Source of the DNA: an uncultured Atopobiaceae bacterium
GTDB lineage: Bacteria > Actinomycetota > Coriobacteriia > Coriobacteriales > Atopobiaceae
Length of the DNA stretch: 34,995 nucleotides
Assembly (NCBI GenBank): GCA_947599965.1
Contig: CANQFP010000008.1
Location: forward strand, 1-34,995
Direction of reading: 5' to 3'
The translations under genes and the position numbers were made by a program. Shown here piece after piece: positions 1 to 34,995 of this stretch (position 1 is the first letter of the stretch; the number at the start of each line of letters is the position of its first letter). The notes below the pieces were generated by a model. That model was not told the origin of the DNA, ran no database searches, and worked only from the letters and a program-made list of their open reading frames with translations.

Positions 1-1101
1 CACCTCTTCATGCTCACCGGCGGCGAGCCGCTCGTGCGCAAGAAGGACATCATCAAGCTCGCCGAGAAGCACCAGGACTGCGTGTTCAACATCTTCACGA
101 ACGCGAGCCTCGTCGACCAGCCCTTCTGCGACGACGTGCGCCGCGTGGGCAACATCGCCTTCTCGATCTCCCTCGAGGGCTTCGAGGACGCAAACGACGG
201 CCGCCGAGGCGATGGCAGCTTCCAGGAGGTCATGGACGCCATGGACCTCATGAAGAAGAACAAGCTCATCTTCGGCACCTCCACGGCCTACACCTCGAAG
301 AACTACAAGGCCGTCACCGACGACGACTTCATGGACCTCCTCGTGGAGAAGGGCTGCCGCTTCGCATGGTTCTTCCACCTCATGCCCGTGGGAGCCGGCG
401 CCGACGTGGATCTCATGCCCACGCCCGAGCAGCGCGAGTACGTGCTGAACCGCATCCGCGAGATCCGCGGCATCACCGGCGGCAAGCCCATCTTCGCGAT
501 GGACTTCCAGGACGATGGCGAGTACGTCGGCGGTTGCATCGCCGGCGGCCGCATCTACTGCCACGTGAACGCCGCGGGCGACGTGGAGCCCTGCGTCTTC
601 ATCCACTACTCCGGCGCCAACATCCGCGAGCAGAGCTGGATCGAGTGCCTCCAGCAGCCGCTCTTCCAGTCCTATCGCAAGCACTGGCCCTTCAACGACA
701 ACCTCTTGAAGCCCTGCCCGATGCTCGAGAACCCGGGCCAGATCTACATGATGGTGCATGAGAGCGACGCCCACAGCTCCGACTACGCCGCCCCCGAGAC
801 GGTCGAGGAGCTCGTCGAGCGCACCGTGCCCTATGCCGAGGCGTGGAACGAGACGGCCGATCGCATCTGGCTCTCCGAGCACCCGACCGGCAAGAAGGTC
901 TACGCCGACGCGCTCTCAACGGTGGGCGTGGATGACAAGGCCAAGCTCATCGCCGCCGACGACGAGGCCGCCGAGGCCGAGCTCGAGGAGCTCGCCGCCG
1001 ACGCCGAGGAGTTCGGCGCCGAGCTGGGCGACCTCGAGGAGGGCATCGAGGCCCAGGCGGCCGAGGAGCGCGAGGTCGTCCACGCGATGTATCGCAAGTA
1101 G
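1..1101 (+). CDS. Radical SAM protein, C-terminal part (5' end outside window)
   Basis: The reading frame is open from base 1, so the gene starts upstream and the radical-SAM CxxxCxxC cluster motif is not visible. Visible residues 7-10 read GGEP, the SAM-binding motif of radical SAM barrels, followed by alternating strand/helix sequence ending near FFHLMPVG. Cysteines at visible residues 179, 187, 198 and 239 (GGC, YC, EPC, KPC contexts) resemble a SPASM-like auxiliary Fe-S region, so a peptide- or protein-modifying or anaerobic maturase role is possible; the substrate is unknown. The last ~60 residues are a Glu/Ala-rich acidic coil, probably a non-catalytic tail. The stop is TAG at 1099-1101 and a hairpin terminator follows. 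Radical SAM membership is solid; the subfamily is not determined. Confidence 0.88.
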   Translation, partial: HLFMLTGGEPLVRKKDIIKLAEKHQDCVFNIFTNASLVDQPFCDDVRRVGNIAFSISLEGFEDANDGRRGDGSFQEVMDAMDLMKKNKLIFGTSTAYTSKNYKAVTDDDFMDLLVEKGCRFAWFFHLMPVGAGADVDLMPTPEQREYVLNRIREIRGITGGKPIFAMDFQDDGEYVGGCIAGGRIYCHVNAAGDVEPCVFIHYSGANIREQSWIECLQQPLFQSYRKHWPFNDNLLKPCPMLENPGQIYMMVHESDAHSSDYAAPETVEELVERTVPYAEAWNETADRIWLSEHPTGKKVYADALSTVGVDDKAKLIAADDEAAEAELEELAADAEEFGAELGDLEEGIEAQAAEEREVVHAMYRK

Positions 1102-1130
1102 GCGCGAGCTCTCATAGCCGAACATCCAAA

Positions 1131-1162
1131 CCGGCTCCGCCTTCTCGGCGGGGCCGGCTTTT
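1131..1162 (+). terminator. Rho-independent terminator after radical SAM gene
   Basis: CCGGCTCCGCC (1131-1141) pairs with GGCGGGGCCGG (1147-1157) around a 5-nt loop with one wobble pair, followed by a short T run (1159-1162). It lies 29 bases past the stop, as expected for an intrinsic terminator. Confidence 0.75.
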
Positions 1163-1184
1163 CGCGCGCGAGCTCGGGTCTTGC

Positions 1185-1219
1185 AGCTCGTAGCTCGTAG
1201 CTCGTAGCTCGCGGCTCGT
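1185..1219. repeat. 7-bp tandem repeat (AGCTCGT x5)
   Basis: Five consecutive 7-bp units: AGCTCGT three times, then AGCTCGC and GGCTCGT. The tract lies in the non-coding gap downstream of the radical SAM gene, at the edge of a larger repeat island. No coding potential is seen. Confidence 0.85.
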
Positions 1220-1238
1220 GACCTGCAATTTCCTGCAC

Positions 1239-1270
1239 GCCCCCGATCCCCGCCCCCGATCCCCGCCCCC
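1239..1270. repeat. 13-bp tandem repeat (GCCCCCGATCCCC, ~2.5 copies)
   Basis: Two full copies of GCCCCCGATCCCC and a partial third abut the start of inverted repeat copy A. The matching end of copy B carries only one such unit, so the tandem expansion is specific to this side. Confidence 0.8.
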
Positions 1271-1504
1271 TCTCTCGCGCTTCACATAACATCTCAGAAT
1301 TACACGGCATCGCGGCAGGAAGGCTCAGAAACTCCTCGCCCCGTGCCATCGGGCGGCATGGGGCGAGGAGTTTCTGACGTGGATTCATCCCGAATCCGGC
1401 ATGAGGGCAGGAGTTTCTGAGTTTCCATGGCGCGAGGGCCACTCTTTCTGAGCTTTCGGCCCTCCGAATCGAGATACGAGTCAGAAACTCCTGCCCTCGC
1501 GGCA
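1257..1504 (+). repeat. Long inverted repeat, copy A (~248 bp)
   Basis: This stretch is, by hand alignment, roughly 90% or more identical to the reverse complement of 3931-4177. Inside it are four good copies of an 18-nt unit, TCAGAAACTCCTSSCCYC, at 1325-1342 (+), 1360-1377 (-), 1403-1420 (-) and 1481-1498 (+), plus a degenerate fifth at 1434-1451 (-). Opposed units can fold into hairpins (1325-1342 with 1360-1377; 1403-1420 with 1481-1498). Copy A begins 21 bases past the mtnA stop. It has no ORF of its own and no transposase. It may be a REP/BIME-like element, a bidirectional terminator, or one end of a mobile segment. Confidence 0.9.
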
Positions 1505-1525
1505 GCGGAATGACGAGCACTCGGC

Positions 1526-2662
1526 CTAGCGCGTCGGGATCCCCAGCGCCTGGGCGATCGAATGCTCGAATGGCGGGCGCAGCACGCCTTTTTCCGTGAC
1601 GATCGCGGCGATATTGCGCGCCGGCGTGACGTCGAAGGCCGGGTTGTAGACCTTCACGCCCGCGGGCGCCATGCGCTTCGCGTAGTGGAGCTCCGTCACC
1701 TCGGCGGGATCGCGCATCTCGATCGGGATGTCCGCGCCCGTCGCGCAGGTGGCGTCGAAGGTCGAGGTCGGCGCGCACACGTAGAACGGCACGCCGTGCT
1801 CGGCGGCTGCGAGGGCCACCATCGAGGTGCCGATCTTGTTCGCCGTGTCGCCGTTGGCTGCGATGCGATCGGCTCCCACGAAGACGGCGTCGATGGCGCC
1901 CGTGGCCATGAGGGAGTTCGACATGTGGTCGCAGAGAAGCGTGGTGTCGATGCCGGCAGCCATGAGCTCGAGGGCCGTGAGGCGAGCGCCCTGGAGGAGC
2001 GGCCGCGTCTCGTCGCAGTACGCCCGAAGCGCCATGCCGCGCTCTTTGGCGAGGTAGATGGGGGCGGTCGCGGTGCCGTACTCCACGGCGCAGAGACGCC
2101 CCGCGTTGCAGTGCGTGAGGACGCCGAAGCCGTCTTCGATGAGCGAGAGGCCGTGCTCGCCGATCGCGCGGCAGCTCGCCATGTCCTCGTCGCGGATCGC
2201 TCGCGCCTCGCGGGCGAGGCCGTCCACCATGAGCTCGGGGTCGAGCGGCGTGCACGCGGAACACGTGGGGTCGGTGGCCACCGCGGTGAGCATGCGGCGC
2301 GTGGCCCACGAGAGGTTCACGGCCGTCGGTCGCGAGGAATCGAGGTAGGCGCGCGTCTCGAGGAGCCGCTCCCACACGTCCTCCGAGGCGGCGGTGGGGT
2401 GCGCCTCGAGCCAGTGGCGCGCGTCGAGGTAGAGCGCCATGGCGGCGAAGACGCCGATGGCGGGGGCACCGCGCACCTCGAGGCGCTGGATCGCGCGATA
2501 GGCCTCCTCGCGCGTGCACAGGTGCTCGAGCACCACCTCGCCGGGCAGCCGCGTCTGGTCGATGATGACGACCTCGCCCGCGGCGTCGTCCAGCTCGAGC
2601 GTGGGGATGCCAGCGATGCTCTCGCGGCGCTCGACGATGGTTTCGATCTCGTGCTCTGCCAT
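1526..2662 (-). CDS. mtnA: S-methyl-5-thioribose-1-phosphate isomerase
   Basis: Aldose-ketose isomerase of the methionine salvage pathway, converting methylthioribose-1-phosphate to methylthioribulose-1-phosphate in the cytosol. The 378-aa product has the eIF2B-like fold signatures: RGAP (64-67), the catalytic cysteine in HCNAG (Cys185), and the catalytic aspartate in GADRIAANGD (Asp265) followed by NKIGT. Length is normal for MtnA. The ATG at 2662 is chosen over an upstream in-frame start at 2725 because GAGGAG lies just before it and the family motif block starts soon after. No other salvage gene is adjacent, so its partners must lie elsewhere. It is divergent from the DUF559 gene, and its 3' side is occupied by inverted repeat copy A. 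Confidence 0.93.
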   Translation of the reverse strand: MAEHEIETIVERRESIAGIPTLELDDAAGEVVIIDQTRLPGEVVLEHLCTREEAYRAIQRLEVRGAPAIGVFAAMALYLDARHWLEAHPTAASEDVWERLLETRAYLDSSRPTAVNLSWATRRMLTAVATDPTCSACTPLDPELMVDGLAREARAIRDEDMASCRAIGEHGLSLIEDGFGVLTHCNAGRLCAVEYGTATAPIYLAKERGMALRAYCDETRPLLQGARLTALELMAAGIDTTLLCDHMSNSLMATGAIDAVFVGADRIAANGDTANKIGTSMVALAAAEHGVPFYVCAPTSTFDATCATGADIPIEMRDPAEVTELHYAKRMAPAGVKVYNPAFDVTPARNIAAIVTEKGVLRPPFEHSIAQALGIPTR

Positions 2663-2846
2663 GGCTCCTCGCTTCCCTCCGGGCGACGCGCGTTCGGCTT
2701 CGAGCGTAGCGCAGCACGGGCGCATGGACCGTGCAAGCCGTGGAGAAATTGCGCGCCCCGAGGCTATCCAACACGCGTTCTCGCTGCTCCACGCTCAGTT
2801 CGATATAAATCAATCTAACCGTTCACCCTTTGCAAGGTTTTTGCGC

Positions 2847-2876
2847 TTGACGGGCGATAGCGTGGGGCCCTATGGG
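2847..2876 (+). promoter_or_regulatory. Candidate promoter for the DUF559-like gene
   Basis: TTGACG (2847-2852), an 18-nt spacer and TATGGG (2871-2876) resemble -35 and -10 boxes. The -10 overlaps the first possible ATG at 2872, so if the promoter is real, translation must begin further downstream. The preceding stretch around 2800-2830 is unusually AT-rich for this window. Confidence 0.35.
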
Positions 2877-3954
2877 CATCATCCTCACACACACCTGGGC
2901 ATTCGCCATCATGCGCATGGGCCTGGCCGACACGACGCCACTCTCCCAAACGAGTTGCGTGCGCATTGTCGAAGGAGCGCGCTGCCCCATCGAGCAAGTT
3001 CGCACGATCCGTCATCGCATCGACGAGGAGATCCTCCTCAGCCACGATCGTTCGCTCTGGCCACGCCATCAACCTCTCGACGTCCTCGTATCCCGTCGTT
3101 CGGCGGATAGGAGGATCGAAGGGGTGAAGATCCACACGCACGCGTTCTCGCTCGCTTCGAGGTCGCTTATGCGGGTACGGCCGGATGTCGGCCTCGGCGA
3201 CGACGTCTTCATCACCGCACCCGCCCTCACCTACCAGCTCCTCTGCGCGCGAATGCCATTTCCCGTGGCCCTGCTTGTGGGACTCGAGGCGCTTGGGAGC
3301 TTCCACCGGATTCCCGGTGAGGGAGGACGCACGTGCTACGACGTGGCGCCCGTGACCACGCACGAGGCACTCGAGCACGGGCTCGCGGATCTTTCGCATG
3401 CCTACGCGCAGAGCAGGGAGGCGGGCCTCAAGGCGCATGCGCCGATAGGGCTCGGCGTGTGCCAGCGTGCGCTTCCCTGGCTCAAGGAGGGCTCCGCCTC
3501 GCCCATGGAAGCCGCGATATTCGCGCTCCTCTGCCTTCCGGTGAGGGAAGGGGGCTACGGCTTTCCTCTCCCCGAGCTCAACGGCGAAATCACGCTGAAT
3601 AGCCGTCAAACGCACCTCACGGGAACGCGATCCATGCGCTTTGATTTCTTCTGGCGCGACGCGGGCCTCGCCGTGGAGTACGACAGCGACGCCTACCACG
3701 TCGCGGGAGTCGCCCCAGAGAAGGTGCTGCGGGATAAGCGCCGCGTTAACGCAGCGAAGATCGCGGGAATCGACGTGCTCACCATCACGCGCGACACCGT
3801 GATGAAGCGCAACTCCTTCGATCTTTTCGCCTCGGAGCTCGCGCGGCGTTTGGGCAAACGGCAACGCGCGCTCAGCCCTCGCGCGCTCACGGCGCGCGGC
3901 GACCTGCGCGACTTGGTCCTCTACGGACAATGCCGCGAGGGCAGGAGTTTCTGA
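2872..3954 (+). CDS. DUF559-like PD-(D/E)XK nuclease-family protein
   Basis: A protein of up to 360 aa. The C-terminal part has a Vsr/DUF559-type restriction-endonuclease-like pattern: SPMEAAIF (Glu213), RFDFFW (Asp258), VEYDSDAYH (Glu269, Asp271), then an LRDKRR helix and the strand IDVLTITRD. The N-terminal ~200 residues are an uncharacterised region that I associate with multi-copy coriobacterial DUF559 proteins; this is from memory. The start is uncertain: ATGs at 2872, 2911 and 2917 and a GTG at 2959 all lack good ribosome-binding sites. Codon use is looser than in neighbours (AGG, CGT, GTA, CAA), suggesting acquisition. The stop TGA (3952-3954) and the last residues EGRSF are encoded by a repeat unit. 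DNA or RNA cleavage is inferred from the fold only. Confidence 0.75.
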   Translation: MGIILTHTWAFAIMRMGLADTTPLSQTSCVRIVEGARCPIEQVRTIRHRIDEEILLSHDRSLWPRHQPLDVLVSRRSADRRIEGVKIHTHAFSLASRSLMRVRPDVGLGDDVFITAPALTYQLLCARMPFPVALLVGLEALGSFHRIPGEGGRTCYDVAPVTTHEALEHGLADLSHAYAQSREAGLKAHAPIGLGVCQRALPWLKEGSASPMEAAIFALLCLPVREGGYGFPLPELNGEITLNSRQTHLTGTRSMRFDFFWRDAGLAVEYDSDAYHVAGVAPEKVLRDKRRVNAAKIAGIDVLTITRDTVMKRNSFDLFASELARRLGKRQRALSPRALTARGDLRDLVLYGQCREGRSF

Positions 3955-4177
3955 CTCGTATCTCGATTCGGAGGGCCGAAAGCTCAGAAAGAGTGGCCCT
4001 CGCGCCATGGAAACTCAGAAACTCCTGCCCTCATGCCGGATTCGAGCGGAATCCACGTCAGAAACTCCTCGCCCCATGCCACCCGATGCCGCGAGGGCAG
4101 GAGTTTCTGAGCCTCCCTGCCGCGATGCCGTGTAATTCTGAGATGTTATGTAAAGCGCGAGAGGGGGGCGGGGATCG
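3931..4177 (-). repeat. Long inverted repeat, copy B (~247 bp)
   Basis: Reverse-complement partner of 1257-1504. It carries the 18-nt units at 3937-3954 (-), 4015-4032 (+), 4058-4075 (+) and 4093-4110 (-), and a degenerate unit at 3984-4001 (+). It overlaps the last 24 bases of the DUF559-like gene. Differences from copy A are scattered substitutions plus small changes near 4041-4050 and 4081-4097. The pair encloses about 2.4 kb containing mtnA and the DUF559-like gene. Confidence 0.9.
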
Positions 4178-4509
4178 CTCAAGGGCGCTTTCTGCCTCGC
4201 CTATGGAGGCGGCAGCGGCTTCGATGGCGGAGGGTGCATCGTGACCGGAGCCAAGGGCATCCACGTCTAGGAACAGACGCCCACTTCGTGCGCCTCACGC
4301 CTCCCGAGGCGCGGGAAACAGACGAGTGCCAAGCGGGGTGTTCGCGGCGAGCGGGCGTCCCGCTTCGTGTGCGAGTGGTGAAGCGGCGCCGCGAGCCGAG
4401 TCGTGCCCAAGGTGGAGCAGGCGCTGCGCTACCCTTGGGGTTCGGACTGTGACGCGGCTCGAGAAGTCGCCTGAAGTGCGGCTCCGCAACGCCGCAAGAA
4501 GGAGCAACC
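4178..4509. other. Gene-free stretch upstream of the EF-G-like gene
   Basis: No convincing ORF. Three small inverted repeats are visible: CGTCT/AGACG (4264-4279), CGCCTC/GAGGCG (4298-4311) and AAGCGGG/CCCGCTT (4331-4365). A possible -10 box TACCCT sits at 4430-4435, without a clear -35. It could be a leader or small RNA region, but I recognise no known riboswitch or RNA family. Confidence 0.35.
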
Positions 4510-6567
4510 ATGGCAGAGAAGGTCAAGAACGTCGTCCTCGTCGGCCAAGGAGGCGTCGGGAAGACGATGGTGGCGGAAGCCATGCTTCACCTTTCCGGCG
4601 CAACCAATCGTCTCGGTGGCCACGCCGGCACCAAGGCCAACCTCGACTACGACCCCGAGGAGGAGAAGCGTTCCTTCTCCATCAACCTCTCCATGGCGCC
4701 CATCACCTGGCTCGGCATGCGCCTGAACATCCTCGACGCGCCCTGCTACCCGGACTTCGTGGGCGACGCCTACGCGGCCATGAGCGCGTGCGAGACCGCC
4801 GTCTTCGTGGTGGACGCGGCGAGCGGCCCCGGCGCCACCACCACGCGCCTCTGGTACGCCGCCGAGGAGCTCAAGCTCGCGAAGGCCGTCTTCGTGAACC
4901 GCATCGACCGCTCCGAGACCCCCTACGACCAGACCCTCGCCGAGCTCACCGAGCGCTTCGGCACCCGCCTCGGCGCCGTGACGCTGCCCATGGGCGTCGC
5001 GGGCGACTTCAAGGGCGTCGTGGACGTCGTGCGCCGCGAGGCGCGCCACCTCGACGCCAAGGGCAACGTCGTGGTGGAGGCCGTGCCGGCCGACATGGAA
5101 GAGGACGTCGAGACGGCGCGCGAGACCCTCATCGACCTCGTGGCCGAGGCCGACGACGATCTCATGATGAAGTACCTCGACGGCGAGCCGCTCTCCCAAG
5201 CCGAGATCGAGATGCTCCTCGGCAAGGCCATCCAGCAGCGCCTCTTCATCCCGGTCTTCGCGGGCAGCGCCGTCAAGGAGGAGGGCATCACCTCGCTCCT
5301 CGACGACATCGTGGCGTACTTCCCCTCGCCCGACACCAACGGCAAGGTGCCGCTCGTGAACGGCGAGAAGCTCGACGTCGACCCGGACGACGATCGCCCG
5401 GTGGTCTTCGTGTTCAAGATCCTGAACGACGCGCAGCAGGGCCGCATCGCCTTCGTGAAGGTGCTCACCGGCACCATCACCCCGGGTATCGAGCTCACGA
5501 ACGCGCGCACCCGCAAGGGCGAGCGCCTCGCGCACATCTATCGCATGCTCGGCCACGACATGGCGGAGATCAAGAGCGCAAGCGCGGGAGACATCGTCGT
5601 CGTGCCGAAGATCGAGGCGCACTCCGGCGACACGCTCTCCGTCACCGGCAAGGTGGAGGCCGCGGAGTTCAACTTCCCGAACAGCCTCTACCGCATCGCC
5701 ATCGAGGCCGACCAGCGCGGCGTCGAGGACAAGCTCTACACGTTCCTCGAGCGCATGAGCGACGCCGACCCCACGCTCAAGGTGGAGCGCGACGAGGACA
5801 CCGGCCAGACCGTGATATCGGCCATTGGCGAGGCGCAGGTGTCGGTGTTGCTCGATCGCCTCGAGGCGCGCGCGGGCGTCTCCGCGCACACCGTGCCGCT
5901 GCGCATCCCGTATCGCGAGACGATCCGCCGCACCGCCTCCGGCCATGGCCGCCACAAGAAGCAGACCGGCGGCGCGGGGCAGTTCGCCGACGTGCGCATC
6001 CGCATCGAGCCGAACCCCGACCAAGGCTACGAGTTCCTCGACGAGGTCGTGGGCGGCGCCGTGCCCAAGGGCTTCATCCCCGCCGTGGACAAGGGCCTTC
6101 GCGAGACGATGGCCGAGGGCGTGCTCGCCGGCTACCCGATCATCGACGTGAAGGCGGCGCTCTTCGACGGGCAGTACCACCCGGTCGATTCGAACGAAAT
6201 GGCCTTCCGCACCGCCGCGCGCCTCGGCCTCCAAGACGCCATGAAGCAGGCCGAGCCCGTGATCCTCGAGCCCATGGCGCACCTGCAGATCACCGTCCCG
6301 GAGAGCTACGCCGGCTCCATCATGGGCGACATCTCCGCCTCGCGCGGCAGGGTCGAGGGCATGGAGACGAACGCGAAGGGCGAGGTGCAGGTGAGTGCCA
6401 CCGCGCCCTACGCCGAGGTCGTCGACTACGCCACGCGCCTCCGCTCGCTTTCGAGGGGCACGGGCGAGTTCACGCTCGAGATCGAGGGCTACGAGCAGGT
6501 GCCGCACGACGTGCAGAAGAAGCTCGCCGACGACTACGCCGAGCGTCGCGCGCAGGGCAGCCGCTAG
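4510..6567 (+). CDS. Elongation factor G-like protein (EF-G2 type)
   Basis: A 685-aa translational-GTPase paralogue with EF-G domain order: G domain, domain II (VFVFKILNDAQQGRIAFVKV), domains III-V including the RETIRR and GRHKKQTGGAGQFADV blocks. The P-loop is intact (GQGGVGKT, 12-19). The G3 motif is DAPCY (76-80) where canonical EF-G has DTPGH: the glycine is Cys79 and the catalytic histidine position is Tyr80. G4 is NRID (130-133) instead of NKxD. In actinobacterial EF-G2 proteins ribosome-stimulated GTPase activity is reported to be weak or absent, so this is unlikely to be the housekeeping translocase. The start has AAGGAG five bases upstream. It stands alone, separated from fprA by a hairpin. 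Confidence 0.9.
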   Translation: MAEKVKNVVLVGQGGVGKTMVAEAMLHLSGATNRLGGHAGTKANLDYDPEEEKRSFSINLSMAPITWLGMRLNILDAPCYPDFVGDAYAAMSACETAVFVVDAASGPGATTTRLWYAAEELKLAKAVFVNRIDRSETPYDQTLAELTERFGTRLGAVTLPMGVAGDFKGVVDVVRREARHLDAKGNVVVEAVPADMEEDVETARETLIDLVAEADDDLMMKYLDGEPLSQAEIEMLLGKAIQQRLFIPVFAGSAVKEEGITSLLDDIVAYFPSPDTNGKVPLVNGEKLDVDPDDDRPVVFVFKILNDAQQGRIAFVKVLTGTITPGIELTNARTRKGERLAHIYRMLGHDMAEIKSASAGDIVVVPKIEAHSGDTLSVTGKVEAAEFNFPNSLYRIAIEADQRGVEDKLYTFLERMSDADPTLKVERDEDTGQTVISAIGEAQVSVLLDRLEARAGVSAHTVPLRIPYRETIRRTASGHGRHKKQTGGAGQFADVRIRIEPNPDQGYEFLDEVVGGAVPKGFIPAVDKGLRETMAEGVLAGYPIIDVKAALFDGQYHPVDSNEMAFRTAARLGLQDAMKQAEPVILEPMAHLQITVPESYAGSIMGDISASRGRVEGMETNAKGEVQVSATAPYAEVVDYATRLRSLSRGTGEFTLEIEGYEQVPHDVQKKLADDYAERRAQGSR

Positions 6568-6588
6568 TTCCATTCGTCGATACACAAG

Positions 6589-6618
6589 GCCCCGTTGCGC
6601 GAAGGAGCGCGACGGGGC
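6589..6618 (+). terminator. Hairpin between EF-G-like gene and flavodiiron gene
   Basis: GCCCCGTTGCGC (6589-6600) pairs with GCGCGACGGGGC (6607-6618) with one mismatch and a 6-nt loop. It is followed by GCTTCTC rather than a clean T run. Probable terminator or attenuator in the 76-base gap. Confidence 0.55.
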
Positions 6619-6643
6619 GCTTCTCGCAGAAAAGGGGAAATCC

Positions 6644-7834
6644 ATGCTCACGGCCAAGGAAATCGCGAAGGATATCTGGTGGGTCGGCGCCATCGACTGG
6701 AACGAGCGCCTGTTCCACGGCTACACCACCGAGAAGGGCATCACCTACAACGCCTACCTCATCATGGATGAGAAGGTCACGCTCATCGACACCGCGAAGG
6801 CGCCCTTCGCCGACGAGCTCATGGCCCGCATCTCCCAGGTGGTGGATCCCGCGAAGATCGACGTCGTCATCTCCAACCACGTGGAGATGGACCACTCCGG
6901 CTCCCTGCCCGTCGTGGCGAAGGCCTGCCCGAACGCCACCTTCTACGCCTCCACGAAGGGCTGCGAGGGCCTGAAGGCCCACTACGGCGACATCGCCGAG
7001 TTCCATCCGCTGAAGACCGGCGACGAGCTCTCCATCGGGAAGCGCACGCTCACCTTCGTCGAGACGCCCATGGTCCACTGGCCCGACAACATGGTCACCT
7101 ACGACGCGACCGACCAGATCCTCTTCTCCAACGACGCCTTCGGCCAGCACTTCGCGAGCTCCAAGCACTTCGACGTCGACAACGACATGTGCGAGGTCAT
7201 GAAGCAGGCCCGCAAGTACTACGCCAACATCGTGCTGCCCTACAGCCCGCAGGCCGCCAAGGCCGCCGCCGTGGTGAAGACGCTCGATCTCAAGATGATC
7301 TGCCCGGCCCACGGCATCATCTGGACCGAGCACATCCCCGACATCGTGGCCGCCTACGACGAGTTCACCAGCTGGAACGTGGTGGACAAGGCCGCCGTCA
7401 TCTACGACTCCATGTGGAAGAGCACCGAGAAGATGGCCAAGGCCATCTGCGAGGCCTTCGTCGAGGAGGACGTGCAGGCCCAGTACATCAATTTGAACGA
7501 CACCCACGAGAGCGACATCCTCGCCTACGTCATGGACGCCAAGTACGTCTGCGTGGGCTCGCCGACGCTGAACATGCAGATGATGCCGAACGTCGCGAAG
7601 TTCCTCACCTATTTCCGCGGCCTCAGCCCGAAGCCGCTGAACGCCAAGCGCGTGGGTCTCGCCTTCGGTTCCTACGGCTGGGCGCCCAAGGGTCCCAAGG
7701 ACGTGGCGGCCGTGCTCGAGGAGATCGGGATGCAGATGCCCGTGGAGACCCTCACCCATCAGTGGATCCCCGGCCAGGCGTACCTCGATTCCATCCAGGA
7801 GACCGTGCGCGAGGCCATCGCGAAGAGCCTCTAG
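6644..7834 (+). CDS. Flavodiiron protein (FprA/NorV-type oxidoreductase)
   Basis: A soluble 396-aa protein with an N-terminal metallo-beta-lactamase-like diiron domain and a C-terminal flavodoxin domain. Diiron ligands are visible: His79, Glu81, Asp83, His84 in NHVEMDHSG, His145 in MVHW, Asp164 in SNDAF, and His223 in CPAHG. The flavodoxin part starts near residue 250 (VIYDSMWKSTEKMA) with FMN-loop segments GSPTLNMQ and GSYGWAPKG. The family reduces O2 to water or NO to N2O, protecting strict anaerobes. There is no C-terminal rubredoxin or flavin reductase domain, so an external electron donor is required; none is encoded next to it. The ATG at 6644 follows AAAGGGG. Confidence 0.95.
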   Translation: MLTAKEIAKDIWWVGAIDWNERLFHGYTTEKGITYNAYLIMDEKVTLIDTAKAPFADELMARISQVVDPAKIDVVISNHVEMDHSGSLPVVAKACPNATFYASTKGCEGLKAHYGDIAEFHPLKTGDELSIGKRTLTFVETPMVHWPDNMVTYDATDQILFSNDAFGQHFASSKHFDVDNDMCEVMKQARKYYANIVLPYSPQAAKAAAVVKTLDLKMICPAHGIIWTEHIPDIVAAYDEFTSWNVVDKAAVIYDSMWKSTEKMAKAICEAFVEEDVQAQYINLNDTHESDILAYVMDAKYVCVGSPTLNMQMMPNVAKFLTYFRGLSPKPLNAKRVGLAFGSYGWAPKGPKDVAAVLEEIGMQMPVETLTHQWIPGQAYLDSIQETVREAIAKSL

Positions 7835-7874
7835 GAGCCGCTCCCTGCGCTCGTTGAATCATCCACTACACTGT

Positions 7875-7918
7875 GGGGCGTCCCCGAAGGCGGGGGCGCC
7901 CCGCCGACGTTCGTCGGC
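7875..7918 (+). promoter_or_regulatory. Two consecutive hairpins in the leader of the metallochaperone gene
   Basis: Hairpin 1 is GGGGCGTCCCCG/CGGGGGCGCCCC (7875-7902, one mismatch, 4-nt loop). Hairpin 2 is GCCGAC/GTCGGC (7903-7918, loop GTTC). They lie directly before the ribosome-binding site at about 7924-7930. A terminator for the flavodiiron gene or a structured leader are both possible; there is no T tract. Confidence 0.5.
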
Positions 7919-7934
7919 ACTTCGAAGGAGAGAC

Positions 7935-8123
7935 ATGACCACCATCAACGTGAAGGGCATGCACTGCGCCCATTGCGACATGCTCGTTACCATGGAGCTC
8001 GAGGATCGTGGCGCGACCGACGTCAAGGCTGACCACGAGACCGGCGTCGTGACCTTCGAGGGCGATCTCGCCCCCGAGACCGTGAAGGAGGCGGTGGAGG
8101 CAGCGGGCTTCGAGGTGGCCTAG
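7935..8123 (+). CDS. Heavy-metal-associated (CopZ-like) metallochaperone
   Basis: A 62-aa single HMA domain with ferredoxin-like fold: MTTINVKGMHCAHC at the N-terminus places the metal-binding CxxC at Cys11/Cys14, followed by TGVVTFEGDL and AVEAAGFEV, as in CopZ-type copper chaperones. It probably binds Cu(I) in the cytosol and delivers it to a P-type ATPase or regulator, but no copper ATPase is adjacent. The start ATG is preceded by GAAGGAG at normal spacing. The CNNM/CorC gene begins 34 bases downstream and may be co-transcribed. Confidence 0.9.
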   Translation: MTTINVKGMHCAHCDMLVTMELEDRGATDVKADHETGVVTFEGDLAPETVKEAVEAAGFEVA

Positions 8124-8157
8124 CACTTCCGCTTCTCGAACGTCCGAGCGCCATGCC

Positions 8158-9555
8158 ATGGACATAGCGCTTTCAATCATCACGACCTTCATCCTCATCG
8201 TCGTCAACGGGTTCTTCTCCATGTCGGAGATGGCGCTGGTGAACGCCAAGCGCCCGATACTCGAGCACGACGCCGAGGAGGGCGATCGCAAGGCGCGCGC
8301 TGCCCTCGAGCTCTCCGAGGATTCCGGTGAGTTCCTCGCGGCCATCCAGGTGGCCATCACGCTCGTGGGCTTCTTCGCCTCGGCCGCGGCCGCCACGAAC
8401 CTCTCCACGCCGCTCGCCGCGTGGATGACGAGCATCGGGTTGCCGGCCCAGCCGGCCTCCGTGCTCGCGCCCGTCATCATCACCCTCATCGTGTCCTACG
8501 TCTCCATCGTGATCGGCGAGCTCGTGCCCAAGCGCATCGCGCTCGCCGATTGCGAGGGCGTCGCCAAGCGAATCTCGGGCTTCCTCGCCGCCTTCACGGT
8601 GGTGGCGAAGCCGCTCGTCTGGCTCACCTCGGCCTCCGCCAACGGCGTCTCCAAGCTGCTCGGCGTTCGCTCGGCCGAGGACCGCCAGAACGTCTCCGAG
8701 GAGGAGATCCGCTACATGGTCTCCGACGCCGACGAGCTCTCGGACGAGGAGAAGTCGATGATCCACGAGGTCATCGACCTCGGCGATACGAAGGCCCGCG
8801 AGGTGATGATCCCGCGGGTCGACATGGACGCCCTCGAGGACGACGCGAGCCTCGTGGACGTGCTCAAGAAGATGCGCGAGACGGGCCACTCGAGGATCCC
8901 CATCTACCACGAGGACGTGGACGACATCGTGGGCATCGCGCACATCAAGGACGTGATCACGCCGATCGTGGACGAGGGGGAGGCGTCCGCTCCCATCCGC
9001 GACCACCTGCGCGAGGCCTCCTTCGTACCCGACACGAAGGAGATCATCCCGCTCCTCTCCGAGATGCAGCTCTCCCACGAGCAGATGGCCATCGTCGTGG
9101 ACGAGTGGGGCGGCACGGCCGGGCTCATCACCCTCGAGGACATCGTCGAGGAGATCGTCGGCGAGATCGAGGACGAGTTCGACCCCGACAACAAGTTCCT
9201 CACGCGCCTCGGCGATCGCTCCTGGCTCGTGGACGGGCGCTTCCCGGTGGACGACGCCATCGAGCTCGGCTGGCCCATCGAGGATTCCGACGCCTACGAA
9301 ACCGTGGCGGGCTTCATCCTCGACGAGGCGGACGGGCTGCCCGAGCCCGGCGACGTCATCGAGAAGGACGGCTGGATCTTCCGCGTGCAGACCGTCCGCG
9401 GCCAGCGCATCGCGCTTCTGCGCGTGCGTGCGCCGGAGCCCGCAGCCGAGAAGGATGACGAGCGTGAGGGGGAGGGTGGCCTGCTCTCGAGGATCCTCCC
9501 CGGGGGCTCCGCCGAGGCGGACGACGAGGCACCATCCGCAGGTAGCAACGGCTGA
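8158..9555 (+). CDS. CNNM/CorC (HlyC/TlyC) family membrane protein with CBS pair
   Basis: A 465-aa protein. N-terminal DUF21/CNNM transmembrane domain (roughly residues 1-165; hydrophobic segments near 5-20, 62-82, 103-125 and 140-160), then a CBS-domain pair (about 205-335, with REVMIPR and DIVGIAHIKDV), then a C-terminal CorC_HlyC domain (EWGGTAGLITLEDIVEEIVG and DGRFPVDDA). Family members act in magnesium or cobalt efflux and homeostasis; the old 'hemolysin' label is misleading. The C-terminal ~35 residues are a charged Glu/Gly-rich tail. The start ATG has no strong Shine-Dalgarno sequence, suggesting coupling to the upstream HMA gene. Confidence 0.92.
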   Translation: MDIALSIITTFILIVVNGFFSMSEMALVNAKRPILEHDAEEGDRKARAALELSEDSGEFLAAIQVAITLVGFFASAAAATNLSTPLAAWMTSIGLPAQPASVLAPVIITLIVSYVSIVIGELVPKRIALADCEGVAKRISGFLAAFTVVAKPLVWLTSASANGVSKLLGVRSAEDRQNVSEEEIRYMVSDADELSDEEKSMIHEVIDLGDTKAREVMIPRVDMDALEDDASLVDVLKKMRETGHSRIPIYHEDVDDIVGIAHIKDVITPIVDEGEASAPIRDHLREASFVPDTKEIIPLLSEMQLSHEQMAIVVDEWGGTAGLITLEDIVEEIVGEIEDEFDPDNKFLTRLGDRSWLVDGRFPVDDAIELGWPIEDSDAYETVAGFILDEADGLPEPGDVIEKDGWIFRVQTVRGQRIALLRVRAPEPAAEKDDEREGEGGLLSRILPGGSAEADDEAPSAGSNG

Positions 9556-9638
9556 TACGGCGCCGAGCCGCTACTATTGACGAGGTGGCGGGCCTCCCTT
9601 GGCGCCGCCCAACGCCCGAGCGAGAGACCGGAGGCACC

Positions 9639-10460
9639 ATGGCGCAGCTCCTCGACATCCAGAAGGTCGTCATCGGCCCGGATTCCTTCACGGCCACCGT
9701 GCGCGTTTCCGAGGGCGTTCCGCTGAGCACCTCGGAAAACGTCGAGGCCACGGCCCGCGTCTACTGGCTCATGCCCGAGATCGCGGGCCACGTTTGCGTG
9801 GGCGACGGCGGCTCCACCTTCCAGGACGTCATGGGCGACACGAACATCGTCCACCTCATGGAGCACGTGACCCTCGAGCTCCTCGCCCGCACCAACATGG
9901 CGGGCGATCTTTCCAACGCCCGCACCCGCGCCACCTCCGTCGACCGCGTCTACGAGATCGAGCTCGCCTGCCCCGACGACGTGCTCGTGGCCTCGGCGCT
10001 CTCGAGCGCCGGCTGGATCATCCAGTGGGCCTTCGGCTCGGCCGACGAGGAGAGCAAGCCCAACGTCGACGCCATCGTGGCGGGTATCGTGAACCTCACC
10101 TCCACCTCCTACACGATGGAGGGCAACGAGGCGCCGCTGCCCGGCACCGAGACGGCCGCCGCAGAGGATGGCGTGGTTCTCGCCGAAGAAGCCGCGGAAG
10201 AGGCGGCAGAGCTCGCCGACGACGCCGTGGCGGACGCCGTGGACGCAGCGCCCGACGCGCTCGAGGGCGCGGAAGAGGAGGCCGAGGAGGACGCGCTCGC
10301 GGGCCTCGACCTCGATCTCGGTGCGGCCGCCGCCGAGATCGCCGCGGACGCGCTCGAAGAGGGGGACGTCCGCAGAGCCCCGCACGTCGTCGAACTCGGC
10401 GATGCCGTTGGTTTCATGGACGTCTCGGCTGCCGAAACCGAGGACGATCCGCTCGCCTAA
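9639..10460 (+). CDS. Stand-alone protein resembling the cyanophycin synthetase N-domain
   Basis: A 273-aa soluble protein. Residues ~70-115 contain HLMEHVTLELLAR and NARTRATSVDRVYEIE, matching the pattern H-x-x-EHVALEL ... TR-x-T ... YxVxxE that marks the N-terminal domain of cyanophycin synthetases. There is no ATP-grasp or Mur-ligase domain, so it cannot make polymer by itself. From about residue 165 it becomes an Ala/Glu/Asp-rich acidic tail. The start ATG follows GGAGG. It precedes the YtxH gene by 42 bases, likely one operon with the two following genes. The family resemblance is my reading of motifs, not a search result; function is unknown. Confidence 0.75.
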   Translation: MAQLLDIQKVVIGPDSFTATVRVSEGVPLSTSENVEATARVYWLMPEIAGHVCVGDGGSTFQDVMGDTNIVHLMEHVTLELLARTNMAGDLSNARTRATSVDRVYEIELACPDDVLVASALSSAGWIIQWAFGSADEESKPNVDAIVAGIVNLTSTSYTMEGNEAPLPGTETAAAEDGVVLAEEAAEEAAELADDAVADAVDAAPDALEGAEEEAEEDALAGLDLDLGAAAAEIAADALEEGDVRRAPHVVELGDAVGFMDVSAAETEDDPLA

Positions 10461-10502
10461 CGTCTACCATGGGATCTAACGCCCGTCATTGAGGAGGAAC
10501 GC

Positions 10503-11006
10503 ATGGCCAAATTCAATTCGCTCGGGTTCTTCGTGGGCGGCATCATCGGCGCCGTCGCCGGTGTCGTCGCCGGCCTTCTGCTCGCACCGCGTTCCGGTGC
10601 CGAGACTCGCTCCATGGCCGCCGACGCCGTGGGCGACGCTTGGGACAAGGCCAACGACCTGTACGAGCAGGGCGCGAACGACATCGCCCAGCGCATCAAC
10701 AGCATGACCCCCGCGCTGAACGCCCAGACCGACGCCCTCAAGGCCAAGGTGGACGCCGCTCGCCAGAAGATGGATCAGCTCCGGAGCTCCATCGCCGAGT
10801 CCGTCAACGAGGCCACGGAGAACGTGCAGAGCGCCATGGACACCGCCGCCGAGAAGATCCACGCCACCCAGGAGAACGTGAACAAGCTGCGCGAGGACAT
10901 CGCCGACGCCAAGCCGGCCGATGATGCGAAGCCCGCCGATGACGCCCCCTTCTGCGCCGCGCCCACGCCGGGTGACGCTCCCGCGGAGGACGCGCCGAGC
11001 GCCTGA
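10503..11006 (+). CDS. YtxH domain-containing membrane-associated protein
   Basis: A 167-aa protein with one N-terminal glycine-rich hydrophobic helix (about residues 7-28, GGIIGAVAGVVAGLLLAPRSG), which is the YtxH/gas-vesicle-like signature. A long amphipathic, apolipoprotein-like coiled-coil region follows (about 35-135), then a low-complexity Ala/Asp/Pro tail. YtxH proteins are general-stress or envelope-associated proteins of unclear biochemical role. GAGGAGG precedes the ATG. It sits between the cyanophycin-N-like and PRC-barrel genes. Confidence 0.88.
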   Translation: MAKFNSLGFFVGGIIGAVAGVVAGLLLAPRSGAETRSMAADAVGDAWDKANDLYEQGANDIAQRINSMTPALNAQTDALKAKVDAARQKMDQLRSSIAESVNEATENVQSAMDTAAEKIHATQENVNKLREDIADAKPADDAKPADDAPFCAAPTPGDAPAEDAPSA

Positions 11007-11039
11007 GCGCCTCTCTGAGAATCCACGAACGTACGCGTT

Positions 11040-11068
11040 GGCGAGCCGTCCTTTCAGGAGGGCTCGCC
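11040..11068 (+). terminator. Hairpin between YtxH and PRC-barrel genes
   Basis: GGCGAGCC (11040-11047) pairs perfectly with GGCTCGCC (11061-11068) around a 13-nt loop. There is no T run, so it may be a weak terminator or mRNA-stabilising stem. Confidence 0.45.
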
Positions 11069-11088
11069 TGCGCCCATGAAGGGGCACC

Positions 11089-12117
11089 ATGCCGAGCATC
11101 GAAACGCTCAATCGCGTCTTCGTCTACGAACCGAGGTCCGGCCGCAAGGCGGCGAAGGCCGACGGGACGCCGGCTAAGCCGAAGCGCCTCGGGAGGGTCC
11201 ACAATCTCGTGTTCTCCCCGAACGGTCGGCGCGTCGTGGGCATCCTCGTGCGACGCCCCGACGTGGCCGGCATGGTGAAGCGCGACGATCTCTTCGTGGC
11301 TTGGGATCGCCTCGCCGCCTACGAGGGCGGCGGCCTCATCGTGGCCGCAGAGGCCGGCGACGCCTACGATGAGAAGGCCATCGAGCGCCTCGGCCTTCCC
11401 TGGGATCGCTGCATCATCTGGGAATCCATGGACGTGGCCACGGCGGGCGGCAAGGTGCTCGGGCGCGTCACGGACATCACCTTCGACGGAGCCACCGGCG
11501 ACGTGGACACGATCTTCGCCACGGACGGCCAGGTGGCGGCCTCGCTCGTGGGCTCGGTGCCCATCCCGCCCGAGCTTCTGCGCGGGGTGCGCAGCCAGAC
11601 CATGATCGTGGCCGATGAAGCCGAGGAGCTCGAGCTCACGGGCGGCATGGCCGCCAAGGCTGGGGAGGGGTTCGCCCGGGCGCGCGAGAAGGGCGCCGAA
11701 GTGGTCTCCCAAGCGGGAACGGCCGCGGGTAAGCTCCTCGACAAGGGCTCCTTCGCCCTCGGCAGGGCCATCGGCCAGGCCAAGAACGCCATCGCGGACG
11801 CCATGGAACCCGAGCCCGCCGAATCACCCGCACCGGCTCCTGCGCGCGACGTGCTCGTGGAGGCGCCCGCCGCGCCCCCGAAGGTGGAGGGGAGCGCGGG
11901 CGAGCCCCCGATCTTCTCGGTGGACGCCGAGGCGGCGAAGGCCGCGCACGAGAAACCCGCGGCAAAACCCACGGCGACTGCGCAGGCGCAGTCCGCGGCG
12001 AAGCCCGAGGAGCCGAGCGCCGTCGACGCCGCGGCACAGGCCCTGGGGCGTCAACTCGGCAAGACGAAGACGATGTTCTCGGAGTTCCTGAAGGAGTTCA
12101 ACGAAGCCAGCCGATAG
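11089..12117 (+). CDS. PRC-barrel domain protein with disordered C-terminal tail
   Basis: A 342-aa protein. Two PRC-barrel-like beta units are seen: RLGRVHNLVFSPNGRRVVGI (from about residue 33) and GKVLGRVTDITFDGATGDV (from about 122). A helical Ala/Lys region and an Ala/Pro/Glu-rich linker follow, then a short amphipathic C-terminus (KTKTMFSEFLKEFNEA). PRC-barrels bind partner proteins or RNA; there is no enzymatic motif. It is downstream of the YtxH gene and just upstream of the deacetylase gene, suggesting an envelope or stress context. The MgtE-like protein at 15233-17101 also begins with PRC-like sequence. Confidence 0.8.
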   Translation: MPSIETLNRVFVYEPRSGRKAAKADGTPAKPKRLGRVHNLVFSPNGRRVVGILVRRPDVAGMVKRDDLFVAWDRLAAYEGGGLIVAAEAGDAYDEKAIERLGLPWDRCIIWESMDVATAGGKVLGRVTDITFDGATGDVDTIFATDGQVAASLVGSVPIPPELLRGVRSQTMIVADEAEELELTGGMAAKAGEGFARAREKGAEVVSQAGTAAGKLLDKGSFALGRAIGQAKNAIADAMEPEPAESPAPAPARDVLVEAPAAPPKVEGSAGEPPIFSVDAEAAKAAHEKPAAKPTATAQAQSAAKPEEPSAVDAAAQALGRQLGKTKTMFSEFLKEFNEASR

Positions 12118-12157
12118 TGGCACTATGAAGCCGCTTCCCTCCGACCTCCAAGGAGCC

Positions 12158-13915
12158 ATGGCCGACCCGAGACCCGACAAATCACGCACCTCGAGCAACC
12201 CCGAGCGCACGCGCCCGGTGGGCGAGCTCGATCGGCGCGTGCAGGTGCGCCGGCGTCGTGCCGAGGGAGCGAGCCGCAAGCCGTCCGAGGCGCGCCGGTC
12301 CCGCCCCTCCGCCACCTCCCAGAAGCGCTCCAAGCCTAGGAGCGACGCCCAGCGCGCCGCCCTCGAGCGGAGGCGCCGACGGGCTCAGGCGAAACGCGAC
12401 GGGGAGCAGGAGCGCGTCGAGGCGGAGGAACGCTCACGGCGGCAATCCGAGGGGAAAGCCCGCGCCGAAGCCGAGGCAGCCGAGCGCATCCGGGCCGAGG
12501 AGGAGGCGCGCCTCGCCGCCGAACGGGAGCGTCTGAACGATCCCGAGCTCAAGCGGCGGGCCTCCTGGCAGACGAGCGATTCCAACATCTACCTCACTGC
12601 CGGAGACGACGAGCCCGTCGCCGACGATTGGTTCGAGGAGGAGGTGCCGCTCGGCGTCGTGCCCGTGCGCGACGTGAGCCCTGCGCGCAAGCGCCGCACC
12701 TCCGCCGCAATGCGAGCCCGATCACTCGTGATCATCCTCGCCATCTTTGGCGCCATGGCCGCGCTCGCCCTCTTCGTCTGGGTCACGCGCAGCGTGGAGT
12801 TCTCGGTGAACGATGCGATAGTGACCACCCACTACGGCACGACGCTCGCCGACTACCTCGAGGGCGCCGGCATCAGCGTCACGCCCGGCAACCTCGTCTC
12901 GGTGACGGGCGAGGTGCTCGAGGAGGGCAAGGGCGACGCCTATTCGGCCACGGTGAACGGGCAGCTCATCCGTCCCGACGACGCCTCCGAGGTTCGCCTC
13001 TCCGGTGGGGAGATCGTGCAGATCACCGATGGCGCCGACATCACCGAGGACTACGACGTCGAGGTCGTGGAGGCCCCGCCGCTCCTCGAGTTCGACGGCA
13101 AGGCGGGCGCCATCTCCTACGTCTCCCAATGGGGTTCTCCCGGCACCCAGGAGCTGCTCACGGGCAAGATCTCGGGGGCCCAGGCCGCGGGCGACTACAT
13201 CGAGCCCCCGGTGAACACGGTCGTCACCACGGTGAACGTCGAGCCCGACGAGGGCCGACGCTGCGTGGCGCTCACCTTCGACGACGGTCCGAGCTCCTAT
13301 ACGAGCGACTACCTCACCATCCTCGACCAATACGGCGCCAAGGCCACGTTCTTCATGCGTCCCGCGAACATCGCGAACAACCCCGAGATCGCGAAGGCCG
13401 TGAAGGACGCGGGGCATCAGGTGGCCACGAAGACCGACACCTACGAATCGCTCTCGGACATGGACGCCGAGACGATGCAGGCCACGATCGAGGGCGCCTT
13501 CGAGGCCCTCGCCACCGATCTCGACGTGCACACCACCATCTTCCGGCCGCCCTTCGGCGCCTTCACCCATGAGGACTGGCTGAAGAGCGGCGGCGTCGCC
13601 TCGATGTCGGTGATCTGGAACTGCGATTCACTCGACTGGGAGACCCCGGGCACCTATTCCATCGTGAGCTTCGCCCTCGAGGGCCTCGGCAACGGCTCGG
13701 TCATCCTGCTCCACGACGGCGGCGGCAATCGCGACCAGACCCTCTACGCCCTGCCGATCCTCATCGAGGAGCTGCAGTCGCAGGGCTTCGAGCTCGTGAC
13801 CATCGACGAGCTCCTCGCAAGCGACGAGGACATCCCGCCCGTGGCCGCCTCGGGTGACGAGACCATGCCCGAGGGAAGCGTCTGGCCCACGGAGATCCTC
13901 ACCGAGGAGGAGTAG
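12158..13915 (+). CDS. Membrane-anchored NodB-family polysaccharide deacetylase homologue, metal site altered
   Basis: A 585-aa protein: basic/acidic cytoplasmic N-terminus (1-185), one transmembrane helix (about 190-210), an extracellular linker domain with a G5/DUF348-like look (YGTTLADYLEGAGI), then a NodB homology domain. Motif 1 TFDDGP (373-378), motif 3 RPPFG (463-467), motif 4 DSLDW (490-494) and motif 5 LLHD (His519) are present. In motif 2 the HxxxH metal pair is replaced: after GHQVA (His420) the two positions are Lys425 and Tyr429. Canonical members deacetylate peptidoglycan or chitin-like glycans; loss of both zinc histidines suggests a binding-only or altered enzyme. Start chosen at the ATG after AAGGAG; an in-frame ATG at 12125 lacks a ribosome-binding site. 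Confidence 0.88.
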   Translation: MADPRPDKSRTSSNPERTRPVGELDRRVQVRRRRAEGASRKPSEARRSRPSATSQKRSKPRSDAQRAALERRRRRAQAKRDGEQERVEAEERSRRQSEGKARAEAEAAERIRAEEEARLAAERERLNDPELKRRASWQTSDSNIYLTAGDDEPVADDWFEEEVPLGVVPVRDVSPARKRRTSAAMRARSLVIILAIFGAMAALALFVWVTRSVEFSVNDAIVTTHYGTTLADYLEGAGISVTPGNLVSVTGEVLEEGKGDAYSATVNGQLIRPDDASEVRLSGGEIVQITDGADITEDYDVEVVEAPPLLEFDGKAGAISYVSQWGSPGTQELLTGKISGAQAAGDYIEPPVNTVVTTVNVEPDEGRRCVALTFDDGPSSYTSDYLTILDQYGAKATFFMRPANIANNPEIAKAVKDAGHQVATKTDTYESLSDMDAETMQATIEGAFEALATDLDVHTTIFRPPFGAFTHEDWLKSGGVASMSVIWNCDSLDWETPGTYSIVSFALEGLGNGSVILLHDGGGNRDQTLYALPILIEELQSQGFELVTIDELLASDEDIPPVAASGDETMPEGSVWPTEILTEEE

Positions 13916-13917
13916 GA

Positions 13918-13930
13918 CCGCGGAGCGCGG
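13918..13930. terminator. Short hairpin between convergent genes
   Basis: CCGCG/CGCGG with loop GAG, in the 24-base gap between the convergent deacetylase (+) and NRAMP (-) genes. It is short and has no T run. Confidence 0.3.
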
Positions 13931-13939
13931 ATCGAGGCG

Positions 13940-15229
13940 CTAATAGCCGAGCGCCATGAGGGCGAACATGATGATCGTGAGCGCGACGATGAGGATGATG
14001 GTCGCCCAGGTGATGCCCGTCCACACGCGACCGTTCGCGTAGGCGCCCATCACGCGCTCGTCCTTAGCGATGCGCACCTCGTAGACCATGAGCACGGGTA
14101 GGAGCACGCCGTTCACCACCTGCGCCGCCATCATCACGCCGAAGAGGTTGATGTCGGGGATGAGGACGACGGCGCCCGAGACCACGACGATCACGGTGAT
14201 GATGGTGCGGTAGGTTGGCGCCTCGGCCCAGGTGCGGTCCGCACCGCGCTCCCAGCCGAAGGCCTCGCAGATGGCGCTCGACGTGATGCTCGGGAGCACG
14301 CTCGCGGCGAGCAGGCTCGCCCCCACGAGCCCGACGCCGAAGAGGATCTCGGTGTAGCGGCCGGCGATGGGCGCGAGCGCCTGCGCCGCGTCCGCCGAGC
14401 TGTCCACGGAGATGCCGGCGGGGAAGAGCACCGCGCCCGTCGTGAGCACGATGAACCAGGCGATGACGTTGGCGACGATGGCGCCCGTGGCCGTATCGAT
14501 GCGCTGGTAGGGGAGCTCCTCGGGGCCGACGTTGCGGTCGACCACGTTCGATTGGGCGAGGAAGATCATCCACGGCGCGATGCCGGTGCCGATGTTGGCC
14601 ACCACGAGCGAGAGGTACTCCGGCGTGGAGTGGAGCGTCGGGAAGACGGTTGCGCGCAGCGCCTCGTCCCAAGCCGGGTGGATGAGGATGCCGCAGATGA
14701 CGTACGTGACGAAGACGCAGCTGATGGCGAGGAGGATCTTCTCGATGCGGCGGTAGGAGCCGCTCATCGAGAGGAGCCAGATGACGATCGCGGCGACGAT
14801 GACCGAGATCACGGGCGGCACGCCGAAGAGCTCCATGCCGCTCGCGATGCCGGCGAACTCCGAGAGCGTGACCATCGTGTTCGCCGCGAGGAGCGAGAGC
14901 ATGGCAAACGCGCTCGAGCGCACGCCGAACTGCTCGCGGATGAGCGAGGCGAAGCCCTTGCCCGTGACGCACCCCATGCGCGCCGCGGTCTCCTGCACGA
15001 CGATCATGAGGAAGGCCATGACGGGCATCATCCAGAGCTGTCCGAACCCGTAGAGCGCCCCCGCCGAGGAGTACGTGGCGATGCCGCCGGCGTCGGTGCC
15101 GGCAAGGGCGGTGACGAGCCCCGGGCCCATGGCCGCGAGGATCGTGCCGATGCGCAGGGACCGCGCAGATCCCACGTCGCCCGGACGCTCCGTGAGCTCC
15201 GCTTTGCGTTCCGTCTTCCCGGATCCCAC
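13940..15229 (-). CDS. NRAMP-family transporter, NRMT-like (magnesium) type
   Basis: A 429-aa integral membrane protein with about 11 helices and the SLC11/NRAMP scaffold (GPGLVTALAGTDAGG in TM1, NIGTGIAPW in TM6). Canonical manganese/iron NRAMPs have DPGN in TM1 and MPH in TM6. Here TM1 reads DAGG (46-49) and TM6 APW (218-220), so the metal-coordinating Asn and Met are lost. This fits NRMTs, the NRAMP-related magnesium transporters characterised from Eggerthella lenta. The start is GTG at 15229, three bases after the TAG of the upstream MgtE-like gene and inside its ribosome-binding context, so translation is probably coupled. Likely role: Mg2+ (also Mn2+) uptake across the cytoplasmic membrane. 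Confidence 0.88.
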   Translation of the reverse strand: MGSGKTERKAELTERPGDVGSARSLRIGTILAAMGPGLVTALAGTDAGGIATYSSAGALYGFGQLWMMPVMAFLMIVVQETAARMGCVTGKGFASLIREQFGVRSSAFAMLSLLAANTMVTLSEFAGIASGMELFGVPPVISVIVAAIVIWLLSMSGSYRRIEKILLAISCVFVTYVICGILIHPAWDEALRATVFPTLHSTPEYLSLVVANIGTGIAPWMIFLAQSNVVDRNVGPEELPYQRIDTATGAIVANVIAWFIVLTTGAVLFPAGISVDSSADAAQALAPIAGRYTEILFGVGLVGASLLAASVLPSITSSAICEAFGWERGADRTWAEAPTYRTIITVIVVVSGAVVLIPDINLFGVMMAAQVVNGVLLPVLMVYEVRIAKDERVMGAYANGRVWTGITWATIILIVALTIIMFALMALGY

Positions 15230-15232
15230 GAG

Positions 15233-17101
15233 CTACCTCGCGATCATGTAGGGCAGGATCGCCAGCAGATACACCGCGATCGCCACGCAAAACGCCACGA
15301 TGCGAAGTACGATGCGCCGCGAATCGCGCCCCGCCTCGTCGCGTCGACGCAGCACGCGCACGTAGACGGGGGCCGTGGCGAAGCTCACGACGAGCGAGAT
15401 CACGGCGGGCACGAGCCCGAAGAGCATGAGGAACGACGTGAGGTTGCCCAAGGTGCCGCCGACGAAGACGGCCACCACCACACCCGAGAGGAGCGCCACG
15501 AGGATGGCGTAGACGATGCCCATGCCGAGCCCGCGCGCGAGGAAGCTCGCGAGCGAGGGCGCGTCCTCGTCGTCCGCGTCGAATTCGATGAAGAACCCCA
15601 CCGAGTAATCGACCATGGCGTCGGCCGCGAGGAGCGCCACCGGCATGAACGCGCAGGTCACAACCCACAAGAGCCACTGGCCCGCGGCGAGCGAGAGGCC
15701 CGCCACGGCCGCCACGCCGATGAGCCAGAAGAAGAACCAGAGCTGGCTTCCGAGAAGCCATGAGAGCGTGTGGCTGCTCTCGTCGGCGCCCGCGTCGCGT
15801 CCGCCGGCGAGCATGAGATCCTCCTCGTGCTCCTCCTGGAGCACCTCGAGGGCGTCGTCCACGGTCACGATGCCGAGGAGCTTGCGATCCTCGTCCACCA
15901 CGGGCAGGGCCAGCAGGTTGTATTTGGAGATGTTCTCGGCCACGTCCTCTTGGTCGTCGTCCGGCGCGCAGGTGACGAGATCCGTCTCCATGAGCTGGCC
16001 GAGGCGCGTGCCGGCGTCTGCGATGAGCAGGCGCCTGAGCGGAAGCACCCCCTGCAGACGCCGCTCGTCGTCGGTCACGTAGAGGTAGTTCACGGTCTCC
16101 AGGTCGTCCACGTCGGCCTTGCGCAGAACCGCGATGGCCTCCTCCACGGTCATCGCCGGCGTGAACGCCGCGAACGACTGGGTCATGATGCGACCCGCCG
16201 TGCTTTCGCGGTACCCGAGCAGCTGGCGGATGGCGCGTTCCTCCTTCACGCCCATGAGGCGAAGGAGTGTCTCGGCCTTGGCGTAGTCGAGCTCGCCCAC
16301 GAGTTCGGCGGCATCGTCCGGATCCATTTCCTGCAGCATGCGGCTCGCCTGGCGCGCGTCCATGTCGTCCACGATCTCGGCGGCCTGGTCCTCGTCGAGC
16401 TCGGCCATGGCGTCCGCGGCCTGCTCGGCGTCGAGCTGGGCGAACACCTGCGCCCGCAGGCGCGGATCCAGCTGCTCGAGGATGTCGGCGATGTCGGCCG
16501 GATGGAGTTCGTCGAGCGTCTTGTGCGTGACCGAGAGCTTCACGTCCTTGAGCTCGCGGTCGATGAGGTCCATGTAGCTCCAGGCGATGAGGCGCTCCTT
16601 GACGGGATGTCCGAGCGCGCTCGCCACGCGACATACGCCGCGCTCGAGCCTCGGCGAGAGCGAGCGCAGGAGCCCGCGGACCCCCACCTCCGCGCCGATG
16701 AGGCGCAGCTGCGTGGAGTCGCCCCCGCCGCGCTCGCCCAGCTTGCTCGGACCGCCCGTATCGGAGAGCTTCAAATCGTTCACGCGCACGACGCGCATGC
16801 CCTTGGTGTCCACGATCTGCTTGTTCAGCAGGTCGCGGGCGATGAGCAGCTCGTCCGGCTGCAAATACGAGAAGCGCACCTGGGCCGCCGGCACCTTCAG
16901 ACGCACGGCCTCGTCGTCGAAATCCGCCACGTACTTGCGCCAGGAGATCATGAACGGCGTCTTGCCGGGCCCCATGAACGCCAGGCTCGTGACCCGCGGA
17001 AACACCTCGCCCGTGGCAATGCCCAGATCGTGGACGGTGCCTATGGAGGTGCCCTCGGAATCGAGCACCGGTATGCCCAGCATGGTGGAGAGATAGATCA
17101 T
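15233..17101 (-). CDS. MgtE-like protein: PRC-barrel + MgtE N-domain + CBS pair + non-canonical membrane domain
   Basis: A 622-aa protein. Residues 1-115 are PRC-barrel-like; about 195-295 is the helical MgtE N-domain (ELHPADIADILEQLDP, MDPDDAAELV); about 300-425 is a CBS pair (TAGRIMTQSF, LPVVDEDRKLLGIVTVDDAL). About 455-620 has roughly five hydrophobic helices, but I do not find the GNAGTQ segment or the conserved pore DP region of canonical MgtE channels. The N-domain/CBS unit is the known cytosolic Mg2+ sensor of MgtE. With the NRMT-type transporter three bases downstream, this protein may sense Mg2+ and gate or regulate that transporter rather than be a channel itself; that is inference. 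The start ATG follows AAGGGAG. Confidence 0.85.
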   Translation of the reverse strand: MIYLSTMLGIPVLDSEGTSIGTVHDLGIATGEVFPRVTSLAFMGPGKTPFMISWRKYVADFDDEAVRLKVPAAQVRFSYLQPDELLIARDLLNKQIVDTKGMRVVRVNDLKLSDTGGPSKLGERGGGDSTQLRLIGAEVGVRGLLRSLSPRLERGVCRVASALGHPVKERLIAWSYMDLIDRELKDVKLSVTHKTLDELHPADIADILEQLDPRLRAQVFAQLDAEQAADAMAELDEDQAAEIVDDMDARQASRMLQEMDPDDAAELVGELDYAKAETLLRLMGVKEERAIRQLLGYRESTAGRIMTQSFAAFTPAMTVEEAIAVLRKADVDDLETVNYLYVTDDERRLQGVLPLRRLLIADAGTRLGQLMETDLVTCAPDDDQEDVAENISKYNLLALPVVDEDRKLLGIVTVDDALEVLQEEHEEDLMLAGGRDAGADESSHTLSWLLGSQLWFFFWLIGVAAVAGLSLAAGQWLLWVVTCAFMPVALLAADAMVDYSVGFFIEFDADDEDAPSLASFLARGLGMGIVYAILVALLSGVVVAVFVGGTLGNLTSFLMLFGLVPAVISLVVSFATAPVYVRVLRRRDEAGRDSRRIVLRIVAFCVAIAVYLLAILPYMIAR

Positions 17102-17243
17102 TCGTGCTCCCTTGCGGCACCCCCCGGGGCGCGTGGAGCACGCCTCAAGGGGTCAGCGACTGTGAGGTCGGGGTTTCATGAAGCCCGCCACATCCCTTCG
17201 TTGCAGTCGGCGACCCGAACGCTCCGAGACCATGCCCGTGAGC

Positions 17244-17260
17244 ACGTGCATTGTACACGT
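17244..17260. promoter_or_regulatory. Palindrome in the divergent promoter region (candidate operator)
   Basis: ACGTG-N7-CACGT lies in the 206-base gap between the MgtE-like (-) and MFS (+) starts. On the minus strand TACAAT, a good -10 box for the MgtE-like gene, lies inside it. The overlap suggests a repressor site, but no adjacent regulator gene is seen. No M-box or other magnesium riboswitch was recognised in the leader. Confidence 0.35.
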
Positions 17261-17307
17261 TGGTGCTGGGTAAAGACTGAGCGTGCTTGCTCGGACGGGG
17301 AGGTTCC

Positions 17308-18831
17308 ATGGCAGATGTCGCGGCGAACGCTCCGTCTCGAGCGGAAGGGGATCCCGGGGTCGCGCCGACCCCCGCGCCCGCCGCTGACGGTGCGCTCGAC
17401 GCCGTGCCCGGTGCCTCGAGCGACCCCAACCGCATCTCCAAGCCCACGCTCATCATGCTCTTCGCGCTCATCAGCTGCACGTTCAGCGGCTCGTTCACGC
17501 AGGTCATGATGAACATCGCGCTCACGGACGTCTCGCATCGCTTCGGCATCGACCTCACCACGGCCAACTGGGTGGTCATCGGCTACAACGTCATGGCGGG
17601 CACGGCCATCTGCGCGGCGGCGCCGCTCCTTCGCAAGCTGGGCTTTCGCGGGGTATGCCGCTTGGGCGCCGCCTGCCTCGTCGTGGGCAGCGTCATCGGG
17701 CTCTTCGCCGTGGACTTCTGGATGCTCGTGGGCGCGCGCCTTAGCCAGGCCATCGCCGGCGGGCTCTTCTTCCCGCTCGTCACCACCGCCATCGAGGCCA
17801 TCGTGCCCAAGCGCCACCAAGGCACGCTCTTCGCGGTGAACTCCGGGTGCATCGGCATCGGGCAGGCCGTGGGGCCGCTCGTCACGGGCGCCATCCTCAC
17901 GAGCATCGGCCTCAGCTGGACCTTCATCTGCCCGCTCGTGCTCGGCATCTACCTCTTCGTGGCGAGCTTCACCATGATCGTGAACGTCGAAGCGCTCCGG
18001 CGAGCTCCCATCGACGTGCCCTCGCTCTTCATCGCCTTCGTGGGTCTCGCCGTGCTCATGTACGGATTCTCCGAGATCACGCACTACGTGCTTCCGGCGC
18101 TCGCGTGCGTCGGCTGCGGCGTGGCGGTGCTCGCGCTCTTCGCCTGGCGGCAGCTCCGCAGCCTGCCGCGCGCGGGCAAGCGGGCGCTCCTCGACGTGAG
18201 CGTGCTCGGCATCGGCACCTACACGGTCGGGCTCCTCCTCATCATGCTGGGCATGATGGCGGTCATCTCCATGGGGCTCCTCCTGCCGCTCTACTACGAG
18301 GGCACGGCGAGCATGAGTGCCTTCGAGGCGGGCGTGTTCATCTGCTTCCCGCTCGTGGTCTACGGGCTCGTATCCATGGTGGCGGGGCGGCTCTTCGATC
18401 GGCATCCTCAGCTCCCGCTCACGAGCTTCGGGTTCGCGACGATCCTCGTCGGGCTCATCGCCATCCACTTCGTGGCGGAAACCGGCAGCGTATGGGGCGT
18501 GTTCGCCTGCTCGTTCATCGTGTACACGGGCGTGAGCTTCATCGTGCCGCCGGCCAAGGCGTCCGAGATGGCGGCGCTCCCGGCCGAGAAGATCTCGGAC
18601 GGGGCCTCCGTGAACTCGACCATGGTGCAGATCGCGGAGAGCTTCGGCGCGGCGCTCTTCGTCGGCGTGCTCTCGGCCGACGTGAGCCGCCTCACCGCCG
18701 CCGGCACCTCGCGCGCCGCCGCCTACGCGCATGGTTTCTCCGACACCATCTGGATCTCGATCGTCTTCGCGGCCTTCGCGCTCATCCTCGCCATCGCCTA
18801 CCGCATCCGCTCTCGCAAGCGCGCCGCCTGA
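17308..18831 (+). CDS. MFS transporter, DHA2-like (14-TM drug/H+ antiporter type)
   Basis: A 507-aa membrane protein with a disordered N-terminal ~45 residues rich in Ala/Pro/Asp, then about 14 predicted hydrophobic helices. The segment NWVVIGYNVMAGTAICAAAP and the loop before GARLSQAIAGGLFFPL are typical of the DHA2 branch (EmrB/QacA-like). The TM5-like segment GIGQAVGPLVTGAIL matches antiporter motif C (GxxxGPxxGG type). Proton-driven export of drugs or metabolites is the family function; the substrate is unknown. The ATG at 17308 is chosen for GGGGAGG upstream, over an in-frame TTG at 17287. Confidence 0.88.
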   Translation: MADVAANAPSRAEGDPGVAPTPAPAADGALDAVPGASSDPNRISKPTLIMLFALISCTFSGSFTQVMMNIALTDVSHRFGIDLTTANWVVIGYNVMAGTAICAAAPLLRKLGFRGVCRLGAACLVVGSVIGLFAVDFWMLVGARLSQAIAGGLFFPLVTTAIEAIVPKRHQGTLFAVNSGCIGIGQAVGPLVTGAILTSIGLSWTFICPLVLGIYLFVASFTMIVNVEALRRAPIDVPSLFIAFVGLAVLMYGFSEITHYVLPALACVGCGVAVLALFAWRQLRSLPRAGKRALLDVSVLGIGTYTVGLLLIMLGMMAVISMGLLLPLYYEGTASMSAFEAGVFICFPLVVYGLVSMVAGRLFDRHPQLPLTSFGFATILVGLIAIHFVAETGSVWGVFACSFIVYTGVSFIVPPAKASEMAALPAEKISDGASVNSTMVQIAESFGAALFVGVLSADVSRLTAAGTSRAAAYAHGFSDTIWISIVFAAFALILAIAYRIRSRKRAA

Positions 18832-18860
18832 ACCGCTGCTTTCCTCTCGCGCGTTTGCGG

Positions 18861-19047
18861 GCGAGGACTATATGGTCTCCCTCACTCGGCTCACGCCTGC
18901 ATCGTCGTCCAGCTCGTACGGCTGCGTTCGAGGGTGACACACCTCAGATGGCCTCGGACTCGGTATCGGCGGACCACTCCTTGAGTGCCTCTCACTCCGC
19001 CTGCCAACCGGGCTTCCGCAGAGTTCGAGAGACCATATAGTCCTCGC
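18861..19047. repeat. 187-bp segment bounded by perfect 19-bp inverted repeats
   Basis: GCGAGGACTATATGGTCTC (18861-18879) is exactly inverted at 19029-19047. Flanks also match imperfectly (GTTTG before the left arm, CAAAC after the right arm), extending the similarity to about 27 bp. The interior shows no ORF. It could be a small non-autonomous element (MITE-like), a pair of operator sites, or a structured RNA. No target-site duplication could be recognised. Confidence 0.75.
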
Positions 19048-19107
19048 TTCAAACCGTGTGCCCCGCTCTCAAACCTCGCGGATTGAAAACAGCGAGAGCC
19101 CACCCAC

Positions 19108-19131
19108 CCGTAAGCATGTGGTTTCTTACGG
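19108..19131. promoter_or_regulatory. Inverted repeat upstream of Bce-like operon
   Basis: CCGTAAG (19108-19114) and CTTACGG (19125-19131) form a perfect 7-bp inverted repeat with a 10-nt spacer. It abuts the direct repeat at 19128-19148. It may be an operator or the stem of a short terminator for upstream transcription. Confidence 0.4.
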
Positions 19132-19148
19132 AAGTGTCACGGAGGTGT
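19128..19148 (+). promoter_or_regulatory. Tandem direct repeat with 11-bp period: candidate OmpR-type regulator site
   Basis: ACGGAAGTGT (19128-19137) and ACGGAGGTGT (19139-19148) are 9/10 identical with starts 11 bp apart. That spacing is typical for tandem OmpR/PhoB-family response-regulator binding. It lies 71 bases upstream of the first gene of an operon that encodes such a regulator (22411-23094), so autoregulation is a natural reading. Confidence 0.5.
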
Positions 19149-19218
19149 TAGCTCGATCGATGGCTCGGGCGAGCGCGAGCTCCGACCATGGGGTCACACC
19201 CCGAGGATTGGAGCTTCC

Positions 19219-19359
19219 ATGAGAAACGCAGGCGGTTTCTTCGCGCTGAACGACGCGGCGCTTCGAGATGACATGACCTTCGGTGAACGCGTGCGGTGGC
19301 TCGTGCTCATGCTCGGGCTCGGAGCGGCCGCGCTCGTGGCACTCTGGGCGTGCCGGTAG
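19219..19359 (+). CDS. Small membrane protein, 46 aa, first gene of the Bce-like operon
   Basis: A short ORF starting MRNAGGFFALNDAALRDD with one hydrophobic helix (about residues 27-45, WLVLMLGLGAAALVALWAC) and a TAG stop. A GGAG lies upstream at workable spacing, and its stop is 12 bases before the ATPase start, with the ATPase ribosome-binding site GGGGAGG in the gap. Codon use matches the neighbours. It may be an accessory subunit or sensor peptide for the transporter. No family is recognised; a non-coding leader is the alternative. Confidence 0.55.
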   Translation: MRNAGGFFALNDAALRDDMTFGERVRWLVLMLGLGAAALVALWACR

Positions 19360-19371
19360 GGGAGGTGACGC

Positions 19372-20184
19372 ATGAGGCCAACGCGACCCGATCAGACGCT
19401 CTTCGACCCCGCTCGCGCGGCGGTGCTCGAAGTCCGCGACCTCGAGAAGACCTACGGCGGCGGACGGAGCCAGGCCACGCGAGCGCTCGCGGGCGTGAGC
19501 TTTTCCGTGGCGGCCGGTGAGACCGTCGCCATCATGGGGCCCTCGGGCTCGGGCAAGACGACGCTCTTGAACTGCATCGCCACCATCGATCGCCCCACGG
19601 CGGGCTCCGTTTGGGTGGACGGGCTCGATGTGACGCGGCTCTCCGCGAGGAAGCTCGCCGAATTCAGGCGCACCAAGCTCGGATTCGTGTTCCAGGATTC
19701 GAACCTGCTGGACACCCTCACCTGCGGGGAGAACATCGCGCTCACCCTCACCATCGATCGGGTGTCGCCGGCCTCGGTGCGCCCGCTCGTGGACGACGTG
19801 GCCGCCGCGCTCGGCGTCTCGGACGTGCTCAGCCGCTACCCCTATCAGGTCAGCGGCGGGCAAGCCCAGCGCGTGGCGTGTGCCCGGGCGGTCGTGGGCA
19901 ACCCGGCGCTCGTGCTCGCCGACGAGCCCACGGGCTCGCTCGATTCGCGATCCGCGAAGCTCCTGCTCGAGTGCTTCGAGCGGCTGAACGTGGAGCGCGG
20001 CGCCACCATCTGCATGGTCACCCACGATTCCTTTGCCGCGAGCTACTGCCAACGCGTGCTCTTCATCCGCGATGGCAAGCTCTTCGCCGAGCTCAGGCGA
20101 GGTGATGCACCCCGGCGCGCCTTCTTCGAGAAGATCATGGCCCAGGTGGCCCAGATCGGCGGGGGCGAGGCCGATGTACTGTAG
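19372..20184 (+). CDS. ABC transporter ATP-binding protein (BceA/LolD-like)
   Basis: A 270-aa ATPase of the MacB/LolD/BceA branch. Walker A GPSGSGKT (56-63), Q-loop Gln108 in FVFQDSNLL, signature VSGGQAQR (160-167), Walker B LVLADEP (180-186) and H-loop VTHD are all intact. LDSRSAK and the long linker near TLTCGENIAL are typical of BceA-type antimicrobial-peptide detoxification transporters. The stop overlaps the start of the permease gene by 11 bases. ATP hydrolysis drives the type VII (mechanotransmitter) permease next door; the substrate is unknown. Confidence 0.92.
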   Translation: MRPTRPDQTLFDPARAAVLEVRDLEKTYGGGRSQATRALAGVSFSVAAGETVAIMGPSGSGKTTLLNCIATIDRPTAGSVWVDGLDVTRLSARKLAEFRRTKLGFVFQDSNLLDTLTCGENIALTLTIDRVSPASVRPLVDDVAAALGVSDVLSRYPYQVSGGQAQRVACARAVVGNPALVLADEPTGSLDSRSAKLLLECFERLNVERGATICMVTHDSFAASYCQRVLFIRDGKLFAELRRGDAPRRAFFEKIMAQVAQIGGGEADVL

Positions 20185-22393
20185 GCTCGCTTGGGGCAAC
20201 GTCCGCACGTCCTTCCGCGACTACGGCATCTACCTCATCACCATCGCCTTCGGCGTGGCGGTGTTCTACGCCTTCAACACCATCGGCGAGCAGACGGCGT
20301 TCCTCTCGCAATCCACGAGCGAGGTGCTCAAGCTGCTCGCCACCTTCATGGGCGGGCTCACGGTCTTCCTCGCCTGCGTCCTCGGCTTCCTCATGGTCTA
20401 CGCGAACAACTTCCTCGTGCGGCGCAGGAAGCGCGAGATCGGCCTCTATCAGGTGCTCGGCATGACCAAGCGGCAGGTCTCGGTCGTGATCTGCCTCGAG
20501 TGCGGCATCGCGAGCCTCCTCGCCTATGCCATCGGCCTCGGCCTCGGCGTCCTGCTCTCGCAGTTCCTCATCTTCGTGACGGCGGCGCTCTTCAACGACA
20601 CCATCAGCCAGTTCGGCTTCATCTTCTCCGAGGCGGGGCTCTGGTACTCGGCGATCTGCTTCGGCTTCATGTTCGTCGTGACGCTCCTCTTCGACATCGC
20701 CATCGTGGGCAAGGTGAAGATCGTCGACCTCATGCAGGGCGAGCGACGCGTCGAGAGCCAGCGGGTGCGGCCGGTGTGGCTCTGCTCGATCATCGCCGTG
20801 GCCGGCATCGTCATCCTCGGCATCGCCTACTGGCGCCTGCTCACGGACGGGCTGCCGGTCTTCCTCGACGCCGAGGGGGAGATGGTGCCCTTCGCCGTCA
20901 CGACCGCGCTCTGCGTGGTGGGGACGCTCGCGCTCTTCTGGGGCCTGCCGACGCCCGCCATGGCCATCTGCCGGCACGTCAAGGGCTACTACCTGCGCGA
21001 TCTCCACCTCTTCACCGTGCGCCAGGTGGCGAGTCGCGTGAACTCGAGCGCGATCGCCATGGGGGCGACCGCCCTCGTGCTCTTCCTCGCCATGACGAGC
21101 GTGACGGGCGGCATGTCCATCGCGAGCGGGCTCAACCTGAGCCTCGAGAACGGCTCGCCCTACACCGCCACGGTCGTGTTCTCCTATGCGGGGCGCGGCG
21201 GCCCCGCCACCATGGGCCTGAGCGATCTCGACGGGGCGGAGATCGAATCCACCTCGCACCCCGCGGACGTGGCGAGCTGGTTCGAGGAGGCCTTCGCGTC
21301 CGTGCAGGGCGACGTGGGGGCGCAGAACCAGGTGGACGTCTACGAGTCGGTGCCCGAAGACGTCGAGCCGGACGACGGGACCTACGCCACGTACGGCTAT
21401 CCCACGCTCGGAGCGTTCGGCGAGGTTTCGGGAATGGAGCTTCCGCAGGGCGTGACCGAGCAGGTGCATGCGGAGCTGCAGGTGATTCCGCTCTCCGAGT
21501 ACAACGGCACGCGCGCGATCCTCGGCATGGAGCCCGTGGAGCTCGATCCGAACACGTACCTCTTCCTCTCGAACCTCGGGCCCAAGCTCTCCGCCTACTT
21601 CGACGCCGGCCTCGCCGCCGGAATCCGCTTCACCGTGGGCGGGCGTGAGCTGGTGCCCGCCGAGGCGCGGGTGATCAAGGACAAGTCGGCCGCGCTCTAC
21701 GACGCATCCTACGGCTCGAACACGGGCACGCTCGTGGTGGCGGACGAGCTGGTGGAGGGGCTTCCGCTCCACGCCTCCATCCTGCAGATCCAAGCCGTGC
21801 CCGGCGCCGAGGACGCGCTCGACGAGGAGATGCGCGAGATCTCGAACGACCTCTTCGTGGGCTACGTGGACGACCAGTACACCTTGGGCGACGGGCGCGT
21901 GAACCCCTTCCTCTACGTGGACGGAGAGCCCGTGGCCTTCTACTCGATGATCTCCACCCGCGCGGACGCCGTCGAGACGAGCGCCACGATGACCGGCATC
22001 ATCGGCTACCTCGCCACCTACATCGGGTTCGTGCTCGTGGTGGGCTGCGCCGCCATCCTCGCCATCCAGCAGCTCTCGCAGGCGGCCGATTCGCTCGGAC
22101 GCTACCGGCTCCTCCACGAGATCGGCGCACCCGCGCAGCAGGTGGACCGCTCGGTCCTCTCCCAGACGGCGCTCAGCTTCGGCTTCCCGCTCCTCGTGGG
22201 GTTCTGCCATTCGATCGTGGCGCTCACCGTGCTCGCGGAGGTCATGGCCCTGCTCACGCCCGTGGACGTGACGAGCTCCATCGGCCTCACGGCGGCCATC
22301 TTCGTCCTCGTCTACGGCGGCTACTTCCTCGCCACCTACCTCATGGCGAGGCGCTTGGCGGACGCGCGCTACCTCGGCCTTCGCACGGGCTGA
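20174..22393 (+). CDS. FtsX-like ABC permease (BceB-type)
   Basis: A 739-aa protein with TM1 near residues 15-35, further helices up to about residue 310, a large extracellular region (roughly 325-605), and three or more C-terminal helices from about 605. The segment MVYANNFLVRRRKREIGLYQ followed by VLGMTKRQVS is the FtsX/BceB cytosolic coupling signature. BceB family permeases carry a large extracellular domain that recognises peptide antibiotics or lipid II-cycle intermediates and signals to a BceS kinase; here that region is about 280 residues. The start overlaps the ATPase gene end; an upstream in-frame start at 20033 would lie inside the ATPase and is rejected. Confidence 0.9.
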   Translation: MYCRLAWGNVRTSFRDYGIYLITIAFGVAVFYAFNTIGEQTAFLSQSTSEVLKLLATFMGGLTVFLACVLGFLMVYANNFLVRRRKREIGLYQVLGMTKRQVSVVICLECGIASLLAYAIGLGLGVLLSQFLIFVTAALFNDTISQFGFIFSEAGLWYSAICFGFMFVVTLLFDIAIVGKVKIVDLMQGERRVESQRVRPVWLCSIIAVAGIVILGIAYWRLLTDGLPVFLDAEGEMVPFAVTTALCVVGTLALFWGLPTPAMAICRHVKGYYLRDLHLFTVRQVASRVNSSAIAMGATALVLFLAMTSVTGGMSIASGLNLSLENGSPYTATVVFSYAGRGGPATMGLSDLDGAEIESTSHPADVASWFEEAFASVQGDVGAQNQVDVYESVPEDVEPDDGTYATYGYPTLGAFGEVSGMELPQGVTEQVHAELQVIPLSEYNGTRAILGMEPVELDPNTYLFLSNLGPKLSAYFDAGLAAGIRFTVGGRELVPAEARVIKDKSAALYDASYGSNTGTLVVADELVEGLPLHASILQIQAVPGAEDALDEEMREISNDLFVGYVDDQYTLGDGRVNPFLYVDGEPVAFYSMISTRADAVETSATMTGIIGYLATYIGFVLVVGCAAILAIQQLSQAADSLGRYRLLHEIGAPAQQVDRSVLSQTALSFGFPLLVGFCHSIVALTVLAEVMALLTPVDVTSSIGLTAAIFVLVYGGYFLATYLMARRLADARYLGLRTG

Positions 22394-22410
22394 AACGCTA
22401 GAGTGGAGCC

Positions 22411-23094
22411 ATGGCCCGCGTCTGCGTCATAGAGGACGAACCGATTGCCCGGGAGGCGCTCTCCGCGCTGCTCGGGCGATCGGGCCATGAGGCGTTCGCG
22501 CCGACGGAGTTCGAGGATGTCGTGGGGCGGGTGCGCGATGCGGCGCCCGACCTCGTGCTCCTCGACCTCACACTACCGGTGCGCGACGGGGTCTCCGTGC
22601 TGAGGGAGCTGCGTGCGAGCGAGGAGACGGCCGCGACGCCCGTCATCTGCGTCACGAGCCGCACGGACGAGCTCGACGAGGTGAACGCCATGGGGCTCGG
22701 CGCCGACGATTACGTGACGAAGCCCTTCTCGCCGGCCGTCCTGCTCGCGCACGTGGAGGCGCTCCTCAGGCGCAGCTGCGCGCCCCGGGCGTGGCGCCTC
22801 ACCTTCGGCCCCATCGTCCTCGACGTGGCATCCGCCGAGCTCTCGGGGCCTGCGGGCCGTCTCACGCTCACGAAGAACGAGCTTCGGCTCCTTGCGCTCC
22901 TTCTGAGAAACGCCGGTGCCGTGGTCTCGCGGCAGGCGCTCATGGCGGAGCTCTGGGGCCAGGACGCCTTCGTGGACGACAACACGCTCACGGTGAACGT
23001 GAACCGCCTGCGCCACTCGCTCGCGGAGGTGGGGGCCGAGGGGCTCCTCACCACGCATCGCGGGCTCGGCTATTCGGTTCGCGGAGAGGAGTAG
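22411..23094 (+). CDS. OmpR/PhoB-family response regulator
   Basis: A 227-aa protein: receiver domain (1-115) with acidic pocket (Asp9), phospho-acceptor Asp52 in LLDLTLP, switch Thr82 and Lys104 in YVTKPFS; then a winged-helix Trans_reg_C domain (about 130-225) with LTKNELRLLALL and NVNRLRHSL, ending THRGLGYSV. It is the partner of the kinase at 25630-26703, although the uvrA-like gene separates them. It probably binds the 11-bp-spaced repeat at 19128-19148 and activates its own operon; this is inference from position and motif spacing. The start is 17 bases after the permease stop. Confidence 0.93.
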   Translation: MARVCVIEDEPIAREALSALLGRSGHEAFAPTEFEDVVGRVRDAAPDLVLLDLTLPVRDGVSVLRELRASEETAATPVICVTSRTDELDEVNAMGLGADDYVTKPFSPAVLLAHVEALLRRSCAPRAWRLTFGPIVLDVASAELSGPAGRLTLTKNELRLLALLLRNAGAVVSRQALMAELWGQDAFVDDNTLTVNVNRLRHSLAEVGAEGLLTTHRGLGYSVRGEE

Positions 23095-23098
23095 CGCC

Positions 23099-25629
<2,531 letters not shown>

Positions 25630-25630
<1 letters not shown>

Positions 25631-26703
25631 TGCGCGTATCGAAGCGGTGGCGCGGGGGCGCGGGAAGTTTCGGGAGCTACCTCGCAGACCGGGCGGTGAC
25701 CATCGCCTGCTGGCTCTGCGCGACGGGCATCGTCGCCGTGATCCTCACCTACACGGCGGTCAACCGGGGAATCCTCCTCCTCGCCGCGTGCACGCTCCTC
25801 GGCGCCCTCGTCCTCGCGCTCGGCATCGGCTACGCCTCCCATCGGCGCTTCTGGGCTTCCGTCTCCGCCATCGCCGACGAGGACGTCTCGCCGATCGACG
25901 CCGCCCAGGATCTGCCCTATCCGGCGAACGGAGCCGAGCGAGCCGTCGACGCCGCCTTCGTGGCGGTGGCGCGCGCCGCGGCCGATGGGATCGCCCGCAG
26001 TCGCAGGGACGCGGCGGACTACCGCGCCTTCGTCGAGGCCTGGAGCCACGAGGTCAAGACCCCCATCCATGCGGCGACGCTCCTCGCCGCGGGAGATCCC
26101 ACGCCCTCGGGGCAAGCCATCGCCGGCGAGCTCGAGCGCGTGGATGGCTACGTGGAGCAGGCGCTCTACTACGCGCGCTCCACGAGCGTCGATCGGGATT
26201 TCTCCGTACGCCTCGCGCCGCTCGCCCAGATCGTCACCGAGACGCTCCACGCCAAGACGAACCTCCTGCTCTCGCAGTCCGTGGGCGTGCGGCTCGGCGA
26301 CCTCGGGTTCTCCGTGCTCTGCGACGCGAAGTGGGTGCGCTTCATGCTCGGCCAGCTCGTGGACAACGCCTGCAAGTACCGCGATCCGAACCGCCCCCAG
26401 ACGCTCACCTTCACGGCCAGGCGCGAGCACGGGGGCACTGCGGACGAGCGGGTGATCCTCGACGTCGTCGATTGCGGTCTCGGCATACCGGCCGCCGATC
26501 TGCCGCGGATCTTCGACAAGGGCTTCGTCGGCGAGAACGGCCGGCGGGCGGGGCAGGCCGCCTCGACGGGCATCGGGCTCTACCTCGTGAGACTCTTGGC
26601 CGAAAAGACCGGCCTCGGCGTGCACGTGAGATCCGCTGAGGGCGAGGGGGCGACGTTCTCGCTCGTCTTTCCGATGAATCGCATGCGCTACCTGGAGCGC
26701 TAG
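25630..26703 (+). CDS. Intramembrane-sensing histidine kinase (BceS-type)
   Basis: A 357-aa kinase. Two transmembrane helices (about 22-41 and 47-68) are joined by a loop of only a few residues, so there is no extracellular sensor domain. The dimerisation/phosphoacceptor helix carries His140 in WSHEVKTPIHA; the ATPase domain has LVDNACKYRD (N box), DCGLGIP (G1) and STGIGLYLV (G2). BceS-type kinases take their signal from the partner ABC permease, consistent with the transporter genes in this operon. The start ATG overlaps the UvrA-like stop (TGATG). It is the last gene of the operon. Confidence 0.92.
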
Positions 26704-26714
26704 ACGGGCTCGGA

Positions 26715-26730
26715 GGCCCGCGCCCGGGCC
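26715..26730. terminator. Hairpin between convergent kinase and CapA-like genes
   Basis: GGCCCG/CGGGCC with loop CGCC fills most of the 29-base gap between the two convergent stops. It probably serves both strands, but no T run is present. Confidence 0.5.
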
Positions 26731-26732
26731 CC

Positions 26733-28472
26733 TCACATGTCGATGTCCACGACCTCGGGGTCGATGATGTCGGTCGTGTAGGAGCGCACGTAGCCCAGGG
26801 GGTCGTCCATCCATCCGAGGACGTCATGCTGGCGCGCGAGCTCCTCGGTGTAGTTCTTCAGCTGGTAGACCGTGTGACCCGTGCCGCCCGAGAAGTGGTT
26901 CACGAGCGGGATCCACGTGGGATCGGCGATGGAGATCGTGCCCTCGGCGTCTCGTTCGATGTCGCAGGTGAAGCACCCCTCGACGTTGTTGAAGGGATCC
27001 TGCTGGTTGCTCACGAAGTTGCCGAGCGAGAAGACCGTGAGGGTCCTGTGGCCCGCGTAGGGGTTCTCGGAGGAGCCGTCGTTTCCGCCTTCGGAGGTGC
27101 CGGAGGAAACGGTGGGGGAGGCGTCGATCCATTCCACGGGCTCGATCACGTGGGCGCCGAAGCCGAGGATGAGATCCACCCCGTTATCCGCCATGAACTG
27201 CGCGCAGTCGCGCTGCGACTGGTTGGGCTCGTTTGCGTACTCGTCGCCCCAGCTCATGGCCACGATCACGCATTCGGCGAGCTCGTGGGCCTTGTCGATG
27301 TCCTCCTTCACCTTCGTCCGATCGTTCGAATCGGCGATCGCCCACTTCACGTCGTCGGGCAGCACGTAGCCGTTCAGGTAGTCCTGGTAGGCGAGGAAGG
27401 CGAAGGTGATGCCGTTCTTCTCGAAGACGCGGATGCGGTCGCGGTCCTCCTGGCTCGTGAAGGTGCCGGTGACCACCACCTCGGGGTGCTCGGCCCACGT
27501 GGCGCTCATGTTCCGGATGCCCTCGAGGCCGCCGTCCCAGGCGTGGTTCGTGGCGGTGGTGGCGAGGTTGAAGCCGAAGGCTGCGATGTCGGCGGCGTCA
27601 TCGGAGGGTGTGTTGAACGAGGGGTAGCCGCTGATGCCGCGATCGTCTCCGCCCATCGGGGTCTCGATGTCGATGAAGTTGATGTCGTGGGTCTCCACGA
27701 TATCGCGAATGCCCTGGTAGAGCACCGTGAAGTCGTAGAGACCGTCGTCCATCTGCCCCTCGGCGGCGTCGGCGGTGTTGATCACCGGCACGTGCATGAG
27801 GTTGTCGCCCACGGCGGAGAGCGAGACGGAGGCCTCGCCCTTGGTGGGGGTCACGCCCTGGGCGCTCTCGTCATCCTCGGTGGCCGGGTCGTCGGTGAGG
27901 GGCGGCACGTAGAGCCCGTCGAGGCCCTCGGAGGGCGAGGTCACCGGCGGATTGAAGGCGCCGAGGGCGAAGGCCGCCACGAGGCCGATGGCGAGGGCGG
28001 CGAGGCAGCACGCCGCCACGATGGCGATGACGGTCGATTTCCCGGGGCCGGAGTTCGAAGAAGCCGGGGAAGGTGAGACGGCGCGGGCCTCGGTGTTCGC
28101 CCCATCCTTCCTTCGGCGGGCGGGGCGCGTGATCGGGCGAGCCGGCTTCTCCCGAGCGCTCGGCTGCTCGGTGGGGCGTTCCGCGAGCTCGGAGGAGGCG
28201 TCGCGAGCGCTTCGCGCCGTGGCCCTTGGCCTCGAGGGGTGCTCGGTGTCGATGCGGCGGGCGGAGCGCGCGTGGGCTCCCCGACGCAGCTCCTCGGCAT
28301 CCATCTCGGTGGTGTGGCCGGCGAGCGAGCCGATCCTCGCCCGCTCCGCACGGCTCGTCTGCGCCCGGTTCGCCTCTTCGGCGGCCACGTCGGCCGAGAT
28401 CGTGCGCTGGGCCCGATGGAGCCCGCTCGTATTCGAGCGCGGCGTGGGCTTGCGCTTGCGGGGGGCGGCCAT
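26733..28472 (-). CDS. CapA-family (metallophosphatase-like) membrane-anchored protein
   Basis: A 579-aa protein: a highly basic, disordered cytoplasmic N-terminus (about 1-140), one transmembrane helix (about 143-170), then an extracellular CapA/PgsA domain. Domain motifs: SAVGDNLMH at its start, DINFIDIETPMGG, SYPSFN-like GYPSFNTP, ATTATNHAWDGG, VIVAMSWGDEY, GFGAHVIEPVEW and FSLGNFVSNQ. CapA proteins act in poly-gamma-glutamate or capsule assembly, but many actinobacterial members are of unknown role and no other pgs/cap gene is here. It follows lemA by 9 bases and is probably co-transcribed. The C-terminus (IDPEVVDIDM) is echoed by a remnant upstream at 29123-29281. Confidence 0.9.
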   Translation of the reverse strand: MAAPRKRKPTPRSNTSGLHRAQRTISADVAAEEANRAQTSRAERARIGSLAGHTTEMDAEELRRGAHARSARRIDTEHPSRPRATARSARDASSELAERPTEQPSAREKPARPITRPARRRKDGANTEARAVSPSPASSNSGPGKSTVIAIVAACCLAALAIGLVAAFALGAFNPPVTSPSEGLDGLYVPPLTDDPATEDDESAQGVTPTKGEASVSLSAVGDNLMHVPVINTADAAEGQMDDGLYDFTVLYQGIRDIVETHDINFIDIETPMGGDDRGISGYPSFNTPSDDAADIAAFGFNLATTATNHAWDGGLEGIRNMSATWAEHPEVVVTGTFTSQEDRDRIRVFEKNGITFAFLAYQDYLNGYVLPDDVKWAIADSNDRTKVKEDIDKAHELAECVIVAMSWGDEYANEPNQSQRDCAQFMADNGVDLILGFGAHVIEPVEWIDASPTVSSGTSEGGNDGSSENPYAGHRTLTVFSLGNFVSNQQDPFNNVEGCFTCDIERDAEGTISIADPTWIPLVNHFSGGTGHTVYQLKNYTEELARQHDVLGWMDDPLGYVRSYTTDIIDPEVVDIDM

Positions 28473-28481
28473 GGCGCCCCC

Positions 28482-29048
28482 CTAGAACGTGACGTTCGGG
28501 ACGGAGCGCGCCTCGGCCTCCGTGACCTCGAAGCCGTCCCTCGGCTCGAAGGAGCCGATGCCGGCGAGGAGGTTGCCGGGGAAGGTCTGGATGGAGGTGT
28601 TGTAGGCGTAGACGCAGTCGTTGTAGGACTGGCGCGCGTAGACGATGCGATCCTCCGCCTCCTGGAGCGAATTCTGGAGGGCGAGGAAGTTCTGGCTGGC
28701 GATGAGCTCGGGGTAGCCCTCGGCGACGGCGAAGAGCTGGCGGAGCGCGCTCGTGATCTGGTTGTTCGCCTCCATGACCTGCTCGGGGGTCGTGGCGGCC
28801 GAGGCCAGGGCGCGTGCCTCGGTGACGGCTTCGAAGACGCCCTTCTCGTGGCCGGCGTAGCCCTTGACGGTCTCCACGAGGTTCGGGATGAGGTCGTTTC
28901 GGCGCTGGAGGTTCGCGTCGATGTTCTGCCAGGCGTTGTCCACGCGGTTTCGCTTGGACACGATGCCGTTGTAGATGGCGATGACCGCGATGACGATGGC
29001 CACGATGATGACGACCACGATGATGAGCAGGATGATGCCGGGGGTCAT
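28482..29048 (-). CDS. LemA family protein
   Basis: A 188-aa protein with a short outside N-terminus, one strongly hydrophobic helix (about 4-26) and a coiled three-helix LemA domain: NRVDNAWQNIDANLQRRNDL, then IPNLVETVKGYAGHE and YNDCVYAYNTSIQTFPGN. LemA proteins are widespread envelope proteins of undefined biochemical function. AAAGGAG lies at good spacing before the ATG, and a TACAAT box is seen on the minus strand at 29076-29081. It heads a likely lemA-capA unit. Confidence 0.94.
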   Translation of the reverse strand: MTPGIILLIIVVVIIVAIVIAVIAIYNGIVSKRNRVDNAWQNIDANLQRRNDLIPNLVETVKGYAGHEKGVFEAVTEARALASAATTPEQVMEANNQITSALRQLFAVAEGYPELIASQNFLALQNSLQEAEDRIVYARQSYNDCVYAYNTSIQTFPGNLLAGIGSFEPRDGFEVTEAEARSVPNVTF

Positions 29049-29075
29049 GGGAGCTCCTTTGCGCCGGGTTGCCCC

Positions 29076-29081
29076 ATTGTA
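29076..29081 (-). promoter_or_regulatory. Candidate -10 box for lemA
   Basis: TACAAT on the minus strand, 28 bases upstream of the lemA start. No convincing -35 hexamer is seen at 16-18 bp. Confidence 0.3.
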
Positions 29082-29122
29082 GAAGACCTGCCCACGGCGA
29101 ACCCCAACCTCGCTGCGGGCGG

Positions 29123-29281
29123 CTACAGGTCGATGGCCACGACCTCGGGATCGATCACCTGCAACGTGAAGTCGCGCGCCCAGCAGACGACGTCGCCCTT
29201 GGCGGCGAGGACGTCGTGGGTGGTGGCGTGCTCGCGTGCTTCGGCCGGGAGGTTCGCTTCGAGCCCGATGCCACGGGCGCC
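29123..29281 (-). pseudogene. Remnant of a CapA-like gene (C-terminal end only)
   Basis: In the minus strand, directly after the ychF stop and in a different frame, about 50 codons end in IDPEVVAIDL and a TAG stop. They resemble the CapA-like protein's end: EAREHATTHDVL versus TEELARQHDVL, and then IDPEVVAIDL versus IDPEVVDIDM. No start codon, ribosome-binding site or upstream CapA domain remains. The best reading is the surviving 3' scrap of a duplicated or replaced capA paralogue. Confidence 0.65.
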
Positions 29282-29283
29282 GC

Positions 29284-30348
29284 CTAGACGTTGAAGCGGA
29301 AGTGGCAGACGTCGCCGTCCCGCATGACGTAGTCGCGACCCTCCATGCGGAGCTTGCCCACGGCGCGGCACCCGGCCTCGCCGCCGAGCTCGACGAAGTC
29401 CTCGTAGCTCGCGACCTCGGCCTTGATGAAGCCCCGCTCGAAATCGGAGTGGATGACGCCCGCCGCCTCCGGGGCCTTCGCGCCCTTGCGGACGGTCCAG
29501 GCGCGCACCTCCATGGGACCCGCGGTGAAGAAGCTCTGGAGCCCGAGGGTGTCGTAGGCGACCTGCGCCAGCCGCTCGAGGCCGGAGCGCTCGAGCCCGA
29601 GGGATTCGAGGAACTCGGCCGCGTCGTCGGCGTCGAGCTCGGCGAGCTCGGCCTCCACCTCGCAGCAAATCGGGATGGGCGCCTGCCCGGCGAGCGGGGC
29701 GAGTTCTTCGCCGAGGGCGTCTTCGTCGACGTTGGCCACGTAGATGACCGGCTTCATCGTGAGGAGGAAGAGGGTCTTCGCGAGCGCGCGCTCCGCCTCG
29801 TCCATCTCGAGGTCGGCGGCACGGCGTCCCTCGTCGAGCCAGCTCCGGAGGCGCTTGGCGAGGGTGAGCGTGGCGGCCGCCTCGGCGTCCTTGCGCGATT
29901 CCTTCTCGAGGCGCGGGATCTGCCGCTCGAGGGTGGCGAGGTCGGCGAGGATGAGTTCGGTCTGGATGGTCTCCACGTCGGAGGCGGGGTCCACGCGCCC
30001 GTCCACGTGCACCACGTCGGGGTCGGAGAAGTAGCGCACGACCTCGCAGATGGCCGAGGTCTCCCGGATGTTCGCGAGGAACTGGTTGCCGAGGCCCTCG
30101 CCCTCGGAGGCGCCCTTCACGAGCCCCGCGATGTCGACGAACTCCACCGTGGCGGGCACGATGCGCCCCGGGTTGACGATGGCGGCGAGCTGCCCGAGGC
30201 GCTCGTCCGGCACGTCCACGACGCCCACGTTGGGCTCGATAGTGGCGAAGGGATAGTTCGCGGCGAGGCCGCTGCGCTTCGTGAGTGCGGTGAAGAGCGT
30301 GGACTTGCCCACGTTGGGCAGGCCGACGATGCCGATCGAGAGCGCCAT
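29284..30348 (-). CDS. ychF: Redox-/ribosome-associated ATPase YchF (OLA1 family)
   Basis: A 354-aa Obg-family P-loop protein. P-loop GLPNVGKS (9-16), G3 region [10 protein letters not shown], a coiled-coil insertion (roughly 130-200), and a C-terminal TGS-like domain with [30 protein letters not shown] and the ending [15 protein letters not shown]. The G4 element reads NVDE rather than NKxD, as is usual for YchF/OLA1, which prefers ATP. It binds the ribosome and modulates stress and translation. The start lies two bases past the polyferredoxin stop, and the stop-proximal GAGGAG of that gene is its ribosome-binding site, so the two are coupled. Confidence 0.96.
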
Positions 30349-30350
30349 GG

Positions 30351-31673
30351 CTACTCCTCCCGCGTGCCGGTCGCGTCATCCGCGGCGCCTGCGCTCGCGG
30401 CATCGCCGACGCGCTCGAGGAAGTCGAGGCCCTTGTTGAGCGCCTTCATGCCCTCGGCCTTGAGGCGCTCGATCTCGGCCTTCTGCTCCTGGGCGCTCAC
30501 CTGGGCCGTCTTGGCCTCGTCATCGGGAAGCACGAGGTCTGAGGCGTCGATGTAATCCGGCTCGAGGGCCTTCGTCGGGCAGACGTGGAAGCAGGCCCCG
30601 CACTGGGTGCAGAACGCGTTTTCGCAGAGCCAGCGCCCCTCGGGCGTGAGCTCGATGGCATGGGTGGGGCAGACCTTCTCGCAGTCGCCGCAGAGCGTGC
30701 AGCGGTCGGGGTCGCAGACCGGTTCGTAGAGGTCGATGTTCTCGGCGAGTGAGGGGTGCTTCTGGAGCATGGCCATGAGGAGCTTGCGGCGATCGAGTAT
30801 GAGGCGCCGCTGCTTCTTGGCGGTGGTCGTGCCCATGGCCTGATCGATGGTGCGGGTGAGGCGGTTCAGCTGGGCCGTGTGGCCCTGGATCTGCCGGGAG
30901 ACGCGCTGGGCCACGCTCATCACCGGGTTCGAGCGGCTGAGGAGGCGTTGGCCCGAGCTGACGATGTTGTCCACGAACTCCTGGCGCTGCCAACTGCGAC
31001 GCACCTCGTGGGTGAGCTCGCCCTCCTCCACCTCGAGCCCGAGACCGAAGCCGCACCATTCCTCGGCGCGACCGATGGCGTCGGTGTAGGCCTCCTCGCC
31101 CGTCGTGGTGCGGCAGGTCTCGCAGAGGCCCAGCGGCAGGTAGACCGAGACGTTCGGGTAGTCCGCCATCACGGACGCCCAGACCTCGCTCGGCACGACC
31201 CCCACGCAGGGGAGGATGACCTCGTTGGCCTCGGGCAGGCGGTTCATCGCCCGGGTGCAGGTGACGTAGGCCGTCTCGTGGCTCATCGCGGCGGCCGCGA
31301 TGGTGTCGTAGAGGTAGCGCGGCGCGTACTCGCGCACGAAGTAGCACTCGTTCGGGCAGGCCTCGACGCAGAGACCGCACTTGATGCAGGTGTCCGCGAG
31401 CTCGATGGCGCCCTCGTCGATGGTGATGGCGTCCACCGGGCAGATCTCCACGCAGCGCTCGCAGGTCTTCGGGTCGCGCGAGCGGCAGGAGGTGCAGGGG
31501 ATCACGTTGGCGCGCGGCCGCTTCTTGTAGTCCGCGGGGTTCCACACGGGCTCGCTTCCGGGCTCGGCCGCCAGCGTGTTCGCGATCGACGTGAGCGGAT
31601 TGCCGATGGCCTTGAGGTCACCGGTGATGTCGATGATGTCGTCGAGGAAGTCGCGCTTGGGCGCATCCGCCAT
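30351..31673 (-). CDS. Polyferredoxin-like protein with paired 4Fe-4S motifs at both ends
   Basis: A 440-aa predicted cytosolic protein. N-terminal cysteine cluster CTSCRSRDPKTCERCVEICP, then CIKCGLCVEACP; a middle region (about 130-215) with further cysteines (TCTR, LPCVG, GLCETCR, EWCG); a helical basic segment with RRSWQRQEF and KKQRRLILDRRK; then CTLCGDCEKVCP and CTQCGACFHVCP near 330-375, and a charged coiled tail. Two bacterial ferredoxin pairs imply electron transfer. No catalytic partner is adjacent and I do not recognise the middle domain. The ATG at 31673 is chosen because AAGGAGG lies six bases upstream; the TTG two codons earlier is rejected. Confidence 0.85.
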   Translation of the reverse strand: MADAPKRDFLDDIIDITGDLKAIGNPLTSIANTLAAEPGSEPVWNPADYKKRPRANVIPCTSCRSRDPKTCERCVEICPVDAITIDEGAIELADTCIKCGLCVEACPNECYFVREYAPRYLYDTIAAAAMSHETAYVTCTRAMNRLPEANEVILPCVGVVPSEVWASVMADYPNVSVYLPLGLCETCRTTTGEEAYTDAIGRAEEWCGFGLGLEVEEGELTHEVRRSWQRQEFVDNIVSSGQRLLSRSNPVMSVAQRVSRQIQGHTAQLNRLTRTIDQAMGTTTAKKQRRLILDRRKLLMAMLQKHPSLAENIDLYEPVCDPDRCTLCGDCEKVCPTHAIELTPEGRWLCENAFCTQCGACFHVCPTKALEPDYIDASDLVLPDDEAKTAQVSAQEQKAEIERLKAEGMKALNKGLDFLERVGDAASAGAADDATGTREE

Positions 31674-31768
31674 GACCAACCTCCTTAGAAGGACATGAGA
31701 ACCATACAGGTTTTCCGCGCGCGAGCGGCGCGAACGCGATGCGCGAGTGGGAGCGGGCGTGCCGGCGC

Positions 31769-31785
31769 CTCCGACGAGCCCGGAG
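31769..31785 (-). terminator. Weak hairpin after LCP gene
   Basis: CTCCG/CGGAG with a 7-nt loop, six bases beyond the LCP stop. There is no clear T run, so support is weak. Confidence 0.3.
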
Positions 31786-31790
31786 CGGTC

Positions 31791-33221
31791 TTAGAGCAGA
31801 TCGACGGAGTTCGCCATGTCGAGGCCGAGCACGACGATCACGTCGCTGTCGGTCTCGTAGACGCCCTGCCAGTCCTCCACGTCGATGGAGCCGCCCAGCG
31901 CCCGGGCCACCGCCTCGGCCGCGCTCTTGTTCTCGGGCGAGGAGTAGGCCACCACCGAGTAGTCGTAGGAGTTGTTGGCGTTGCCGGTGGTCGTCTCGTA
32001 GCCGTGCGTGTCGAGCGAGGCGGCCACGCGGCTCGCGAGGCCCGCGATGCCGGTGCCGTTCAGCACGAGCACCGTGGCGTCCACGTCGGTGGGCGTATCC
32101 GGATCGAAGGTGAGGCTCTGGAGGTCGCCGTCGCCGTTCTTGATGTTCTCGGTGGCGGAGCCCGCGAGCCCGGCCGTCTGGTCCTCGTCCGCATCGGAGT
32201 AGGGGGAGAGGCCATTGTCCACGCGGGCCATCATCGTCTGCCAGGCCTCGGTGTTGAGCAGCTCGTACCAGCCGCCGTTTTGGTAGAGCGAGGTGGTCGG
32301 CGTCATGCCGGAGTAGACGTTCTTGTCGAGGTCGACGCCGCGCATCTCCTCGGCCAGGTGCAGAAGGTCGGTGACGCTCATGTCGGTCGTCACCATCTCG
32401 GCCAGGTGGCTGATGGTGTTGGCGAGGGTGAGCGGATCGACCGCCATGATCTTCTTGGCGATGGCGGCGATGACCATGCGCTGGTTGGCGGCGCGGAAGA
32501 CGTCGCCGTCGCCGTAGTCGTCGTAGGCGTGGCGCGAACGGCAGAGGGTGAGCGCCTGGGCGCCGTCCAGGGTCTGGGGACCGGCGGAGATGGGCTCGCC
32601 CGCGTAAGGGTCGTTGATGTCGATGGGCACGTCCACCTCGATGCCGCCGAGGCTGTCCACGAGCTCGTCGAACTCGTCGAAGTTCACCTCGGCGAAGTGG
32701 GAGATGGGCACGCCGGCGAGCTCGCTCACCACGTTGATGACGTAGGAGGGGCCGCCGAAGGAGTAGGCGCTGTTGAGCTTGTTCACGCCGTACTCGTCCA
32801 TGTCCACGAGCAGGTCGCGGTGGAGCGAGACGAGGGTCACCTGCTTCTGGGGCGGGTCGATGCGCGCGAGGATGATGGTGTCGGAGCGATAGGCGGAATC
32901 GTCGTCGCCGTACTCGGCGCTCTCGGCGCGATCCTGGTTGCGGTCGACGCCGAGGAGCAGCATGTAGAAGGGGTCGTCCACGCTCTCGGTGTCGGTGAGG
33001 GTCTGGCGGATCTCATCGTCGACGCCCTCGTTCAGGTTCGCCTGGACGCCCATCGCCCACACGACCACCGCGGCGGCCGCCGCGCCGATCACGCACGCGA
33101 CGGAGACGAGGGTGATGATGAGGGCCTTCTTCCGCGAGCGCTTCTTGCGCTGCTTGGAGTAGTAGTCGACGTCGTCGCGATCCCAACCGATGGGTGCGGA
33201 CGACATGCCCTGCTCTGTCAT
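31791..33221 (-). CDS. LytR-CpsA-Psr (LCP) family glycopolymer transferase with LytR_C domain
   Basis: A 476-aa protein: cytoplasmic basic N-terminus ([11 protein letters not shown]), one transmembrane helix (about 35-58), an extracellular LCP domain (about 85-250) and a C-terminal LytR_C domain (about 360-470, [20 protein letters not shown]). LCP hallmarks are present: [39 protein letters not shown] and the phosphate-binding [10 protein letters not shown] ... FRAANQR arginines. LCP enzymes attach anionic polymers from lipid carriers to peptidoglycan. An ATG at 33221 is preferred over an in-frame TTG at 33236; neither has a strong ribosome-binding site, so the start is uncertain by a few codons. 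Confidence 0.93.
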
Positions 33222-33424
33222 GTCGCGCTTTTTCAAGCGGACCCCCGCGCTCCCGTGCCCTGCGATCTCGGCGACCGAGACCGGTGCCGCAGATGCAATT
33301 CATCCTCGGCGTTGACTCGCATATAGTAGCCCGTGGGGCCACCCCGTGGGCGAAAGTTCACAGTACCTTGAGAAAGCGTGGCCCGGCAACGCGGCCCAAC
33401 GCCGCTCATATCTTGGGAGACGCC

Positions 33425-34995
33425 ATGCAGACGGTCTACGTGTTGGATTTCGGAGCCCAGTACGCCCAGCTCATCGCTCGGCGCGTGCGCGATCTTCACG
33501 TGTACTCCGAGGTCATCCCCTGCGACATCTCAGCGGAGGAGCTCGCCGCGCTCGAGCCGGCGGCCCTCATCCTCTCCGGCGGCCCGGCCTCGGTCTACGC
33601 CGAGGACGCCCCCTCCATGGATCCCGCCATCTTCGAGCTCGACATTCCCATCCTCGGGCTGTGCTACGGCCAGCAGATGATGGCCGTCTCCCTCGGCGGA
33701 GAGGTGGGCCACACCGACGTCGGCGAGTACGGCCCCGCCGAGCTCACCCGCGGATGCGCCTCCGTGCTCCTCACGGGCACCCCCGACGTGCAGACCGTCT
33801 GGATGAGCCATCGCGACGCCGTCTCGCGCCCGCCCGAGGGCTTCATGGTCACGGCCACCACCGAGGCATGCCCCGTGGCCGCCATGGAGAATCCCCAGCG
33901 TCGCCTCTACGCCACGCAGTTCCATCCCGAGGTGCACCACACGAGCGCCGGCATGAAGATGCTCTCGAACTTCCTCTTCGCCATCGCCGGCCTCGAGCCC
34001 ACGTGGACCATGGCCGGCTTCATCGAGGAGCAGGTGGCCACGATCCGCGAGATCGTGGGCGAGGATCGCGTCATCTGCGCCCTCTCGGGTGGCGTCGACA
34101 GCGCCGTCTGCGCCGCGCTCGTGCACCGCGCCGTGGGAGACAAGCTCACCTGCGTCTTCGTCGACCACGGGCTGCTTCGCGCGGGCGAGGCCGAGGGCGT
34201 CGAGGAGGTCTTCGGGCGTGCCTTCGGCATCCCCCTCGTGGCCGTGCAGGCCCAGCAGCGCTACCTCGATCTCCTCGCCGGCGTCGACGATCCCGAGGAG
34301 AAGCGCCGGCGCATCGGCGGCGAGTTCTGGAAGGTCTTCTTCGAGGAGGCCGCCAAGCTCGGCGAGGTGCGCTATCTCGCCCAGGGCACGATCTACCCCG
34401 ACATCATCGAGAGCGGGGCGCGCAAGACGGGCGGCAAGGCGGCCACCATCAAGAGCCACCACAACCTCATCCCGTTCCCGCCCGGCGTCTCCTTCGATCT
34501 CATCGAGCCTCTCGACCACCTCTTCAAGGACGAGGTGCGCGAGCTCGGCGAGGAGCTCGGCCTGCCCTCCGAGCTCGTCTGGCGTCAGCCCTTTCCCGGC
34601 CCCGGCCTCGCCATCCGCATCCTCGGTGCCGTGACATCCGAGAAGCTCGAGCTCGTGCGCGCCGCCGATGCCATCGTGCGCGAGGAGCTCGACGCCTACA
34701 ACGCGCGCCTCTTCGCCGAGACCGGCGAGCGCAACAGTGCCCACGCCTGCTGGCAGTACTTCGCCGTGCTCCCCGATGTGAAGAGCGTCGGCGTGATGGG
34801 CGACGAGCGCACCTACGAGCGCCCGATCATCCTCCGTGCCGTCGAGAGCGCCGACGCCATGACCGCCGACTGGGCACGCTTGCCCTACGACGTCCTCGCC
34901 CAGATCTCGCGCCGCATCGTCGGCGAGGTGGCCGGCATCAACCGCGTCGTCTACGACATCACGTCGAAGCCACCGGCTACCATCGAGTGGGAATA
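33425..34995 (+). CDS. guaA: GMP synthase (glutamine-hydrolysing); stop codon cut by window end
   Basis: 523 codons followed by TA at the window edge; canonical GuaA ends PPATIEWE exactly here, so only the last stop base is missing. The N-terminal class I amidotransferase has nucleophile Cys80 in LGLCYGQQ and the His167/Glu169 pair in FHPEV. The ATP-pyrophosphatase P-loop is SGGVDS (221-226), with [11 protein letters not shown] and [12 protein letters not shown] following. The C-terminal dimerisation domain has [11 protein letters not shown]-like sequence and [12 protein letters not shown]. It converts XMP to GMP in purine synthesis. The start ATG follows GGGAG at 33414-33418. It is divergent from the LCP gene; no guanine riboswitch was recognised in the leader. 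Confidence 0.97.

Follow-up and report, generated by a model that had tools for sequence, protein, structure and literature searches.

A decayed MgtE channel as candidate Mg2+ sensor for an adjacent NRAMP-related magnesium transporter

The stretch of DNA that we analyzed, 34,995 nucleotides from an uncultured, gut-type Atopobiaceae bacterium (hereafter the window), encodes an NRAMP-related magnesium transporter (NRMT) and, immediately upstream, a partner protein that appears from its sequence to be a former MgtE channel turned pseudo-channel, with the sensing half mostly kept and the pore decayed. On balance, we infer that this partner, tethered in the membrane, probably senses Mg2+ and shuts NRMT when the cellular level is high. 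Regulation of NRMT by an MgtE-type sensor is an idea with a precedent: Shin et al. 2014, who named NrmT, found a gene for the MgtE cytosolic domain adjacent to most members of the family and already proposed feedback control of the transporter by this partner (PMC4072509). A partner in the form of a decayed channel, by contrast, seems to be previously undescribed; open-access literature text yielded no description of a partner with a decayed MgtE pore or of a pseudo-channel subunit. The window thus suggests that a dead channel became an importer's sensor.

Genes, junction and transporter motifs of the magnesium locus. Coordinates are those of the window.
13940..15229, minus strand: nrmT, encoding an NRAMP-related Mg2+ transporter of 429 aa with a GTG start (Pfam Nramp, 7qia match)
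15233..17101, minus strand: partner gene, 622 aa, with the order PRC, PRC-like, MgtE_N, two CBS and a putative five-TM pseudo-pore
15230..15239, minus strand: junction read from the sequence, with GAGG at 15236-15239, TAG at 15233-15235 and CTC at 15230-15232, followed by GTG
15083..15094, minus strand: TM1 metal-site motif DAGG (residues 46-49), replacing DPGN
14570..14587, minus strand: TM6 motif T-G-I-A-P-W (residues 215-220), replacing AxxMPH

Both open reading frames, and the three-base gap between the partner's stop and the GTG of nrmT, can be read directly in the sequence as the first-pass annotation had claimed. The minus-strand junction runs GAGG-TAG-CTC-GTG, with a stop-to-start spacer of 3 nt; the GAGG lies 6 nt ahead of the GTG and abuts the TAG stop of the partner. 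A promoter and terminator scan of positions 13880-17320 gave no candidates. Riboswitch control in the window was rejected, as an Rfam scan of it returned no riboswitch match, including no M-box. Near the pair, the window also encodes a second PRC-barrel protein (11089-12117, plus strand) and a YtxH-like protein (10503-11006).

The transporter belongs to the NRAMP family (Pfam Nramp, E=6.6e-83), and its nearest solved structure is EleNRMT (7qia, E=4.5e-139), which aligns over residues 22-428, nearly the full length; the next NRAMP, MntH, reaches only 1.2e-22. The published NRMT signature consists of DxxG in TM1 and TxxA/T in TM6, plus a His-to-Trp change (PMC8806188). At these positions the window transporter reads D46-A-G-G49 and T215-G-I-A218, and it carries the His-to-Trp/Asn changes that accompany loss of proton coupling. 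The NRMT-like identity first proposed from DAGG and APW is therefore borne out by the DxxG-TxxA signature, which is shared with EleNRMT, and by the closeness to that protein. The contrast with DPGN and MPH is also real, because a second NRAMP of the same genome (L056) is canonical at both motifs. EleNRMT transports Mg2+ without proton coupling (PMC8806188), and by analogy the window NRMT may transport Mg2+ along the membrane potential, uncoupled from protons. An NRMT 90% identical to that of the window occurs in a named Atopobiaceae assembly (L188), so that the window belongs to this family or close to it. The window's own genome has one copy of CorA.

The partner gene lies directly upstream of the NRMT gene, on the same strand, in 57/57 NRMT-bearing Coriobacteriia genomes, mostly at a distance of 30 nt or less. 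In other Actinomycetota it is upstream in at least 20 of 38 loci, a lower bound since the window partner was the only query, and of 80 named loci from many phyla, 77 have upstream sequence that can be read, 69 of them with the partner in this place. The first-pass annotation had staked its pairing on the two genes being neighbors in relatives, and so they are, both across the Coriobacteriia and in the named loci. We conclude that the adjacency is beyond chance, because the two genes are neighbors in constant order throughout the Coriobacteriia. Among 40 relatives, 31 carry both genes, 2 the partner only, none NRMT only and 7 neither (raw counts, kinship ignored). One of the partner-only genomes (G034) reflects a cut at a contig end; the other (G026, 97% complete) is a real exception that keeps a long partner (L052:5028-6851) and has NRMT nowhere in the genome. 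This exception speaks against a strict dependence on NRMT, since the partner can persist alone.

We found no partner-NRMT gene fusions; the sole in-frame candidate, L213, was rejected because a stop separates the genes. All six of the sampled Bacillota loci (6/6) have an M-box magnesium riboswitch ahead of either NRMT or the pair, which links these genes to magnesium. A search for M-boxes in L026, L030, L156 and L171 found none. In a Pelosinus locus (L208), tandem M-box riboswitches (2986-3163 and 3304-3475) precede the pair. Two Clostridium loci (L194 and L212) have an M-box directly ahead of NRMT and no detected upstream partner, which may be split or encoded at another site, an arrangement reported for C. 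acetobutylicum. Some loci that lack the full partner have a PRC-barrel-like open reading frame of about 190 aa downstream of NRMT, as at L101:6277-6849 (directly downstream), with similar hits in L091, L096, L103, L105 and L108.

The first-pass annotation had described the partner as an MgtE N-domain/CBS protein. Pfam confirmed MgtE_N (E=5.6e-26) and two CBS stretches (E=7.2e-22) and added an N-terminal PRC domain (E=9.1e-8), but the description had overlooked a C-terminal membrane domain of five helices, the more unusual part of the protein. Against the NCBIfam mgtE equivalog the protein scores 215.6 bits, below the cut-off of 232.75.

Domains of the partner protein.
16877..17101, minus strand: PRC-barrel domain (residues 1-75; Pfam PRC, 32.4 bits), with strands in the AF2 model
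16562..16876, minus strand: putative second PRC-like beta region (residues 76-180), labeled from AF2 secondary structure, with no Pfam match of its own
16205..16507, minus strand: MgtE_N Mg2+-sensing domain (residues 199-299; Pfam, 91.5 bits), containing D262
15830..16195, minus strand: CBS pair and start of the acidic helix after it (residues 303-424; Pfam, 77.9 bits, two stretches), containing D416
15236..15784, minus strand: five-helix membrane domain, likely MgtE-pore homologue (residues 440-622), signature lost
15602..15625, minus strand: ADAMVDYS (residues 493-500), opposite MgtE GGNxGxQS in the hhalign alignment

The last 180 residues of the partner form about five hydrophobic helices that Pfam leaves unnamed, with no match to the MgtE membrane domain (PF01769). 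In a stricter hhalign run, restricted to the membrane domain without the CBS region, this segment aligned to genuine MgtE in order over 183 columns with E=1.7e-4, whereas the controls (reversed, shuffled and NRMT) gave E=0.15-0.75. Relatives from other actinobacterial families (f31) matched MgtE with E=1.5e-13, and both L095, with 37.8 bits, and L236, with 47.9 bits, exceed the PF01769 cut-off. Foldseek aligned a model of the full partner to full-length MgtE over 442-450 columns. When the membrane domain was modeled by itself with AF2 (pLDDT 92.6, pTM 0.87), its best Foldseek match was the MgtE pore 4u9l, at a probability of 0.92, with every Foldseek E-value above 0.1. Structural alignment to 4u9l gave Z 10.7, with 167 residues in order (1-185 to 276-448), a score to be read against the Z of up to 10.0 that designed helical bundles reach. 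Each of these E-values, and the Z score, is modest alone for a helical bundle; because the profile, bridging-relative, full-model and domain-model tests combine with the order of domains, we conclude that the membrane domain is likely homologous to the MgtE pore. The alternative of an unrelated new fold was rejected on the profile and structure comparisons.

The partner resembles the MgtE channel (2zy9, 4u9l) in its MgtE_N, CBS and membrane domain order, its sensor acids and its five-helix fold, but differs in its added N-terminal PRC-barrel sequence, in the absence of the pore signature and selectivity aspartate, and in being paired with an unrelated transporter. Across 42 partners, the residues aligned with MgtE D91, D247 and D259 never vary, E258 is preserved in 40/42, and an Asp or Glu stands at D250 in 42/42, at D95 in 38/42 and at E59 in 31/42; the D226 (Mg5) position is mainly Asn. 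Window residues D262 and D416 are equivalent to T. thermophilus MgtE D91 and D247. In MgtE these sensor acids have roles in channel closure (PMC5882242). The pore signature GNxGxQ, in contrast, occurs in 0/72 partner tails (reference MgtE proteins have it in 25/25, in a set picked by this motif that provides a template rather than an independent tally). In 70/72 tails no acid is left in the core of the last helix, and TM5 of the window partner has no acidic residue. Mean identity to the window partner is 56-73% in the cytosolic domains and 30% in the membrane domain. It is this loss of the signature in all 72 copies, while most sensing acids persist, that points to a pseudo-channel. A PF01769 channel, and with it a functional MgtE, was found in none of the 40 relatives.

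Three loci (L241, L242 and L243) encode MgtE variants in which GGTVALQS, GSTVSLQG or GGTASVLSS replaces GGNxGxQS, and their genomes also have NRMT. TM2 of the window partner is followed by an acidic loop (EFDADDEDAPS, residues 506-516, window 15554-15586) that is conserved, being shared by 24 of 61 Coriobacteriia tails. This loop is predicted to be cytosolic if the MgtE topology holds, and it is possibly a new Mg2+ site or a docking patch.

We propose that the two genes work together as a single unit for magnesium uptake. Mg2+ would enter through NRMT, driven by the membrane potential without proton coupling, as for EleNRMT. At high cell Mg2+ the cytosolic MgtE_N/CBS part, whose residues are conserved, would still bind Mg2+ and adopt a closed state like that of MgtE, in which it would inhibit the adjacent NRMT by direct contact. 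The membrane domain, its pore signature gone, may now merely anchor or dock the sensor, and the junction suggests that coupled translation would hold partner and NRMT in proportion. Such a cytosolic MgtE-type brake would make sense because EleNRMT is uncoupled and Mg2+ entry is downhill (PMC8806188). More broadly, NRMTs are established as one class of Mg2+ importers in bacteria, and since the one studied is uncoupled, some control of entry would be expected. If the partner is that control, an MgtE gating module has moved to an unrelated transporter.

What the membrane domain contributes could be less than five helices imply. It may be only an anchor, with the sensor controlling NRMT as the soluble partners would and with no specific role for the five helices, a sub-version of the sensor-shuts-NRMT explanation and not its opposite, to which we give a fair chance, though short of even. 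This role is favored by the low conservation of the membrane domain relative to the cytosolic domains and by the single-helix forms: Eggerthellaceae and a further family, whose partners branch inside the five-helix clade, retain a single C-terminal helix. Moreover, all NRMT-adjacent partners found outside Actinomycetota lack the C-terminal membrane tail and are soluble. However, the five helices persist in almost every other family of the Coriobacteriia, as well as in f31/f53, though one would do, and a confident common fold is predicted for them. Their retention in most families favors a docking role, in which the MgtE pseudo-pore docks on NRMT and relays the Mg2+-driven movement of the sensor, so that channel gating machinery gates a LeuT-fold carrier. 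We put this forward tentatively, as possible but rather unlikely. The five-helix pseudo-pore, the single helix and the soluble sensor are natural variants for probing the role of the membrane part.

The partner could also be independent of NRMT, sensing Mg2+ (or a nucleotide) for some other target and being co-transcribed with nrmT since both serve magnesium. Consistent with this, G026 has a partner without NRMT, f25/f54 genomes carry long pseudo-MgtE proteins away from NRMT in a separate operon, and co-expression of the Acidobacterium capsulatum partner with NrmT gave no added rescue (PMC4072509). The last result is weak counter-evidence to regulation, because low Mg2+ is not a condition under which feedback inhibition should improve rescue. 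Many phyla preserve the gene order and the immediate adjacency, however, and every NRMT in the searched Coriobacteriia genomes is accompanied by the partner, so we consider independence improbable. That the partner still transports, as an MgtE variant whose altered pore passes Mg2+ or another ion in parallel to NRMT, is very improbable: the five-helix pore fold is retained, and in the relatives L095 and L106 the DPA motif survives and the score exceeds or approaches the Pfam cut-off for MgtE, but GGNxGxQS is missing from every tail, the core of the last helix has nearly always lost its acids, mutation of Mg1 (D432) abolishes Mg2+ conductance in MgtE (PMC5882242), and conservation is weakest in the membrane domain.

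The inferred sensor of NRMT is closest in arrangement to the operons of Shin et al. 2014, where the gene for an NRAMP-related Mg2+ transporter likewise adjoins one for the cytosolic part of MgtE. Those partners are described as small, consisting of the cytosolic domain only and in many cases lying under an M-box, whereas the window has no M-box and a decayed five-helix MgtE pore. Partners in Eggerthellaceae, the source family of EleNRMT, end in a single helix, unlike the five of the window partner. In the text of the EleNRMT paper in eLife, "operon" and "CBS" are absent, and MgtE is mentioned only as an unrelated transporter (PMC8806188). Because a structure and a flux assay are already available for the E. 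lenta transporter, its native partner could be added to that assay.

In a tree built from the cytosolic part, a branch with support of 96/85 separates all membrane-domain partners, together with MgtE, from the soluble partners. The Coriobacteriia partners form one clade (100/100), with the single-helix forms nested inside. The union of the three long groups has weak support (87/49), and origin of the pseudo-pore by one or by several routes is therefore possible. Four NRMT-distant long pseudo-MgtE proteins (L236:3245-5059, L237:4299-6107, L238:2921-4759 and L239:4403-6208) have the order PRC, MgtE_N, CBS and five TM, with RASQDIG...SQ or similar replacing GGNxGxQS. They lie in a repeated operon whose other genes, named by eye, encode an FHA/zinc-ribbon protein, a MerR-type regulator, hpt, a DUF151-like protein and, in some, a carboxypeptidase-like protein.
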